Below are positions 1 through 64,000 of a DNA stretch of 64,000 nucleotides, piece by piece. The stretch's first letter is position 1. Each line of letters begins with the position of its first letter. The position numbers and the translations under genes were made by a program. The stretch is taken from the NCBI GenBank assembly GCA_905479065.1, contig CAJQLB010000036.1, forward strand, positions 1 to 64,000, given 5' to 3'. Origin of the DNA: an uncultured Flavobacteriaceae bacterium (GTDB lineage Bacteria > Bacteroidota > Bacteroidia > Flavobacteriales > Flavobacteriaceae). The notes beneath the pieces were generated by a model that was not told the DNA's origin, ran no database searches, and was given only the letters and a program-made list of their open reading frames with translations.

Positions 1-823
1 CAATCCCCTCAAACAGATGTCTAACAGAGTCTGCTACCAGAGCACCTCCTCCATAAGCAGCATCGATGTGAAACCAAATATTTTCATTGTTGCAAACTTC
101 AGCAATCGCAGATAAATCGTCAATAATTCCTGCATTTGTTGTTCCAGCTGTAGCTACTACTGCAAACAATCGTTTTCGTTGGTCCATGGTCAATTCTCCA
201 ATAGCTTTATGAAGCTCATCTCCAGAAAGTTTTTCCTCTGAATCAATCATTATAATATCTACATCAGCGACTTTTGCCATTGCTTTAATTGAGGAATGAG
301 CCCCAATCGATGTTAGTATAAGTCCCTTTTTTTGTTTGTAAATATCATTTTCTCGCCAATGTTCTCTGGCAGTTACAATTGCCGATAAATTTGCTGCAGT
401 ACCACCACTGGTAAATACTCCAAACGCTCCAGACGGTAATCCCGTTAAAGAGACAATCCATTTCATTGCTTCATTTTCACAAAAAATACCACCCGCTCCT
501 TCCATCCAATAGGCACCGTGAATACTTGAAACTGATGTCACCAAATCAAACATAATAGCTGCACGGGTCGGCGCTGCAGGAACAAAAGCAAGATTTCTAG
601 GATGATCTACAGGAACATTTGCTTTGGATAAATGTTGCTTCCATAACTTAAAAGCATATTCTCCACCAATCCCATCCTTAGTTATGGTTTCCCCGACCAA
701 ACTTTTTAAATATTCAGCTTTTTGGGGTTTTCCAATCTTTTGGTCTGTTTGAGAAATTCTATCGATAGCATGTTTCATGACATCCATAGTCATTTCAATT
801 AAGTCTATATCGATTTTGTGCAT
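1..823 (-). CDS. Pyridoxal-dependent decarboxylase (group II), partial at left edge
   Basis: The first 274 residues of a PLP-dependent decarboxylase of the aromatic-L-amino-acid/glutamate/DOPA decarboxylase family are visible; the C-terminal part lies beyond the left edge. Seen: starts MHKIDIDLIEMTMDVMKHAI, then PRNLAFVPAAPT, a TSGGTAANL cofactor-phosphate segment, the IGAHSSIKAMA segment and WFHIDAAYGGG, which holds the Asp that contacts the PLP pyridine nitrogen. The Schiff-base lysine is expected further downstream and is not in the window. The ATG lies 3 nt after the bshC stop, so the two genes are probably cotranscribed. The substrate (aromatic amino acid, glutamate, diaminobutyrate) cannot be told from this fragment. 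Confidence 0.88.
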   Translation of the reverse strand, partial: MHKIDIDLIEMTMDVMKHAIDRISQTDQKIGKPQKAEYLKSLVGETITKDGIGGEYAFKLWKQHLSKANVPVDHPRNLAFVPAAPTRAAIMFDLVTSVSSIHGAYWMEGAGGIFCENEAMKWIVSLTGLPSGAFGVFTSGGTAANLSAIVTAREHWRENDIYKQKKGLILTSIGAHSSIKAMAKVADVDIIMIDSEEKLSGDELHKAIGELTMDQRKRLFAVVATAGTTNAGIIDDLSAIAEVCNNENIWFHIDAAYGGGALVADSVRHLFEGI

Positions 824-826
824 AGT

Positions 827-2422
827 TTACATTTCTAAAATTAAAAAATCTTTCTTTAGAGGTTGCAAATTTAACACTAACTGTTCAATTAATTGTGTTC
901 CAAATAACATATAAAGCTCTGAAAAATTGAGTTGTCGCTCTTGAAGATTTTCTCTAGGAAACAACTCGTTTTGAAGATCAATAATTCTTGAAGTTAAATG
1001 ATTTAGTTTTCTTTTTTGAGCCTTCAACAAGCGCTTTTCTAGATTTATCAACCCTTTAAGTTGTTTTTTTTCTTGTGCTGATACAGCACCTGAAAAAGAC
1101 TTGTCTGTTTGTTTTGCTAATTCATGTAAATACAGAAACTGATTTTGAAGAAGCTCTATTTGTGGTGTAAAATCAATGTTAAAGGTTGAAAACTGACGGA
1201 TTTTATCAGCTATAAGATCTTCTTGCTTTTTGAATAATTCTTTTATTGATAGACCTAATTTATCCGCTTTTCCTATCTGCTTACTCGTCGTAATAAGGAC
1301 TGAATTCCTCAATAATAACATGGGAAACGTAATGTTTTCAGAGTTAAAGTATGATTTTAACTGAAGCCAATAAGCGAGCTCTCCACCCCCTCCAATGTAA
1401 CATAAGTTTGGTAATATCACCTCTTGGTACAATGGACGCATTATGACATTCGGAGAAAACCGCTCAGGAAAACATTCTACTTCCTTCATGATTTCAGATT
1501 TTGAAAAACTTATATCTGTATCATTTACAAAAAACCTTTCTCTCTTTTTTAGTAAACGATTCCGGTTATTATCTTTTAAATAAAATAAATTTATTTCTCT
1601 TGGGTTTACTTGAACCTTGTACTTATGTGTTTTGAGATACTTGTTTGTTTCTTGAACTGAATTATAAGACGTTTGTTTAAATAATTCCTGTTTAACATGT
1701 GGAGAAAATAATGCCTTCAAATTTTTATCATCACCGTCTATAATGACCAAGCCATAAGACTTAAATAATTCGTTAGTCAAATAACGTGTTGCCTCAGTGA
1801 GGTTTGATTGTTCTATATATGTTTTTTGGAATAGGTCTAGTAAAACATCTGCATTCTTTCCAACACCTATAACACTCTTAAATGTAGCCAAAATGGCCTC
1901 AAGCCCCTCGGTATTTATACGGCCAACCGCACCTGAAGACTCCCTAGACCATTGTAATTTTGTTCCGTTGTAATTAAAAAAATTAATTTCATCAAAATCA
2001 TGATCTTCAGTGGCCATCCAGTACACTGGAACGAAATTACAGCTTGGGTATTTTTCTTTTAATTCCTCTGTTAAATTGATGACTGAAATAATCTTGTACA
2101 AAAAATAAAGTGGTCCTGTAAATAAATTTAGCTGATGGCCTGTTGTAATTGTGAAGGTGTCATGGTCTAACAACGCATCAATATTCGCAATCGTTGTCTT
2201 GGAACTTTTTGTACTCTCATATTGTTTGCGAAGAGTTTCTACCAATATAGGTCGATGTGATGTGTCAAAATTTGTGTTTTTTTCATGTATTTGAGACTTG
2301 AAATTATCTAAATTTGGAAACCTACTGAAAAGTGGTTTCACCAGTGTCGTTTCATCTAAATAATCACATATTAACGACGAAAAATAATGTGTGTCTCGAA
2401 TAGATATATGGGTTGAAGGCAT
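827..2422 (-). CDS. bshC: Bacillithiol biosynthesis cysteine-adding enzyme BshC
   Basis: This is the putative last enzyme of bacillithiol synthesis, thought to join cysteine to glucosaminyl-malate in the cytoplasm. The 531-aa length matches the family. Seen: TTGHQLNLFTGPLYFLYK at about residues 93-110, PVYWMATEDHDFDEI at about 132-146, a glycine-rich GGGGELAYWLQLKSYF near 345 and a charged coiled-coil-like segment near 420-490 (LEKRLLKAQKRKLNHL). These are hallmark BshC motifs. BshA and BshB are not in this window, which is common because the genes are scattered in Bacteroidota. A TATCTTTG -7 element lies about 20 nt upstream of the ATG. The downstream PLP decarboxylase follows after 3 nt. 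Confidence 0.95.
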   Translation of the reverse strand: MPSTHISIRDTHYFSSLICDYLDETTLVKPLFSRFPNLDNFKSQIHEKNTNFDTSHRPILVETLRKQYESTKSSKTTIANIDALLDHDTFTITTGHQLNLFTGPLYFLYKIISVINLTEELKEKYPSCNFVPVYWMATEDHDFDEINFFNYNGTKLQWSRESSGAVGRINTEGLEAILATFKSVIGVGKNADVLLDLFQKTYIEQSNLTEATRYLTNELFKSYGLVIIDGDDKNLKALFSPHVKQELFKQTSYNSVQETNKYLKTHKYKVQVNPREINLFYLKDNNRNRLLKKRERFFVNDTDISFSKSEIMKEVECFPERFSPNVIMRPLYQEVILPNLCYIGGGGELAYWLQLKSYFNSENITFPMLLLRNSVLITTSKQIGKADKLGLSIKELFKKQEDLIADKIRQFSTFNIDFTPQIELLQNQFLYLHELAKQTDKSFSGAVSAQEKKQLKGLINLEKRLLKAQKRKLNHLTSRIIDLQNELFPRENLQERQLNFSELYMLFGTQLIEQLVLNLQPLKKDFLILEM

Positions 2423-2443
2423 GCTACAGTTTCAAATACTCCG

Positions 2444-2451
2444 CAAAGATA
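2444..2451 (-). promoter_or_regulatory. Bacteroidota -7 element (TATCTTTG) for bshC
   Basis: The minus strand reads TATCTTTG, a match to the TAnnTTTG core, about 20 nt before the bshC ATG. A TTG lies 15 nt further upstream, slightly closer than the usual 17-23 nt, so only the core element is well supported. Confidence 0.45.
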
Positions 2452-2507
2452 ATAGTCTTAAAGTTTCAATGTACTAATTTTTAGTTAATTCGTTTTTAAC
2501 AAAACTC

Positions 2508-2515
2508 TATATTTG
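2508..2515 (+). promoter_or_regulatory. Bacteroidota -7 element (TATATTTG) for the M14 peptidase gene
   Basis: TATATTTG matches TAnnTTTG and lies about 66 nt before the chosen ATG at 2582. It also overlaps the TTG that begins the longest possible reading frame, which argues against using that TTG as the start. No convincing TTG at -33. Confidence 0.4.
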
Positions 2516-2581
2516 ATAACATTTTTTAATAAATTTAGAATCTCCTTTATATATTTAATTTTAAAAGATAAAAATAATCTT

Positions 2582-5059
2582 ATGCGACATTTTATACAAG
2601 TTTCACTTCTTGCCTTAGGTATTTCGTCCTTAGCAGCAGCACAAAACGTATTATCTCCTTCCGAATTTTTAGGCTACAATATTGGTACACAATTTTCCAG
2701 ACATCATCAAGTAATTGATTATTTTAAATACGTTGAATCACAATTAAAAACACAAGTAAAGCTTGTCAAATATGGAGAAACATACGAACGACGACCGTTA
2801 TATTTAGCATATATTTCTTCAAAAGAGAATATTAAAAACCTTGAAACCATCAGGCAAAACAATTTAAAAAATATTGGAATATTACCTGGTGATTCTGACG
2901 AAAGCGATGTTGCTATTGTTTGGATGAGTTATAATGTCCACGGGAACGAAGCCTCAAGTACTGAAGCAAGTATGCAAACATTGTACACCCTACTAACCAA
3001 GGAAAAAAACTATCTGCAAAATACGGTAGTAATTATTGACCCCTGTATTAATCCCGATGGTAGAGATCGTTACGCGAATTGGTATAATCAAACTAAAAGC
3101 ACACCATATGATATTAGCCCTGAGGCAAGTGAACATGCCGAACCATGGCCGGGAGGTAGAGCCAATCACTACTTATTTGACTTGAATAGAGATTGGGCGT
3201 GGGCATCACAAATTGAATCTCAATCAAGATTAAAAGTTTACAATAAATGGATGCCTCAAATTCACGTTGATTTTCATGAACAAGGAATTAATAGCCCTTA
3301 TTATTTTGCGCCTGCGGCAGAACCTTACCACGAGTTAATAACTGATTGGCAGAGAAATTTTCAATTTAAAATAGGAAGAAATCATGCAAAATATTTTGAT
3401 CAGGAAGGTTGGTTGTATTTTACACGAGAAAATTTCGATTTATTGTATCCTAGCTATGGGGACACATATCCAACCTATTTAGGAGCCATAGGAATGACCT
3501 ATGAACAAGCTGGCAGCGGCAGAGGTGGATTAGGAATCATGAAAAAAGAAGGAGATGTATTAACTTTGGTTGATCGCGTAAAACATCATACAACAACAGG
3601 AGTATCGACCGTTGAAACAGCCTCTAAAAATGCACTCAAATTAAACACCGAGTTTAAAAAGTTTTTTGACAACTCACAGTTAAAATATAAAAGTTTTGTT
3701 TTAAGTGGTAATGCTAAAAAAATAGATGTCTTAAAACTATTGCTTGATAAACATGATATCTCCTACGGATATTCCGTGAATAAAAATGTCTCAGGCCATA
3801 AATATTCTACAAATACTGCAGGAAGTCTTGAAGCTTCATCCAACGATTTAGTAATTAGCACAAACCAGCCTAAAGGCAAATTAATAAAAGCTCTATTTGA
3901 ACCTAGTGCCAAATTAAGTGATTCTTTAACCTATGACATTACTGCATGGAGTTTACCCTATGCTCATGGATTGGAAGCGATTGCAAGTACGCGATTTGTA
4001 AATACAGTAAATCTAGTCACTAAAGACAAAAAAAGTTTGCCGTTGGAGAATTCCTACGGCTATGTTTCTGATTGGAATTCGATGCAAGATGCTAAATTTT
4101 TATCAACGCTACTCACAAACAATATTAAGGTAAGATTCAATCAAAAACCATTCGTACAAAATAGAACAACTTTTGAACGTGGGTCTTTAATTATTTTACA
4201 AAGAGATAACAAGCACATAGAAAATTTTGTTTCTTTTCTAAATAAAATCGTTGTTGAAAAAAATCAAAAATTAACTGCCATTAATACAGGTTTTTCTGAT
4301 GTTTTACCAGACATGGGATCTTCTTCAATCAAACTGATTAGAAAACCTACTATTGCCCTTATATCAGGAGAAAACACATCTTCTCTAAGTTATGGTGCCA
4401 CATGGCATTTTTTTGAACAACAACTGAATTATCCCGTAACATCAATAAATTCAGAGGATTTTGATAAAACTAAACTTGAACGCTTTAATATTTTAATATT
4501 TCCAAGCGGATATTACAATACCGTTCTTGATAAGAAAGGAATGCAGAAGTTATCTTCCTATATTAAGAGTGGTGGAAAGGTTATCGCTTTTGATAGGGCA
4601 TTGCGGACCTTCGCAGGTAGAGATGGTTTTAATTTGATGCTAAATAAGCAAACTTCCACGACGAATGATTCTTCGGCAAAATTAATTCCATATGCCAACA
4701 GACGGCGTGAATACGCGAAAAACATGATAACAGGAGCTATTTTTAAAACAAAAGTTGATAATACTCACCCCATGGCTTATGGATATTCAAATGACTATTT
4801 TAGTCTAAAATTAGGAACTTCCTCATACCGCTTATTAACTAAAGGCTTTAACATAGCTCATATTGGAGATTCTGTAGAAAAAGTCTCCGGTTTTGCTGGT
4901 AGCGAGACACTTAATTTATTGAAAAATTCATTAGTTTTCGGAGAGGAACAAATTGGCAGAGGGAGCATGATATACTTTGTTGACAATGTGCTTTTTAGGA
5001 GTTTTTGGGAGAACGGAAAACTATTTTTTGTGAATTCATTGTTCTTTGTAAATAATTAA
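2582..5059 (+). CDS. Secreted M14-family zinc carboxypeptidase with C-terminal amidotransferase-like region
   Basis: A probable periplasmic or secreted metallopeptidase of about 825 aa. The start ATG at 2582 gives a clean signal peptide (MRHFIQVSLLALGISSLAAA, cleavage before QNVLS); the longer frame from 2513 would put 23 polar and hydrophobic residues in front of it. Seen: the zinc motif HxxE in NVHGNEASSTEAS (about residue 120), the second zinc His in QIHVDFHEQGINSPYYF, and a Glu in TYEQAGSGRGG that fits the catalytic position. The C-terminal third (PTIALISGENTSSLSYGATW, ILIFPSGYY) resembles the class-I-glutamine-amidotransferase-like domain found on Bacteroidota M14 peptidases. Peptide substrate unknown. 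An outer-membrane barrel gene follows after 11 nt. Confidence 0.9.
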   Translation: MRHFIQVSLLALGISSLAAAQNVLSPSEFLGYNIGTQFSRHHQVIDYFKYVESQLKTQVKLVKYGETYERRPLYLAYISSKENIKNLETIRQNNLKNIGILPGDSDESDVAIVWMSYNVHGNEASSTEASMQTLYTLLTKEKNYLQNTVVIIDPCINPDGRDRYANWYNQTKSTPYDISPEASEHAEPWPGGRANHYLFDLNRDWAWASQIESQSRLKVYNKWMPQIHVDFHEQGINSPYYFAPAAEPYHELITDWQRNFQFKIGRNHAKYFDQEGWLYFTRENFDLLYPSYGDTYPTYLGAIGMTYEQAGSGRGGLGIMKKEGDVLTLVDRVKHHTTTGVSTVETASKNALKLNTEFKKFFDNSQLKYKSFVLSGNAKKIDVLKLLLDKHDISYGYSVNKNVSGHKYSTNTAGSLEASSNDLVISTNQPKGKLIKALFEPSAKLSDSLTYDITAWSLPYAHGLEAIASTRFVNTVNLVTKDKKSLPLENSYGYVSDWNSMQDAKFLSTLLTNNIKVRFNQKPFVQNRTTFERGSLIILQRDNKHIENFVSFLNKIVVEKNQKLTAINTGFSDVLPDMGSSSIKLIRKPTIALISGENTSSLSYGATWHFFEQQLNYPVTSINSEDFDKTKLERFNILIFPSGYYNTVLDKKGMQKLSSYIKSGGKVIAFDRALRTFAGRDGFNLMLNKQTSTTNDSSAKLIPYANRRREYAKNMITGAIFKTKVDNTHPMAYGYSNDYFSLKLGTSSYRLLTKGFNIAHIGDSVEKVSGFAGSETLNLLKNSLVFGEEQIGRGSMIYFVDNVLFRSFWENGKLFFVNSLFFVNN

Positions 5060-5070
5060 AAATTAAAAAG

Positions 5071-5634
5071 ATGAAATATCTACCAATAATCATAATTACA
5101 ACTTTTATAAGCGGTACTTTATTTGCCCAAACAGACAATTCTACCTTCGTTTCCAATACCCAAACAACCTTTGGTATAAAGACAGGATATAACGCAATTC
5201 AATTTAAAATAGAAAACGAAAATACAGAATCTGTACAAAAGGAAGCTGGAATTTATTTTGGTGCATTTATCAATATTCCAACATCAGATATATTTAGTAT
5301 TCAGCCTGAAATTCTTTACAGCTCTTCTCGATACACGTTTAAAGATAATATTAATTTAATTCATGTTCCTATTTCAATACAGTTTAAATTAGCAAATAAT
5401 TTTACAGGATTTTTTGGCCCTGAGATTCAATTTTTACTGGATATTGGCAACCTAGATCTCAACAATTTTAACAATCTTATGCTAGGTTTTAATTTTGGTG
5501 CTAGTTATAAAATTTCCTCAAATTTTTCCATAGAAGCGAAACCCTATTTTTCATTTAGTAAATTATTAGATAATGGCCCTGGAATTTCCAGAAAATTAAA
5601 TATCCTTCAGATAGGATTAGCGTACCAATTTTAA
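5071..5634 (+). CDS. Outer-membrane beta-barrel protein (porin-like / PorT-type)
   Basis: A 187-aa protein with a signal peptide (MKYLPIIIITTFISGTLFAQ) followed by alternating polar and aromatic residues typical of a small eight-stranded barrel: TTFGIKTGYNAIQFKI, IFSIQPEILYSSSRY, HVPISIQFKLA, FGPEIQFLL, LGFNFGASYKI, and a C-terminal aromatic residue (IGLAYQF). These features fit the OMP_b-brl_2 type common in Bacteroidota. It lies 11 nt after the M14 peptidase and probably shares its transcript. No specific role can be read from the sequence; the barrel assignment rests on strand pattern and C-terminus. Confidence 0.75.
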   Translation: MKYLPIIIITTFISGTLFAQTDNSTFVSNTQTTFGIKTGYNAIQFKIENENTESVQKEAGIYFGAFINIPTSDIFSIQPEILYSSSRYTFKDNINLIHVPISIQFKLANNFTGFFGPEIQFLLDIGNLDLNNFNNLMLGFNFGASYKISSNFSIEAKPYFSFSKLLDNGPGISRKLNILQIGLAYQF

Positions 5635-5648
5635 TTTTGGCTTTTACT

Positions 5649-6746
5649 GTGAAATTAAACATTCTTTTATTTTTCTCATTTGTTCAACTTGCTATTGATG
5701 GACAAAATAATCTTATTAATCATGTCAGTGATATATCTCCTCAGATCAGCTTATTTAGTAAGAATTATAGTCCCAATGTTTCCTGTTATCGAATCCCTTC
5801 GATGATAACAGCTGTTAACGGAGATCTTATTGTTGCTGTAGACGAACGCGTGACATCTTGCGGTGATTTAAAATGGAATGATGATATAAATATTGTTATC
5901 CGTAGAAGTCGTGATAACGGAAATACATGGTCAGGAATAGAAAAAATTATTGATTTTCCTTTAGGTCAATCTGCCTCAGACCCATCAATGATAGTGGATA
6001 AAACAACAGGTCAGATTTTTTTATTTTATAATTTCATGGACTTGAATATTAAAAGGAACGTTTATTTTCACCATGTTATAACGAGTAAAGACAATGGTCT
6101 TACTTGGTCGAGGCCCAAAGATATCACCGCACAAATCACACTACCTAATTGGTCTAATGATTTCAAATTTATAACCTCAGGGCGTGGAATTCAAACCACG
6201 AAAGGAACATTACTTCATAGCCTCGTGAATATAGAAAAGGGGACATACCTATTTGGGAGTGATGACCACGGACAATCCTGGTATTTATTGAATACAGCGA
6301 TAAATCCTGGCGATGAATCGAAAATCGTACAGTTATCTGACGGAAATTTAATGGTAAATAGCCGTGTCAATAATTTGGGACACAGATATGTTCATAAATC
6401 TGTTGACAATGGAAAAACGTGGTCAAGCAATTCTGATAGCAGTCTGATTGATCCATCGTGTAATGCAAGTATAATAAACCACACTATCACCTCCCATGGT
6501 ATTCGTGAAAATGTTTTAATTTTTGCCAATGCCAACTCAAAGACAACACGTGAAAACATGACAATAAAATTAAGTTTTGATGATGGCGTTACATGGACTG
6601 AAGGAAAAACTATCTATGAAGGTAAGAGTGCTTACAGCTCTTTGTGTATTTTAAAAAATGGCAATATTGGTTTATTTTTTGAAAAAAACGACTATCAAGA
6701 ATGTACGTTTGTTAGCTTTTCGTTTGATTGGCTAAGTCAGAAATAA
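5649..6746 (+). CDS. Exo-alpha-sialidase / neuraminidase-like BNR-repeat protein
   Basis: A secreted six-bladed beta-propeller glycoside hydrolase of sialidase type. Seen: the arginine-bearing motif CYRIPSM near the N-terminus; five Asp-boxes of form SxDxGxxW (SRDNGNTW, SKDNGLTW, SDDHGQSW, SVDNGKTW, SFDDGVTW); and AYSSLCILKNGNIGLFFEK near the C-terminus, where the catalytic Tyr of sialidases occurs. No ATG fits: the frame opens with TTG at 5637, two nt after the barrel gene's stop, or GTG at 5649. GTG is preferred because KLNILLFFSFVQLAIDG then forms the signal peptide. No SusC/SusD pair or sialate catabolic gene is nearby, so substrate use is unproven. Confidence 0.85.
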   Translation: MKLNILLFFSFVQLAIDGQNNLINHVSDISPQISLFSKNYSPNVSCYRIPSMITAVNGDLIVAVDERVTSCGDLKWNDDINIVIRRSRDNGNTWSGIEKIIDFPLGQSASDPSMIVDKTTGQIFLFYNFMDLNIKRNVYFHHVITSKDNGLTWSRPKDITAQITLPNWSNDFKFITSGRGIQTTKGTLLHSLVNIEKGTYLFGSDDHGQSWYLLNTAINPGDESKIVQLSDGNLMVNSRVNNLGHRYVHKSVDNGKTWSSNSDSSLIDPSCNASIINHTITSHGIRENVLIFANANSKTTRENMTIKLSFDDGVTWTEGKTIYEGKSAYSSLCILKNGNIGLFFEKNDYQECTFVSFSFDWLSQK

Positions 6747-6905
6747 TTTCAGTATATAAGCATCAAGATTATTAAAAAAAATACAAAATATTCTAATTTT
6801 GATGTAGCTATTTTAAACTGTTAAAACACTCTATATTTTTATCAATGAATCATTTTTTTTGTAATTTAAGGTTAAACTATGTTAAATCGTTAAATTAAAA
6901 AAGCT

Positions 6906-8201
6906 ATGAGAGGAACAGAGTTTCAAAAGCACCCTATAATCGCTGCACGATTACTTTTTTTTATGTTATTTCTAGTTAATATGAGCACTATAAGTGCATA
7001 CCAAAACACCAACCAAACATTGATTGAATATAAAGGTAAAATTATAGACTCAGAAAAGAGAAAGCCTTTAATTTTTGCAGACATTTCAGTGCCTACGACA
7101 AATATTAGTACTATCTCAAACAAAGAAGGAAAATTCTCAATAAAAATTCCAGAGCGCTTGGGTATTTCAACACTTTCAATTTCATTTTTAGGATACGAAA
7201 CAACAGTTGTAAATTTAAGTCAGTTGGAACAAAAAATAAATATTATTGTTTTACACCCTACAGTTACCGAACTAGCTCAAATAAGTATTAACGCTCCAAA
7301 AGATGCACGAGCTTTAGTTAAACTAGCCTTGAAAAATCGTGGTGAAAAGTACATCAAAACAGAAGCCACAATGACTGCTTTTTACAGAGAAACAATAAAA
7401 AAAAGAAAAAAAAATGCATCATTAACAGAGGCCGTTGTGAAAATTTATAAACAGCCATATCATACTTCAAGAAGGGATGAAATTGAATTAGTTAAATCTA
7501 GAAAAAACACAAATTACTCAAGACTAGACACCATCGCTTTAAAGCTACAAGGTGGTCCATTTAGTGCACTTTTTTCGGATATTGTTAAATACCCCGATTA
7601 TATTTTTACAAAGGAGTCATTTGACTTCTATGACTTTAGTTTTAATACTTCGACTGAAATTAATGACCGCAATGTTTATGTTGTTAACTTTAAGCAACAA
7701 GAGAATAGCATGGTACCTTTGTACAAAGGAAATCTCTATATCGATGCAGAAACCTTTGCAATAATTAGTGCAGACTATGAATTAAATATTGAGAATAAAG
7801 CTGAAGCTACCAAACTATTTTTAAAGAAAAAACCAAGAAATGTAGATGTAGAAACTGTGACAGCACAGTATAAGGTTGATTATAAATTATCTAATAATAA
7901 ATGGCATTATAGTTACAGTAACTTACAGCTTGCTTTCAGAGTGAAATGGGCAAAAAAATTATTTAGTAAGACCTATACCCTCGATGTTGAGATGGCCGTA
8001 ACAGACTGGGATAATAATTTATTCGAAAAGATAAATTCTGAAAGAAAAATCAAACCGAGTATCATACTAAGTGATGAAGCATCTGGTTTTTCTGATCTGA
8101 AATTTTGGGGAAAATTTAATATTATTGAGCCAGAAAAATCCATTGAGTCTGCTATTCGTAAAATTTCCAAACAATTAACAAAAATAGATAAAAATGACTA
8201 A
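6906..8201 (+). CDS. Carboxypeptidase-regulatory-like domain envelope protein
   Basis: A 431-aa exported protein. Residues 1-32 form a signal peptide (hydrophobic LLFFMLFLVNMSTISA). Residues about 38-125 match a CarboxypepD_reg-like beta-sandwich (YKGKIIDSEKRKPLIFADI, TISNKEGKFSIKIP, LSISFLGYETTVVNL), as found at the N-terminus of many Bacteroidota outer-membrane proteins. The rest (FYRETIKKRKK, VYVVNFKQQENS, YKGNLYIDAETFAIISADYE) is a beta-rich region that often accompanies this domain and may sit at the outer membrane. There is no TonB-dependent receptor barrel. Its stop codon overlaps that of convergent rimO by 4 nt. Specific function unknown. Confidence 0.8.
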   Translation: MRGTEFQKHPIIAARLLFFMLFLVNMSTISAYQNTNQTLIEYKGKIIDSEKRKPLIFADISVPTTNISTISNKEGKFSIKIPERLGISTLSISFLGYETTVVNLSQLEQKINIIVLHPTVTELAQISINAPKDARALVKLALKNRGEKYIKTEATMTAFYRETIKKRKKNASLTEAVVKIYKQPYHTSRRDEIELVKSRKNTNYSRLDTIALKLQGGPFSALFSDIVKYPDYIFTKESFDFYDFSFNTSTEINDRNVYVVNFKQQENSMVPLYKGNLYIDAETFAIISADYELNIENKAEATKLFLKKKPRNVDVETVTAQYKVDYKLSNNKWHYSYSNLQLAFRVKWAKKLFSKTYTLDVEMAVTDWDNNLFEKINSERKIKPSIILSDEASGFSDLKFWGKFNIIEPEKSIESAIRKISKQLTKIDKND

Positions 8202-9511
8202 CTGTCTTTACAACAAACATCCCCATAAAGATCAAAATCTGCTGCATTTGTGACCTTTACTTGATAAAATTCTCCTGTCTTTAAATAAGATTTTTTTGCG
8301 TCAATCATGACCTCATTATCTACATCAGGAGAATCAAATTCAGTTCTACCTATAAAGTAGTCACCTTCCTTACGATCAATAATAACTTTATACACCTTAC
8401 CAATTTTTTCTTGATTTAATTCCCAAGATATTTGAGATTGAATTTCCATAATTTCGTTAGCACGCTCTTGTTTTACTTGCTCAGGAACATCATCCTCTAA
8501 ATTATAGGCATGAGTATTTTCTTCATGTGAATATGTAAAACATCCTAAACGTTCAAAACGCATGTCTATTACCCATTGTTTCAATGTTTGATAATCATCT
8601 TCTGTCTCGCCAGGATATCCAACAATTAAGGTTGTACGAATGACCATCTCTGGAACAGTCTTACGGAATTGCTTCAACAGTTTAGTTGTTTTTTCTTTAG
8701 TCGTCCCACGACGCATACTTTTTAAGATGGCGTCGCTAATGTGCTGTAATGGAATGTCCAAGTAATTACAAATCTTTGGCTCTTTATTCATCACCTCTAA
8801 AACATCCATTGGAAAACCTGTAGGAAATGCATAATGTAAACGTATCCAATCAATACCTTCGACTTTTACAAGGGCATTTAATAATTCTGAAAGATTTCTC
8901 TTTTTGTAGAGATCAAGACCATAGTACGTGAGATCTTGAGCTATTAAAATCAATTCCTTTACGCCATTTGCAGCAAGTTTTTCAGCCTCAATAACCAAAT
9001 CTTCAATTGATGTACTTTTATGTTTTCCTCTCATTAAAGGAATCGCACAGAAACTGCAAGGTCTGTCACAACCTTCTGCAATCTTTAAATAAGCGTAGTT
9101 TTTAGGAGTAGTTGTTAAGCGTTCGCCTATTAATTCATGTTTATAATCGGCTCCTAGAGCTTTGAGCAAATTTGGTAATTCGGTTGTGCCGAAATACTGA
9201 TCAACATTCGGAATCTCCTCTTTTAAATCTGGTTTGTATCGTTCACTCAAACAACCTGTAACAAATACCTTATCTACATCACCTGCTTCTTTTTTTTGCA
9301 TGAACTCTAAAATAGTATTCACACTTTCTTCCTTCGCGTTATTAATAAAACCGCACGTATTAATGACCACAATATTTCCTTCTTCCTCATGCACAACTTC
9401 CTTACCATTAGCTTTAAGTTGTCCCATTAACACTTCACTATCGTACACATTTTTGCTACAGCCCAGTGTAATTACATTGATTTTATTCTTTTTAAGTGAT
9501 TTTGTACGCAT
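8198..9511 (-). CDS. rimO: Ribosomal protein S12 (aspartyl) methylthiotransferase RimO
   Basis: A radical-SAM enzyme that methylthiolates an aspartate of ribosomal protein S12. At 437 aa it has the usual three domains: N-terminal UPF0004 (VITLGCSKNVYDSEVLMGQL, with further cluster cysteines in NTCGFI and TGCLSERY), the radical-SAM core with CxxxCxxC (GCDRPCSFCAIPLMRG), and a C-terminal TRAM domain (YKVIIDRKEGDYFIGRTEFD). SxCS-type motifs LGCSKN and IRLHYAFP favour RimO over MiaB. A TATCTTTG -7 element lies about 17-24 nt upstream of the ATG. It converges with the envelope protein gene at 8201. Confidence 0.96.
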   Translation of the reverse strand: MRTKSLKKNKINVITLGCSKNVYDSEVLMGQLKANGKEVVHEEEGNIVVINTCGFINNAKEESVNTILEFMQKKEAGDVDKVFVTGCLSERYKPDLKEEIPNVDQYFGTTELPNLLKALGADYKHELIGERLTTTPKNYAYLKIAEGCDRPCSFCAIPLMRGKHKSTSIEDLVIEAEKLAANGVKELILIAQDLTYYGLDLYKKRNLSELLNALVKVEGIDWIRLHYAFPTGFPMDVLEVMNKEPKICNYLDIPLQHISDAILKSMRRGTTKEKTTKLLKQFRKTVPEMVIRTTLIVGYPGETEDDYQTLKQWVIDMRFERLGCFTYSHEENTHAYNLEDDVPEQVKQERANEIMEIQSQISWELNQEKIGKVYKVIIDRKEGDYFIGRTEFDSPDVDNEVMIDAKKSYLKTGEFYQVKVTNAADFDLYGDVCCKDS

Positions 9512-9527
9512 ATCCTAAATTCAGGTA

Positions 9528-9535
9528 CAAAGATA
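9528..9535 (-). promoter_or_regulatory. Bacteroidota -7 element (TATCTTTG) for rimO
   Basis: The minus strand has TATCTTTG (TAnnTTTG core) just before the rimO ATG. The nearest clear TTG is 25 nt further upstream, a little far for a -33 element. It implies that rimO has its own promoter within the minus-strand block. Confidence 0.45.
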
Positions 9536-9552
9536 CAACCTTAAATCTCGCA

Positions 9553-11223
9553 TCATTTAACAATTTCATGATAATTTAACGGTACGCTTCGCTTATGTGT
9601 GAGTTGTTCATAGGCGTAAGCATAATTTATTAACTGTTTTTCTGACAGAGGTTTACCGATAATGGTTAATCCTTTAGGTTCTCCTTTTTTCGAGTACCCC
9701 ATTGGTATCGTAATAGCAGGATATTCGGCAACTGCTGCTAGGCCAGCATGGTAGTTATTAATGGATAAAAACCCATCTAATAGATTAACTTTAGAAGGGA
9801 TGTCAAAATATGATTTTCCAATAATTTTAAGTGAGTCTTTAATTGCTTTTAAATATTGTGCATCACCATCATCTTCCACGATTCCTCTGAATAATCTTTG
9901 TCCATAGGGCATAACATTCAAAGAATCTTTGGAATTATAATTAATTATATCAGTTACAGATTTCACTTCTATCAAACTCGTTGCATAGTTATTTAGATAG
10001 TTTGGTAAATCCTTCCTCATATCCAGATTTAACAAATTAATAAAATTAGGAAGTTTTCTGCTTTGTTCTTTCACCTTTATAATTTGTGCTCCTAATTTTT
10101 TCACATCTTCAATAGCTTGATTGTACAAAGAATCCTCCATTAAACGCTCAAAGACACCAAATCGTTTTCCGTGCAACGTGCTAGATTGCCGTATTTCTTC
10201 ATAAAATCCATTTAACCATAAAGCATCTAGAGATTTGTTGTCTGTTAAATCTTCTCCTAACATAGCATCAAGAACAATGGCATTGTCCATTACATTTTTA
10301 GTCATTGGTCCCGCTGTATCAAGAGTTGAAGAAATAGGGATGATTCCACTGCGACTTAATAAACCAATTGTTGGTTTTAAACCTACTACAGAATTTTGAC
10401 TTGACGGTGATAAAATTGAACCAGAAGTTTCACTTCCAACTGCAGCAACACAAAAATTGGCAGCCACTGCTACTGCACTTCCAGAGCTCGATCCTCCAGT
10501 ATCAAAAATTCGTCGTCCGTAAGGATTTAAAGTCTGTCCTCCAATAGCACTGTAACCACTTGGGCAGTCACCACAGAAAAAATATGCCCATTCACTCAAA
10601 TTAGTTTTTCCCAATATTATTGCTCCTTGTTTTTTTAATTGTTGAACAACGAAGGCATCATCTGTCAGATTATCCTTTAAAACTTCTGCACCAGCTGTTG
10701 TTGGCATATCAGATGAATTAATATTATCTTTCAGAAGAATAGGCATGCCAAAAATAGGATGAGGAACGTCAATAAACCTCGTTTTATCCGCTATTCGAGC
10801 AAGTTCAATTGCATTTTTATTTAACGAAATAACAGAATTTAAAGAGCACTCATTTTCCCTATCATACTTTCTGATTCTATACAAATAGAACTTTGTCAAT
10901 AACTCATATGACAAGTCGCCCCGAGCAATATTCTGTTGAATGGCAGATATATCTTGTTCAATAATGAATGGCTTAAGAATTTCATATTCAGAATCTGTGA
11001 AACCTTCAAGGTCAGAGTAGAAAGAACTCCAAAGTTTCGTAACATTTATGTATTTTGAGTCTAGTTCCTTGAACTCTCGAAAGTCTTTGGGCAATTCCTC
11101 TGATAACACAGTAGGATTTTTATCAGCTATTTCAAGCTCAAATTGAGAATTTTTTATTGTATTATGCTCATTTTTACAGGAAAAAATAACTAAAAAGATA
11201 CAACTACAGATGAATTTGAACAT
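9553..11223 (-). CDS. Amidase-signature-family lipoprotein
   Basis: A 556-aa amidase-signature enzyme anchored as a lipoprotein. The N-terminus MFKFICSCIFLVIFSC ends in a lipobox-like IFSC, giving Cys at about residue 16. The Ser-cisSer-Lys triad is visible: Lys in MPILLKDNINSS, cis-Ser and Ser in DTGGSSSGSAVAVA and VGSETSGSI. The C-terminal AVAEYPAITIPMGYSKKGEPKG is typical of secreted Bacteroidota amidases. The family hydrolyses amide bonds of small molecules or peptides; the export signal argues against a GatA (tRNA amidotransferase) role. It starts 40 nt downstream of the ftsY stop on the same strand. Substrate unknown. Confidence 0.9.
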   Translation of the reverse strand: MFKFICSCIFLVIFSCKNEHNTIKNSQFELEIADKNPTVLSEELPKDFREFKELDSKYINVTKLWSSFYSDLEGFTDSEYEILKPFIIEQDISAIQQNIARGDLSYELLTKFYLYRIRKYDRENECSLNSVISLNKNAIELARIADKTRFIDVPHPIFGMPILLKDNINSSDMPTTAGAEVLKDNLTDDAFVVQQLKKQGAIILGKTNLSEWAYFFCGDCPSGYSAIGGQTLNPYGRRIFDTGGSSSGSAVAVAANFCVAAVGSETSGSILSPSSQNSVVGLKPTIGLLSRSGIIPISSTLDTAGPMTKNVMDNAIVLDAMLGEDLTDNKSLDALWLNGFYEEIRQSSTLHGKRFGVFERLMEDSLYNQAIEDVKKLGAQIIKVKEQSRKLPNFINLLNLDMRKDLPNYLNNYATSLIEVKSVTDIINYNSKDSLNVMPYGQRLFRGIVEDDGDAQYLKAIKDSLKIIGKSYFDIPSKVNLLDGFLSINNYHAGLAAVAEYPAITIPMGYSKKGEPKGLTIIGKPLSEKQLINYAYAYEQLTHKRSVPLNYHEIVK

Positions 11224-11262
11224 ACTCAGTGCTTTTCACTAAAGTAGTAAATCCTGCATTTA

Positions 11263-12216
11263 TTATTTAAAAAAGGAATCAACAAATTCATGTTTATTAA
11301 AAACTTGAAGATCTTCAATACCTTCACCTACCCCTATATACTTCACCGGTACTTGAAATTCGTCACTTATTCCAATAACTACTCCACCTTTGGCGGTCCC
11401 ATCAAGTTTTGTTACTGATAACGATGTAACCTCTGTTGCTGCAGTAAAGTGTTTTGCTTGCTCAAATGCATTTTGACCAGTTGAACCATCCAAAACTAAT
11501 AAAACATCATGAGGTGAATTGTCTACAACCTTTTGCATTACCCGTTTTATTTTAGTCAGTTCATTCATTAGGTTAATCTTATTGTGCAAGCGCCCTGCAG
11601 TATCAATAATAACAACGTCTGCTTCACTAGAAATAGCTGATTGTAATGTGTCAAATGCAACTGAAGCTGGATCGCTTCCCATTGCTTGTTTGATCATAGG
11701 AACATCTACTCGATCTGCCCACACTTGTAATTGATCAATAGCGGCTGCTCTAAAGGTGTCAGCAGCTCCCAAAACAACCTTCAATCCTTGTTTTTTAAAT
11801 TGATAAGCTAATTTTCCAATAGTAGTAGTTTTGCCTACGCCATTCACACCAACCACCATAATCACATGTGGTCTATTGCCTTCAGGAATTGAAAACTCAG
11901 TTGCCTCACCAGAGTTTGTCTCAGATAGTAGCCCTGCAATTTCCTCTCGAAGTATCTGATTTAATTCTGTTGTTCCAACATATTTATCTTTTGCCACACG
12001 TTCCTCAATACGATCAATAATCTTAAGTGTTGTATTTACACCGACGTCACTGGTTACCAAAACCTCTTCTAAATTGTCTAAAACACTAGCGTCAACTTTA
12101 GACTTTCCCGCTACAGCTTTGTTTAATTTTGAAAAAAAACTTGTTTTGGATTTTTCCAATCCCTTGTCTAAAGTTTCTTTTTTTTCAGATGAAAATATAT
12201 TTTTAAAAAAACTCAT
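11263..12216 (-). CDS. ftsY: Signal recognition particle receptor FtsY
   Basis: The SRP receptor GTPase that docks ribosome-SRP complexes at the inner membrane. 317 aa with NG domains and a very short N-terminal A region, as usual in Bacteroidota. Seen: Walker A VNGVGKTTTIGKLA, the SRP-specific DTFRAAAIDQLQVWA, DTAGRLHN (G3), VTKLDGTAKGG (G4) and the closure GVGEGIEDLQVF. It sits downstream of the L28-L33-DUF4295 group, separated by a predicted terminator, and upstream of the amidase gene. Confidence 0.97.
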   Translation of the reverse strand: MSFFKNIFSSEKKETLDKGLEKSKTSFFSKLNKAVAGKSKVDASVLDNLEEVLVTSDVGVNTTLKIIDRIEERVAKDKYVGTTELNQILREEIAGLLSETNSGEATEFSIPEGNRPHVIMVVGVNGVGKTTTIGKLAYQFKKQGLKVVLGAADTFRAAAIDQLQVWADRVDVPMIKQAMGSDPASVAFDTLQSAISSEADVVIIDTAGRLHNKINLMNELTKIKRVMQKVVDNSPHDVLLVLDGSTGQNAFEQAKHFTAATEVTSLSVTKLDGTAKGGVVIGISDEFQVPVKYIGVGEGIEDLQVFNKHEFVDSFFK

Positions 12217-12299
12217 GTGTATCCTAATTGTCTTGTAATTATGAAACCATATGATAGGTAGTATAAGGCGTCTTCAATTTTATTCTTTGCGATAAATAT

Positions 12300-12337
12300 A
12301 AAAAACAAAAGCCGCTTTCAGTATAAGATAGCAGCTT
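12300..12337 (-). terminator. Rho-independent terminator after the rpmB-rpmG-DUF4295 unit
   Basis: On the minus strand AAGCTGCT (12337-12330) and AGCGGCTT (12316-12309) pair over 8 bp, including one G-U, and are followed by TTTTGTTTTTT. On the plus strand the same pair would be a C-A mismatch, so the hairpin favours minus-strand transcripts. It lies between the DUF4295 stop and the ftsY start. Confidence 0.7.
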
Positions 12338-12360
12338 AAAATTTTAAATGACCTGAACGT

Positions 12361-12513
12361 TTATTTTTTATTAATAAAATCGTTTACTTGGTCTGGGGAC
12401 ATGATAGATTCAACAAACATATAAGCCCCTGATTTCGGTGACTTCACCATTTTAATGGCTTTTGTAAGTCTTTTTGATCCTGTTTGTAATGATGCTACTG
12501 ATTTTTTTGCCAT
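12361..12513 (-). CDS. DUF4295 family small basic protein
   Basis: A 50-aa lysine-rich protein read directly from the minus strand: it starts MAKKSVASLQTGSKRLTK and ends DQVNDFINKK. Length and sequence match DUF4295, a Bacteroidota-specific family always encoded next to ribosomal protein genes L33 and L28. The role is unproven; genomic context and basic charge suggest a ribosome-associated protein. It is 47 nt downstream of rpmG, and a terminator hairpin follows its stop. Confidence 0.9.
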   Translation of the reverse strand: MAKKSVASLQTGSKRLTKAIKMVKSPKSGAYMFVESIMSPDQVNDFINKK

Positions 12514-12560
12514 GATTCAAATGTATTCTAGTTAGGTTTTTCAGAATTGTGAAAATCTAA

Positions 12561-12743
12561 TTATTTTATTTCTTTGTGAACTGTCATTCTCTTAAGAATG
12601 GGATTAAATTTTTTAATTTCCATTCTGTCCGGTGTGTTCTTTTTATTTTTTGTTGTAATATAACGAGATGTCCCTGGCTGACCAGAAGCTTTGTGCTCCG
12701 TACACTCTAAAATTACCTGAACTCTGTTTCCTTTTTTTGCCAT
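12561..12743 (-). CDS. rpmG: 50S ribosomal protein L33
   Basis: A 60-aa large-subunit protein. It starts [20 protein letters not shown] and continues with [23 protein letters not shown] and a basic C-terminus, characteristic of L33. Only one cysteine remains (in LECTEH), so the two CxxC zinc knuckles of the C+ form are absent; this is a zinc-independent C- type. It lies 23 nt after rpmB and shares its transcript with rpmB and the DUF4295 gene. Confidence 0.97.
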
Positions 12744-12766
12744 AATAGTATAATTTTCTTCGGCGT

Positions 12767-13003
12767 TTATTTAATAAATCCTTTGGCTCTTGCGTCTTTC
12801 AAGACTGCAGAAATACCTAATTTGTTGATATTTTTTAAGGCAGCAGTCGATACTTTTAAAGTCACCCATTTATCTTCTTCTGGAATGAAAAAGCGCTTTT
12901 TAATTAGATTGGCATTAAATTTACGCTTAGTTCTATTCAATGCATGAGATACGTTGTTTCCAACCATTGCTTTCTTTCCTGTAAGTTCACAAACTCTAGA
13001 CAT
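12767..13003 (-). CDS. rpmB: 50S ribosomal protein L28
   Basis: A 78-aa large-subunit protein. It starts [20 protein letters not shown], then [11 protein letters not shown] and a C-terminal [14 protein letters not shown], all diagnostic of L28. It has a single cysteine (C5), so it is a zinc-free form like the neighbouring L33. It is the first gene of a three-gene unit with rpmG and DUF4295, with a full Bacteroidota promoter about 40-70 nt upstream. Confidence 0.97.
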
Positions 13004-13042
13004 ACTTTCTAACTTTAAAAATTGTTGTTTTTAAACGAGGTG

Positions 13043-13073
13043 CAAATTTACAAATTCTTTAATTGTTGGCAAA
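13043..13073 (-). promoter_or_regulatory. Full Bacteroidota promoter for rpmB-rpmG-DUF4295 (TTTG-N19-TAAATTTG)
   Basis: On the minus strand TTTG (13073-13070) is followed by 19 nt and TAAATTTG (13050-13043). This matches the -33 TTTG / -7 TAnnTTTG consensus of the primary sigma factor of Bacteroidota. It lies between the cinA stop and the rpmB ATG, making the ribosomal genes independent of cinA. Confidence 0.7.
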
Positions 13074-13084
13074 TTTTAAAGACT

Positions 13085-14332
13085 CTATTTTTTAAAAATT
13101 TCCTTCTGTAATAACTCAAAGGCCTTATTTACTGCTTTATTGATTACCTTAATCCTGTGATTACCAAAATTAAATTTGTGTGACATGACGTCTTTTGATG
13201 TTGCAATTGCAATACAAACCGTACCAATTTCAGCACTTAAATCTCCTTTTGTGGGACCTGCATTGCCAGTCGTGGCGATAGCAAAATCTGAATCAAACAT
13301 TATTCGAGCTTGCTTAGCCATTTCTTCGGCTACTTGAGTACTAACAACAGAATACTTTTTAATCAAAAAGGCATCAACTTTTAAAACATCTATTTTTGAT
13401 TGGGTCGCATAGCTTACAATACTTCCTTTAAAGTAATTCGAAGCTCCTGGTATCGCCGTGATTTTTTCTGCAATTTTACCCCCCGTGCAACTTTCGGCAG
13501 TTGCTAATGTCTTGGAAAGTTTCATTAAACGCTTACCAATAATTGCCTCGATAGAATGTTCTTCCTCAAAACCTACAAAAACATCATCTACCAGAGGTAT
13601 TAATTGTGCAAGCTGTCTATCCATTTCTTTAATAATGACTGACTTATCGTCACCTTTCGCAGATAATCTTAAACGTACTCTTCCTAAGCTGGGTAAATAG
13701 GCCAACTTTATGAACTTCGGTAGGTTATTAGCCCACAATTCTAGACGCTCTGCTAATTTGCTCTCACCTACACCATAGGTAAGCAGCGTTTTATGTAAAA
13801 TAAATGGTAATTTTAATTGTGATTGAAGTGCGGGTATCATTTGATGTTTGACAAGTGCTTTCATTTCAAATGGAACGCCAGGAAGAGCGATAAAAACTTT
13901 ATTCTCTTTTTCTAACCACATACCAGGAGCACTGCCATGATGATTCATAAGAACCTTTGCTCTAGATGGCACTAATGCTTGATCGATATTTACTTGTGCT
14001 AAATCTTGCTTTACATATTTCCTCCAGAGGTCTTCGATATTTTTTAAAACCAAATCATTTTGAACTAAGACATCATCAAAATATGAAGCCAACGTGTTTT
14101 TTGTAATATCATCTTTGGTTGGACCTAAACCGCCAGTCATGATAATGATATCAGCATTAGCTTCGGCCTCACTCAACGCTTTTTTTATATGACGGATGTC
14201 GTCTTGAACCGACGTTACTTGATAAACCGATATCCCAATTCTATTGAGTTCTTTGGCTAGAAAAGCAGAATTGGAATCAACAATTTGGCCAATGAGAATT
14301 TCATCACCAATTGTAATTATTTCAGCAAACAT
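13085..14332 (-). CDS. cinA: CinA family protein (nicotinamide-nucleotide amidohydrolase / competence-damage protein)
   Basis: A 415-aa two-domain protein. The N-terminal MoCF-like (COG1058) domain has AEIITIGDEILIGQIVDSNS and MTGGLGPTKDDITK; a linker follows; the C-terminal CinA/PncC domain, from about residue 255, has LATAESCTGGKIAEKITAIPGAS and the catalytic-type SYATQSK. The family deamidates NMN and hydrolyses ADP-ribose in pyridine-nucleotide salvage. The start ATG overlaps the last base of the Hpt gene's stop (TAATG arrangement on the minus strand), indicating translational coupling with it. Confidence 0.95.
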   Translation of the reverse strand: MFAEIITIGDEILIGQIVDSNSAFLAKELNRIGISVYQVTSVQDDIRHIKKALSEAEANADIIIMTGGLGPTKDDITKNTLASYFDDVLVQNDLVLKNIEDLWRKYVKQDLAQVNIDQALVPSRAKVLMNHHGSAPGMWLEKENKVFIALPGVPFEMKALVKHQMIPALQSQLKLPFILHKTLLTYGVGESKLAERLELWANNLPKFIKLAYLPSLGRVRLRLSAKGDDKSVIIKEMDRQLAQLIPLVDDVFVGFEEEHSIEAIIGKRLMKLSKTLATAESCTGGKIAEKITAIPGASNYFKGSIVSYATQSKIDVLKVDAFLIKKYSVVSTQVAEEMAKQARIMFDSDFAIATTGNAGPTKGDLSAEIGTVCIAIATSKDVMSHKFNFGNHRIKVINKAVNKAFELLQKEIFKK

Positions 14333-14673
14333 TATAAATTAAAATCTTCTTTTATTTCAGAGGATGCCTTTTCAACAGCATCCATAACCTTTGCAAGTTG
14401 CTCTGAAATATCTTCCCCTCTCTTTTCAAGCTTCCCCCAATCTTGGACTTCAATTAATTCATTAAGTACTCCCAACTCAAACATATCGATTGTAGGTTTC
14501 ATTTTATGAGCTGCTTTGTAAGTCGCTAAGTGATCTGCACTATCAACAGCAATTTTTAAGAGACGAGCATCAGCAGGAACTTCTTCTAAAAAAGTAGTGG
14601 CTAGAGTCTCAATAAATTCTTGATCATTGTCCGACAAGTCTCGAATTTTATCTAGTTTATAATTTATTTCCAT
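14332..14673 (-). CDS. Hpt (histidine phosphotransfer) domain protein
   Basis: A 113-aa helical protein consisting of a single Hpt domain. The phospho-accepting His is in TYKAAHKMKPTIDMFEL at about residue 62, preceded by the family-typical FIETLATTFLEEVPADARLL. No sensor kinase or response regulator is adjacent, so partners are unknown; the hybrid kinase at 54.8 kb is the only phosphorelay protein in this window. Its start abuts the stop of the FAH-family gene and its stop overlaps the cinA start. Confidence 0.88.
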   Translation of the reverse strand: MEINYKLDKIRDLSDNDQEFIETLATTFLEEVPADARLLKIAVDSADHLATYKAAHKMKPTIDMFELGVLNELIEVQDWGKLEKRGEDISEQLAKVMDAVEKASSEIKEDFNL

Positions 14674-15285
14674 TTATTTGACTGTTACAGAGAACATTTC
14701 TTGGTTTTCAAGAAACCCCTTTAGTTTATCGTTCGAATTTACCTTTCCAACACCCGCAGGTGTACCCGTAAAGATAATATCTCCAATCTTCAAAGTAAAA
14801 TATTTTGATACATATTCTATAAGTTCATCAATCTTCCACAACATCAAACTAGTGTGACCACTTTGAACGACTTCATCATTTTTTACTAATTGAAACTGGA
14901 TGTCATCAACGTTTTTGAATGTTTCTTTTGAAAGCCATTTACCAATTACAGCAGCACCGTCAAAGGCTTTTGCTTTTTCCCACGGCAAACCCTTTGCTTT
15001 AAGTTGGCCTTGTAAATCTCGTGCTGTAAAATCTATACCTAAGCCAATTTCCGTGTAATATTTATGTGCAAATTTTTTCTCAATATATTTTCCTACTCTA
15101 TTAATTTTAACCAAAATCTCCACTTCATGATGAATTTCCTCGGAGAATTCAGGTATAAAAAAAGGTTGCTTTTTAGTGAGTATTGAAGTATCGGGTTTCA
15201 GAAAAATTATGGGATCAATAGGTTTTTCATTGGCTAATTCTTCTATATGCTGGGTATAATTACGGCCAATACAAATTAACTTCAT
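14674..15285 (-). CDS. Fumarylacetoacetate hydrolase family protein (short form)
   Basis: A 203-aa cytoplasmic protein of the FAH superfamily, close to the short YcgM/FAHD1-like type that acts as acylpyruvase or oxaloacetate decarboxylase. Seen: KLICIGRNYTQHIEEL, a metal-binding HHEVEILVKINR, LGIDFTARDLQ and the C-terminal signature GDIIFTGTPAGVGKV. The whole core is present. It lies 1 nt after the exonuclease gene and directly abuts the Hpt gene, so it is mid-operon. The substrate is inferred from family only. Confidence 0.92.
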   Translation of the reverse strand: MKLICIGRNYTQHIEELANEKPIDPIIFLKPDTSILTKKQPFFIPEFSEEIHHEVEILVKINRVGKYIEKKFAHKYYTEIGLGIDFTARDLQGQLKAKGLPWEKAKAFDGAAVIGKWLSKETFKNVDDIQFQLVKNDEVVQSGHTSLMLWKIDELIEYVSKYFTLKIGDIIFTGTPAGVGKVNSNDKLKGFLENQEMFSVTVK

Positions 15286-15286
15286 A

Positions 15287-16063
15287 CTATAACAGTTTAT
15301 TATTTAGTTCTTTTAATTTGATTGCTGTCAATACTTTCTTTGTGTAGCGAGGAAAATCCGCATTCAAAAGCCAACCAAAATAACCTGGTTCATTTTTTAA
15401 AATTTCATTCACAAGCTTTCCTTTGTGCTTACCAAAAGTAAAATACTCTTCATTGTTTTTATTAAAGGCAATGAAACCAGCACAGTCAGCAAATTTATGT
15501 CGAGTGCTAAATTCAGCTAAATATTTAGTGTCATTTTCGAGTAAATCATATTTATCCAACTGAGCTTTTAATACTTCATAGGTCGCTTTTGTATCGGCAG
15601 CAGCTCGGTGAGCGTCTTCTAACGTTTCGTCACAATAAAATTTGTAGGCTGCACTGAGAGTACGTTGCTCCATTTTGTGGAATATCGTTTGAACGTCAAC
15701 TGAGACACGGTTGTTCATATCAAAATCGATATCAGCACGAAGCATTTCTTCTGCCAACAATGGTATATCAAATCGATTGGAGTTAAACCCGCCCAAATCA
15801 GCATCCTTTATCATGTTATAAATATCTCTTGCGACTGCCTTAAATGTTGGCTCATCCGCTACTTTTTCATTTGTTATTCCATGAATTTCAATAACTTCCT
15901 TAGGAATATCGATTTCTGGGTTGACAAGCCAAGTTTTACTCTCTTCTGTACCATTTGGAAACACCTTTAATATAGAAATTTCGACAACTCTATCTTTGGA
16001 AATATTAACCCCCGTAGTCTCTAAATCGAAAAAGCAGATTGGTTTTGTAAGTTTTAATTGCAT
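15287..16063 (-). CDS. DnaQ-like DEDDh 3'-5' exonuclease
   Basis: A 258-aa exonuclease of the DnaQ superfamily. The DEDDh residues are visible: Asp and Glu in CFFDLETTG (residues 11-19), Asp in GGFNSNRFDIPLL, and His plus Asp in DAHRAAADTKATYEVL. The C-terminal 60 residues (YFTFGKHKGKLVNEI, GYFGWLLNADFP) form the small extra domain seen on Bacteroidota stand-alone exonucleases. It may proofread DNA or trim nucleic acids; no polymerase subunit is adjacent. It is first of the run exonuclease-FAH-Hpt-cinA, with a TACATTTG -7 element 20-27 nt upstream. Confidence 0.93.
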   Translation of the reverse strand: MQLKLTKPICFFDLETTGVNISKDRVVEISILKVFPNGTEESKTWLVNPEIDIPKEVIEIHGITNEKVADEPTFKAVARDIYNMIKDADLGGFNSNRFDIPLLAEEMLRADIDFDMNNRVSVDVQTIFHKMEQRTLSAAYKFYCDETLEDAHRAAADTKATYEVLKAQLDKYDLLENDTKYLAEFSTRHKFADCAGFIAFNKNNEEYFTFGKHKGKLVNEILKNEPGYFGWLLNADFPRYTKKVLTAIKLKELNNKLL

Positions 16064-16318
16064 TTATTACTATTTTGTCATGCAAATGTAATTAGAATAA
16101 ACAAAAAACTGAAAATTTCTGTAGAGGCAATCATCCTAAATATTCCCATAAATATGCGATATGAATTTTATTTATTAAATTTTAAAAGAAACTCGGTATT
16201 AAAGTTTTAATGTAACTGTACAAAACATATTTTCATGACATGCAACATAAAAAATAATGCACTTAAATACATCTCTTTTTTTTACAGAAATTAACTCCTA
16301 TTAAGATACTAAAAACAC
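16064..16318. other. Divergent intergenic region between exonuclease and PhyH genes
   Basis: About 255 bp without a gene. On the minus strand it holds TACATTTG (16090-16083), a -7 element for the exonuclease operon. No clear TAnnTTTG core, repeat or RNA fold is visible in front of the dioxygenase gene. Confidence 0.5.
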
Positions 16319-17143
16319 ATGACGACACTAGACCAATTAAACAAAGATGGATTTTTAGTTCTAAAGGACTTTTATACTGCACATCAATGTGATGTGCTGA
16401 TGCATAGAGGGAAAGAACTCGTAAAGAAATTTAATTTTGATGGACATCCTTCAATTTTTCAAACTAATGAACAGGTGAGGACATCTGATGACTATTTTCT
16501 AAATTCAGGTCACAATATTTCATATTTTTTTGAAAAAGATGCGTTTAACAACAATGGTGCCCTTAAAAATGATCTTTTTCATTCCTTAAACAAAATTGGA
16601 CATGCGCTACATGACATCGATCCTGTTTTTAAAGAATTTTCAAGATCTTCAAAACTAAAGGAATTATCATTAAAACTAAAATTAGAAAAGCATGTGATTA
16701 TTCAGAGTATGCTTATATTCAAACATGCTAAAATTGGAGGAGTTGTTGATATTCATCAGGATGCTGCATTTCTATACACGGAACCTTGTACTTGCGTTGG
16801 ATTTTGGTTTGCTCTCGAAGATGCAACCATTGAAAATGGCTGTTTATGGGCAAAACCAGGAGGACATCACACTTCCTTACGCTCATGGTTCAGAAGAAAA
16901 AAAGATGGAGGAACAGAAATGCATTTACTAGACAAAGCTCCTCTTTCGATGGAAGGAATGGTTCCTCTCGAGGTAAAAAAAGGCACCTGTATTGTTTTGC
17001 ACGGACTCCTACCTCATTATAGCTTACCCAACACAAGCAAGAAGTCGCGTCAAGCTTACGCTATTCATTTAATTGACCAAACTGCATATTATCCTGAATA
17101 CAATTGGTTACAAAGAAAGCAATCTCAATTAACAGGATTCTAA
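16319..17143 (+). CDS. Phytanoyl-CoA dioxygenase (PhyH) family protein
   Basis: A 274-aa Fe(II)/2-oxoglutarate-dependent oxygenase. Seen: the HxD pair in VVDIHQDAAFLYTEP (about residue 144), the distal His in CIVLHGLLPHYSLPN and an Arg two turns later (SRQAYAIHLID), giving the HxD...H facial triad. GFWFALEDATIENGCLW is the PhyH family core. It stands alone between divergent and convergent neighbours. The family hydroxylates varied small molecules or lipids; the substrate cannot be told. The region downstream to the E2 stop shows no strong terminator. Confidence 0.9.
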   Translation: MTTLDQLNKDGFLVLKDFYTAHQCDVLMHRGKELVKKFNFDGHPSIFQTNEQVRTSDDYFLNSGHNISYFFEKDAFNNNGALKNDLFHSLNKIGHALHDIDPVFKEFSRSSKLKELSLKLKLEKHVIIQSMLIFKHAKIGGVVDIHQDAAFLYTEPCTCVGFWFALEDATIENGCLWAKPGGHHTSLRSWFRRKKDGGTEMHLLDKAPLSMEGMVPLEVKKGTCIVLHGLLPHYSLPNTSKKSRQAYAIHLIDQTAYYPEYNWLQRKQSQLTGF

Positions 17144-17252
17144 AAATAATTGGGTGTGCTAAATTTAAAATAGAATTATCATTCTGTTTTGGTGACGATT
17201 GAAATGAAGATAACCATTGATGTAAAGTTTAAAAAACGGACAGTATGAATTC

Positions 17253-18608
17253 CTAAATTTCTCTGTCGCTGTTCCAAGATTCAAGATAATCTTTCACAGC
17301 TTTGACGAATTGACCTCCGAGCGCGCCATTAACGACACGATGGTCATAGGAGTGTGACATGAACATTTTATATCGTATTCCAATAAAATCACCTTCTGAA
17401 GTTTCAATCACTGCAGGTACTTTACGTATCGCTCCTAATGCTAAAATACCTACTTGAGGCTGATTAATTATTGGGGTTCCCATTATACTTCCAAAAGTTC
17501 CAACATTAGTTACTGTATAGGTTCCTCCTTGAATATCATCTGGTTTCAATTGGTTATTTCGCGCACGATTGGCTAAATCGTTAACTTGTTTGGTCATACC
17601 AATCAAATTAAGTTGATCCGCATTTTTAATGACTGGAACAATTAGGTTTCCGTCGCCTAAAGCAGCAGCCATTCCAAGATTTATATTTTTTTTCTTGATA
17701 ATCGTATCCTCTTTGACACTAATATTCATCATTGGATAATCACGAAGTGCTTTTGCAACAGCCTCCATAAAAATTGGTGTAAATGTCAAGTTTTCACCTT
17801 CTCGATTTTTGAAATCCTTTTTAACTTTATTTCTCCAATTCCAGATTTTAGTAACATCAGCTTCAATAAAACTTTGAACATGCGCAGAAGTTTGAACAGA
17901 TTCAACCATGTGTTTTGCTACTAATTTACCCATTCTACTCATTTCAATGATTTCATCTTCACCAGAACTGATAATAGGCTGGACTTGGTTTACTTCCGGC
18001 GATTGGGTAGGCACTTTTGAAATACCATTGGACTGAATAGGTTTAATTATTTGAACAGGGGGTACACTTGATTGATGAACTCTATTTTTCAGATAAGCAA
18101 GAATATCATTTTTTGTTACACGCCCCTCACTTCCTGAACCTGTAATTGCATCGAGTTCATCCTGAGTCACCTTCTCTTTTTTAGCGATATTTCTTACTAG
18201 AGGCGAGTAGAAACGTTCTTCATTTGAAACAACAGAGACATCTAATGTTGATTCAACAATGATTTTGGATTCATTGACCTCAGGCAAGATTTCAGATGTA
18301 ATCGTCTTGTCTTGAACCTCTAACACATCATGTTTTTCAATAGAAGTACTTTGAACACTTCCCTCTCCTTGAACCTCAATTACTGCAATGGTTTGACCAA
18401 CTTGCACAACATCATCAACTTCAAAGAACTTTTCTACAAGGACACCATCTACTTCACTTGGCACTTCGCTGTCAACCTTATCGGTTGCAATTTCTAAAAC
18501 AGCCTCATCAGCTTCAATCACATCTCCAACATTTTTAAGCCAAGATGTAATCGTCGCCTCAGCGACACTCTCTCCCATTTTAGGTAATTTCAGTTCAAAT
18601 TTTGCCAT
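17253..18608 (-). CDS. 2-oxoacid dehydrogenase E2 (dihydrolipoyl acyltransferase)
   Basis: The 451-aa acyltransferase core of a 2-oxoacid dehydrogenase complex. Domains in order: lipoyl domain with lipoyl-lysine in EIATDKVDSEVPS (about residue 45), a Ser/Val/Gln-rich linker, E1/E3-binding domain (SPLVRNIAKKEKVTQDEL), a second linker and the catalytic domain from about residue 215. The catalytic motif reads SYDHRVVNGALGG, so the usual HxxxDG is HxxxNG. One lipoyl domain and sequence type suggest a branched-chain or mixed 2-oxoacid complex rather than odhB/pdhC, but the specificity is uncertain. E1 and E3 genes are not in the window. Confidence 0.9.
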   Translation of the reverse strand: MAKFELKLPKMGESVAEATITSWLKNVGDVIEADEAVLEIATDKVDSEVPSEVDGVLVEKFFEVDDVVQVGQTIAVIEVQGEGSVQSTSIEKHDVLEVQDKTITSEILPEVNESKIIVESTLDVSVVSNEERFYSPLVRNIAKKEKVTQDELDAITGSGSEGRVTKNDILAYLKNRVHQSSVPPVQIIKPIQSNGISKVPTQSPEVNQVQPIISSGEDEIIEMSRMGKLVAKHMVESVQTSAHVQSFIEADVTKIWNWRNKVKKDFKNREGENLTFTPIFMEAVAKALRDYPMMNISVKEDTIIKKKNINLGMAAALGDGNLIVPVIKNADQLNLIGMTKQVNDLANRARNNQLKPDDIQGGTYTVTNVGTFGSIMGTPIINQPQVGILALGAIRKVPAVIETSEGDFIGIRYKMFMSHSYDHRVVNGALGGQFVKAVKDYLESWNSDREI

Positions 18609-18688
18609 ATCTCTAATACAAAAGCTCTTTAATCGATTTCGAATGCAAAATTAATGAAAAATCAATTAGTTAATTGAACTTCTTTCAA

Positions 18689-19795
18689 TTAATTATCTTT
18701 TAGCTGAATAACGTTCCCAGCATCTCTAACACTGTTACTCCCAATTAAAAAATTAGTATTTTCCGGAAAAATCTTAAAAGTTAGCGTCTTATTAAGACTC
18801 AATTTTTCCATACTTTCAATAATTTTTTTATGATTTAAAAAAGAGCCATTGAAAATCACCTCAGCACCATCTTTGATATGTTGAATATGATTTTGAACAA
18901 AGATTTCTTGTTTTAAATGAGTTTTTAAATTTAAATTTTCAATGTCAGATATAAAAAAATAACAAACTGGTTCAATTTTGTAAACTTCTGACTGTTTACT
19001 AATCAAATAAGATAAATGGATACCAATCATAATGACAGCATCGATTACAAAATTAGATTTAAAATGCTTGTTGTAAAAAATCTTCATTGCGCCAAAAAAT
19101 CGTTTGTAATAGCTGTTATTTCTAACTGTACTTTCCCCTTTATAATGTATGCATGTCGTTTTGCCAAAATAATAATTTTGAAAACCGGACTTTAGCAACT
19201 TGTAAGATAAATCAATGTCTTCACCGTACATGAAATAATCTTCATCAAAACCACCAACTTGGTCGTAGATCTTTTTCTTCATAAACATAAAAGCTCCGAC
19301 AAGAATATCAACTTCACCAACAGCATCAGGCTCTACATGATTTGCATAATAGGTATTATCAATTCCGTATAGCTTTTTAAGCGCTCTTTCTATTATTGGC
19401 ACATTTCGTTTACTCTCAGGTAAAAACCGACCAGTACCATCAACTAATTTACAACCGACTACTCCAAAATTAGGTTTAGTTTTAACAAATTTTAAAAGTT
19501 TTAAAAATGTATCCTCAGCCACCACAGTATCAGGGTTCAGAATACAAACATGGTTACCTTTAGCTATTTTTACACCTTGATTATTGCCCTTTGAAAAACC
19601 TAAGTTTGTTGCATTGGCAATAAAAATCACCTCCGGAAATTTTTGTTCAAGTGTCGTTACACTACCATCAGTTGAATGATTATCTACTACGATAATTTCG
19701 GCATCTACATTTGAAGTCGCTGCGATAACGCTTTTTAAGCATATGTCTAAAAAATATTTAACGTTATAATTGAGTATTATTATAGAAAGTTCCAT
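18689..19795 (-). CDS. Glycosyltransferase family 2 protein
   Basis: A 368-aa GT-A fold transferase of the rhamnosyl/WbbL-like GT2 group. Seen: LSIIILNYNVKYFLDICLKS at the N-terminus, nucleotide-binding IIVVDNHSTDGS, the DxD-like ILNPDTVVAE, and the acceptor-site motif GGFDEDYFMYGEDIDLSYKL. A hydrophobic stretch (FVIDAVIMIGIHLSYLI) near residue 260 may be membrane-associated. It abuts recR with no gap. It is likely to act in surface polysaccharide or glycolipid synthesis; donor and acceptor unknown. An AT-rich 9-bp inverted repeat (18670-18692) spans its stop codon. Confidence 0.9.
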   Translation of the reverse strand: MELSIIILNYNVKYFLDICLKSVIAATSNVDAEIIVVDNHSTDGSVTTLEQKFPEVIFIANATNLGFSKGNNQGVKIAKGNHVCILNPDTVVAEDTFLKLLKFVKTKPNFGVVGCKLVDGTGRFLPESKRNVPIIERALKKLYGIDNTYYANHVEPDAVGEVDILVGAFMFMKKKIYDQVGGFDEDYFMYGEDIDLSYKLLKSGFQNYYFGKTTCIHYKGESTVRNNSYYKRFFGAMKIFYNKHFKSNFVIDAVIMIGIHLSYLISKQSEVYKIEPVCYFFISDIENLNLKTHLKQEIFVQNHIQHIKDGAEVIFNGSFLNHKKIIESMEKLSLNKTLTFKIFPENTNFLIGSNSVRDAGNVIQLKDN

Positions 19796-20413
19796 CTATG
19801 ATTTTAAGGATAATTCAAAAGGAATCCTGTTTGTAATACTCCTTCCAAGTGTCACTTCATCAGCATATTCTAATTCATCACCTATTGAAATACCTCTTGC
19901 AATAGTTGAGGTAACCACATTCAAATCCTGAATTTTTCTGTAAATATAGAAATTAGTTGTATCACCTTCCATGGTAGAACTCAAGGCGAAAATAAGTTCT
20001 TTAACATTGCCTTTTTTAATTTTTTCTACCAATGAACTAATGGTTAAATCATGCGGACCAATACCATCAATAGGTGAAATTTTACCTCCCAAAACATGAT
20101 ACAACCCTCTGAAAGAACTTGTGCTTTCAACAGCCATAACATCTCGAATATCTTCAACAACACAGATTATTTCACGATTCCGATGTGGATTAGCACAGAT
20201 TTCACAGAGCTCAACATCACTAATATTATGACAGCTTCTGCAGAACTTAAGCTCACTCCTCATCTTGAAAAGTGCCTCTGTCAAATATGTGGTTTTGTCA
20301 GGAGATTCACGAATTAAATGCAACACTAACCGCAAGGCGGTACGCTTACCAATCCCTGGTAATTGAGACATTTCGTTGACAGCATTCTGAAGTAATTTTG
20401 AAGAAAAATCCAT
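19796..20413 (-). CDS. recR: Recombination protein RecR
   Basis: A 205-aa recombination-mediator protein that works with RecF/RecO in gap repair. Seen: the N-terminal HhH ([19 protein letters not shown]), the C4 zinc motif ([16 protein letters not shown]), the Toprim domain ([14 protein letters not shown]), and the C-terminal Walker-B-like [19 protein letters not shown]. Full length. A TAAATTTG -7 element lies 6-13 nt upstream of the ATG on the minus strand. The downstream glycosyltransferase starts immediately after the stop. Confidence 0.97.
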
Positions 20414-20527
20414 GGATACAAATTTACAATTAATTCTGAAATTGATTTCTATAGATTATCTAACTTTTAAACCAATAAAGCTGTAGTATATTATAAATTT
20501 GTATTTTAATTGCCAAACTACTGTTGC

Positions 20528-21985
20528 ATGGATGCTACACAAATACTTATTTTAATTGGAGCCTACTTTGGTCTTCTTTTATTAATTTCATTCGTTACCG
20601 GGCGTAACGACAATAATGAAGATTTCTTCAATGCCGGTAAACAATCCCCGTGGTATTTAGTAGCTTTTGGAATGGTTGGAGCATCATTATCTGGCGTTAC
20701 TTTTATTTCAGTTCCTGGTTGGATTGAAAATTCTGAATTTAGTTACTTTCAAGTTGTTTTGGGCTACATGTTTGGTTATTTTGTCGTTGCGTATTTACTT
20801 CTCCCTATATATTACAAACACAATGTGACTTCAATTTATGAATATTTATTTCAACGTTTTGGAGTTGTTAGTCATAAAACTGGAGCCTTTTTCTTTTTTG
20901 TATCAAGAGTTGTAGGAGCAGCTTTTAGGTTGTTTTTAGTAGCTATAGTCCTTCAACAGTTTGTTTTTAATGCTTGGCATATTCCATTTGAAATCACTGT
21001 CATAATTTCAATTTTACTCATATGGATATACACCAACAAAGGAGGCATAAAAACTATTGTATGGACTGATACTTTACAAACATTTTTCATGATCGTAGCA
21101 GTTGTACTTTCTATCTATTTTATTAATCAAAATTTAGGATGGTCCTTTGAAGAGTTTTTAACATCGGAGGAACTCAAAAAATATAGCAATGTCTTCGTAA
21201 CTGACAGTTTTTTAGAGCGAGGGCATTTTATCAAATCATTCTTAGGGGGTATGTTTATAACCATATGCATGACTGGTTTAGATCAGGATATGATGCAAAA
21301 AAACCTAACCTGTAAATCATTAAAGGATGCTCAGAAAAATATGATATATTTTAGTATTGTTCTCGTTTTTGTAACATTTTTATTCATGCTACTTGGAGCA
21401 CTTCTTTACATCTATTCAGACCAATACAATATTGAAATACCTCTAATGGATGGTCAACCTAGAACAGATTTATTATTTCCTGAAATTGCTTTAAATGGAG
21501 GATTAGGTATTACTTTGGCCATTACTTTTATGTTGGGACTAATTGCCGCAGCCTACAGCAGCGCAGATAGTGCCCTTACTTCGTTAACCACCTCTTTTTG
21601 CATTGATTTTTTAAATATAGAGAAGGAAAATAAAAAAAAACAAAAACGTCTTAGAAAAAAAGTGCACATCGGTATGAGTATTTTACTCGTTGTGGTTATT
21701 ATAATTTTTAAACATGTGTTAACGACCAATGTCATTGATAGTTTATTAACTGTAGCTGGGTACACTTATGGGCCCCTACTAGGCCTATTTGCTTTTGGTA
21801 TTTTCACAAAGTTTTCAATCAGAGATAAGTATGTTTGGATAGTAGCGATTATTTCTGTGATAATAACCGCCATTATTGGTAATATTCCTAGTGAAAGTGT
21901 GGGAGGCTATGTTGTCGGTTATGAATTACTTCCGATTAATGGGCTACTTACTTTTATTGGTCTAGTATTGATTCGTAGAAAGTAA
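20528..21985 (+). CDS. Sodium:solute symporter family protein
   Basis: A 485-aa inner-membrane secondary transporter of the SSS family with about 13 hydrophobic segments. Seen: [25 protein letters not shown] near the N-terminus (the G-K-x-x-x-W and ASLSG parts of the Na+-binding core), [13 protein letters not shown] and [19 protein letters not shown] (SSADSALT supplies the second sodium-site serines). The ATG at 20528 is preferred; the frame could extend to a TTG at 20510. A TAAATTTG -7 element at 20494-20501 precedes it. The transported solute is unknown. The 3' end overlaps the convergent CoA-binding gene by 24 nt. Confidence 0.92.
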
Positions 21986-22318
21986 CACTAATGTACAAGC
22001 AATGTCGACTTTTATATTTTGAGCTTCCAATAATTTATAAAATTCTTCATTTTCTGTGCCTGGATTAAAAATAACACGTTTCGGTTCAAGCGATAATATG
22101 TAATCATAATATTGTTTTTGATTTTTTGAACCTAAATATAATGTTATGGTATGTATGTTTATGTAGTTTTTGAGACTTGGTTCTACAGAAACGTAAGCAA
22201 CAGTACCTTTATATATACCAAAAGCTACAACATCAAAATTTTTAGAAACTAACATTTGTAGAGCTTTATTTGAGTACTTATCGGGCTTTAAGGATGTTCC
22301 AAAAACTAATGTTTTCAT
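21962..22318 (-). CDS. CoA-binding domain protein (YccU-like)
   Basis: A 118-aa Rossmann-fold protein of the CoA_binding_2 type. Seen: [20 protein letters not shown] at the N-terminus, then [14 protein letters not shown] and the C-terminal [17 protein letters not shown] with a Pro-Gly-hydrophobic turn typical of these proteins. Single domain, cytoplasmic. The molecular role of the family is not established. Its last 24 nt overlap the end of the symporter gene on the other strand. Confidence 0.85.
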
Positions 22319-22460
22319 TTAGCTGTTGTTAAAATTTTTAAAATAAATATAAACGTTATGTTAAAGTTTATTTAAAGTAATTTTTGTGAATAATAAAATA
22401 GGCTTTTTGACGTCTTATAAAAGAACATTGTAGTTAATGTTAATGTTGGTTAGTAGTGAA

Positions 22461-22491
22461 AAAACCCAAAACAACAGTTGTTTTGGGTTTT
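22461..22491 (-). terminator. Strong, near-perfect stem-loop terminator after fabH
   Basis: AAAACCCAAAACAAC (22461-22475) is complemented by GTTGTTTTGGGTTTT (22477-22491), giving a stem of about 14 bp with a tiny loop. T-runs follow on both strands. It lies 16 nt beyond the fabH stop and shields the CoA-binding gene from fabH transcripts. Confidence 0.85.
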
Positions 22492-22506
22492 TTATTACAC
22501 ATGAAT

Positions 22507-23520
22507 TTACCACTTTATGATAACACTTCCCCATGTGAACCCACTACCAAATGCTGCTAATACAACATTAGTATTTTCCTTGATAAGACCTTGTTCCCAA
22601 GCCTCGGTTAGTGCAATAATTACTGAAGCTGCAGTTGTGTTGCCATACTTCATAATGTTATTAAAGACTTGATCATCATGCAAGCCAAATTTTTTCTGAA
22701 TAAATTGAGCGATTCTTAAATTTGCCTGGTGCGGAATGAGTAAATCAATATCCTCTTTATCAAGTTTGTTTTTTAACAATCCTTCCCGAATGACTTCACT
22801 AAAACGAACAACGGCATTTTTAAATACAAAAGTTCCGTCCATGTAAGGAAAATAAGATAAATCTTCTTCTTTTGAAGATAATATTTCAGGAATCCAATGC
22901 TTAATACTCGGTGATTTAACAGTTAATTTTTCTGCATATTTACCTTCACTGTGTAAATGCGTAGATAAAATTCCTTTATTTAAATTTTTTTCGCGAGATA
23001 AAACACAAGCGCCAGCCCCATCACCAAAAATAACAGTGACAGATCTTCCCCGTGTACTTTTATCTAATCCGTTAGAATGAAATTCAGCACCAACAACAAG
23101 TATGTTTCTATACATACCTGTTTTAATGTATTGATCTGCAACAGATAATGCGTAAACAAAACCAGAGCATTGATTGCGGATATCCAAGGCACCCACTGTT
23201 TGCATCCCTAACATGTCTTGGATTTGCACGCCACATCCTGGAAAATAATAGTCTGGCGTCATCGTTGCAAAAACAATAAAATCAATATCATCGGGCTTCA
23301 ATCCTGAGCGCTCAATTGCGACCCTAGCCGCTTTAGCTCCCATTACCGCGGAAGTATCTTCGGTTCCCTTACGAATCCAACGACGTTCCTTAATTCCAGT
23401 TCGTTCCTGAATCCAGGCATCATTAGTATCCATCATTTCTGATAAGTCATGATTCGTGACAACCTGCTCAGGCAAGTACTTACCCAATCCTATTATTTTT
23501 GAATTGTACATAGATATCAA
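22507..23520 (-). CDS. fabH: 3-oxoacyl-ACP synthase III (FabH)
   Basis: A 337-aa ketoacyl-ACP synthase III that starts fatty-acid chains by condensing an acyl-CoA with malonyl-ACP. The catalytic triad is visible: Cys in IRNQCSGFVYALS, His in LLIPHQANLRIAQF and Asn in KYGNTTAASVIIAL. The C-terminal AAFGSGFTWGSVIIKW is canonical. The start may be the ATG at 23520 or the one at 23511 (MYNSKIIGLG). It is monocistronic between a strong terminator and the divergent htpG. A branched or unusual primer is possible, but cannot be told from sequence. Confidence 0.95.
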   Translation of the reverse strand: MISMYNSKIIGLGKYLPEQVVTNHDLSEMMDTNDAWIQERTGIKERRWIRKGTEDTSAVMGAKAARVAIERSGLKPDDIDFIVFATMTPDYYFPGCGVQIQDMLGMQTVGALDIRNQCSGFVYALSVADQYIKTGMYRNILVVGAEFHSNGLDKSTRGRSVTVIFGDGAGACVLSREKNLNKGILSTHLHSEGKYAEKLTVKSPSIKHWIPEILSSKEEDLSYFPYMDGTFVFKNAVVRFSEVIREGLLKNKLDKEDIDLLIPHQANLRIAQFIQKKFGLHDDQVFNNIMKYGNTTAASVIIALTEAWEQGLIKENTNVVLAAFGSGFTWGSVIIKW

Positions 23521-23665
23521 ATTAAAATCGATTTAAATTTAGTGAAATAATATAATTAAGAGGCTAAAAGAATTTAGAAAATAAATTATTAGTAAACTTT
23601 TATATTTTTTCAATGAAATTAATTTTATGTCATCTTGTCAGAAATGTAAACTTGGTATTTTTTTT

Positions 23666-23706
23666 GAAACGTTGTTTCTAACATAAAGAAAACACCATGC
23701 TGGTGT
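23666..23706 (+). promoter_or_regulatory. Two inverted repeats upstream of htpG
   Basis: GAAAC-GTT-GTTTC (23666-23678) and ACACCA-TGC-TGGTGT (23692-23706) are both perfect short inverted repeats in the 60 nt before the htpG ATG. The first could be an operator; the second could be an operator or a 5'-UTR hairpin 22 nt from the start codon. The assignment is inference from symmetry only. Confidence 0.4.
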
Positions 23707-23728
23707 ATAAATTTTAAAAAATAAAATT

Positions 23729-25639
23729 ATGACGAAAGGAAATATTAATGTTTCTGTGGAAAATATTTTTCCGCTCATTAAAAAATTCTTGTATAGTGAT
23801 CACGAAATATTTTTACGTGAACTTATAAGTAACGCGACCGATGCTACCTTAAAACTAAAGCATCTATCCAATGTTGGTGACGCTCAAATTGAATTTGGCA
23901 ATCCAAAAATTGAAGTACGGATTGATGACAAAGGAAAAAAAATTCATATTATTGATCAAGGACTTGGAATGACCGCTGAAGAAGTTGAGAAATACATCAA
24001 TCAAGTTGCTTTTTCCGGTGCAGAAGAATTTTTAGATAAATATAAAGATTCCGCAAAAGATTCTGGTATCATAGGCCATTTTGGACTTGGATTTTATTCT
24101 GCATTCATGGTTGCTGAGAAAGTCGAAATAATTACAAAATCTTTTAAAGAAGAATCTGCTGCACATTGGACATGTGATGGTTCTCCAGAATTTACTCTTG
24201 AAACTTCTGACAAGAGTGATAGAGGAACAGAAATAATTTTACACATTGCAGAGGACTCAACAGAGTTTTTGGAAGAAGCAAGAATAAAAGAGTTGTTAGA
24301 AAAATATAACAAGTTCATGCCGATCCCAATAAAATTTGGTACAAAAGAAATAAATGACCCTGATTTTACTCCAAAAACGACCACAGACAAGGACGGGAAA
24401 GAGACAACTGAGCCTCACAAACAAATCACCGTTGATAATATTATCAATAATCCCAATCCTGCATGGACGAAATTACCAGCAGATTTAGATGAAAGTAATT
24501 ACAAAGACTTTTATCGTGAATTGTACCCAATGCAATTTGAAGAACCTCTTTTTAACATTCACTTAAATGTTGATTATCCGTTCAATTTGACGGGAATTTT
24601 ATATTTCCCAAAAATGACCAATGATTTGAACATACAAAAAGATAAAATACAATTATACCAAAATCAGGTTTTTGTCACAGACAATGTGGAAGGTATAGTT
24701 CCAGAGTTCCTCACAATGTTGCGCGGTGTTATTGATTCTCCTGACATTCCCTTAAACGTATCTAGAAGTTACCTACAGGCGGACGGAGCTGTGAAAAAAA
24801 TCTCATCTTATATTACACGAAAAGTTGCTGACAAATTAAAATCTTTATTTAAAAATAATCGTGAAGATTTTGAAGCAAAGTGGAATGATATTAAAATTGT
24901 TATTGAATATGGTATGCTTTCGGAAGAAAAATTCTTCGAAAAAGCAGAGGCCTTTGTACTGTATCCTTCAGTAGACGGTACTTATTACACGTACGACGAG
25001 CTTTATAATAAAATCAAAGCTAATCAAACTGATAAAGATGACAAATTAGTGATTTTATACGCATCAGACAAAGATGCCCAACATAGCTACATTGAAGCAG
25101 CAAAAGCCAAAGGTTATGAGGTTTTATTATTAGATTCTCCAATCGTTTCACATTTAATTCAAAAATTAGAAACAACCAAAGACAATATTTCATTTGCACG
25201 TGTTGATGGTGATCACATTGATAATCTCATTAAAAAAGAAGACCAAACAATCTCAAAATTAAACGAGGATGAAACAAAACTTTTGGATGAGCTGTTAAAA
25301 GAAGTAGTACCATCAGAAAAATTCATGGTACAACTTGAGGCAATGGAAAGCAGTGCTTCTCCATTTATCATTACACAACCAGAATTTATGCGTCGTATGA
25401 AAGAAATGCAGCAAACTGGCGGTGGAGGAATGTTTGGCATGGGCAATATGCCAGAAATGTATAACCTTGTGGTTAACACTAACTCAGAGTTAATTGGGCA
25501 AATATTGAATACCAAAACTCGAAAAAAACAAGAGCGCCTTATTAATCAAAGTTTAGATTTAGCAAGACTATCTCAAGGACTGTTAAAGGGTGAAGAACTA
25601 ACCAATTTTATTAAGCGTAGTTACGATATGATAAAGTAG
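23729..25639 (+). CDS. htpG: Molecular chaperone HtpG (Hsp90)
   Basis: A 636-aa bacterial Hsp90. Seen: the N-terminal ATPase (IFLRELISNATDAT, IIDQGLGMTAEEV, IGHFGLGFYSAFMVA), the middle domain with the catalytic Arg region (LNVSRSYLQADGAVKKI), and the C-terminal dimerisation domain with a Met/Gly-rich stretch (MKEMQQTGGGGMFGMGNMPEM). Full length. It is flanked upstream by two inverted repeats and downstream by a terminator, so it is likely monocistronic and stress-regulated. Confidence 0.98.
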   Translation: MTKGNINVSVENIFPLIKKFLYSDHEIFLRELISNATDATLKLKHLSNVGDAQIEFGNPKIEVRIDDKGKKIHIIDQGLGMTAEEVEKYINQVAFSGAEEFLDKYKDSAKDSGIIGHFGLGFYSAFMVAEKVEIITKSFKEESAAHWTCDGSPEFTLETSDKSDRGTEIILHIAEDSTEFLEEARIKELLEKYNKFMPIPIKFGTKEINDPDFTPKTTTDKDGKETTEPHKQITVDNIINNPNPAWTKLPADLDESNYKDFYRELYPMQFEEPLFNIHLNVDYPFNLTGILYFPKMTNDLNIQKDKIQLYQNQVFVTDNVEGIVPEFLTMLRGVIDSPDIPLNVSRSYLQADGAVKKISSYITRKVADKLKSLFKNNREDFEAKWNDIKIVIEYGMLSEEKFFEKAEAFVLYPSVDGTYYTYDELYNKIKANQTDKDDKLVILYASDKDAQHSYIEAAKAKGYEVLLLDSPIVSHLIQKLETTKDNISFARVDGDHIDNLIKKEDQTISKLNEDETKLLDELLKEVVPSEKFMVQLEAMESSASPFIITQPEFMRRMKEMQQTGGGGMFGMGNMPEMYNLVVNTNSELIGQILNTKTRKKQERLINQSLDLARLSQGLLKGEELTNFIKRSYDMIK

Positions 25640-25661
25640 CCTCACCAAGAATTAAATAAAT

Positions 25662-25695
25662 AAAAAACCACTTCAAAATTGAAGTGGTTTTTTTT
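25662..25695 (+). terminator. Rho-independent terminator after htpG
   Basis: AAAACCACTTCAA and TTGAAGTGGTTTT form a stem of about 12 bp around an AA-centred loop, followed by a run of T. It lies 23 nt after the htpG stop. The longest in-frame extension of the downstream helicase gene would begin inside this hairpin. Confidence 0.85.
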
Positions 25696-25744
25696 AACTC
25701 TCATATCAAAGCTATTAACTATCTTTACTCAAAGAAAGTTACAT

Positions 25745-26989
25745 TTGATATCCTTTAAAGACTTAAAACTCAATAAGCCGTTACTCAGAGCTATTGCCGA
25801 ACAGGGCTATGAAAATCCAACGTTGGTTCAAGTTAATGCAATCCCTTCAATACTTGAAAAAAAAGATATAATCACCTCAGCACAGACTGGAACTGGAAAA
25901 ACAGCAGCCTTCGCTCTACCAATATTACAACTATTACATACCTACAAGGATGCTCCTAAAAAAAGTAAAAAAATAAAAGCTGTCGTTTTAAGCCCAACAC
26001 GTGAATTAGCTATTCAAATCGGTTCAAATTTCAGTAACTACGGAAAGTATATAAATCTAAGAATAGGGGTGTTTTACGGGGGTGTCTCTATAGAACCCCA
26101 AAAGGATGTCTTAAAGAAAGGCTTGGATATTCTGATAGCTACACCTGGACGTTTACTAGATTTACACAAACAAGACTTAATCAATCTTGATTATATAGAA
26201 ATTTTCGTTGTTGATGAGGCTGATCTGATGTTGGACATGGGCTTCATAAACGACGTAAAAAAAATAGAGCGATTATGTTCAAAGTCAAAGCAAGTTTTAA
26301 TGTTTTCTGCAACCATACCAAAAAAGGTTGAAGAGCTTGTAAGTAATATACTTGAGGATCCTATTAGAATTGAGGTTACCCCTAGTATAACTATTCCTGA
26401 AAATGTAAATCAATGGTTATATTATGTTTCTAAACGCCACAAAATGGAGCTTTGCTTACATTTGTTGCGGAATACTATTAAAGGATCATTAATCATTTTT
26501 AGAAGGACAAAATTTGGTGTTGAAAAACTAGAGCAAACACTACTCAAAAATGGATATCTAGTTACGAGCATTCATGGTAATAAAACTCAACAAAATAGAC
26601 AAAATGCCCTTGCAAATTTTAAAATGAATAAAGTAAACATCTTAATTGCGACAGATGTGGCAGCAAGAGGTATAGATATTGAAAATTTAGAGTCAGTAAT
26701 TAATTTTGATTTACCCAATATACCTGAAACCTATGTGCATAGAATTGGACGAACAGCTCGCGCTGGGAAGAAAGGGAGAGCCTTCTCTTTATGTTCAATT
26801 GATGAAAAATCATACATAAAAAAAATAGAGCGTCTTATAAATTTCGATTTGGATGTTGTCAGTGATCATCCTTATCCTTTGGATGTAACTGAAAAAATAA
26901 ATTTTAATAAGTCAAAAATTCAAAAAAGTAAACACAAAAAAGGACGAAAAAGTAAAGCCTCAAAAAAGAATAAAAAACGATGGTATTAA
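25745..26989 (+). CDS. DEAD-box ATP-dependent RNA helicase
   Basis: An RNA helicase of the DEAD-box family of about 414 aa. Seen: F-motif region SFKDLKLNKPLLRAIAEQGY, Q motif with NPTLVQVNAI, Walker A AQTGTGKTAAF, PTRELAIQI, DEAD in VVDEADLMLDMGF, SAT in MFSATIPKK, and motifs V/VI in DVAARGID and HRIGRTARAG. The C-terminus is very Lys-rich, suggesting RNA binding. There is no ATG before the core: TTG at 25745 is the best start because the frame back to 25679 begins inside the htpG terminator and adds a hydrophobic non-family leader. Confidence 0.93.
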   Translation: MISFKDLKLNKPLLRAIAEQGYENPTLVQVNAIPSILEKKDIITSAQTGTGKTAAFALPILQLLHTYKDAPKKSKKIKAVVLSPTRELAIQIGSNFSNYGKYINLRIGVFYGGVSIEPQKDVLKKGLDILIATPGRLLDLHKQDLINLDYIEIFVVDEADLMLDMGFINDVKKIERLCSKSKQVLMFSATIPKKVEELVSNILEDPIRIEVTPSITIPENVNQWLYYVSKRHKMELCLHLLRNTIKGSLIIFRRTKFGVEKLEQTLLKNGYLVTSIHGNKTQQNRQNALANFKMNKVNILIATDVAARGIDIENLESVINFDLPNIPETYVHRIGRTARAGKKGRAFSLCSIDEKSYIKKIERLINFDLDVVSDHPYPLDVTEKINFNKSKIQKSKHKKGRKSKASKKNKKRWY

Positions 26990-27035
26990 CAGGCAACCTC
27001 TACAGATGATATCGAACAATTTAAGTATTAGATTT

Positions 27036-27938
27036 ATGAGTAATTACACCTACCTACTTTTGTCAGTATTTATTTTTTCAGGGTGCACATCATCAAACAA
27101 TAAGTCATACATTGAAAATAATAGTATTAAACATGTCATTTTAATTGGTTCAGATGGTTTTGGCGCCTATGCCTTTAATAATAAAGCGAATATTCCTAAC
27201 ATTAGAGAAATGATGTTAAAAGGGAGTTATTCTCTGAAGGCACGTGCTGTTTTTCCCACATCAAGTGCTGTAAATTGGGCGTCAATGATTATGGGTTCTG
27301 GACCAGAACTACACGGTTTTACCGAATGGGGAAGTAAACAACCAGAATTACCTCCAAGAGTTAACGGAACCGATAGTATCTACCCCAGTATCATAAGTTT
27401 GATAAATGAGCAATTACCGAATGAAAAAAAAGGTGTTGTGTATACTTGGAGTGGTATTGGTTATTTGTTTGAAAAAAGTTTGGTCGATTTAAATTACAAT
27501 GGTAAGTCAGATAATGACACATTAGATAAGGCCTTAGAATTTATTGTTTCTGAAAAACCAGCATTCACTTTTATTCATTTTGATGAGCCAGATATTACAG
27601 GACACGACAGGGGTCATGATACTGAAGCCTATTATAAAGCTATCCAAACGATTGACTCACATGTCGGGACAATAGTGAATACCCTGAGTAAGGAAAACAT
27701 GTTAAAACATTCTGCCATCATTTTTTCATCTGACCATGGTGGCATTGGTAAAACTCATGGCGGAAAAACATTATTAGAAACCGAAATACCATGGATTATT
27801 TTTAGCCCAAACGTCTCACCGAAAGGCGCCCTTAATAAAAGTATCGTGACCTACGACACTGCTAGTACAATTGCCGATCTGTTAAACTTGACAATTCCGA
27901 ATTATTGGAGAGGAAAATCAGTTTTAAAAAATAATTAA
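27036..27938 (+). CDS. Alkaline phosphatase/phosphodiesterase superfamily lipoprotein
   Basis: A protein of about 300 aa of the type I phosphodiesterase/nucleotide pyrophosphatase fold. From the ATG at 27036 it has a lipoprotein signal (LLLSVFIFSGC; Cys about residue 17); an upstream ATG at 27006 would add ten residues. Seen: metal-site Asp in LIGSDGFGAYAF, the nucleophile region FPTSSAVNWASM with Ser where many relatives have Thr, GPELHGFTEWG, DEPDITGHDRGHD and SSDHGGIGKTHGG. All zinc ligands appear present, so it should be an active periplasmic phosphohydrolase. Substrate unknown. Confidence 0.88.
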   Translation: MSNYTYLLLSVFIFSGCTSSNNKSYIENNSIKHVILIGSDGFGAYAFNNKANIPNIREMMLKGSYSLKARAVFPTSSAVNWASMIMGSGPELHGFTEWGSKQPELPPRVNGTDSIYPSIISLINEQLPNEKKGVVYTWSGIGYLFEKSLVDLNYNGKSDNDTLDKALEFIVSEKPAFTFIHFDEPDITGHDRGHDTEAYYKAIQTIDSHVGTIVNTLSKENMLKHSAIIFSSDHGGIGKTHGGKTLLETEIPWIIFSPNVSPKGALNKSIVTYDTASTIADLLNLTIPNYWRGKSVLKNN

Positions 27939-27941
27939 ACC

Positions 27942-28577
27942 ATGAAAGTAGTATCAACAAACATCGGAATAGCGCAAAGTGTTGTCATCAACAATGAGAA
28001 ACAACTAACTGGAATCTATAAAAACCCATCAAATAGACCTATATTTTTAGATAAAACTCATGTGCAAGGAGATGAAATATCAAATAAAAAAGTTCACGGT
28101 GGCACCTTTAAAGCATGTTACTTATTTTCTGCAGATAGCTATGACCATTGGAGAAATTTATATCCAGATATTACATGGGATTTTGGTATGCTTGGTGAAA
28201 ATTTAACAATTTCAGGTCTAACTGAAGGGCAATTAAATGTTGGTGACATTTACAAAGTAGGATCTGCTTTGGTTCAAATAACGCAACCACGCGAACCATG
28301 TGCAACATTAGCTGCTAAAATTGGCTCACCAAAGATTGTAAAACAATTTATTGAACATTGTAAACCAGGAGTGTATACACGTGTTTTAGAGACAGGTCAA
28401 GTCACTGTTGGTGACTCGCTAATATTGGTTAAAAAGGCTTCCTCGAGCATTTCAATTAAAGATTTTTTCACATTACTCTACGAAAAAGATAAAAACCAAC
28501 AGCATCTTAAGATTCTTGTGAACAATCATTCTATTTCCTTAGAGAAGAGACAACAATTGAAGCGATTCTTAACTTAA
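27942..28577 (+). CDS. MOSC domain-containing protein
   Basis: A 211-aa protein related to YiiM. Seen: VHGGTFKACYLFSADSYDHW at about residues 48-67, FGMLGENLTISGL, and the conserved cysteine in QPREPCATLAAKIG, which binds molybdenum-cofactor sulfur or a persulfide in MOSC proteins. The C-terminal helical part (LLYEKDKNQQHLKILV) resembles the YiiM three-helix tail. It follows the phosphodiesterase gene after 3 nt. It is likely to handle Moco-dependent reduction of N-hydroxylated compounds; this is inference from family. Confidence 0.9.
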   Translation: MKVVSTNIGIAQSVVINNEKQLTGIYKNPSNRPIFLDKTHVQGDEISNKKVHGGTFKACYLFSADSYDHWRNLYPDITWDFGMLGENLTISGLTEGQLNVGDIYKVGSALVQITQPREPCATLAAKIGSPKIVKQFIEHCKPGVYTRVLETGQVTVGDSLILVKKASSSISIKDFFTLLYEKDKNQQHLKILVNNHSISLEKRQQLKRFLT

Positions 28578-28660
28578 TTATCCAAGATTGAAAACAATAA
28601 ATCCGTGTTTTTAATTACTACTCAATCGACAAGTTCATAAACTGTAAAAAATGGTATCTT

Positions 28661-29419
28661 TTATCTGGTGAAAACCAACTCTGTTTCTGTTGACATAGTT
28701 TCACTAAATCCATAACCACCGTAATTAAAGCCCTTAATGTCATTAATATGATTCGCATTTGAATCGACAACATAACGCGCCATCAGCCCTCGAGCAATTT
28801 TAGCAAAAATAGCGATGGTTTTATATTCGCCGTTTTTAAAATCCTTAAATATTGCATTTATCACTGGGACTTTTAATACTTTTTTGTCAATAGCCTTAAA
28901 ATACTCAACACTGGCTAAATTTAGAAGAAGTTCATCATCCTTTAGTTCATCGTTCAAAGCACTTGTAATTTTCTTTCTCCAAAACTCATATAGATTTTTA
29001 TTTTTTCCAACTGGAAACTTGGTTCCCATTTCTAACCGATAAGGCTGCATTAGATCCATTGGTTTTAAAATACCATAAAGACCTGATATAATTCGGATGG
29101 TATTTTGAACTTTATCAAATTTACTTTCAGGGATAGTATATGCATCAAGTCCTTTATAAACATCTCCTGAAAAAGCGAACAAAGCTTGTCTTGAATTTGA
29201 AGTATTGAACGGTAATTGCCAATCCTGATTCCGCTCATAATTGAGCTGACCCAAATTAGCTGAAATTTTCATGAGCTTAGATAATTCTTGACCTGATTTT
29301 TTTTTAAGTATTTTGTTTAAATGTTCAGACTCTTTCAAAAAACAGGCACTTGTTGTGATTTTTGTTGGAATTTCGGATTCAAAATTAAGCGATTTGGCTG
29401 GAGATAATACTAACTTCAT
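28661..29419 (-). CDS. yaaA: Peroxide stress protein YaaA (DUF328)
   Basis: A 252-aa protein of the YaaA/UPF0246 family, which limits intracellular iron and protects DNA during peroxide stress. Seen: MKLVLSPAKSLNFE at the start, ALFAFSGDVYKGLDA in the middle, LYGILKPMDLMQPYRLEMG, and the C-terminal ARGLMARYVVDSNANHIND and FNYGGYGF. Full length. A TAACTTTG -7 element lies about 23-30 nt upstream. It is convergent with the MOSC gene, with no clear terminator between them. Confidence 0.95.
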   Translation of the reverse strand: MKLVLSPAKSLNFESEIPTKITTSACFLKESEHLNKILKKKSGQELSKLMKISANLGQLNYERNQDWQLPFNTSNSRQALFAFSGDVYKGLDAYTIPESKFDKVQNTIRIISGLYGILKPMDLMQPYRLEMGTKFPVGKNKNLYEFWRKKITSALNDELKDDELLLNLASVEYFKAIDKKVLKVPVINAIFKDFKNGEYKTIAIFAKIARGLMARYVVDSNANHINDIKGFNYGGYGFSETMSTETELVFTR

Positions 29420-29441
29420 AGTTTAAATTTTTCGTACGAGT

Positions 29442-29449
29442 CAAAGTTA
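29442..29449 (-). promoter_or_regulatory. Bacteroidota -7 element (TAACTTTG) for yaaA
   Basis: The minus strand has ATTG directly followed by TAACTTTG, matching TAnnTTTG, about 23 nt before the ATG. No TTG at the expected -33 distance. The remaining region towards rluD (29450-29602) shows no other gene or fold. Confidence 0.4.
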
Positions 29450-29602
29450 CAATTCACATTTGAAATTATTGTAATGGTTTATATTTATTATAATTTCTTG
29501 AATAAGTAATATCTATTTAGACAGTTAAATTGAGATACTTCAGTATTTTAATATATAAATGTTTGATTTTCGCAAACTATACAATAAAACAATTACTCGA
29601 AA

Positions 29603-29635
29603 AACACATCAAACTCAAGCTATATTTGATGTGTT
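29603..29635 (-). terminator. rluD terminator whose 5' arm lies in the coding sequence
   Basis: AACACATCAAA (29603-29613) is complemented exactly by TTTGATGTGTT (29625-29635), an 11-bp stem with an 11-nt loop. On the minus strand the 5' arm is formed by the final Thr-His-Gln codons of rluD, the stop codon lies in the loop, and GTTTTTC follows the stem. Confidence 0.65.
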
Positions 29636-30639
29636 GCATAGGAACGCCATTTTTCAATACATGTTTTCATATCATTCGGAATATCGGCGGTAAAACTCAT
29701 AAACTCACCTGTTTTTGGGTGCACAAATCCTAAAGTTTCTGCATGTAATGCTTGACGTGGTAAAACTTTAAAACAGTTCTCAACAAACTGCTTATATTTT
29801 GAAAACGTTGTTCCTTTTAATATCAGATTACCACCATAGCGTTCGTCGTTAAATAAGGTATGTCCAATATGTTTCATATGCACACGTATTTGATGTGTTC
29901 TACCAGTCTCGAGCGTACATGAAACCAAGGTTACATAGGTAAAATTCTCTAGCACTTTGTAATGAGTTACGGCAGACTTACCTTTTTCAGGAGCATCATC
30001 GAGAAAGACCGTATTTTGTAATCTATTTTTTGGATGTCTTCCAATATTACCTGATATGGTTCCTTCTTGCTCAATAAGGTTACCCCAAACCAGAGCGATA
30101 TAATTACGTTTACTCGTTTTTTTAGCAAACTGATTTGATAAATGTGCCATAGCATCCTCGGTTTTTGCAATCACTAAAAGACCGCTAGTATCTTTATCTA
30201 TACGGTGAACTAAACCTGGTCGTTCGCTTGAATTATTTGGTAAATTATCAAAATGATAGGTCAATGCGTTAATTAAAGTCCCCGAGTAGTTTCCATGTCC
30301 TGGGTGTACCACCATACCAGCAGGTTTATTTACCACTAATAACTCGTCATCTTCATAAACTATGTCAATGGGAATATTTTCCGGAACCAATAAATGTTCA
30401 TGAGGGGGATATGACAATAAAACTTTAATTCGATCAAAAGGCTTGACTTTATAATTTGATCTCACTGGGATGTCGTTAACAAAAATACTTCCTTCTTTAG
30501 CTGCTGATTGAATTTTATTCCGAGTAGAGTTTTCGATAAAATTCATTAAATATTTATCTATTCTAAGGGGCTGTTGACCTTGATCAGCAATAAATGAATA
30601 ATGCTCGTGTAAGGTGTTATCATCTTCTATTTTTTTCAC
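29620..30639 (-). CDS. rluD: RluA/RluD-family 23S rRNA pseudouridine synthase
   Basis: A 339-aa pseudouridine synthase. N-terminal S4 RNA-binding domain (LRIDKYLMNFI, GSIFVNDIPVRSNYKV), then the catalytic domain with the Asp nucleophile in VHRIDKDTSGLLVIAKT, LVVNKPAGMVVHPGHGNYSG and LETGRTHQIRVHMKHIGHTLFND. Domain order and length match RluD (helix 69 pseudouridines 1911/1915/1917). The start codon is GTG (30639), 6 nt after the PASTA gene stop, so the two are cotranscribed. The stop sits inside a terminator hairpin. Confidence 0.94.
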   Translation of the reverse strand: MKKIEDDNTLHEHYSFIADQGQQPLRIDKYLMNFIENSTRNKIQSAAKEGSIFVNDIPVRSNYKVKPFDRIKVLLSYPPHEHLLVPENIPIDIVYEDDELLVVNKPAGMVVHPGHGNYSGTLINALTYHFDNLPNNSSERPGLVHRIDKDTSGLLVIAKTEDAMAHLSNQFAKKTSKRNYIALVWGNLIEQEGTISGNIGRHPKNRLQNTVFLDDAPEKGKSAVTHYKVLENFTYVTLVSCTLETGRTHQIRVHMKHIGHTLFNDERYGGNLILKGTTFSKYKQFVENCFKVLPRQALHAETLGFVHPKTGEFMSFTADIPNDMKTCIEKWRSYATHQI

Positions 30640-30645
30640 TTTGAA

Positions 30646-31212
30646 TCAAGGAATTTGGATACCTCTTGAACCATTACCAAGCACCAAATCAATTTTTGAT
30701 TTTTTACGAAGTAACATTCCTGGAGTAATGTTTTTACCCTTGTACTGTATTTTAAGAACCTCATCTTTTCCAATATCATCTGAATAAGAAATATTGCCAA
30801 TTTCAAAACCTAGAGCTTCTAGGGTTGGTTTTGCTTGTCTAAATGTTCGTCGGATAATATTTGGCATGCCAACATTTCGATATCCTGATGGATTGAGTGT
30901 GAGATAAATTTTTCTTTGCTCTTTGACCAAAGATTTTGCCATAGGCGATTGTTCTATCACAGAATATATTGGGTAATTCGGATTATAGTTGGCAGAATCT
31001 TGAACAACTATTTGTAATTTTAAATTTTGAGTTTCTTTTTTTGTCACATCTAATGTCTTTCCAATTAACACCGGGACCTCAATAAATTCACCATGATTAG
31101 TCGTACGATCTAACCATTTTAATACTCCGTAAGACAGTAACATGAGTAATATTGTAGCAAATATTAATTGCAACAAAAAAACCTTACTAAAAACAAAACG
31201 GAGGATCTTCAT
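30646..31212 (-). CDS. Membrane-anchored PASTA-domain protein
   Basis: A 188-aa protein with one N-terminal membrane segment (FVFSKVFLLQLIFATILLMLL) followed by an extracytoplasmic part with tandem PASTA domains: about residues 40-110 (IEVPVLIGKTLDVTKKETQ) and 112-185 (GMPNIIRRTFRQAKPTLEAL, KSKIDLVLGNG). PASTA domains usually bind muropeptides on Ser/Thr kinases or penicillin-binding proteins; no kinase or transpeptidase domain is fused here. It lies divergent from ddl, a cell-wall gene, and upstream of rluD. A TAATTTTG -7 element is 17-24 nt upstream. Confidence 0.9.
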   Translation of the reverse strand: MKILRFVFSKVFLLQLIFATILLMLLSYGVLKWLDRTTNHGEFIEVPVLIGKTLDVTKKETQNLKLQIVVQDSANYNPNYPIYSVIEQSPMAKSLVKEQRKIYLTLNPSGYRNVGMPNIIRRTFRQAKPTLEALGFEIGNISYSDDIGKDEVLKIQYKGKNITPGMLLRKKSKIDLVLGNGSRGIQIP

Positions 31213-31228
31213 ATTTCTCTTTATTTTA

Positions 31229-31236
31229 CAAAATTA
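31229..31236 (-). promoter_or_regulatory. Bacteroidota -7 element (TAATTTTG) for the PASTA-rluD unit
   Basis: The minus strand has TAATTTTG 17-24 nt before the PASTA gene's ATG. TTG occurs 12 nt further up, too close for a standard -33. The divergent region to ddl is 159 bp. Confidence 0.4.
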
Positions 31237-31371
31237 ATCAAAATCAATCAAGTTTACTTGTTATACGCTGCATAATGACAAAAAGGTTTTTCGATTGAAT
31301 AAATAAATGATATTTTTACACTGATTAAACTATTTAAATTTTCTTTTAAACACCATTAGTAAATACGACAG

Positions 31372-32346
31372 ATGAAAAAAAACATTGCCATATTGATGGG
31401 GGGATATTCTAGCGAATATCAAATTTCAATCGATAGTGGAAATGTTGTTTATAATACCTTGAACAGGGACATATATCAACCATTTAAGATTGTGATTTTA
31501 AAAGATAAATGGTTTTATCTAAGTGAAGATGATCAAGAGTATGCTATCAACAAAAATGATTTTTCAATTCTTATCAACGACAACACAGTTACCTTTGATT
31601 GCGCCTTTAATGCCATACATGGTGCGCCGGGAGAAGATGGTTCTCTTCAAGCATATCTCGAGCTTCTTAATATTCCTCACACGAGCTGTGACATGTATCA
31701 AGCCGCAATCACCTTCAATAAAAGAGATTGCTTAAGTATTTTAAAAGCGAATGGCATTAAGACTGCAACCTCTTATTATCTTAATTTTGGTGATCCTATA
31801 AATGAAAAAAAAGTTTTAGATCGTGTGGGATTACCCTGCTTTGTAAAGCCTAATAAATCAGGAAGTAGTTTTGGAATTTCAAAAGTTTATAAAGAAGAAG
31901 AACTCGGTCGTGCTATCGATGTTGCTTATAAAGAGGATAACGAAATTATCATTGAATCTTTTTTAGATGGTATTGAGGTCTCTGTCGGCGTTATAACTTT
32001 TAAAGGAGACATTAAAGTTCTTCCCATCACAGAAATCGTAAGTGATAACGACTTTTTTGATTTTGAAGCAAAGTACTCAGGAGAGTGTCAAGAAATCACG
32101 CCAGCGCGTTTGACAAAAAATGAAACCACAAATACAAATAAGATTGCAAAACAAGTCTACACAATTTTAAAACTCAAAGGTTTTTCAAGAAGTGAATTTA
32201 TTCTCATTGACGAGCAGCCCTATTTGTTAGAAATTAATACAGTTCCGGGGTTGACAAAAGAAAGTATTTTACCACAGCAAGCTATCGCTGCTGGTATGAC
32301 ATTAGAAGAACTGTTTAATAACGCTATTGAAGAAGCGTTAAAATAA
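31372..32346 (+). CDS. ddl: D-alanine--D-alanine ligase
   Basis: A 324-aa ATP-grasp ligase making D-Ala-D-Ala for peptidoglycan. Seen: IAILMGGYSSEYQISIDSG at the N-terminus, AIHGAPGEDGSLQAYLELL, PCFVKPNKSGSSFGISKV (ATP-grasp loop), EIIIESFLDGIEVSVGV, and EINTVPGLTKESILPQQA (magnesium-binding and C-terminal helix). Full length. Divergent from the PASTA gene and 18 nt ahead of coaD, with which it probably shares a transcript. Confidence 0.97.
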   Translation: MKKNIAILMGGYSSEYQISIDSGNVVYNTLNRDIYQPFKIVILKDKWFYLSEDDQEYAINKNDFSILINDNTVTFDCAFNAIHGAPGEDGSLQAYLELLNIPHTSCDMYQAAITFNKRDCLSILKANGIKTATSYYLNFGDPINEKKVLDRVGLPCFVKPNKSGSSFGISKVYKEEELGRAIDVAYKEDNEIIIESFLDGIEVSVGVITFKGDIKVLPITEIVSDNDFFDFEAKYSGECQEITPARLTKNETTNTNKIAKQVYTILKLKGFSRSEFILIDEQPYLLEINTVPGLTKESILPQQAIAAGMTLEELFNNAIEEALK

Positions 32347-32364
32347 AAATATTAATTTAGTGTT

Positions 32365-32820
32365 ATGAAACGAGCGATATTTCCTGGTTCATTTGATCCT
32401 ATAACCCTTGGCCATTACGATATAATTAAAAGAGGTGTCAAGCTTTTTGATGAAATTATAGTAGCTATTGGGGTTAATGCTGACAAAAAATATATGTTTT
32501 CGTTAAAAGAACGTCAACAATTTATAGAACGTACATTTTCTGATGAACCAAAAGTCAAAGTACTTACTTACAGTGGATTAACTGTAGATTTTTGTAAAGA
32601 AATAGGAGTTGAATTTATTTTAAGAGGACTTCGAAATCCTGCAGATTTCGAGTTTGAAAAAGCCATAGCGCACACGAATCGAAATCTAGCACCAATCGAA
32701 ACTATTTTTTTGTTAACCTCAGCCGAAACATCATTCATCGCATCGTCCATAGTTCGAGATGTTATTCGTAACAATGGGGATTTCACCAAGCTCGTACCAT
32801 CGGCTGTAAAATTGAAATAA
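32365..32820 (+). CDS. coaD: Phosphopantetheine adenylyltransferase
   Basis: A 151-aa enzyme of CoA synthesis that adenylates 4'-phosphopantetheine. Seen: AIFPGSFDPITLGHYDII with the nucleotidyltransferase T/HxGH motif (TLGH), LRGLRNPADFEFEKAIA and the C-terminal TSAETSFIASSIVRDVIRN (ISSTxxR-like motif). Full length. It follows ddl after 18 nt. Confidence 0.97.
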   Translation: MKRAIFPGSFDPITLGHYDIIKRGVKLFDEIIVAIGVNADKKYMFSLKERQQFIERTFSDEPKVKVLTYSGLTVDFCKEIGVEFILRGLRNPADFEFEKAIAHTNRNLAPIETIFLLTSAETSFIASSIVRDVIRNNGDFTKLVPSAVKLK

Positions 32821-32899
32821 CAACATCATATTCGAATTAACTTTTTCTAATTAAATATCGATTTTAATAAACATCTCTAGAAGCAACTCCGTAATCAGA

Positions 32900-34522
32900 C
32901 TATAAGGAGTATTCATTCAAGCCTTTGGTGAAAGCTTCTGGGTTTTCGACGAGATGATATCGCGGATCATCGATAGCTTCGACAATAACATCTTTAAAAG
33001 TTGTACTTGATTTATACAAAAGAGTTTTACAGTCACCACTTAGGTGTTTCAAAGTGATTTTTTTATCTGCAAGATGATACTTAGTCACCAAATTAAAAAT
33101 GGCCTCAATGGCCGAATGATCACTTATGCGTGACTCAACAAAATCAATTTCTACACATTTTGGGTCGTTTTTTACATCAAATTTATCGTTAAAAGCACTA
33201 ATACTTCCAAAAAATAACGGGCCCCAAATCTCATAAACTTTAGTTCCATCCTCTTTCAATCGTTTTCTTGCACGAATCCGTTTGGCATTCTCCCAAGAAA
33301 AAACTAAAGCACTGACAATCACACCTGCAATTACTGCGATGGCTAAGTCAAATAATACCGTAAGACTAGAAACTAATATTAAAACAAACAGATCTGCGAT
33401 TGGGATTTTATTTATAATTCTAAAACTTGACCAAGCAAACGTACCGACAACTACCATGAACATCACACCCACAAGTGCAGCAATTGGTACTTGTTCAATT
33501 AAACCTGAAGCAAATAAGATAAACCCGAGTAACGCTAATGCAGCAACAATTCCAGATAATCGACCTCGTCCACCTCCTTTAATGTTAATAATAGATTGAC
33601 CAATCATTGCACAACCTCCCATACCACCAAAAAGACCTGTGATAATATTTGCACCGCCTTGAGCCAAACATTCACGGTTAGAATTTCCACGGGTTTCGGT
33701 TAAATCGTCAATTAGATTTAAAGTCATTAATGACTCAATTAACCCAATTGCAGCTAGAATTAATGCGTATGGACCAATAAATCTCAATGTATTCCAATCA
33801 AAAGGAATTTGCTCAAATATCTTCCACTGAAATTGTGGTAAGCCTCCTTTTAGTCCTTCTCCTCCACCTTCTTTAATGAAACTTCCAACAGTTGCAACAT
33901 CAAGATCACCAAAAATCACAATTCCTGAAACCACAAAAATTGCTAACAACGCTTCTGGTATTTTTTTGGTAAATTTTGGTATAACAAACATAATAGTCAT
34001 TGTCAACGCCACTAATCCTAACATTGTTAATAATTGTGTTCCTTGCATCCAAACCTCTTCTCCATTGGTTACTGTCATAAACATTCCCAGTTGCGATAGA
34101 AAAATAACAATTGCTAAACCGTTGACAAAACCCATCATAACAGGATGCGGGATTAATCTTATGAACTTACCAAGTTTGAATACCCCTGCGAGCATTTGAA
34201 TACCACCCATTAATATGACAGTTGCAAATAGATAATACAATCCTAACTGTTCTCCTTCTTGACCTAACGCATTACCTTCTGCGACCAGTGCAACCATCAC
34301 AACAGCTAAAGCTCCTGTGGCACCACTAATCATTCCAGGTCGACCACCAAAAACTGAGGTTATTAATCCAATCATAAATGCCGCATATAGTCCAACCAAA
34401 GGGTCAACTCCTGCTACGAAGGCAAATGCAACAGCTTCAGGTACTAATGCTAATGCTACTGTTAAACCACTTAAAATATCATTCTTTGCATTAGATGCAC
34501 GCTTATTGATAAACTCAGTCAT
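32900..34522 (-). CDS. SulP family inorganic anion transporter with STAS domain
   Basis: A 540-aa inner-membrane transporter of the SLC26/SulP family (sulfate, bicarbonate or other anions). The membrane part has about 12-14 hydrophobic segments: ALALVPEAVAFAFVAGVDP in TM1, RPGMISGATGALAVVMVALV in the TM3 core, MGGCAMIGQSIINIKGGGRG (conserved family signature). The last 110 residues (GPLFFGSISAFNDKFDV, VEIDFVESRISDHSAIEAI) form a STAS domain. A full promoter lies upstream. The anion is unknown; no carbonic anhydrase or sulfur-assimilation gene is adjacent. Confidence 0.94.
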   Translation of the reverse strand: MTEFINKRASNAKNDILSGLTVALALVPEAVAFAFVAGVDPLVGLYAAFMIGLITSVFGGRPGMISGATGALAVVMVALVAEGNALGQEGEQLGLYYLFATVILMGGIQMLAGVFKLGKFIRLIPHPVMMGFVNGLAIVIFLSQLGMFMTVTNGEEVWMQGTQLLTMLGLVALTMTIMFVIPKFTKKIPEALLAIFVVSGIVIFGDLDVATVGSFIKEGGGEGLKGGLPQFQWKIFEQIPFDWNTLRFIGPYALILAAIGLIESLMTLNLIDDLTETRGNSNRECLAQGGANIITGLFGGMGGCAMIGQSIINIKGGGRGRLSGIVAALALLGFILFASGLIEQVPIAALVGVMFMVVVGTFAWSSFRIINKIPIADLFVLILVSSLTVLFDLAIAVIAGVIVSALVFSWENAKRIRARKRLKEDGTKVYEIWGPLFFGSISAFNDKFDVKNDPKCVEIDFVESRISDHSAIEAIFNLVTKYHLADKKITLKHLSGDCKTLLYKSSTTFKDVIVEAIDDPRYHLVENPEAFTKGLNEYSL

Positions 34523-34545
34523 AATTACCTATATTTAGGAAGCGT

Positions 34546-34575
34546 CAAAAATACATTTAAAATCAATACTGACAA
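34546..34575 (-). promoter_or_regulatory. Full Bacteroidota promoter for the SulP gene (TTG-N19-TATTTTTG)
   Basis: On the minus strand TTG (34575-34573) is followed by 19 nt and TATTTTTG (34553-34546), 24-31 nt before the ATG. This fits the -33/-7 consensus and spacing of Flavobacteriia. Confidence 0.65.
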
Positions 34576-34763
34576 GTCAAAAAAGAAAGTTATACATAAG
34601 TCATAATTAGAGCACACGTATGTTTGAACGCAGTTAAAATAGTGTGGAAATTGTATAACAGCTTTGTATTCTTAAACGTTATTCAAAATCATATGTATTC
34701 AGTTCTAAGGAATTAAATTTGCATGCTAGACTGAACGTTTTATACGTATACTACAACAAAAAA

Positions 34764-35345
34764 TTAAAACAGCTCTCTAATGTTAGCATAACTATTTTTC
34801 AGAGCTTTATCCACCTTTTTTTTTCCTAGCCATTTCGCCTTTGTGATGCCTTCCTTTATTTCAGGAACAAGCTTACCATCAAACGTTGTGTGCATTTTAA
34901 ACCAATATGTGATTTTGATTTTATAGCGACCATTACGTTTAAAAATATGATAAGTTGTACTAAGTGGCTTCGTAATCACAAGACCGGATACCCCTGTCTC
35001 CTCTTCAACTTCTCGAATTGCACCTTCTTCAATTGACTCATGAATTTCAACCTTTCCTTTTGGTAAATCCCATTTGTCATTTCTGTAGATAAATAATACT
35101 TTCTCATCATTATTATAGACTTTACCCCCACCCGCGATAACGTTAGGGAATTTTTTCAGAAACTTTCGAAGTAGTTTATCTGAATTCTTGTGGTATAAAT
35201 AAACCCCTTTAGTGTCTGTTTTTCTAAAATCTCTAATAACACGAGGTAAATCAACGTATTTTAAAGGATAGGTTTTATAGTGTTTATCTGACGAAACTTC
35301 AGATGTTAAGACAATTGGCTTATCGTTAACAAAAATTTTGTACAT
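34764..35345 (-). CDS. NUDIX hydrolase
   Basis: A 193-aa protein. The C-terminal half is a NUDIX domain; the Nudix box is GKVEIHESIEEGAIREVEEETG (GX5EX7REUXEEXG, at about residues 96-117), preceded by VLFIYRNDKWDLPKG. The N-terminal 65 residues (YKIFVNDKPIVLTSEV) are an extra domain seen on Flavobacteriia homologues. It probably hydrolyses a nucleoside-diphosphate-linked compound; substrate unknown. Divergent from pyrE, with 128 bp between the start codons. The 241 bp on its downstream side, up to the SulP gene, hold only the SulP promoter. Confidence 0.92.
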   Translation of the reverse strand: MYKIFVNDKPIVLTSEVSSDKHYKTYPLKYVDLPRVIRDFRKTDTKGVYLYHKNSDKLLRKFLKKFPNVIAGGGKVYNNDEKVLFIYRNDKWDLPKGKVEIHESIEEGAIREVEEETGVSGLVITKPLSTTYHIFKRNGRYKIKITYWFKMHTTFDGKLVPEIKEGITKAKWLGKKKVDKALKNSYANIRELF

Positions 35346-35460
35346 GTGAAGAATACCATATTTGTTACACGTAAAAATACTATTTTTTAGTTCACTAATA
35401 ACATGTTCAAAAAAATAATTTAATTCAAAGAAATTAAATTATTAAAATTAAATTAATGTT

Positions 35461-35468
35461 TAATTTTG
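35461..35468 (+). promoter_or_regulatory. Bacteroidota -7 element (TAATTTTG) for pyrE
   Basis: TAATTTTG matches TAnnTTTG and ends 5 nt before the pyrE ATG at 35474, so the transcript would be nearly leaderless. No TTG at the -33 distance. It supports the ATG at 35474 over an upstream in-frame ATG at 35456. Confidence 0.45.
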
Positions 35469-35473
35469 CAATT

Positions 35474-36127
35474 ATGATTACAAATAAAACCACTGCAAAA
35501 AAAACAGCTGAAGTTCTACTTCAAATAAAAGCCATTAAATTAAACCCAACCGAACCATTCGTTTGGGCATCAGGTTGGAAATCTCCTATTTATTGTGATA
35601 ACAGAATCATTTTATCCTTCCCTCCTATCAGAAATTACATACGTGAAAAAATAGCAAAACACATTGAAAAATATTATGGCAAACCTGACGTTATTGCGGG
35701 AGTGGCAACTGGAGCTATAGGCATCGGTATTTTGGTCGCTGAATATTTGGGACTACCCTTTATTTATGTTCGTCCAGAAGCAAAAAAACACGGGCGACAA
35801 AATCAAATTGAAGGGTTTGTCCAAAAAGGGCAAAACGTAATTGTTGTTGAAGATTTAATTAGTACCGGAAAAAGTAGCTTGAATGCAGTAAGAGCTTTAA
35901 AAGAGGCCCGATATAATGTTAAAGGCATGGTTGCCATTTTTACTTACGGATTTACAACTGCAAACAACAATTTTTCAAAAGAGGGTGTCACGCTACATAC
36001 ACTAAGTAATTATGATAATTTGCTCGAACAAGCGCTTGAAACAAAATATATTAACAAAAAAGAAATGACCATACTATCTGAATGGAATGAACAGCCTAGT
36101 GAATGGTCAAAAACTAAATTAAAATAA
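35474..36127 (+). CDS. pyrE: Orotate phosphoribosyltransferase
   Basis: A 217-aa pyrimidine-synthesis enzyme that makes OMP from orotate and PRPP. Seen: PFVWASGWKSPIYCDNR, GVATGAIGIGILVAEYLGLPFIY, RPEAKKHGRQNQIEG (catalytic loop Lys/His) and the PRPP-binding motif VIVVEDLISTGKSSL. The start ATG at 35474 is chosen because a -7 element overlaps the six extra upstream codons. It is followed after 7 nt by the SRPBCC gene. Confidence 0.96.
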   Translation: MITNKTTAKKTAEVLLQIKAIKLNPTEPFVWASGWKSPIYCDNRIILSFPPIRNYIREKIAKHIEKYYGKPDVIAGVATGAIGIGILVAEYLGLPFIYVRPEAKKHGRQNQIEGFVQKGQNVIVVEDLISTGKSSLNAVRALKEARYNVKGMVAIFTYGFTTANNNFSKEGVTLHTLSNYDNLLEQALETKYINKKEMTILSEWNEQPSEWSKTKLK

Positions 36128-36134
36128 TCGTAAC

Positions 36135-36539
36135 ATGAACTTGAATTCGCCAACAGTTTCAGTCGAAAAATCTGCTGAAGATTGCTTTATGTTTTTATCA
36201 GATATTCAAAATTTTGAGAAATTAATGCCAGAAAACATCAGTAAATTTGAGGTTTTACAAACTGATAAATTTCTTTTCGCACTCAAAGGAATGCCAGAAA
36301 TAGTTTTACAAAAAAAAGAAGAAATTAGTCCAAATAAAGTCGTTTTAGGAGCTGCAGGAGGCAAATTAGACTTTACATTAACAGCAGATATAACACCTGT
36401 GTCAGAAAATAAAAGTAATATTCTACTGAACTTTTCAGGAAACTTCAATCCCATGATGACCATGATGATAAAGGGACCCATTTCTAAATTTATAGAGTCT
36501 TTAGCTAAAAACATGCCAACAGCTATTTTAATAAATTAA
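36135..36539 (+). CDS. SRPBCC-fold (START-like) protein
   Basis: A 134-aa cytoplasmic protein of the SRPBCC/polyketide-cyclase-like superfamily: TVSVEKSAEDCFMFLSDIQN at the start (beta1-alpha1), the EKLMPENISKFEVLQ segment and a long C-terminal helix (KGPISKFIESLAKNMPTAI). It forms a hydrophobic ligand cup in the family, ligand unknown. It lies between pyrE and convergent birA, and its 3' end overlaps birA by 12 nt. The gene order pyrE-SRPBCC-birA-rsfS is common in Flavobacteriia. Confidence 0.85.
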   Translation: MNLNSPTVSVEKSAEDCFMFLSDIQNFEKLMPENISKFEVLQTDKFLFALKGMPEIVLQKKEEISPNKVVLGAAGGKLDFTLTADITPVSENKSNILLNFSGNFNPMMTMMIKGPISKFIESLAKNMPTAILIN

Positions 36540-37259
36540 TTCAAGTTCTTTAAAACCATAGGAAGTTTTTATACCGTCGTGATCACGTATAATTAATTCA
36601 CCCTGCTCATTAACACCTTCTATAATACCAGTCATTACATTACCTGAGGGCATTTTAAATTGGGATTTCTTTTTTTGCTGAAATAAATTTCTCTCATATT
36701 CATTTTTCAATAACTCGTATTCTTCATGTTTTAAAATTTCAAAATATGTTTTGATTTCTTTTTGAAAAACACGTAAAACTTTATCCAAATTAAAAACGGA
36801 CCCTGTCAATTTTTTCATAGATGATGCATTGGGTAAATTAACAAAATTATGTTGATTGACATTTAGCCCAATTCCGATAATTGAAATTTCAAGTTGGTTC
36901 CTTTTTATGACGTTTTCAATAAGAATACCACATATTTTTTTATTACCTGCCAAAATGTCGTTAGGCCATTTAATTGAAAGATCTCGAATCTTAAATCGCT
37001 TTAATGTTTTAATCAATGCTAACGATGTTACCATACTCACATAGAAATTTCTATCTACAAGAAAACAAACATGCCGTTTAAAAACACTGTAGGTAAGGTT
37101 TTTACCTTTTTCGGAATTCCATGCGGTGCCCATTAAACCTCGTCCTTTATTTTGAAAATCGGCAACAACAATAGTCATATCATCTACTGGAATTGTGTCA
37201 CACAACTGTCGTAAGTAGGAATTTGTTGAGTCAATGGCATTAAGTTTGATGATAGTCAA
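36528..37259 (-). CDS. birA: Biotin--[acetyl-CoA-carboxylase] ligase
   Basis: A 243-aa group I biotin protein ligase without the DNA-binding HTH domain, so it is enzymatic only. Seen: DSTNSYLRQL at the start, the biotin-binding GRGLMGTAWNSEKGKNLTYS, LSIKWPNDILAGNKKICGILIE and IGIGLNVNQ. The C-terminal cap domain (MPSGNVMTGIIEGVNEQGEL) is present. The frame begins with TTG at 37259; no ATG is available nearby. It is divergent from rsfS and convergent with the SRPBCC gene. Confidence 0.94.
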   Translation of the reverse strand: MTIIKLNAIDSTNSYLRQLCDTIPVDDMTIVVADFQNKGRGLMGTAWNSEKGKNLTYSVFKRHVCFLVDRNFYVSMVTSLALIKTLKRFKIRDLSIKWPNDILAGNKKICGILIENVIKRNQLEISIIGIGLNVNQHNFVNLPNASSMKKLTGSVFNLDKVLRVFQKEIKTYFEILKHEEYELLKNEYERNLFQQKKKSQFKMPSGNVMTGIIEGVNEQGELIIRDHDGIKTSYGFKELELIY

Positions 37260-37324
37260 TAGATAAAAATTTTAAATTATAATTTTCTTAAGATTTTTTA
37301 CACGAGTTTTGAAGCAAAATGTAA

Positions 37325-37332
37325 TAACTTTG
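37325..37332 (+). promoter_or_regulatory. Bacteroidota -7 element (TAACTTTG) for the rsfS-ftsH operon
   Basis: TAACTTTG fits TAnnTTTG and lies 19-26 nt before the rsfS ATG. A TTTTG occurs 13 nt upstream, too close for the usual -33 spacing. It would drive the six-gene rsfS-to-ACBP run. Confidence 0.45.
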
Positions 37333-37350
37333 TACAAATAAAAAAAATTA

Positions 37351-37722
37351 ATGACTAAAGAAATATTTACTGCAGACCAATTAATAACCATCATAGTTGA
37401 AGGTATTGAAGATGTAAAAGGTCAACAGATAACTATTTTAGATTTAAGGGAAATTGAAAATACAGTTTGTGATTATTTTGTTATTTGTGAAGGTACATCG
37501 AATACTCAAGTGAAAGCGATTGTAAACTCTGTACAAAAGAAAGTTAGTAAAACGACTAAAGATAATCCTTGGCACATAGAAGGAAATGACAATGCTGAAT
37601 GGGTACTAATGGATTATGTAAATGTCGTTATTCATGTGTTTCAAAAACATGTGAGAGAATATTATGATATTGAAAGTCTCTGGGGTGACTCCAAAATGAC
37701 TGAAATAAAAACAAGTTACTAA
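37351..37722 (+). CDS. rsfS: Ribosomal silencing factor RsfS
   Basis: A 123-aa protein of the RsfS/DUF143/Iojap family that binds L14 on the 50S subunit and blocks subunit joining in starvation. Seen: VKGQQITILDLREIENTVCDYFVICEGTS in the N-terminal half, NPWHIEGNDNAEWVLMDYVNVVIHVF and HVREYYDIESLWGD at the C-terminus, all diagnostic. It is first gene of the ftsH operon, with a 10-nt gap to ftsH. Confidence 0.96.
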   Translation: MTKEIFTADQLITIIVEGIEDVKGQQITILDLREIENTVCDYFVICEGTSNTQVKAIVNSVQKKVSKTTKDNPWHIEGNDNAEWVLMDYVNVVIHVFQKHVREYYDIESLWGDSKMTEIKTSY

Positions 37723-37732
37723 AACAAAGTGG

Positions 37733-39742
37733 ATGCCAGTAAATAAAAAATCAAATAAAAAGCCAAAACTCAATCCCTATTGGATTTATGGAATTATAAT
37801 TGCTGTTTTTCTTGGAATTAATGTTTTCTCAGGAGGCATGGGTTCAAATGTAGGGTCAACAACCACACAAGACAAATTCTTTGATTATTTGCGCGATGGT
37901 GAAGTTGAAAAGGTTGTTATAATAAACCGACGAGAAGCTCAGGTTTATCTGACTTCTGAGGCCGCCAGTTCAAGTGAACATAAAAACTCGGTTAAACCTC
38001 AATTGCTCCCTATGTCTGGAAAGGTTCCAAATTACGAGTTTCAATTGGGAGATCTTCAAAATTTTGAGAACACATTACGTGAAATTAAAACTGTATATGA
38101 ATTAAATACTAGTGTAGATTACAAAATAGAAGAAAACATATGGGGAGATTTTCTTCTGACATTATTGCCCTTCGTTATTATTATCGGTGCATGGATATTT
38201 ATTATGCGTCGCATGTCATCAGGTGCTGGTGGAGGTGCTGGTGGACAAATATTTAATATTGGTAAATCGAAAGCAAAATTATTTGATCAAAAAACTGAAG
38301 TGAAGACAACATTTAAAGATGTTGCTGGTCTGGAAGGAGCAAAAGAAGAAATACAAGAAATTGTAGATTTTTTAAAGAGTCCTGATAAATACACGGCTCT
38401 TGGGGGCAAGATACCTAAGGGAGCCTTACTGATTGGACCTCCAGGAACAGGAAAAACATTACTTGCCAAAGCTGTTGCCGGTGAAGCTAAAGTTCCTTTT
38501 TATTCACTCTCTGGATCTGATTTCGTAGAAATGTTCGTTGGTGTCGGAGCTTCTAGAGTTCGAGATTTATTTAAACAAGCAAAAGAAAAATCTCCTGCGA
38601 TAATTTTCATCGATGAAATTGACGCTATTGGGCGCGCAAGAGGAAAAAGTAATTTTTCAGGATCAAATGATGAACGTGAAAATACGTTAAATCAGTTACT
38701 TACCGAGATGGATGGTTTTGGTTCAAATTCAAATGTCATTGTACTTGCAGCAACAAATAGGGCTGATGTATTGGATAAAGCTTTGATGCGTGCTGGAAGG
38801 TTTGACAGACAAATATTTGTAGACTTACCAGATGTTCGTGAACGAGAGGAAATTTTTGAAGTACATCTAAGACCAATTAAAAAGTCTAAAAAATTAGACT
38901 TAGACTTTCTATCAAAACAAACACCCGGATTTTCAGGTGCCGATATTGCAAATGTCTGTAATGAAGCGGCACTTATTGCTGCTAGAAATGGTAAAAAAGC
39001 GGTTGAAAAGCAAGATTTTTTAGATGCTGTTGACAGGATCGTTGGAGGTTTGGAGAAAAAAAATAAAATTATTACACCTTCTGAAAAAAGAGCTGTGGCC
39101 TTTCATGAAGCAGGTCATGCAACGGTCAGTTGGATGTTAGAGCACGCTGCACCTTTAGTCAAGGTGACCATAGTGCCGCGAGGGCGTTCATTGGGAGCGG
39201 CTTGGTATTTACCTGAGGAACGTTTAATTGTGCGACCAGAGCAAATGCTTGACGAAATGTGTGCTGCTTTGGGTGGACGTGCTGCTGAAAAAGTTATTTT
39301 TGATAAAATTTCAACAGGGGCACTTAGTGATTTAGAGAAGGTAACAAAACAGGCAAGAGCAATGGTCACGGTTTACGGCCTTAGTGATAAGGTTGGTAAT
39401 TTAACATATTATGATTCATCTGGCCAAAATGAGTATGGATTTACAAAACCGTACAGTGAGCAAACAGCCGAGTTAATTGATAAAGAAATTTCAGACATTA
39501 TTGAGCACCAATATCAACGAGCTATAAAGTTGTTAGAGAAAAATAAAAGTAAGCTTACAGAACTTGCCGAAGTGTTATTAGATAAGGAAGTTATTTTTAA
39601 GGATAATTTAGAAAAGATATTTGGAAAACGTCCGTTCACCAAAGAGCCTGTAGAGCCGTCATCAGCAGAAAAAAAGACAACGAGTAAGTTAATTAATACA
39701 GAAGAGACACAAACAAAAGAGTCGAGTTGTGAAGAAGAGTAA
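37733..39742 (+). CDS. ftsH: ATP-dependent zinc metalloprotease FtsH
   Basis: A 669-aa membrane-anchored AAA+ protease that degrades misassembled membrane proteins. Order: TM1 (about 15-32), a periplasmic FtsH_ext domain ([20 protein letters not shown]), TM2 (about 137-155), AAA module with Walker [15 protein letters not shown], Walker [12 protein letters not shown] and second region of homology [10 protein letters not shown], then the zinc protease motif HEAGH in [12 protein letters not shown]. The acidic, Ser/Thr/Lys-rich tail after residue 625 is normal for the clade. In an operon with rsfS. Confidence 0.98.
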
Positions 39743-39841
39743 TTGTTCACAAATGTTTTAAAGTTCCAAACAATTAGTTTAAGATTTTATATATTTGATA
39801 AAATTCAGAGTTGAGTAATATTTTAATAGCGCCTACCCTAA

Positions 39842-40450
39842 ATGAGTCTATTTCGTAAAATTTTTGGTTCAAAATTAGACAAATCTCAGGATCATGCCAG
39901 TGAGGATAATCGAGGCAAATACATGCCAGACCTCAAGCTTCCAATAGACGAACGTTTTACCATAAATTTTAAAGCTAACGGCGGAAAGTTTCTTTATTGT
40001 GAAAACATTGATGAAGTCAACGAAAATCTGAAATTAATTTTAGATGAAAACAACTGGAATGGTGATAACGTCATGATGTTTGATGAGAATTTAGCTCAAA
40101 TTTTTAAAACACATAGCCTCAATATTAGTAACAGCAGTGCTAATTGCAATTATTTCTTATCAACTTGCGAATATTTAATTTCTAATGATGGTTCAATACT
40201 TATTTCATCGCACCAAATCAAAGAAAAAAAACTCAAGGAGCTTCCATTAAATTTCGTAATATATGCCACTACGAGTCAATTCGTTGAAACTATCAGTGAG
40301 GGATTAAGAGGTATCAAAAATAGAAACAGGAATAAAATACCGTTTAATATAACGACAATTAAACATTTCAAAGCTTGTGATGACAAAGATTTCCTTAGTT
40401 ATGGCAGTAGTTCAAAAAACCTGTATTTACTCTTATTAGAGGATCTTTAA
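39842..40450 (+). CDS. LUD domain-containing protein (LutC/YkgG-like)
   Basis: A 202-aa cytoplasmic protein of the LUD (DUF162) family, related to LutC of lactate utilisation. Seen: the central ISNSSANCNYFLSTCEYLIS and GSILISSHQIKEKKLKELPL, and the C-terminal LYLLLLEDL. The NNG-type motifs of LutC proper are not obvious and lutA/lutB are absent here, so a role in lactate oxidation is unlikely. It is conserved between ftsH and cdsA in Flavobacteriia. The 99-nt gap after ftsH contains TATATTTG (39790-39797), a possible internal promoter. Confidence 0.8.
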   Translation: MSLFRKIFGSKLDKSQDHASEDNRGKYMPDLKLPIDERFTINFKANGGKFLYCENIDEVNENLKLILDENNWNGDNVMMFDENLAQIFKTHSLNISNSSANCNYFLSTCEYLISNDGSILISSHQIKEKKLKELPLNFVIYATTSQFVETISEGLRGIKNRNRNKIPFNITTIKHFKACDDKDFLSYGSSSKNLYLLLLEDL

Positions 40451-40459
40451 AGACGAGAT

Positions 40460-41281
40460 GTGAAAGAACTAATTGTTAGAGCAGTATCCGGAGCTTTATT
40501 TGTTTCATTATTCCTATTATCCTTGCAATCACAACACGCTGTGATAGCCTTATTTTTTGTCTTTGGCGTAATTTGTATTGCTGAATTCAATAAATTAATA
40601 CATGAAAAAGGCATAAGCGCCTATATAATTTTCACCATTTTATATATAGCATTTGCTTATTGGCAGCTGGTTGTCGAAAATAATAAAGGCTTTATAGAAG
40701 CAATACAAATACTGCATGTAGTCACTATTTTTGTAATGCTCTTTTTGATTAAAGATTTATTTTCGTCTAAAGCACTTCCTACAGTAATAACCAACAGATA
40801 CATCAATACTACATTTTATCTTTCGAGTGCGTTTATTTTTATCATTTTAATCACCAATTATTATGAGGAATTTAATCCGAACATATTATTAGGCTCCTTC
40901 ATACTAGTTTGGATAAATGATTCATTTGCATACCTCATCGGGAAAAACTTTGGTAAGCAAAAGTTATTCCCAAGTATTTCTCCCAAAAAAACAGTTGAAG
41001 GTTTTTTAGGAGGGTTATTTTTTGCTTTAATTGGAAGTTACTTAATTGCAAACTATACACATACACTCAATTCCACTAGTTGGTTGATTATAGCAATAAT
41101 TATTAGTGTTTTTGGAACACTCGGGGATTTAATTGAATCGAAATACAAACGACAAGCCAACGTTAAAGATAGCGGTGTAATTATGCCAGGACATGGTGGA
41201 TTGCTAGATCGTTTAGATAGTATTATTTTTGCAGCACCATTTATCTATTTATTTTTAAGAATACTAACATATGTTTCATAA
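40460..41281 (+). CDS. cdsA: Phosphatidate cytidylyltransferase
   Basis: A 273-aa polytopic inner-membrane enzyme that makes CDP-diacylglycerol from phosphatidate and CTP. About seven membrane segments; the family signature is complete at the C-terminus: ESKYKRQANVKDSGVIMPGHGGLLDRLDS. NDSFAYLIGKNFGKQKL and ISPKKTVEGFLGG are also typical. The start codon is GTG at 40460. It overlaps psd by 11 nt, which suggests translational coupling of two phospholipid-synthesis steps. Confidence 0.96.
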   Translation: MKELIVRAVSGALFVSLFLLSLQSQHAVIALFFVFGVICIAEFNKLIHEKGISAYIIFTILYIAFAYWQLVVENNKGFIEAIQILHVVTIFVMLFLIKDLFSSKALPTVITNRYINTTFYLSSAFIFIILITNYYEEFNPNILLGSFILVWINDSFAYLIGKNFGKQKLFPSISPKKTVEGFLGGLFFALIGSYLIANYTHTLNSTSWLIIAIIISVFGTLGDLIESKYKRQANVKDSGVIMPGHGGLLDRLDSIIFAAPFIYLFLRILTYVS

Positions 41282-41924
41282 AGAAGGTCATAAAATTATA
41301 CTAATAACAACGATTATTGTAATCACAACAGTGCTCCTTGTTGGTGAAATTTCACAAAATGATTGGTTTCAAAAATTAATACAAATTACTGCTATAGTTA
41401 TATTTATACTTATTTTACAATTTTTCCGTAATCCAAAACGTCAAATAAAGCATAATGACAACCATATTCTTTCACCTGTAGACGGCAAAGTCGTTGTCAT
41501 AGAAGAAGTTGAAGAAAATGAATATTTTAAAAGTAAACGTTTACAAGTGAGTGTATTTATGTCACCCTTGAATGTTCACGTCACAAGGTTTCCTTTGGGA
41601 GGGACTGTTCTTTACAGCAAATATCATCCTGGTAAATATTTAGTGGCTTGGCATCCCAAATCTAGTACTGAAAATGAACGTACCACAGTCGTTGTCGAGA
41701 ACGTAAATTTTGGAAAGGTATTATTTAGACAAATAGCTGGGGCTTTGGCAAAACGAATTGTAAATTATGCAAAAGAAAATGAACAAGTTATTCAAGGAAC
41801 AGATCAAGGTTTTATAAAATTTGGTTCAAGAGTTGATTTATTTCTACCTTTAGACGCATCTATTAAAGTCAAATTAAATCAAAAAGTAAAAGGTGGTAAA
41901 AGCATAATCGCTGAAAAGAGATGA
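41271..41924 (+). CDS. psd: Phosphatidylserine decarboxylase-related protein
   Basis: A 217-aa short-form decarboxylase making phosphatidylethanolamine. Two N-terminal hydrophobic segments (about 8-48), then ILSPVDGKVVVIEEVEENEY, VFMSPLNVHVTRFPLGG, and the self-cleavage site in FIKFGSRVDLFLP (Gly-Ser gives the pyruvoyl group). The family in Bacteroidota has this short type II layout. It overlaps cdsA upstream by 11 nt and the ACBP gene by 4 nt (ATGA). Phosphatidylserine synthase is not in this window. Confidence 0.94.
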   Translation: MFHKEGHKIILITTIIVITTVLLVGEISQNDWFQKLIQITAIVIFILILQFFRNPKRQIKHNDNHILSPVDGKVVVIEEVEENEYFKSKRLQVSVFMSPLNVHVTRFPLGGTVLYSKYHPGKYLVAWHPKSSTENERTTVVVENVNFGKVLFRQIAGALAKRIVNYAKENEQVIQGTDQGFIKFGSRVDLFLPLDASIKVKLNQKVKGGKSIIAEKR

Positions 41925-42187
41925 CCTCAGAAGATATAGAAATAAAGTTTAGAGAAGCAGTAGATCGAATAAATGCTCATAAAGAGCCATTCCCTGCAGA
42001 TATCCTTCTAAAACTTTATGCATTTTACAAGAAAGCAACAAATGACTATGGTCGCCCTTCGAGTAGAGAACCCTTAATTAATGCCTTTAAAACCAATGCG
42101 TTGTTTCAAGCAGAGGATATTAGTCAAGATACAGCCAAAAAACATTATATAGATTTAGTGGACAATTATTTTTTGTATCGAAAATAA
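41921..42187 (+). CDS. Acyl-CoA-binding protein (ACBP) family
   Basis: An 88-aa all-helical protein. Seen: IEIKFREAVDRINAHKEPFP (helix 1), DILLKLYAFYKKATNDYGRP, which corresponds to the YxxYKQAT signature of eukaryotic ACBP, and a C-terminal AKKHYIDLVDNYF. The middle is divergent from eukaryotic proteins (INAFKTNALFQAED). It probably holds long-chain acyl-CoA for the lipid enzymes encoded upstream. Translationally coupled to psd by ATGA. Last gene of the run, convergent with valS. Confidence 0.85.
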   Translation: MTSEDIEIKFREAVDRINAHKEPFPADILLKLYAFYKKATNDYGRPSSREPLINAFKTNALFQAEDISQDTAKKHYIDLVDNYFLYRK

Positions 42188-42231
42188 AACCGTAATAACT
42201 TATATCTTAATATTAGGCGTGATTAAATCTA

Positions 42232-44859
42232 TCATGTTATATTAGACAAGCTTGCCTTTAATGTCTCAATTTTTGCTAGAGTGTCTGCCTCCTTCTTCTT
42301 TTCACTTTGAACTACTGATTCTGGTGCATTATTTACAAAACGGTCGTTAGCTAATTTTTTTCTAACGGACACTAAAAAGCCCTCACAATAATTGAGCTCT
42401 GCATTAAGTTTTGCAATCTCCTCATCAATATCAATGGTCCCCTCTATTGGTATGAAATATTCGTTTGATTTCACTCTAAAACTAAGTGTTCCTTCGCTTT
42501 TCTTATCCGTGTAAGTTAGATTTGAAATATGACCTAATTTCGTAATGATGCCATCAAATACTTTTGAAGAATTTTCATTGTTCAAAACTGACAATTTAAT
42601 AGCCTCTTTGAATGCAATATTTTTTTGTTTTCGAATTGTTCTTATACCAGAAATCACCTCAGAGGCAAAGTCGAACTCTTTTATGATAGCTGTATTAATG
42701 GGTGATATCTTTGGCCAAGTCGAAATAATTAAGGCTTCATCAGGCGTACGCTCAGCAATGTGTTGCCAAATCTCCTCAGTTAAAAAAGGCATGAAGGGAT
42801 GTAAAATTTTTAGATTATTTTCTAAAATTTGAATAATGGCGTGATAGGTTGTTTTATCTATAGGCTGTTGATAAGCAGGTTTGACCATTTCGAGAAACCA
42901 AGAACAGAAGTCATTCCAAATGAGTCGGTAAGTCTCCATTAGAGCATCACTTAATCGATATTTATTAAAGTGATCTTCAATTAAAGCTAGTGATTGTTGA
43001 AACTTATTTTCATACCAATTCAATGCGACATTAGCATAAGTTGGTTGCTCTGTGTCTTTAATTTCCCAACTGTCGATAAGTCTGAAAGCATTCCATACTT
43101 TATTTGCAAATGCTTTACCTTGTTGACACAATGATTCATCAAACGGCAAATCATTCCCTGCGGGTGAACACATCAGCATTCCAACTCGTACACCATCAGC
43201 TCCGTATTTTTCCATAAGTTCTATAGGATCAGGTGAGTTTCCTAAAGATTTACTCATTTTTCGTCCTTGTTTATCGCGAACTATACCTGTGTAATAAACA
43301 TTTTTAAATGGTAATTCCCCTCGATATTCATATCCTGAAATAATCATCCTAGCAACCCAAAAAAACATAATTTCAGGAGCAGTTACTAAATCATTAGTAG
43401 GGTAATAGTATTTAATCTCATCGTTTTCTGGATTTCTTATACCGTCAAAGACAGACATTGGCCACAGCCATGATGAAAACCATGTATCAACAACATCCGA
43501 TTCTTGCCTCAGATCTTTGATGTTTAGTGTGGAATTACCTGTTTTCTCTTTGGCAAGAACTAGTGCTTCCTCAATTGTTTTAGCCACTACAAAATCATGT
43601 ATTCCCTCACCATAAAAATATGCTGGAATTTGATGCCCCCAGTATAACTGACGTGAAATATTCCAATCCCTTACATTCTCCATCCAATTTCTATAAGAAT
43701 TTTTAAACTTTGAAGGATGGAACTGAATGTTATCGTTCAACACATTCTCTAAGGCAGGCTTAGCTAAATCCTTCATTTTTAAAAACCATTGTACAGAAAT
43801 TTTAGGTTCGATGACAGCTTTTGTGCGCTCACTAGTACCAACTTTATGCACATAATTTTCGGTTTTCACAAGAACTCTCAGTGCTTTCAATTCTTTTGCA
43901 ATTTCTTTCCTCGCAAGTTCACGATCTACTCCCTCATAGTGCATTCCAAATCGGTTCAAAGTTCCGTCATCATTTAAAACATCTATGACTTCAAGGTTAT
44001 GGCGCTCTCCTATATCTTTATCGTTAATATCATGAGCAGGCGTAATTTTCAAACACCCTGTTCCAAATTCCATATCAACGTAATCATCTTGAATAATTGG
44101 CACAACCCTATTACAGATTGGTACAATAACTTTTTTATTTTTTAAGTGTAAAAACCGTTCATCATTAGGATTGACACAAATCGCCGTGTCCCCCAAAATA
44201 GTTTCAGGTCTTGTGGTAGCAACTGTAATAACTTCGTCGCTTGCTTCTATTTTATAGTTTACATAATATAATTTATCAGTTCGTTCAACATGAAGGACTT
44301 CCTCATCAGATAGTGTGGTTTTAGCTTGAGGATCCCAGTTCACCATTCGATAACCACGATATATCAATCCTTTTTTGTGTAAATCAATAAACACGTCAAT
44401 AACAGACTCTGACAAGTCCTTATCCATTGTGAATTTTGTACGTTCCCAATCACATGAACTACCAAGTTTCTTCAATTGCTCAAGAATGATTCCACCATGT
44501 TTGTGAGTCCATTCCCAAGCATGTTCAAGAAAATCTTCTCTACTAATATCGTTCTTGTTAATTCCTTCGCTTTTTAATTTTTCTACAACTTTGGCTTCAG
44601 TAGCAATTGAAGCATGGTCAGTTCCAGGAATCCAACAAGCATTGTACCCTTTCAGACGAGCGCGACGAATCAGGACATCTTGAAGAGTATTGTTTAGCAT
44701 ATGACCCATGTGTAGCACTCCTGTAACATTAGGAGGTGGAATAACTATGGTATAAGGTTCTCTTTTATCAGGTGTAGAATGAAAATAATTATGTTTCATC
44801 CAGTAATCGTACCATTTGCTTTCTACACTTATTGCGTTGTATTTGGAGGGTATGGACAT
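42232..44859 (-). CDS. valS: Valyl-tRNA synthetase
   Basis: A class I aminoacyl-tRNA synthetase of 875 aa. Seen: SKYNAISVESKWYDYWMKH at the start, the HIGH-type PPPNVTGVLHMGHMLNN, the CP1 editing domain (ATTRPETILGDTAICVNP), KMSKS in QGRKMSKSLGNSPDP, the anticodon-binding region (SWFLEMVKPAYQQ) and a C-terminal Val-RS arm (LNAELNYCEGFLVSVRKKLA). The ATG at 44859 is chosen; a TTG 33 nt upstream would add MCNSIQKLFQS, which lacks family similarity and overlaps the TATTTTTG -7 element. Confidence 0.97.
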   Translation of the reverse strand: MSIPSKYNAISVESKWYDYWMKHNYFHSTPDKREPYTIVIPPPNVTGVLHMGHMLNNTLQDVLIRRARLKGYNACWIPGTDHASIATEAKVVEKLKSEGINKNDISREDFLEHAWEWTHKHGGIILEQLKKLGSSCDWERTKFTMDKDLSESVIDVFIDLHKKGLIYRGYRMVNWDPQAKTTLSDEEVLHVERTDKLYYVNYKIEASDEVITVATTRPETILGDTAICVNPNDERFLHLKNKKVIVPICNRVVPIIQDDYVDMEFGTGCLKITPAHDINDKDIGERHNLEVIDVLNDDGTLNRFGMHYEGVDRELARKEIAKELKALRVLVKTENYVHKVGTSERTKAVIEPKISVQWFLKMKDLAKPALENVLNDNIQFHPSKFKNSYRNWMENVRDWNISRQLYWGHQIPAYFYGEGIHDFVVAKTIEEALVLAKEKTGNSTLNIKDLRQESDVVDTWFSSWLWPMSVFDGIRNPENDEIKYYYPTNDLVTAPEIMFFWVARMIISGYEYRGELPFKNVYYTGIVRDKQGRKMSKSLGNSPDPIELMEKYGADGVRVGMLMCSPAGNDLPFDESLCQQGKAFANKVWNAFRLIDSWEIKDTEQPTYANVALNWYENKFQQSLALIEDHFNKYRLSDALMETYRLIWNDFCSWFLEMVKPAYQQPIDKTTYHAIIQILENNLKILHPFMPFLTEEIWQHIAERTPDEALIISTWPKISPINTAIIKEFDFASEVISGIRTIRKQKNIAFKEAIKLSVLNNENSSKVFDGIITKLGHISNLTYTDKKSEGTLSFRVKSNEYFIPIEGTIDIDEEIAKLNAELNYCEGFLVSVRKKLANDRFVNNAPESVVQSEKKKEADTLAKIETLKASLSNIT

Positions 44860-44889
44860 GCTTTGGAATAGTTTTTGAATAGAATTGCA

Positions 44890-44897
44890 CAAAAATA
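44890..44897 (-). promoter_or_regulatory. Bacteroidota -7 element (TATTTTTG) for valS
   Basis: The minus strand has TATTTTTG, a TAnnTTTG match, 31-38 nt before the valS ATG at 44859. No TTG at -33 spacing. It supports the ATG start over the upstream TTG at 44892. Confidence 0.4.
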
Positions 44898-44985
44898 CTT
44901 ATAATTTGTATTCTGAAAAACTTAAAAGGACATAATATAGAATTCTTGTAAATACCAAGAGTCAAACTTTGTGTATTACATCTAA

Positions 44986-44993
44986 TAATTTTG
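44986..44993 (+). promoter_or_regulatory. Bacteroidota -7 element (TAATTTTG) for the DUF1573 gene
   Basis: TAATTTTG lies about 40 nt before the ATG at 45033. A TTTG is 14 nt upstream (44968-44971), shorter than the standard spacing. Confidence 0.4.
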
Positions 44994-45032
44994 TAGAATA
45001 TTTAAAAAGTAAGTATGTTTACAAGAATAAAA

Positions 45033-45467
45033 ATGAAAAAAATGAAAAAAATTGTATCCATTTTACTCATAGGGTTATTTAGTTTATCCATAAATGCACA
45101 AGATAAAATAGCTAAAATTGAGTTTGAATCAGAAACCATCGATTATGGAACCATCAACAAAGGTGCCGATGGAGTTCGAGTTTTTAAGTTCAAAAATACA
45201 GGGTCTGCTCCACTTATTATTACTCGTGTTAAATCGAGTTGTGGCTGTACCGTCCCCAAAAAGCCTGATGAACCAGTATTACCAGGAATGACAGGTGAGA
45301 TTGAAGTGAAGTATGACACAAATCGTGTCATGCCTATCCGTAAAACGATAACGGTAACCTCCAACGCAGAGACACCTACAATAGCTTTAAAAATTAAAGG
45401 TTTAGTGGTAGATCCAAATAAAACCAGTGTCTTAGAAAAGAAAAATAAAAGTTTGATAGAACAATAA
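45033..45467 (+). CDS. DUF1573 domain secreted protein
   Basis: A protein of about 144 aa with a signal peptide (KKIVSILLIGLFSLSINAQ) and one Ig-like DUF1573 domain: FESETIDYGTINKGADGVRVFKFKNTG, RVKSSCGCTVPKKPDEPVLPG, IEVKYDTNRVMP. The CGC pair is the family's marker. DUF1573 proteins are very common in Bacteroidota, are exported, and have no proven role; their fold resembles ASH/MSP domains. Alternative starts at 45015 (TTG-like frame end MFTRIK) and 45042 exist. A strong terminator follows. Confidence 0.88.
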   Translation: MKKMKKIVSILLIGLFSLSINAQDKIAKIEFESETIDYGTINKGADGVRVFKFKNTGSAPLIITRVKSSCGCTVPKKPDEPVLPGMTGEIEVKYDTNRVMPIRKTITVTSNAETPTIALKIKGLVVDPNKTSVLEKKNKSLIEQ

Positions 45468-45487
45468 TTAATATGTTTAATCTCACA

Positions 45488-45517
45488 AAAACTCTTCTTT
45501 ACAAGAAGAGTTTTTTT
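45488..45517 (+). terminator. Rho-independent terminator after the DUF1573 gene
   Basis: AAAACTCTTCTT (45488-45499) and AAGAAGAGTTTT (45503-45514) form a 12-bp stem with the 3-nt loop TAC, followed by TTT. It lies 20 nt after the stop codon. Confidence 0.88.
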
Positions 45518-45601
45518 ATACCCCACATTGAGTAATCTAAACGTTTTAAATGTGTAAAATTATTGAAACACTTTATGACATAAAAACTAGTTCGATTCTG
45601 T

Positions 45602-45632
45602 AAAAAAAGCACCCGTCAAGGATGCTTTTTTG
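45602..45632 (+). terminator. Second, orphan terminator-like hairpin
   Basis: AAAAAAGCA-C-CC and GG-A-TGCTTTTTT pair over 11 bp with one C/A mismatch around the loop GTCAA, followed by T. It stands about 90 nt beyond the DUF1573 terminator, with no gene between. It could end a short unannotated RNA or be a back-up terminator. Confidence 0.5.
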
Positions 45633-45785
45633 AATATTAATTACAACAACAACTTAAATGTTTCTTTTTAGAGGAGATTTGGGATCTCTTACTTTATGTT
45701 TCATTAAAAGTAGGTGCATAATAATTGGTACACTTTAACACGATACGCTCATATTATTAATTCTAAATATAAAAAAATATTTTAA

Positions 45786-45843
45786 TTTCATCGTTAAAAA
45801 GTATATTTTATCGATGAAATACAATAATAATTAACTTTTATCG
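45786..45843. promoter_or_regulatory. Cluster of TTTYATCG half-sites
   Basis: TTTCATCG (45786-45793) is complementary to CGATGAAA (45812-45819) with an 18-nt spacer, and TTTTATCG occurs at 45806-45813 and 45836-45843. The motif resembles the TTTTATCG-N19-CGATAAAA repeat upstream of the hybrid kinase at 54.8 kb. A regulator-binding role is inference. Confidence 0.3.
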
Positions 45844-45956
45844 TTTTTAAAATCTAAAAATCATCTCTTAACTAATGTAATAATAACTGAGTTTTGACAA
45901 CATAAAAAAGATTTATGACTCATTTTACTCCCTAATTTTTAGAGTATCTTTAAGAT

Positions 45957-45964
45957 TAATTTTG
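45957..45964 (+). promoter_or_regulatory. Bacteroidota -7 element (TAATTTTG) for the aminotransferase-murB unit
   Basis: TAATTTTG lies 31-38 nt before the ATG at 45995 and overlaps the TTG that would start the longest frame. No TTG at -33 spacing. Confidence 0.4.
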
Positions 45965-45994
45965 CAAATTTGCATTTTAATAAATTTTACTCAC

Positions 45995-47188
45995 ATGCCA
46001 AGTATTTCAACTAAAGGGCAAGCAATGCCGGAGTCGCCAATTCGAAAACTAGTCCCATACGCAGAGGATGCGAAAAAAAGAGGGACTAGCGTTTACCATT
46101 TAAACATCGGTCAACCCGACATTAAAACACCGAAGTGTGCACTTGATGCTGTAAAAAGAAATGATTTAGATATTATTAAATATAGTCGGTCTGAGGGTTC
46201 AGTAGCATACCGTAGCAAATTAAGCAGTTATTACGCTCAGAATGATATCTTCGTAAAAGCAGAAAATATTGTGGTAACAACAGGAGGAAGTGAGGCTTTG
46301 CTTTTCGCATTTGGCAGTGTCATGGATGTTGGAGATGAAGTTATAATTCCTGAGCCATTTTATGCCAATTATAATGGCTTTTCAACTGCATCTGGTGTTA
46401 ATGTTGTTCCTGTAATTTCAAAAATTGAAGATAATTTTGCATTACCTCCAATTGAGGATTTTGAAAAACTCATTACAAATAAAACAAAAGCGATATTAAT
46501 TTGTAATCCCGGTAATCCAACTGGTTACCTATACTCCAAAGAAGAAATTAAAAAATTAGCAGCCATTGTCATTAAACATGACTTATTTTTAATCGCTGAC
46601 GAAGTTTACCGTGAATTTGTTTACGACGAAACTGAGCACTATTCGATACTACAAGAGAATGATTTAGATAGGCATGCGATTATTATTGACTCTGTTTCGA
46701 AACGCTATAGCATGTGTGGGGCAAGGATTGGTTGTGTAGTTTCAAAAAACGAAGAGGTTATAGAAACCGTTTTAAAATTTGCTCAGGCAAGACTATCTCC
46801 TCCGACATATGCACAAATAGCAAGTGAAGCTGCTTTGGATACACCTCAAAGTTATTTTGATGAAGTAATTAATGAATATGCTAGTAGACGTGATTTACTA
46901 ATTAGCGAACTACAAAAAATTGATGGAGTTAAGGTCGCTAAACCAAGAGGAGCTTTTTATTGTATTGCAGAGCTACCCTTAAAAAATGCAGATGCATTTG
47001 CACAATGGCTGTTGGAAGTGTTTGATTATCAAAATAAAACAATCATGGTGGCTCCCGCTGCAGGATTTTATTCGTCGCCTGACTTAGGCTTAAATCAAAT
47101 ACGCATTGCTTACGTTTTGAAAAAATCTGATCTTATTAACTCAGTAAAGATACTTAAGGAAGCCTTAAAGGTGTACACGGAACAATGA
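45995..47188 (+). CDS. Pyridoxal-phosphate aminotransferase, class I/II (aspartate/aromatic type)
   Basis: A 397-aa PLP enzyme of fold type I. Seen: YHLNIGQPDIKTPKCALDAV near the N-terminus, TTGGSEALLFAFGS, CNPGNPTGYLYSKEE, LIADEVYREFVYDE, the Schiff-base lysine in IDSVSKRYSMCGARIG, and the carboxylate-binding Arg in NQIRIAYVLK. The ATG at 45995 (MPSISTKGQAMPESPIRKL) is preferred to a TTG at 45962 that overlaps the -7 element. Substrate unresolved (aspartate, aromatic amino acids or kynurenine are possible). Overlaps murB by 4 nt. Confidence 0.92.
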   Translation: MPSISTKGQAMPESPIRKLVPYAEDAKKRGTSVYHLNIGQPDIKTPKCALDAVKRNDLDIIKYSRSEGSVAYRSKLSSYYAQNDIFVKAENIVVTTGGSEALLFAFGSVMDVGDEVIIPEPFYANYNGFSTASGVNVVPVISKIEDNFALPPIEDFEKLITNKTKAILICNPGNPTGYLYSKEEIKKLAAIVIKHDLFLIADEVYREFVYDETEHYSILQENDLDRHAIIIDSVSKRYSMCGARIGCVVSKNEEVIETVLKFAQARLSPPTYAQIASEAALDTPQSYFDEVINEYASRRDLLISELQKIDGVKVAKPRGAFYCIAELPLKNADAFAQWLLEVFDYQNKTIMVAPAAGFYSSPDLGLNQIRIAYVLKKSDLINSVKILKEALKVYTEQ

Positions 47189-48207
47189 TTATTCAAGAAA
47201 ACATATCACTAAAACCTTACAATACTTTTGGTATCGATGTAAATGCAAAATATTTTATTTCGGTCAGTTCTATTTCAGAATTACAACATGTTTTAGTGAA
47301 TAATAAAGGGATTAAAAAGCTTATTATTGGTGGTGGGAGTAATATTTTATTTACTGAAGACATAGAAGGTCTTGTCATTCATTTAAACACCAAAGGTATT
47401 AAGTTAAGATCAACCGGTGATACTACTGTTGTCGTATCGGTAGCAGCAGGTGAAAATTGGCACGATTTTGTTTTATGGTCCTTAAAAAATGACTTTGGGG
47501 GCGTAGAAAATTTATCATTGATCCCAGGAAACGTTGGAACTGCTCCAATCCAAAATATTGGTGCCTACGGTGTTGAACTCAAAGATATTTTTGATTCCTG
47601 TGAAGCTATTGATTTAGCAACTGGTAACATTAAAACATTTTTAAAAAGTGAGTGTGACTTTGGTTACCGAGAATCTATTTTTAAAAATAAGCTTAAAAAT
47701 AAATATATAATTTTAAATGTCAATTTAAGATTAAGTATCGATAATCACGGCATAAAGACTAATTATGGCACCATTTCGAATGAGCTACAAAAAAATAATA
47801 TCACAAACCCAACAATCCAAGATGTTTCTGAAGCAATTATTAACATCCGAACTTCAAAACTCCCAGACCCTAAATTAATTGGAAATAGTGGTAGTTTTTT
47901 TAAAAATCCTGTTGTTTCAAAGGAAACATTTAAGCTATTAAAACTGAATTTTTCAGATATTCCTTCCTATGAAGTTTCAAACAAACTAGTCAAGATACCA
48001 GCTGGTTGGCTGATCGAAAAAGCCGGATTTAAAGGAAAAAGGTTTGGCTCTTATGGAGTCCATAGGAAGCAAGCTCTAGTCCTTGTTAATTACGGTGGGG
48101 CTAAAGGAAATGACATTAAAAATCTCGCCTACTTAATTCAAGACACTATTTTAAAAATTTTCAGAATATCTCTAGAGTTAGAAGTAAATATCATAGAGAC
48201 AATTTAA
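47185..48207 (+). CDS. murB: UDP-N-acetylmuramate dehydrogenase MurB
   Basis: A 340-aa FAD enzyme that reduces UDP-GlcNAc-enolpyruvate in peptidoglycan synthesis. Seen: SLKPYNTFGIDVNAKYFI, IIGGGSNILFTED, the FAD-binding ENLSLIPGNVGTAPIQNIGAYGVE, FGYRESIFK, LIGNSGSFFKNPVV with the catalytic Ser in GNSGSFFKNP, and IPAGWLIEKAGFKGKRFG. The type I layout, with its extra loop, is full length. It is translationally coupled to the aminotransferase. Confidence 0.97.
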   Translation: MIIQENISLKPYNTFGIDVNAKYFISVSSISELQHVLVNNKGIKKLIIGGGSNILFTEDIEGLVIHLNTKGIKLRSTGDTTVVVSVAAGENWHDFVLWSLKNDFGGVENLSLIPGNVGTAPIQNIGAYGVELKDIFDSCEAIDLATGNIKTFLKSECDFGYRESIFKNKLKNKYIILNVNLRLSIDNHGIKTNYGTISNELQKNNITNPTIQDVSEAIINIRTSKLPDPKLIGNSGSFFKNPVVSKETFKLLKLNFSDIPSYEVSNKLVKIPAGWLIEKAGFKGKRFGSYGVHRKQALVLVNYGGAKGNDIKNLAYLIQDTILKIFRISLELEVNIIETI

Positions 48208-48292
48208 GATATATATCCTCGTTATGTAGACACCAATTAGCTATTTGGTATGGTTATTGAATTGTTTTTTAAAACTTTTAATTTTTCAATTT

Positions 48293-48823
48293 TTGGCACA
48301 TATATCTGAACAACATATTGTACGTCTTTTAAAAAATGGTGACAATGAGGCAATAGCTATAATTTATGAAAATTACGCAAGTGCATTATTTGGGATTATT
48401 TTAAAAATTACGATTAATGAGTCACTGGCAGAGGATGCGTTACAAGAAAGTATCATTAAAATTTGGAAATATGCACACAGGTACGATTCTAAAAAGGCTA
48501 AACTTTTTACATGGATGTATCGTATCGCTCGAAATACTGCAATTGATAAATTAAGAAGTCACAATTTAAAGCATCATAAAGAAGTCCAAATAACGAACTC
48601 TAACGTATTTAAACTAACATCAAGTAACTTTAATCAAGACACAATCGATTTAAAAAAACACTTGGCAAATTTAGATTTAAAATATCAGACAGTCATCAAT
48701 GCCTTATATTTTGGAGGTATGACACAACAAGAAGCAAGCGACGAGCTCAATATCCCTCTAGGCACAATTAAATCGCGATTAAAAATTGGATTAAGGGAAC
48801 TAAGAAAGATTTACAATCCATAA
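48293..48823 (+). CDS. ECF-type RNA polymerase sigma factor
   Basis: An extracytoplasmic-function sigma factor of about 176 aa. Region 2 (DALQESIIKIWKYAHRYDSKKAKLFTWMYRIARNTAIDKLRS) and region 4 (LDLKYQTVINALYFGGMTQQEASDELNIPLGTIKSRLKIGLREL) are complete. There is no ATG upstream of the domain: TTG at 48293 (reading AHISEQHIVRLLKNG) fits family starts; the frame extends to a TTG at 48245 with a hydrophobic leader unlikely in a sigma factor. Its anti-sigma partner gene follows after 11 nt. Confidence 0.88.
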   Translation: MAHISEQHIVRLLKNGDNEAIAIIYENYASALFGIILKITINESLAEDALQESIIKIWKYAHRYDSKKAKLFTWMYRIARNTAIDKLRSHNLKHHKEVQITNSNVFKLTSSNFNQDTIDLKKHLANLDLKYQTVINALYFGGMTQQEASDELNIPLGTIKSRLKIGLRELRKIYNP

Positions 48824-48834
48824 TATAAAAATTA

Positions 48835-49632
48835 ATGACATCAAGGATACAGAATTTCCTTAAATCGGGATTACTAGAAAAGTACGTTCAGGGTGAAACC
48901 ACAAAACAGGAGTCTCATAAAGTTGACGACTTTATCAATCAACACCCAGAAATTAAAGAAAAATATCTCAAATTAGAAGCGCAACTTGAACTAGAAGCTC
49001 AAATTCATGCCGTTACTCCACCGGAGGGAGTTTTAGAATCAATATTTGATGTTATAAATAAAAAATCAGTCTCAGCATCAAAATCTACTGGTAGCATCAT
49101 CCATTCATGGTTGGCCATAGCAGCAAGTATTATAGCTCTAGTCTTTGCCGGTACGGCATTAATGCTTTACAGTCATAATAAAGAGCTGTTAAGAGAAAAT
49201 AACACTATTGTTGAAGAAATTTTTGATTTAAGAAAAGATATTGACGAAAACAACAATAAACTAGATGATATAGTACATGCGTTCAACAAATTAAATAATC
49301 CTGAAACTGAAAAATATGTCTTGCGTGGAAATTCAAGGGCTAAAAATTTAAAAACAGTGGCTTATATCAATGCTAGTGACAAGTCCTCCTTAATTGATGT
49401 TGTGTCGTTACCTGAACTTTCGGATGAACAAACCTATCAAATGTGGGCAAATCTGCAAGATAAAAAAATCAACTTAGGGACGTTAGGTACCTCTAACGGA
49501 AAACTTCAACCTGTCCCATATATTGAAGATGTCCTAAGTTTGAGCATCACTATTGAACCAAAAGATGCAAATGAATTTGAAACCAGTGAAAATTCGGTAG
49601 CTGAAATACCTATTAAGTCAAGAGAAAATTAA
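48835..49632 (+). CDS. Membrane anti-sigma factor (RskA/anti-sigma-K type)
   Basis: A 265-aa single-pass membrane protein. The N-terminal cytoplasmic part has the anti-sigma zinc-less helical domain (LLEKYVQGETTKQESHKVDDFI), then a membrane segment at about residues 98-117 (WLAIAASIIALVFAGTALML), a coiled coil (about 122-160, LLRENNTIVEEIFDLRKDID) and the C-terminal RskA domain (YINASDKSSLIDVVSLPEL, YQMWANLQDKKINLGTL, LSITIEPKD). It should hold the upstream ECF sigma factor inactive at the membrane. Confidence 0.9.
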   Translation: MTSRIQNFLKSGLLEKYVQGETTKQESHKVDDFINQHPEIKEKYLKLEAQLELEAQIHAVTPPEGVLESIFDVINKKSVSASKSTGSIIHSWLAIAASIIALVFAGTALMLYSHNKELLRENNTIVEEIFDLRKDIDENNNKLDDIVHAFNKLNNPETEKYVLRGNSRAKNLKTVAYINASDKSSLIDVVSLPELSDEQTYQMWANLQDKKINLGTLGTSNGKLQPVPYIEDVLSLSITIEPKDANEFETSENSVAEIPIKSREN

Positions 49633-49699
49633 TTTTTTACAGTTTCAAAACATGCCTTAATTTTTCCTTTGACACATTCTTCAGTTTATCTAAAAGACC

Positions 49700-49707
49700 T
49701 ATCTTTG
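49700..49707 (+). promoter_or_regulatory. Bacteroidota -7 element (TATCTTTG)
   Basis: TATCTTTG (TAnnTTTG) lies 17-24 nt before the GTG of the small membrane protein gene, separating that gene and those downstream from the sigma/anti-sigma pair. A TTTG 28 nt upstream is somewhat too far. Confidence 0.45.
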
Positions 49708-49723
49708 TACAAATTATTTTATC

Positions 49724-49927
49724 GTGAAACTTCTTTTAATAACAGTCATCCTTCTGGGTGCAGGAATCGCAGGAATAGCGATTAAATTATGGGCTAAAAA
49801 AGACGGTGAGTTTGCGGGAACTTGTGCGAGTCAAAATCCTCATTTAAATAAAGATGCTGAGGCATGTGGATTTTGTGGGAAAACTCCGGAGCAATTTAAA
49901 GATTGTCGTGACGAAAAAGTCTCGTAA
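49724..49927 (+). CDS. Small membrane-anchored four-cysteine protein
   Basis: A 67-aa protein with GTG start. Residues 1-22 are a hydrophobic anchor or signal (KLLLITVILLGAGIAGIAI). The remainder holds four cysteines, C34, C48, C51 and C61, in the order C-x13-C-x2-C-x9-C (GTCASQN, EACGFCGK, KDCRDE). The CGFCG part resembles a metal- or Fe-S-binding knuckle. Homologues are widespread in Bacteroidota as 'membrane or secreted protein' with no known role. A -7 element lies just upstream; the glycosyltransferase gene follows after 5 nt. Confidence 0.8.
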   Translation: MKLLLITVILLGAGIAGIAIKLWAKKDGEFAGTCASQNPHLNKDAEACGFCGKTPEQFKDCRDEKVS

Positions 49928-49932
49928 CTTCA

Positions 49933-51045
49933 ATGCTAGTTGTTGATTTTATTTTCACTGCTTTTTGCTTCACTATTGGTGTTCAAATTATTTATTACGG
50001 TTTTATTTTTTCAAAATTTGCATTCGCTAAAACTGATGAGCCGTTAGTAAAAAACATTCCTGTTTCGGTCATTATATGTGCAAAAAATGAAGCTCACAAT
50101 TTATCCTTGCTTATACCAAAATTACTTAGTCAAGACTACAATAAATATGAAATTGTATTGATTAACGACAATTCTGTAGACCATACATTAGAGATCATGG
50201 AAACCTACAGAGATGTTCATAAACATATCAAAATTGTAAATGTAAAGAATAATGAAACATTTTGGGGAAGTAAAAAATACGCATTAACACTAGGTATAAA
50301 AGCCTCAACATACAACTATTTATTATTTACAGATGCAGACTGTGTACCTGCAACAAATCAGTGGATAACCTCTATGGCTAGCCACTTTTCAAATAAAAAA
50401 TCATTAGTTCTTGGTTACGGAGCTTACCAAAAACATAAAACGTCACTTCTAAATAAATTATTGAGATATGAAACGCTACTGACTGCGATACAATATTTTG
50501 GGTTTTCAAAAATCGGTATGCCTTACATGGGTGTTGGAAGGAATTTAGCCTATAGAAAAGAAGCCTTTTTTAAGGTAAACGGATTTGTTGATCATTTAAA
50601 TATCAAGTCTGGTGATGATGATCTCTTTGTAAATCAAGTTGCTACTTCTAACAACACAGGTAATTGTTTTGTAACAAAAAGTTTTACAATATCCTCAGCA
50701 AAATCAACCTGGAGAGCATGGTACTATCAAAAAAGGCGTCATATTTCAACAGCCAATCATTACAAAATAAAACATCAAATAATTTTAGGACTATTTTTCA
50801 CAAGCCAGTTATTATTTTGGTTATTAGGTTGTTCACTCCTGTTATTATCATTTAGCACTACCATTGTAATCTCTCTTATTGCAGTACGATTTTTTCTCAT
50901 TTATGTCATCGTCGGTTACGCTGCCAAGAAATTAGAAGAATTGGATGTACTACTGCTTCTGCCCTTTCTTGAAATCTTTTTAATTATTACTCAATTTTCT
51001 ATCTTTATCGTTAATTGTGTATCAAAACCTATCAATTGGAAGTAA
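49933..51045 (+). CDS. Membrane glycosyltransferase family 2 protein
   Basis: A 370-aa GT2 enzyme with an N-terminal membrane segment (VDFIFTAFCFTIGVQIIYYGFIF) and two to three at the C-terminus (IILGLFFTSQLLFWLLG and following). Seen: IPVSVIICAKNEAHNLSLLI, IVLINDNSVDHT, DxD-type LLFTDADCVP, the GxGRNLAY acceptor loop, GDDDLFVN, and QKRRH, which takes the place of the QxxRW product-translocation motif. The layout resembles a processive polysaccharide or glycolipid synthase. Its stop overlaps the start of the second ECF sigma gene. Confidence 0.9.
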   Translation: MLVVDFIFTAFCFTIGVQIIYYGFIFSKFAFAKTDEPLVKNIPVSVIICAKNEAHNLSLLIPKLLSQDYNKYEIVLINDNSVDHTLEIMETYRDVHKHIKIVNVKNNETFWGSKKYALTLGIKASTYNYLLFTDADCVPATNQWITSMASHFSNKKSLVLGYGAYQKHKTSLLNKLLRYETLLTAIQYFGFSKIGMPYMGVGRNLAYRKEAFFKVNGFVDHLNIKSGDDDLFVNQVATSNNTGNCFVTKSFTISSAKSTWRAWYYQKRRHISTANHYKIKHQIILGLFFTSQLLFWLLGCSLLLLSFSTTIVISLIAVRFFLIYVIVGYAAKKLEELDVLLLLPFLEIFLIITQFSIFIVNCVSKPINWK

Positions 51046-51587
51046 ATCAAGCGATCGAAAAGGCAAAAAAAAATAATCAAATAGCATTTAACTTTTTGTT
51101 AGACAAATTTTGGAATGATGTTTATGGTTTTTTGATTAAACGTACTGAAAATGAAAACGACGCTGAAGACATTACCATTCAAACTTTCTCACGGGCATTT
51201 GATAAAATAAACTCTTACAATCCATCCTATAATTTTAAGACATGGCTTATTACTATCTCAAAGAATTTGCACATTGATTTTTTAAGGAAAAATAAAAATA
51301 ATATTTCCGAAGACAAAAGAAGAGATTCCGAGCATCGAGTTAGTCAAATTATTGATGAATCTCCCTCACCTGAAGATGTTATTATTACCAAGCAAAATTT
51401 AGCTGAACTCCTGTTAAATATAAAAAAATTGAAACCTCATTATCAACAAGTCATTCATTTACGCTTTTTTCAAGAATTAAGTTATCAAGAAATTTCAAAT
51501 GAATTGAATGAACCTATGAATAATGTCAAAGTCAAATTACTAAGAGCGAAAAAATTATTGTCAGAAATTATTCAAAACAAAAAATGA
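51036..51587 (+). CDS. Second ECF-type RNA polymerase sigma factor, without anti-sigma gene
   Basis: A sigma factor of about 183 aa. Region 2 (VYGFLIKRTENENDAEDITIQTFSRAFDKI, FKTWLITISKNLHIDFLRK) and region 4 (LKPHYQQVIHLRFFQELSYQEISNELNEPMNNVKVKLLRAKKLL) are complete. No ATG is available; TTG at 51036 or at 51015 can start it, both overlapping the glycosyltransferase 3' end. The stop overlaps the start of the Nramp-like gene (ATGA). There is no neighbouring anti-sigma gene, so control may be through this membrane-gene context or transcription. Inference. Confidence 0.88.
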   Translation: MEVNQAIEKAKKNNQIAFNFLLDKFWNDVYGFLIKRTENENDAEDITIQTFSRAFDKINSYNPSYNFKTWLITISKNLHIDFLRKNKNNISEDKRRDSEHRVSQIIDESPSPEDVIITKQNLAELLLNIKKLKPHYQQVIHLRFFQELSYQEISNELNEPMNNVKVKLLRAKKLLSEIIQNKK

Positions 51588-52798
51588 CCGTATTTCTAAA
51601 AAAATTAGGCCCAGGTTTATTGTTTGCAGGTGCTGCTATAGGAGTTTCACATTTAGTTCAATCTACGAAAGCAGGTGCAGACTATGGTCTTGGTTTAATT
51701 TGGGCATTAATACTTGTCAATATATTTAAATACCCATTTTTTCAGTTTGGTCCTCGTTATGCCTTAGCTACAGGAGAAAGTTTACTTAGTGGCTATAAGA
51801 AATTAGGAAAAGGAATTTTGATTTGCTACTACACACTCACATTCGCAACAATGTTTACAATTCAAACTGCTGTAACAATAGTAACAGCTGGGCTGGCACA
51901 TTCGCTCTTTGGCAACATTCTGACAATTGAAATGTGGACGGTGGTTATTTTAACATTATGCGTAATAATGCTAATTGTTGGACGTTACAATCTACTAGAT
52001 CAATTAATAAAAATTATTATAATCGTGCTAACGATAAGCACACTGGTTTCAGTGACAATGGCCCTATTTAAGACAGACATTCCTCTTTCCTATGTACAAA
52101 TTTTTCCAAAAGAAGCTATTGATATTGGATTTTTAATTGCCTTTATGGGGTGGATGCCAGCACCCTTAGATATTTCAGTATGGCATTCGCTTTGGGCTGT
52201 TGAAAAAAATAACAACGATAATAAATATAATCTAAAAACCGGCCTTTTTGATTTCAATATAGGCTACTTTGCCACGATATTTTTAGGTCTATGTTTTGTT
52301 TTTTTAGGCTATTTGGTAATGTTTAATCAAAATGAAACATTTAGTAGTAATGGAGGACTATTTGCAAATCAATTAATAGATATGTACACCTCTAGCCTTG
52401 GTCAATGGGCTTACATAATTATAGGAATCGCAGCATTTACAACAATGTTTAGCACCACATTGACTACTCTCGATGCCTCTCCTAGGGCCATGCAGAAAAC
52501 CTCTCAATTACTGTTCAATAAATCATTTAGTAAAGGATATTTGTTTTGGATTTTACTGCTAGTCTTTGGAACAATTGTCATATTTTTTGTTTTTGCATCA
52601 GAAATGGGTTTATTAATTAAAATTGCGACTATTCTGTCATTTATAACAGCACCTTTTTATGCAGTAATTAATTACATGTTAATTTGTAGTAAGCATACTC
52701 CTGAAAAATGGCGCCCATCAACTTTAATGCATGTTTTGAGTTGGCTTGGTATCTTATTTTTGTTAGGATTTAGTATTTGGTATATCACACAATTATAA
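51584..52798 (+). CDS. Nramp-related membrane transporter lacking canonical metal-binding motifs
   Basis: A 404-aa inner-membrane protein with about 11 membrane segments and overall SLC11/Nramp similarity (LGPGLLFAGAAIGVSHLVQS, FFQFGPRYALATGESLLSGY, WMPAPLDISVWHS, STTLTTLDASPRAMQ). Canonical Nramp carries DPGN in TM1 and MPH in TM6 as metal ligands. Here the aligned residues are GVSH (20-23) and MPA (191-193), so the substrate is probably not the usual Mn/Fe by the usual site. It is translationally coupled to an ECF sigma gene. Annotated homologues are called 'divalent metal cation transporter'; that label is unsafe here. Confidence 0.85.
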   Translation: MTVFLKKLGPGLLFAGAAIGVSHLVQSTKAGADYGLGLIWALILVNIFKYPFFQFGPRYALATGESLLSGYKKLGKGILICYYTLTFATMFTIQTAVTIVTAGLAHSLFGNILTIEMWTVVILTLCVIMLIVGRYNLLDQLIKIIIIVLTISTLVSVTMALFKTDIPLSYVQIFPKEAIDIGFLIAFMGWMPAPLDISVWHSLWAVEKNNNDNKYNLKTGLFDFNIGYFATIFLGLCFVFLGYLVMFNQNETFSSNGGLFANQLIDMYTSSLGQWAYIIIGIAAFTTMFSTTLTTLDASPRAMQKTSQLLFNKSFSKGYLFWILLLVFGTIVIFFVFASEMGLLIKIATILSFITAPFYAVINYMLICSKHTPEKWRPSTLMHVLSWLGILFLLGFSIWYITQL

Positions 52799-52822
52799 TG
52801 TTTTCTTTTGGTTTATAGTTTG

Positions 52823-52830
52823 TATCTTTG
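52823..52830 (+). promoter_or_regulatory. Bacteroidota -7 element (TATCTTTG) for lipA
   Basis: TATCTTTG lies 19-26 nt before the lipA ATG. A TTTTG is 12 nt upstream, too close for standard spacing. Confidence 0.45.
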
Positions 52831-52848
52831 CATACTTATATTTGAAAA

Positions 52849-53727
52849 ATGAGTGTAGAAATTGCTTCAAAAAATAATACCAGTCGTGCTCCTAAACCCA
52901 AATGGCTTCGTGTTAAACTTCCAACAGGTAAAAAATATACTGAGTTACGCGGTCTAGTAGACAAATATAAATTAAACACAATTTGCACCTCAGGAAGTTG
53001 CCCAAATATGGGAGAATGCTGGGGAGAAGGGACAGCTACTTTTATGATTCTGGGTAATATATGTACGCGTTCATGTGGCTTTTGTGGTGTAAAAACTGGG
53101 AGACCAGAAACTGTAGATTGGGATGAACCAGAGAAAGTAGCACGTTCTATAAAAATTATGAATATAAAACACGCTGTTCTCACAAGTGTCGACAGGGATG
53201 ATTTAAAAGATATGGGAAGCATCATGTGGAGCGAGACCATTAAGGCTGTTCGGCGAATGAATCCAAAAACCACCATGGAAACATTGATACCTGATTTTCA
53301 AGGTATTGAAAATCATCTTGACAGACTTATAAAAGCTAGTCCGGAGGTGATTTCGCACAATATGGAAACTGTAAGAAGATTAACCAGAGAAGTGCGTATT
53401 CAAGCTAAATATGACAGAAGTCTCAATGTTTTAAAGTACCTCAAAAATGCTGGTCAAAGAAGAACTAAAACGGGATTGATGCTTGGCTTAGGGGAAACAA
53501 GAGAAGAAGTTATAGAAACATTGCACGATTTAAAATCAGCATCTGTAGATGTTGTCACCATTGGACAATATCTCCAACCGAGTAAAAGACATCTTCCAGT
53601 AAAACAATTTATTACCCCTGATCAATTTGAAGAGTATAGAGAAATTGGTCTTAATTTAGGATTCCGTCATGTTGAAAGTAGCGCTTTAGTTAGATCTTCA
53701 TACAAAGCACAGAAACATATCCATTAA
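52849..53727 (+). CDS. lipA: Lipoyl synthase
   Basis: A 292-aa radical-SAM enzyme inserting sulfur into octanoyl groups on lipoyl domains such as that of the E2 protein at 17.3 kb. Both Fe-S motifs are seen: the auxiliary cluster in [12 protein letters not shown] (CX4CX5C) and the SAM cluster in [10 protein letters not shown] (CX3CX2C). The C-terminal [12 protein letters not shown] carries the conserved RSSY serine. Full length. Followed after 1 nt by the GAPDH gene. Confidence 0.97.
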
Positions 53728-53728
53728 G

Positions 53729-54724
53729 ATGATTACAGTAGCCTTAAATGGTTTTGGCCGTATTGGCAGGCGGGTATTTCGACTACTTCATGAGCATCCT
53801 GAAATTAGAGTAGTTAGCATCAACGATTTAGCCGAAGCAAAAACACTTGGTCATCTCTTAAAGTATGACAGCATACACGGTGTTTTTAATGCTATTGTAT
53901 CAACATATAAAAATTATCTTATTGTTAATGACAGAAAAATACCGATACTAAATTATTCAAATCCAAAAGACCTTGATTGGCATAACAACAATATTGATAT
54001 CGTCATAGAATCTACTGGAAAATTTAAATCTAAACCTATCTTAAGACATCATTTAAAAAAAGGTGTTAAAAAAGTAATACTGACTGCTCCTCCTGAAAGT
54101 GATGATATTCAAACCATTGTATTAGGTGTTAACGACCATTTAATTAATAACAGTGAGGACATCATCTCAAATGCCTCGTGTACAACAAATAATGCTGCGC
54201 CCATGATATCAGTTATTGATGCTTTAGCGCAAATACAACAAGCCTACATTACAACGGTACATTCTTATACAACAGATCAAAGCTTGCATGACCAACCACA
54301 CCGAGATTTACGGAGAGCAAGAGCTGCTGGACAGTCAATAGTTCCAACAACCACTGGAGCGGCTAAAGCATTAACAAGAATATTTCCAAAACTAGCTGAT
54401 GTAATCGGGGGATGTGGCATCAGAGTCCCAGTTCCCAACGGTTCACTCACTGACATAACGTTTAATGTCAGTAAATCAGTGAGTGTTTCAGAAATTAATA
54501 ATACTTTTAAAAAGGCATCAAAAAAACATTTCAAAGGCATCATTGAGTATACTGAAGATCCTATTGTCTCAGTGGACGTATTAGGCAATAGTCATTCTTG
54601 TGTTTTTGATGCTCAAATGACCTCTGTCATTGGGAATATGGTAAAAATTATAGGCTGGTATGATAATGAAACAGCATATTCGCATCGAATCATAGAACTT
54701 ATTGCCAAAATTTCCACAACATAA
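53729..54724 (+). CDS. gap: Glyceraldehyde-3-phosphate dehydrogenase, type I
   Basis: A 331-aa glycolytic enzyme. Seen: NAD-binding VALNGFGRIGRRVFRL, the NAD-selecting Asp in VVSINDLAE, catalytic Cys in ISNASCTTNNAAPMIS, catalytic His in TTVHSYTTDQSLHDQPHRDLRRAR, and SLTDITFNVSK. GWYDNETAYSHRI is the normal C-terminal motif. Bacteroidota usually have more than one gap gene; this copy follows lipA, so it may not be the main glycolytic one. Confidence 0.96.
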   Translation: MITVALNGFGRIGRRVFRLLHEHPEIRVVSINDLAEAKTLGHLLKYDSIHGVFNAIVSTYKNYLIVNDRKIPILNYSNPKDLDWHNNNIDIVIESTGKFKSKPILRHHLKKGVKKVILTAPPESDDIQTIVLGVNDHLINNSEDIISNASCTTNNAAPMISVIDALAQIQQAYITTVHSYTTDQSLHDQPHRDLRRARAAGQSIVPTTTGAAKALTRIFPKLADVIGGCGIRVPVPNGSLTDITFNVSKSVSVSEINNTFKKASKKHFKGIIEYTEDPIVSVDVLGNSHSCVFDAQMTSVIGNMVKIIGWYDNETAYSHRIIELIAKISTT

Positions 54725-54761
54725 AACTTTTAGAAAAGCATAAAAACAGGAAAATAATGCA

Positions 54762-54796
54762 TTTTATCGAATATATTGTTATATTTGACGATAAAA
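54762..54796 (+). promoter_or_regulatory. Inverted repeat around the -7 element of the hybrid kinase
   Basis: TTTTATCG (54762-54769) and CGATAAAA (54789-54796) form a perfect 8-bp inverted repeat with a 19-nt spacer, and TATATTTG (54780-54787, TAnnTTTG) lies between them. The right half-site falls at the predicted transcription start, as expected for a repressor or autoregulator operator. The match is seen; the function is inferred. Confidence 0.45.
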
Positions 54797-54806
54797 CGGC
54801 TTCTAA

Positions 54807-57035
54807 ATGTCCCAATTCAAATATTGCATATTTGTCTTTTTAGTCTTAAATAGTTTCTTATCCTTCCCTCAACAGATTGAAGATGATGTAGAAATTAGGC
54901 GTAATGAAATAGCTTTTAAAATAAGTGATACCAAACTCAAAATACAAAATGGTAATTTCGATGTCGCCTTAAAAAATCTTGAAAATCTATTATCTGAAAC
55001 AGAAAAAATTAACGATAAGAAGAGTCAGGCAATAGTCCTTTCTAATTTTTCAGATTTATACTTAGCTACCGAAAATATTGAGAGTGCAGAAACTTATATT
55101 TTCAAGGCAATTTCGATTCAAAATAATATAGATGATCCTTTAAATTTAGCTATAAGTCGTTTTATCCACGGAAAAATAAAATTTAAAAAATTAGAATTCA
55201 AAACAGCGTTAGATCTTTTCAATTCTTCTAGAACTATTTTCAAGGAGCAAGGACTAGACAAAATGTATGTTGAGGCGACATTTAAAGTGGCAAAAACATT
55301 GATTGAGTTAAACAAATTAAATGAAGCTAACTTGCTTTTGGATGAAGTTATTTTACTCTCAAAAACATATGATTACAAAGATTTGCACAGTGCTGCATTA
55401 AATAACATCGGCCTTATCGCTTTCAAAGAAACTAAATTGGAGAAAGCATTAACCCAAACAAAGAAAGGATTACAACTATCTGTAACTATTAATGATTTGA
55501 CGTTACAAAAAGAATCCAATCAAATCTTGGGTCTTATATATGAGGCACTAGGTTCATATGAATTACAAGCAAAAAGTTTAAAATCCTACATCAATTTAGA
55601 TGATTCATTGGCCAAAATCGAAAAGGAGCGCACGTATCCAGAAAAAGAAAATACCAAACAAATAATTGCCGAAAAAGATGCCATCATAGAAAATCAAGAA
55701 AGTGAGCTTATCGAAAAAAAAGAGACAACTAGCTTGGCTCGACTAATCACTATTCTAAGTGTAGCATTAATTACCATATTATCATTATTAACACTTTCCT
55801 TATACAAAAACAACAATATTAGATTAAAAACTAATAACATGCTGTATAAGAAAAATGAAGAATTACTCACTGAAAAAGAGCGTGCTGAAATTGCGGCAAA
55901 AACAAAATCAAACTTTTTATCGACGGTTACACATGAGCTCAGAACACCACTTTATGCGGTGACAGGCTTGACCAAAATGTTGTTAGAAGAAAATCCAAAA
56001 CCCGATCAAATACAGCATCTTAAGAGCCTACAGTTTTCAGGTGACTACTTACTCACTTTCATCAACGATATTCTTCAAATAAATAAGATTGAGGCCAACA
56101 AAGTTGAACTAGATCCTGAAATTTTTAATCTAAAAACGAAAGTTGAAAATGTTGTGGCAGCGTTAAATAATTCTGCCATGGATAACAATACCCTGATACA
56201 CATTGAATATGATACAAATCTTCCTTACGTATTTGATGGTGATCAATTAAAAATATCTCAAATTCTAATCAATCTTATTGGTAATTCCATTAAGTTTACA
56301 AAAGACGGAGACATCTGGGTACGAGTGACTCAATTGAAAAAAACTAAAAAAAATCACTTCATTCGAATTGAAGTAGAAGACAATGGTATCGGTATTACCA
56401 AAGAAAAACAAGAGCACATGTTTGAGAGTTTTTCTCAGGGGTCTGTTCAAATTAATCGTAAATATGGAGGAACTGGGCTTGGCCTATCAATCGTTAAAGG
56501 TTTAATTGATATTTTAAAAGGCAAAATTTATCTAAAAAGTGAAATCGGTAAGGGGACTTCCTTTTTCATTGAATTATCCATAACAGAATCTGAAAAAACG
56601 GTTAAAGTTAAAAAACGAAACTATTCAGAGGACATCATCAAACTAGACTTAAAAGACGTGAAAATTTTAGTAGTTGAAGACAATAAGATCAATCAAATGA
56701 TCACCAAAAAAATTCTAAATAAAATGGCCCTAAACTGTGATGTCATTGATAACGGCGAAGAAGCAGTTGAGATGGTGAAAGAGACATCGTACAATATCGT
56801 ATTGATGGATATTCATATGCCAGGAATAAGCGGTATAGAGGCCACAAAGCGCATTAGAAGTTTCGATAAAGATCTTACTATTTTTGCACTTACTGCCGTG
56901 ACATTGGAAGATAAAATGCAAGAATTCGACGAGGCTGGATTTAATGATATCATATCTAAACCTTTTAAACAAGAAGATTTTGAGAAAAAATTATATCTCA
57001 CTTTGTCCGATGATAAACCAATCACCATAGCTTAA
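54807..57035 (+). CDS. TPR-containing hybrid sensor histidine kinase / response regulator
   Basis: A 742-aa membrane hybrid kinase. Order: signal or anchor (YCIFVFLVLNSFLSFPQ), periplasmic TPR repeats about 30-270 (GNFDVALKNLENLL, LNLAISRFIHGKIKF, LEKALTQTKKG), coiled coil 270-300, TM segment about 310-330 (LARLITILSVALITILSLLTL), HisKA with phospho-His in FLSTVTHELRTPLYAV, HATPase with N box LIGNSIKFTKDGD and G boxes VEDNGIGI, GTGLGLSIVKG, then a C-terminal receiver with Asp in IVLMDIHMPGISG. No DNA-binding output domain, so it needs a separate Hpt or regulator. Confidence 0.95.
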   Translation: MSQFKYCIFVFLVLNSFLSFPQQIEDDVEIRRNEIAFKISDTKLKIQNGNFDVALKNLENLLSETEKINDKKSQAIVLSNFSDLYLATENIESAETYIFKAISIQNNIDDPLNLAISRFIHGKIKFKKLEFKTALDLFNSSRTIFKEQGLDKMYVEATFKVAKTLIELNKLNEANLLLDEVILLSKTYDYKDLHSAALNNIGLIAFKETKLEKALTQTKKGLQLSVTINDLTLQKESNQILGLIYEALGSYELQAKSLKSYINLDDSLAKIEKERTYPEKENTKQIIAEKDAIIENQESELIEKKETTSLARLITILSVALITILSLLTLSLYKNNNIRLKTNNMLYKKNEELLTEKERAEIAAKTKSNFLSTVTHELRTPLYAVTGLTKMLLEENPKPDQIQHLKSLQFSGDYLLTFINDILQINKIEANKVELDPEIFNLKTKVENVVAALNNSAMDNNTLIHIEYDTNLPYVFDGDQLKISQILINLIGNSIKFTKDGDIWVRVTQLKKTKKNHFIRIEVEDNGIGITKEKQEHMFESFSQGSVQINRKYGGTGLGLSIVKGLIDILKGKIYLKSEIGKGTSFFIELSITESEKTVKVKKRNYSEDIIKLDLKDVKILVVEDNKINQMITKKILNKMALNCDVIDNGEEAVEMVKETSYNIVLMDIHMPGISGIEATKRIRSFDKDLTIFALTAVTLEDKMQEFDEAGFNDIISKPFKQEDFEKKLYLTLSDDKPITIA

Positions 57036-57038
57036 CAA

Positions 57039-58040
57039 CTATTTTAAGAATGACTCAATAGCAGAGTCAAAACTATTTGAATTTACCATTTTAGTTTGTA
57101 TCGGTAAATAAAAAAGTTTGTGATCATCCACTTTACCTTCAAGCTTTACGTAATCTTTTTCAGTAGTAACAATTATTTCTTCTTTTTGAAAATTTAAAAT
57201 ATCTAATTGTTTAAAATCATAATGGTCCCTAAAAACTAAATGTTTAAATATAAGTCCCTCCTCAGTCAGATAATTAACTAAGGGTTTCGGATTTGCAATG
57301 CCCGTAACAAGTGTGAACTTTTTATTCGTAAGAGTTTTTAAGGACATCTCTTGCTGTTGTGAATAAATAAATTGAGAGTAACCTATATAACTAAAAAATA
57401 ATTTCTGATAAGACTTAATACTCAATCGTTGCTTTATTTGAAAACATTTTTGTTGAGTAATATCATGCGGGCACTTTGTTACAACAACGATGTCAGCACG
57501 ATCGGATCCAGATTTTGATTCACGCAAGTTTCCCACTGGTAACAACATATCGTCAACATACAAGTCATCATAACTTGTTAGTAGTATGTTTAAACCTGAA
57601 TAAACTTGTCTGTGTTGGAAAGCATCATCTAGTAGTAAAAGTTTGGGTTCTTTATTTAATTTAATCAGGGACTCTATAGCAAGACGTCTATCCTCTCCTA
57701 CCACCACTGTAATGTTTGAGAACTTTTGATAAAACTGAAAGGGCTCATCCCCTATAATTTGCGACGTAGCATTATTATCTGCAATTATAAATCCTTTGGT
57801 TTGTCTTCCATAACCTCTGCTAAGGGTTGTTATTTTATGCTTAGTTTCTAATAATCTAATTAAATATTCAATCATTGGTGTTTTCCCGGTACCACCAACG
57901 TTTAAATTCCCAACGCATATGATTGGAAAATTAAAACTTTTAGACTCAAATAGCTTTTGATTAAAACAAAAATTACGAACCCATGTAGCCACAAAATAAA
58001 GAGGAACAAACGGCATTAATATTTTTCTAAACATCTTCAC
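57039..58040 (-). CDS. lpxK: Tetraacyldisaccharide 4'-kinase
   Basis: A 333-aa lipid A enzyme that adds the 4'-phosphate at the inner membrane. Seen: the hydrophobic N-terminal ILMPFVPLYFVATWVRNFCF, P-loop VGNLNVGGTGKTPMIEYLIRL, LSRGYGRQTKGF, IGDEPFQFYQKF and LLLLDDAFQHRQVYSGL. Full length. The frame starts with GTG at 58040; an in-frame ATG lies at 58034. The plus-strand kinase gene ends 3 nt before its stop, so the two genes converge tightly. Confidence 0.95.
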   Translation of the reverse strand: MKMFRKILMPFVPLYFVATWVRNFCFNQKLFESKSFNFPIICVGNLNVGGTGKTPMIEYLIRLLETKHKITTLSRGYGRQTKGFIIADNNATSQIIGDEPFQFYQKFSNITVVVGEDRRLAIESLIKLNKEPKLLLLDDAFQHRQVYSGLNILLTSYDDLYVDDMLLPVGNLRESKSGSDRADIVVVTKCPHDITQQKCFQIKQRLSIKSYQKLFFSYIGYSQFIYSQQQEMSLKTLTNKKFTLVTGIANPKPLVNYLTEEGLIFKHLVFRDHYDFKQLDILNFQKEEIIVTTEKDYVKLEGKVDDHKLFYLPIQTKMVNSNSFDSAIESFLK

Positions 58041-58059
58041 AATGACGAAAGTAATTATT

Positions 58060-58067
58060 TATATTTG
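58060..58067 (+). promoter_or_regulatory. Bacteroidota -7 element (TATATTTG) for the Nif3-family gene
   Basis: TATATTTG lies 19-26 nt before the chosen ATG at 58086, and overlaps the TTG at 58065 that would otherwise start the frame. Confidence 0.4.
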
Positions 58068-58085
58068 AACATAAATAAAATAATT

Positions 58086-59180
58086 ATGATTGTTCAAAAT
58101 GTCATCACTCATTTAGAAGAACTCTCACCACTCACTTATGCTGAAGAATATGACAACGTTGGTTTATTGGTTGGAAATCGTAAAGCACAGGTTACGGGGG
58201 TATTAGTAACCTTAGATACAACAGAAGGTGTAATTGAAGAAGCCTTAAAAAACAAGTGTAATCTTATTGTCAGTTTTCATCCAATAATTTTTAAAGGATT
58301 AAAAAAACTTACAGGCCATAACTATGTAGAACGAATTGTAATTCAAGCAATAAAAAATGATATTGCAATTTATGCAATTCATACGGCTTTAGATAATGTC
58401 ATTAACGGTGTTAATGATGCTATTTGCAGACGTATGGAGCTACGTAATAAGCATATCTTGATACCTCAAAAGGGGACACTAAAAAAATTGATTACCTATG
58501 TCCCCAAAAGCAATCTCGTAAAGGTAAGAAATGAACTATTTAGGGTTGGAGCAGGTCGTCTAGAACATTATAATAAATGCAGTTTCAATATTGATGGAAA
58601 AGGAACATTTGAAGGTAATGTAACATCAAACCCAACAATCGGAAGTCAGGGAGCTTTTTATGAAAATGCAGAAGTCCAATTATCATTAATTTTCGAAAAG
58701 CACTTGGAGAAAAATATTTTACAAACATTGTTTGCGACACATCCTTACGAAAAAGTAGCTTACGAGATTTTGTCCATTGATAATCATAATCACAACATCG
58801 GAATGGGAATGATTGGAGAATTACCCGAGGCTATGGAAGAACTAAGATTTTTGAAATTCCTTAAGCAAAAAATGAACACCTCCTTCATTAAACATTCAAA
58901 AACTTTTAATAGAAAAATCAAAAAAGTTGCAGTTTTGGGAGGCTCTGGAAGCTTTGCCATTGAGCATGCGATTAAGCAGAATGCTGATGTCCTTATTACT
59001 GCCGACTTAAAATACCATGATTTTTTTAAGGCTGAACACAATATATTACTGGCCGATATCGGTCATTATGAAAGTGAGCAGTACACAAAATCACTTTTAG
59101 TAGCCTATCTTACAAAAAAAATTCCTAATTTTGCAATCATTTTATCAAACACAGACACCAATCCAATAAAGTATTCATAA
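58086..59180 (+). CDS. Nif3-like dinuclear metal-centre protein
   Basis: A protein of about 364 aa of the NIF3/YbgI family (also labelled GTP cyclohydrolase I type 2). Seen: YAEEYDNVGLLVG, VTLDTTEGVIEEALKN, metal ligands in IVSFHPIIFKG and IYAIHTALDNV, the central insert domain (FATHPYEKVAYEIL) seen in longer forms, and the C-terminal ligands in LADIGHYESEQY. Metal-binding toroid, exact reaction unproven. The ATG at 58086 is preferred over a TTG at 58065 inside the -7 element. The coiled-coil gene follows after 2 nt, a pairing common in Bacteroidota. Confidence 0.93.
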   Translation: MIVQNVITHLEELSPLTYAEEYDNVGLLVGNRKAQVTGVLVTLDTTEGVIEEALKNKCNLIVSFHPIIFKGLKKLTGHNYVERIVIQAIKNDIAIYAIHTALDNVINGVNDAICRRMELRNKHILIPQKGTLKKLITYVPKSNLVKVRNELFRVGAGRLEHYNKCSFNIDGKGTFEGNVTSNPTIGSQGAFYENAEVQLSLIFEKHLEKNILQTLFATHPYEKVAYEILSIDNHNHNIGMGMIGELPEAMEELRFLKFLKQKMNTSFIKHSKTFNRKIKKVAVLGGSGSFAIEHAIKQNADVLITADLKYHDFFKAEHNILLADIGHYESEQYTKSLLVAYLTKKIPNFAIILSNTDTNPIKYS

Positions 59181-59182
59181 GC

Positions 59183-59962
59183 ATGGCAAAAAAGAAAGAA
59201 GTTAGCGTAGAAGAGCGTTTAAGAGCGTTGTATGATTTACAACTTATAGATTCACGTGTGGACGAAATTAGAAATGTCAGGGGAGAGCTACCTTTAGAGG
59301 TAAGAGATTTAGAAGACGAAGTAGAAGGTCTCAACACTCGTTTTCAAAAATTAAATGACAGTCTTACTGATATTGATGAGCAAATAAAATCTAAGAAAAA
59401 TTTAATTGAGGAAGCGAAAGCATTAATCAAAAAGTATACGGAACAACAAAAAAATGTTCGAAATAACAGAGAATTTAATTCTCTATCAAAAGAAACAGAA
59501 TTTCAAGAATTAGAAATTCAGCTTGCTGAAAAACACATTAAAGAATTTAAAGTTCAAATAGAGCAAAAAGATGAGGTCATTTCACAAACGAAATTAAAGT
59601 TAAAAGAACGTCAAGATCACCTCAAACATAAAAAAAGTGAATTAGATGCAATTCTTGCGGAGACAGAAAAAGAAGAACAAGCACTTCTGAAGAAATCTGA
59701 CGATTATAAAAAGTCTATTGAAGAACGTTTAGTTGTCGCTTATGATAGAATCAGAGTCAATGTGAAAAATGGTCTTGCAGTCGTTCCAATTGAACGGGGT
59801 GCATCAGGTGGTTCATTTTTTACGATTCCTCCACAAGTTCAAGCTGAAATTGCTTCAAGAAAAAAAATTATTACAGATGAACACAGTGGCCGCATTTTGG
59901 TGGATGAAGCACTAGCAACCGAACAAAAGGCAAAAATGGAAAAGATGTTTGCCAAATTGTAA
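59183..59962 (+). CDS. Coiled-coil 'C4 zinc ribbon' family protein without cysteines
   Basis: A 259-aa protein. Residues about 5-180 are a long coiled coil (DLEDEVEGLNTRFQKLND, SKETEFQELEIQLAEKH). The C-terminal domain (VPIERGASGGSFFTIPPQ and ITDEHSGRILVDEALA) aligns with the zf-RING_7 zinc ribbon of family relatives (CxxCxxxIPPQ, CEYCGRI), but the four cysteines are replaced and the whole protein contains no cysteine. It is cotranscribed with the Nif3-like gene (2-nt gap). The function of the family is unclear; nucleic-acid binding has been proposed for relatives. A terminator follows. Confidence 0.85.
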   Translation: MAKKKEVSVEERLRALYDLQLIDSRVDEIRNVRGELPLEVRDLEDEVEGLNTRFQKLNDSLTDIDEQIKSKKNLIEEAKALIKKYTEQQKNVRNNREFNSLSKETEFQELEIQLAEKHIKEFKVQIEQKDEVISQTKLKLKERQDHLKHKKSELDAILAETEKEEQALLKKSDDYKKSIEERLVVAYDRIRVNVKNGLAVVPIERGASGGSFFTIPPQVQAEIASRKKIITDEHSGRILVDEALATEQKAKMEKMFAKL

Positions 59963-59980
59963 CAAATTAAAATTATTTTA

Positions 59981-60013
59981 AAAAAAGCCTTTAATGATAT
60001 GTTAAAGGCTTTT
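59981..60013 (+). terminator. Rho-independent terminator after the coiled-coil gene
   Basis: AAAAAGCCTTTAA (59981-59993) and TTAAAGGCTTTTT (60001-60013) form a 13-bp stem with the 7-nt loop TGATATG and a T-run. It lies 18 nt after the stop. Confidence 0.9.
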
Positions 60014-60059
60014 TTATTTACAAGATAATTCTGTTTATTGATATTTATAATTTCGTCTT

Positions 60060-60740
60060 ATGAAACTGTTTACCTATTCATTCCTGTTGGCTTTACTATT
60101 TAATTGCCAAAACAATGCTCAAAAATCCATTAACGCGTTAAATGGAAAAAGCAAAATTGAACAAGACCTCATGAAGGCTAAGCCTACAATGGTGCCGCTT
60201 GAAAATGGTAAAGCTAGGGCTTATTTTGCAAGTGGCTGTTTCTGGTGTGTTGAAGCTATTTATGAAAGTCTTATAGGTGTAGAAGAAGTAATCAATGGTT
60301 ACTCTGGAGGTCATACCTTAAACCCAACTTACGAAGCGAGCAACACTGGTAGAACAGGGCACGCTGAAGCAGTCGAAGTCATTTATGATCCTAATCTAAT
60401 CGATTTTGCAACTTTAGTAGATGTCTATTTTGGTTCACAAAATTCCATTCAAGTAAATGGTCAAGGTCCTGACATTGGCTCTCAGTATCGCTCAATTATC
60501 TTTTACCAAAATGACAAACAAAAGCAGACCATCATATCAAAAAAAGAAACTCTATCTAAACAACTCAAAAAGCGATTGGCAGCTGAGATTATGCCATTTC
60601 AAAAATTTTGGATGGGTGAAGATTATCATCAAAATTATGAGCGTTTACACCCTGAATCAAGTTATATCCAAAGGATATCAATTCCAAGATTAAATAAATT
60701 TAAACGAAAATTTCCTCAATTGCTTAAAGACACTCATTAA
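60060..60740 (+). CDS. msrA: Peptide-methionine (S)-S-oxide reductase MsrA
   Basis: A 226-aa methionine sulfoxide reductase, likely a periplasmic or lipoprotein form: the N-terminus MKLFTYSFLLALLFNC has a lipobox-like LFNC. The catalytic Cys is in FASGCFWCVEAIYESLIGV; NGYSGGHTLNPTYE, TGHAEAVEVIYDP, SQNSIQVNGQGPDIGSQYRS (as in MsrA, with extended substrate loop) and FQKFWMGEDYHQNY follow. Stand-alone MsrA without fused MsrB. A weak TAATTTCG element precedes it. Confidence 0.94.
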   Translation: MKLFTYSFLLALLFNCQNNAQKSINALNGKSKIEQDLMKAKPTMVPLENGKARAYFASGCFWCVEAIYESLIGVEEVINGYSGGHTLNPTYEASNTGRTGHAEAVEVIYDPNLIDFATLVDVYFGSQNSIQVNGQGPDIGSQYRSIIFYQNDKQKQTIISKKETLSKQLKKRLAAEIMPFQKFWMGEDYHQNYERLHPESSYIQRISIPRLNKFKRKFPQLLKDTH

Positions 60741-60773
60741 ATATTTAATGATCATTACTCTAAGAACGACATT

Positions 60774-61439
60774 ATGAAAAAAATTGTTTTCGTGTTTGCG
60801 ATACTAACTGTATTCTCTTGTAAGCAAAAGAAAGAACAAATAATAATTGAAGATATCTCAGTAGCACAAAAAATAGCGAATGCTCACGGCTTCAAAAGGT
60901 GGGACAACGTGACATCAGTTGAGTTTACTTTTGGTGGACAAATTGAGGATACAAACAGTGGGCGCTCATGGGCTTGGAATCCAAAAACTAAAGACATTAA
61001 ACTCAAGAAAAGCAACAAGACTGTTGTCTATAATCAAAAGCAATTAGACTCATCAAATTTAAAAATAGATAAAGCATTTATCAATGATAAATTTTGGGCG
61101 TTTATCCCCTTTCAGCTTGTTTGGGATACTGGTGTTTCAATTTCTAAACCCATAAAGTCTTTAGCTCCAGTAACAAATACAGAATTAAATAAATTAACCT
61201 TGTTATATTCAAATCAGGGAGGTTACACACCAGGAGACGCTTATGACATCTACTTCAACAATGATTATATCATAAAGGAATGGACGTTCAGAAGAAATAA
61301 CGCAACGGAAGCAACACTTACTAATACATTTGAAAATTATATTGATATCGAAGGAATAAAAGTAGCACAAGAACACAAAAAGGCTGATGGAAAGTGGAAC
61401 CTTTTAATAAGAGATCTCAAAATCCAATTTGAGGAATAA
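60774..61439 (+). CDS. Lipoprotein of unknown function
   Basis: A 221-aa lipoprotein: KKIVFVFAILTVFSC ends in a lipobox with Cys at about residue 16, followed by charged KQKKEQ. The remainder is beta-rich (NVTSVEFTFGGQIED, GRSWAWNPKTKDIKLK, INDKFWAFIPFQLVWD, GYTPGDAYDIYFNNDY, YIDIEGIKVAQEHKKADG), consistent with a LolA/LolB-like half-barrel that may bind a lipid. I do not recognise the family for certain. It is 33 nt after msrA and 65 nt before kynU. Confidence 0.75.
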   Translation: MKKIVFVFAILTVFSCKQKKEQIIIEDISVAQKIANAHGFKRWDNVTSVEFTFGGQIEDTNSGRSWAWNPKTKDIKLKKSNKTVVYNQKQLDSSNLKIDKAFINDKFWAFIPFQLVWDTGVSISKPIKSLAPVTNTELNKLTLLYSNQGGYTPGDAYDIYFNNDYIIKEWTFRRNNATEATLTNTFENYIDIEGIKVAQEHKKADGKWNLLIRDLKIQFEE

Positions 61440-61474
61440 TTTGACAAAGCGAAAGTATTAACTCTTATTTTCTT

Positions 61475-61482
61475 TATTTTTG
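61475..61482 (+). promoter_or_regulatory. Bacteroidota -7 element (TATTTTTG) for kynU-kmo
   Basis: TATTTTTG lies 22-29 nt before the kynU TTG start. No TTG at the standard -33 distance; a TTTG is 31 nt upstream. Confidence 0.4.
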
Positions 61483-61504
61483 AAATAATCCAAAAACTAA
61501 AACA

Positions 61505-62776
61505 TTGTCTAGACATCAACTCGGTATTGATTACGCGAAACAAAAAGATCATGAGGATGTATTATCGTCATACCGAAATCAATTTCATATTCCAAAGGGT
61601 AAAAATGGCAATGAACTCATTTATTTTTGTGGAAATTCTCTTGGTTTACAACCAAAATCAACTAAATCCTATATCAATCAAGAACTAACAGATTGGGCAA
61701 ATTTAGGAGTTGAAGGACATACTGATGCGAAAAACCCATGGCTACCTTATCACGAGTTTTTGACTGAAGCTACAGCGAAACTAGTTGGTGCAAAACCAAT
61801 AGAAGTAGTGACCATGAATTCATTGACGGCCAATCTCCATTTTATGATGGCCTCTTTTTACAGACCAACAAAGGAACGTTATAAAATAGTAATCGAGAGT
61901 GATGCTTTCCCATCAGATAAATATGCTATGGAATCACAGTTACGTCACCATGGATTTAATGATACAGAGGGTCTAATTCTCTGGAAACCTAGAGATGGTG
62001 AAGATTTGCTGCGCTATGAGGACTTAGAAACAATACTGGAATTACAAGGTAACGAAATTGCCTTAGTCATGATTGGAGGTGTTAATTATTACACCGGTCA
62101 ATTCTTCAACTTAAAACTCATTTCAGAATTAGGTCATAAATTTGGTTGTATGGTTGGTTTCGATTGTGCTCATGGCGCTGGGAATGTTAACTTAGATTTA
62201 CATGACTCAGGTGCAGATTTTGCCGTGTGGTGCACTTATAAATATTTAAATGCTGGACCAGGTAGTTTATCAGGTTGTTTTGTACATGAGCGCCACGCCT
62301 ACAACAAATCTCTCAATCGGTTTACTGGATGGTGGAGCCACAATAAAGATACTCGTTTTAATATGCGACATGAATTTGATTGTATCCCGGGTGCCGAGGG
62401 GTGGCAGTTAAGTAATCCTCCTATTTTATCCATGGCAGCCATTAAGGCATCCTTAGACATCTTTAATAGCGTCGGATTAAACGTGCTTATAGACAAATCA
62501 AAAGCATTAACTGGCTACCTAGAATTCTTATTAAAGCAACTTGGAGAACATACTATTAAGATTATCACTCCAGAAGATCCTGATTCTCGCGGTTGTCAAT
62601 TATCAATTCAAGTTTTAAATGCAAATAAAACGTTACATGATAAATTAACCAAAGTAGGAGTGGTTACTGATTGGAGAGAACCTGACGTTATTAGGTGTGC
62701 ACCTGTTCCGTTGTACAATTCTTTTACCGACGTCTATTGGATGGTAAAAAAAATGAAAGCTATTTTAAATGAATAA
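61505..62776 (+). CDS. kynU: Kynureninase
   Basis: A 423-aa PLP enzyme that splits kynurenine or 3-hydroxykynurenine to (3-hydroxy)anthranilate and alanine in tryptophan breakdown. Seen: LIYFCGNSLGLQPKS near the N-terminus, VTMNSLTANLHFMM, IGGVNYYTGQFFNL, the PLP-contact VGFDCAHGAGNV and the Schiff-base Lys in VWCTYKYLNAGPGSLSG, and VTDWREPDVIRCAP near the end. No ATG exists before the conserved region; TTG at 61505 is the only sensible start. It overlaps kmo by 8 nt. Confidence 0.95.
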   Translation: MSRHQLGIDYAKQKDHEDVLSSYRNQFHIPKGKNGNELIYFCGNSLGLQPKSTKSYINQELTDWANLGVEGHTDAKNPWLPYHEFLTEATAKLVGAKPIEVVTMNSLTANLHFMMASFYRPTKERYKIVIESDAFPSDKYAMESQLRHHGFNDTEGLILWKPRDGEDLLRYEDLETILELQGNEIALVMIGGVNYYTGQFFNLKLISELGHKFGCMVGFDCAHGAGNVNLDLHDSGADFAVWCTYKYLNAGPGSLSGCFVHERHAYNKSLNRFTGWWSHNKDTRFNMRHEFDCIPGAEGWQLSNPPILSMAAIKASLDIFNSVGLNVLIDKSKALTGYLEFLLKQLGEHTIKIITPEDPDSRGCQLSIQVLNANKTLHDKLTKVGVVTDWREPDVIRCAPVPLYNSFTDVYWMVKKMKAILNE

Positions 62777-64000
62777 TCAACAACAAAATATATTGATAAT
62801 TGGAGCCGGTCTTTGTGGCAGCTTACTAGCCTTGAGACTGGGTCAGCGTGGTTATAATGTTAGCGTCTACGAAATGCGAGATGATTTACGCACCAAAGAT
62901 ATTTCTGCTGGTCGCTCCATTAACTTAGCATTTTCAGACCGTGGAAATAAGGGAATTAAATTGGTAGGGCTGGAGGATAAAGTCAAGAAATTATGCATTC
63001 CTATGAATGGCCGTATGCTTCATGACAAACAAGGCAATACCTTTTTATCAAATTACAGTGGTCGAGCTCACGAATATATAAATTCTATCTCAAGAGGTGA
63101 ATTAAACAGACTTCTAATAACTGAAGCAGAAAGGCATGATAACGTTACCATTCACTTCAACAAAAGATGTCAATCTGTAGATTTTGAAAAGACGACGGCC
63201 ACTTTTCAGGACTGCAATACAAAAGGCATATTCATTGAAGATGCTGACGCCATTATTGCTACTGATGGTGCTGGATCTGCATTACGAAAAAGTTACTATT
63301 TAGAACGTAAATTTTTGTTTAGCTTTTCACAAGACTACCTGACACATGGATATAAAGAGTTAAGTATTCTTCCAACAGCGTTAGGAACTTATAAAACCTA
63401 TAAAAACGCATTACATATTTGGCCGAGAGGAGATTTTATGATCATAGCTTTACCTAATTTAGATGGCAGCTTTACAGTTACTTTATTTCTGAGTTATTCA
63501 GACGGAAAATACAACTTCAACAATCTAACAACTCCAGAAATTGTCACCGAATTCTTTCAGAGTGAATTTCCAGATGCTTTAGAGTTAATGCCAAATTTGG
63601 CTGAAGATTTCTTTAAAAATCCAACAGCTCCGCTGGGCACAGTAAAGTGTTCTCCTTGGCATTATAAAGGAAATACATTACTTATGGGAGATTCAGCACA
63701 TGCTATTGTTCCTTTTTATGGACAAGGTATGAATGCCTCCTTTGAAGATGTGGTAGAGTTTGACAAAGTTTTGGATCAAAACTTAAACAGTTGGGAAGCA
63801 AATTTCAGCACCTATGAAAAAAATAGAAAAAAAGACACCGATGCAATAGCAGACTTAGCAGTTGATAATTTTCATGAAATGAAAAGTCATGTTGGTCAAA
63901 CCATATTTCAAGAAAAGCGAAAAATAGAGATGGCACTTGAAAAAGAATTTCCTAATGATTATTCCTCTAAATACTCTCTAGTTACTTTTAATGAGGATAT
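62769..64000 (+). CDS. kmo: Kynurenine 3-monooxygenase, partial at right edge
   Basis: The first 410 residues of an FAD-dependent monooxygenase; the C-terminus lies past the window edge. Read directly from the plus strand: it starts MNNQQQNILIIGAGLCGSLL (Rossmann GxGxxG), then VYEMRDDLRTKD, AGRSINLAFSDRGNKG, SRGELNRLL, the FAD motif MGDSAHAIVPFYGQGMNASF, and FEDVVEF. These match KMO rather than a generic hydroxylase. The start ATG lies inside the last codons of kynU (8-nt overlap), so the two steps are coupled: kmo hydroxylates kynurenine and kynU cleaves it. Confidence 0.94.
   Translation, partial: MNNQQQNILIIGAGLCGSLLALRLGQRGYNVSVYEMRDDLRTKDISAGRSINLAFSDRGNKGIKLVGLEDKVKKLCIPMNGRMLHDKQGNTFLSNYSGRAHEYINSISRGELNRLLITEAERHDNVTIHFNKRCQSVDFEKTTATFQDCNTKGIFIEDADAIIATDGAGSALRKSYYLERKFLFSFSQDYLTHGYKELSILPTALGTYKTYKNALHIWPRGDFMIIALPNLDGSFTVTLFLSYSDGKYNFNNLTTPEIVTEFFQSEFPDALELMPNLAEDFFKNPTAPLGTVKCSPWHYKGNTLLMGDSAHAIVPFYGQGMNASFEDVVEFDKVLDQNLNSWEANFSTYEKNRKKDTDAIADLAVDNFHEMKSHVGQTIFQEKRKIEMALEKEFPNDYSSKYSLVTFNED

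Follow-up and report, generated by a model that had tools for sequence, protein, structure and literature searches.

A non-canonical Nramp-related transporter shares a conserved gene block with an ECF sigma factor in the Flavobacteriaceae

Introduction

Nramp-related proteins, presented in the available text of a 2026 preprint by Ray, Berry, and Gaudet as paraphyletic, diverse, and mostly uncharacterized (PMC12873925), retain the Nramp fold while the canonical DPGN and MPH motifs are replaced and transmembrane helix 3 (TM3) carries no acidic residue. Two of them bear most directly on the transporter considered here. YcsG/MntG of Bacillus subtilis, an importer of the non-canonical Nramp family encoded in the pxpABC operon, raises cellular Mn2+ (PMC10448178) and belongs to a "G-motif" group in the accessible part of the preprint (PMC12873925). 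EleNRMT, an Nramp-related Mg2+ transporter, has no transition-metal signature and is marked instead by DxxG-TxxA/T (PMC8806188). The NF037982 annotation names proteins of the clade considered here divalent metal transporters although the canonical metal-binding residues are absent. A clade that usually occurs once per genome and has near-invariant substrate-site residues of its own offers a good test of substrate drift within the fold.

The second gene of interest encodes an extracytoplasmic function (ECF) sigma factor, for which the SigW-type factors of B. subtilis, built of regions 2 and 4 only, are the best solved relatives. A search of the accessible literature for ECF sigma factors tied to Nramp proteins or to lipA in Bacteroidetes found no paper. 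Here we describe a locus in which both genes are joined and ask how the pairing compares with these systems and what it signifies.

Results and Discussion

Organization of the gene block

The window is the whole stretch of DNA analyzed, 64,000 nucleotides of contig CAJQLB010000036.1 (assembly GCA_905479065.1, an uncultured Flavobacteriaceae bacterium), and is part of a 2.4-Mb draft genome that among named genomes matches Flavobacteriaceae most closely. Its relevant features are as follows.

48245 to 48823, + strand: another ECF sigma gene, immediately 5′ of the block (Pfam/NCBIfam)
48835 to 49632, + strand: RskA-like anti-sigma gene, partner of the upstream ECF gene (Pfam PF10099, 40.8 bits)
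49700 to 49707, + strand: TATCTTTG, promoter-like element of the TAnnTTTG (-7) type, 5′ of the block (consensus match only)
49724 to 49927, + strand: small open reading frame (ORF), 67 codons, GTG start (conserved by tblastn; no Pfam family)
49933 to 51045, + strand: glycosyltransferase family 2 gene (Pfam PF00535, 80.6 bits; stop at 51043 to 51045)
51036 to 51587, + strand: gene of 183 codons with a TTG start, encoding an ECF sigma factor with regions 2 and 4 only (Sigma70_r2, Sigma70_r4_2)
51584 to 52798, + strand: Nramp-related transporter gene, 404 codons, ATG at 51584 (Pfam PF01566, 52 bits)
52849 to 53727, + strand: lipoyl synthase gene lipA (TIGR00510, 362 bits against a cut-off of 310)

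Across the Flavobacteriaceae the block runs from the small cysteine-containing ORF through the glycosyltransferase, ECF sigma, and transporter genes to lipA, the downstream neighbor of the transporter in most loci, and often continues into a GAPDH-type gene. The start of the sigma gene (TTG at 51036, with a second TTG at 51015) falls within the 3′ end of the preceding glycosyltransferase gene, and its stop at 51585 to 51587 forms an ATGA junction with the transporter start; the first-pass annotation had read both boundaries in this way. It had also described the sigma factor as lacking an adjacent anti-sigma gene, which holds literally, since its neighbors are the glycosyltransferase and the transporter, but leaves out the ECF gene and RskA-like partner just upstream. 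That pair (48245 to 49632) lies directly 5′ of the block and went unmentioned in the first-pass annotation, as did the 67-codon ORF at the head of the block.

The block sigma factor scored 108 bits against TIGR02937 (NCBIfam), and its closest solved structure is B. subtilis SigW (1.6e-22). Like SigW it contains regions 2 and 4 only; it differs in having no cognate anti-sigma gene beside it, as the RskA-like gene goes with the other ECF gene, and in its score of 110 bits against a SigW equivalog cut-off of 209 bits.

The product of the small ORF has one hydrophobic segment followed by GTCASQNP...CGFCGK...C, with four cysteines. In tblastn searches this ORF heads the block in nearly all loci, including sigma-less (L058 to L063) and transporter-less (L082 to L093) ones, and it is present in 43 of 296 Bacteroidota genomes sampled. 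We considered it as a hidden anti-sigma factor for the block sigma, a proposal weakened by its retention in genomes without the sigma factor and its occurrence elsewhere in the phylum.

Upstream of the small ORF, the last TAnnTTTG-type element lies 22 to 28 bases before the start in 72 of 125 regions, and a scan for its -33 partner found none. We therefore rejected a two-box Bacteroidetes promoter ahead of the glycosyltransferase gene: that pattern occurred in only 6 of 68 regions, and the TAnnTTTG-type element alone was positionally conserved. The sigma and transporter genes overlap in 87 of 133 loci and are separated by no more than 30 bases in 123. Given these junctions and the conserved element, the earlier proposal that the two genes are regulated together is very probable with respect to co-expression. 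Retention of the short overlapping junction in most loci suggests at least coupled expression, and it tells against the rather unlikely alternative that the genes merely share an inherited order, with no functional link past read-through transcription. That alternative does draw on the presence in the same block of lipA and a GAPDH-type gene and on the independent loss of its parts. We consider it likely that the transporter is a permease of the Nramp-related kind, that it is transcribed together with the other genes of a conserved block, and that it is not a sensor for the sigma factor. It would probably be read from the same transcript as the sigma gene, and its translation may be coupled to that of the sigma factor by the ATGA overlap.

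Fold and motifs of the transporter

The transporter matches PF01566 weakly but over its full length (52 bits against a cut-off of 29.8). A phmmer search of the PDB with the transporter alone returned nothing, while a profile of 17 transporter sequences reached the plant NRAT structure and EleNRMT. We built an AlphaFold2 model on 48 sequences (mean pLDDT, 79.5), for which the best Foldseek matches were Nramps, EleNRMT, and BfraNramp (TM-scores of 0.69 to 0.78, with 0.78 for Deinococcus radiodurans Nramp and 0.77 for EleNRMT). The protein is thus a non-canonical Nramp-related member of PF01566, of a kind already described. It shares with the proteins of PMC12873925 the fold, the replaced motifs, and a TM3 without an acid; the clade could not be placed in any of the groups named in that preprint, whose accessible text does not discuss the residue set described below.

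The codons for the two motifs are placed as follows.

51641 to 51652, + strand: codons for GVSH, residues 20 to 23, at the DPGN position of TM1 (gapless alignment to NRAT DPSN)
52151 to 52171, + strand: codons for WMPAPLD, residues 190 to 196, in the unwound part of TM6 (alignments and AlphaFold2 model)

GVSH aligns without gaps to DPSN of NRAT and to DPGN-type motifs, in agreement with the first-pass reading that it stands in place of DPGN. The companion reading, that MPH of TM6 has become MPA, was right that the canonical His is gone and was off by two in register. In alignments to NRAT, EleNRMT, and the other Nramp-family protein of the genome, canonical A-x-x-M-P-H lies opposite W190-M191-P192-A193-P194-L195; MPH therefore faces A193-P194-L195, and the canonical Met and His positions are A193 and L195. 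The AlphaFold2 model breaks TM6 at residues 191 to 196, where local confidence is low (pLDDT below 50 at 191 to 195). The position of the TM3 Glu falls in QTAVTIVTAG, which has no acidic residue, in an alignment less certain than that of TM1; the Glu is present in the other Nramp-family protein. The alignments thus support the claimed loss of the canonical metal ligands, with neither DPGN in TM1 nor A/CxxMPH in TM6. The other Nramp-family protein (L001; G000:C8:43645-44697) itself reads GPGT at the DPGN position and VPY at the MPH position. The genome has two Nramp-family proteins above the Pfam cut-off, and both are thus non-canonical.

Among 189 distinct homologues, G20, S22, and H23 are present in all, as are G189, W190, P192, and an acid (D or E) at position 196; M191 is present in 188, and D297 and R301 are each replaced in no more than one or two. 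Since near-invariant residues of their own (GxSH, GWMP, and the acidic 196) are kept despite the absent canonical ligands, these proteins form a distinct, selected clade, and the motif pattern is one of purifying selection on a different site rather than of decay. The same conservation led us to reject the transporter as a relic, though single copies do decay. The canonical ligands are thus replaced by G20-x-S22-H23 in TM1 together with G189-W-M-P and D/E196 in TM6. The cargo is most likely a small ion or solute, which would be carried through the alternating cycle usual for the LeuT fold, and the proton pathway of canonical Nramps is probably missing.

It is quite possible, if short of probable, that the protein is a metal importer after all, carrying Mn2+, as reported for YcsG/MntG, or another metal through His23, with the sigma factor tuning its expression to metal or stress status. 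The fold matches to Nramps and EleNRMT are consistent with this, as are H23 in place of the ligand Asn and the near-invariant M191 and D/E196 in the TM6 break. Furthermore, because "G-motif" MntG raises cellular Mn (PMC10448178 and the accessible part of PMC12873925), the missing DPGN and MPH do not by themselves exclude metal transport. However, residues G20 to H23 and W190 to A193 carry neither DxxN-A/CxxM nor the NRMT signature DxxG-TxxA/T (they read GxxH-WxxA), the TM3 Glu position is not acidic, and no metal-related gene partner was seen consistently. A bolder proposal, which we regard as speculative and somewhat unlikely, is that GxSH/GWMP proteins are an uncharacterized branch of the Nramp superfamily in which His23, the GWMP turn, and the acidic 196 make up a substrate site of a new kind for a cargo other than the known Nramp cations, its supply being set in the Flavobacteriaceae by a dedicated ECF sigma factor.

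Distribution of the pairing in the Flavobacteriaceae

We surveyed 200 Flavobacteriaceae genomes, nearly one per genus, with a match cut-off of E ≤ 1e-30. The transporter was found in 150 and the sigma factor in 188. Transporters fall into two classes, one of 110 genomes at about 49% identity or more, located in the block, and one of about 40 genomes at about 34 to 47%, located elsewhere; the gene is nearly always single copy, whether inside the slot or outside it. The sigma gene lies upstream of the block-type transporter in 104 of the 110 genomes (82 by coordinates and 22 by reading the DNA of the remaining 28), and the other 6 have no sigma match. Adjacency in 104 of 200 family genomes is far beyond chance. 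Conversely, the slot is without a transporter in 84 of the 188 genomes that have the sigma gene (the counts 104, 110, and 84 merge coordinate tables with loci read singly). Named genomes agree with this: a first parse gave the order sigma-transporter-lipA in 66 of 80, and two of the remainder, L155 and L191, turned out on closer reading to carry the sigma gene too.

The six sigma-less genomes (L058 to L063) are reduced and keep the small ORF, the transporter, and lipA; the cut-off might miss a diverged sigma gene elsewhere in them, although none turned up when the loci themselves were searched by tblastn. Among the family loci without the transporter that we read, most have lipA directly after the sigma gene. 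One genome (G170, L092) has a major facilitator superfamily (MFS) transporter in the slot, and it could be that a transporter is wanted downstream of the sigma factor. Two genera carry an extra gene between sigma and transporter (L115, 1728 to 2624; L116, 1446 to 2327), encoding a membrane protein of about 295 amino acids that has no Pfam match and overlaps the transporter start.

Origin and decay of the pairing

In the transporter tree, a single well-supported clade of 45 unites the slot transporters with those linked to lipA but not to sigma and with one relocated copy. Relatives that share about 33 to 45% identity with the block sigma are found in several further families of the order. They often lie beside a related glycosyltransferase or near lipA, and none of the loci read there has the transporter as a neighbor. 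At L240 and L248, both from another family, lipA also comes directly after the sigma gene, so that the sigma-lipA neighborhood extends beyond the presence of the transporter in it. Given one slot clade and both genes known unlinked outside the family, the simplest account is a single origin of the pairing, inside one family, from two genes that were already in existence. Confinement of the adjacency to a few related genomes, which would have told against the first-pass reading, does not strictly apply: many genomes share it, but they belong to one family and trace to one origin.

Mapped on the sigma tree, the transporter requires at least 16 gains or losses, 8 of them forced by well-supported branches; these counts come from a FastTree phylogeny of modest support, with many weak and some long branches. 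Three loci record loss or disruption directly. In G077 the transporter gene is shattered, with 7 stops, next to glycosyltransferase, sigma, lipA, and GAPDH matches that are uninterrupted. In G008 a 72-codon deletion remnant fuses residues 1 to 19 with about 342 to 401, and in G033 (L097, 2125 to 12022) an insert of about 9 kb divides the gene, the sigma gene being intact in both of the latter. With the caveats attached to the trees, these data show a single entry of the transporter into the position between sigma and lipA, at or close to the ancestor of the family, followed by many losses or decays while the sigma gene stayed in place. The insert in G033 carries a DDE transposase, a TetR regulator, a phosphodiesterase/nucleotide pyrophosphatase, and a SusC/SusD-type pair.

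Relation between transporter and sigma factor

The first-pass annotation had proposed that the transporter might act on the sigma factor as its one-to-one sensor. As a membrane sensor or anti-sigma equivalent, the transporter would control sigma release through substrate occupancy. Tight ATGA-type coupling in an order conserved across the family and the lack of an anti-sigma gene directly beside the block sigma are what such a pair would offer, and we nevertheless find this reading highly improbable. The sigma factor persists in the 84 genomes without a slot transporter and next to pseudogenes, while the transporter persists beside lipA in the six sigma-less genomes. Homologues elsewhere in Bacteroidota have no sigma neighbor in any of the loci read, which, with the six family genomes, also sets aside the expectation that GxSH/GWMP transporters always adjoin an ECF gene. 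Linked transporters are 401 to 430 amino acids long and unlinked ones 405 to 447; since the unlinked homologues are no smaller, the linked form has no extra sensor domain, cytoplasmic or otherwise. That each gene survives without the other, that no domain has been added, and that single copies occur in and out of the slot together argue against a sensor role.

The Flavobacteriaceae pairing instead looks like a shared operon slot. In the co-transcribed block that we favor, the transporter would be a plain multihelix permease, with no additional domain to hold a sigma factor, and would not act as its sensor. Against this explanation, the slot clade keeps the sigma-transporter order with very tight junctions, and a functional link stronger than co-expression is conceivable there. 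The MFS transporter in the slot of L092 weighs in the same direction. More generally, tight adjacency of a sigma factor and a transporter, even with an ATGA overlap, need not signify a sensor pair.

Neighborhoods of the unlinked homologues

Neighbors of the unlinked homologues, named by Pfam scan and otherwise by eye from sequence, include FabK/nitronate monooxygenase-like, subtilase, DUF218, lipoate ligase, DnaK, and other genes, with no constant partner. A pxpABC (5-oxoproline) context, guessed from neighbor sizes and from YcsG, was rejected, as it was not found for this clade. These neighborhoods bear on the possible though doubtful reading that the protein carries a non-metal solute, organic or neutral, as in the wider APC superfamily. 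Such a cargo would suit a protein that lacks the canonical ligands, has Gly in place of the TM1 Asp, and shows weaker yet significant structural similarity to AdiC and other amino-acid transporters (TM-score of about 0.65). The missing pxpABC context and the recurrence in other Bacteroidota of FabK/nitronate monooxygenase-like and subtilase genes tell against it. In four loci from several families of the order (L109, L110, L111, and L112), unlinked GxSH transporters adjoin a FabK/nitronate monooxygenase-like gene, and in two of these a subtilase-like gene lies past it.
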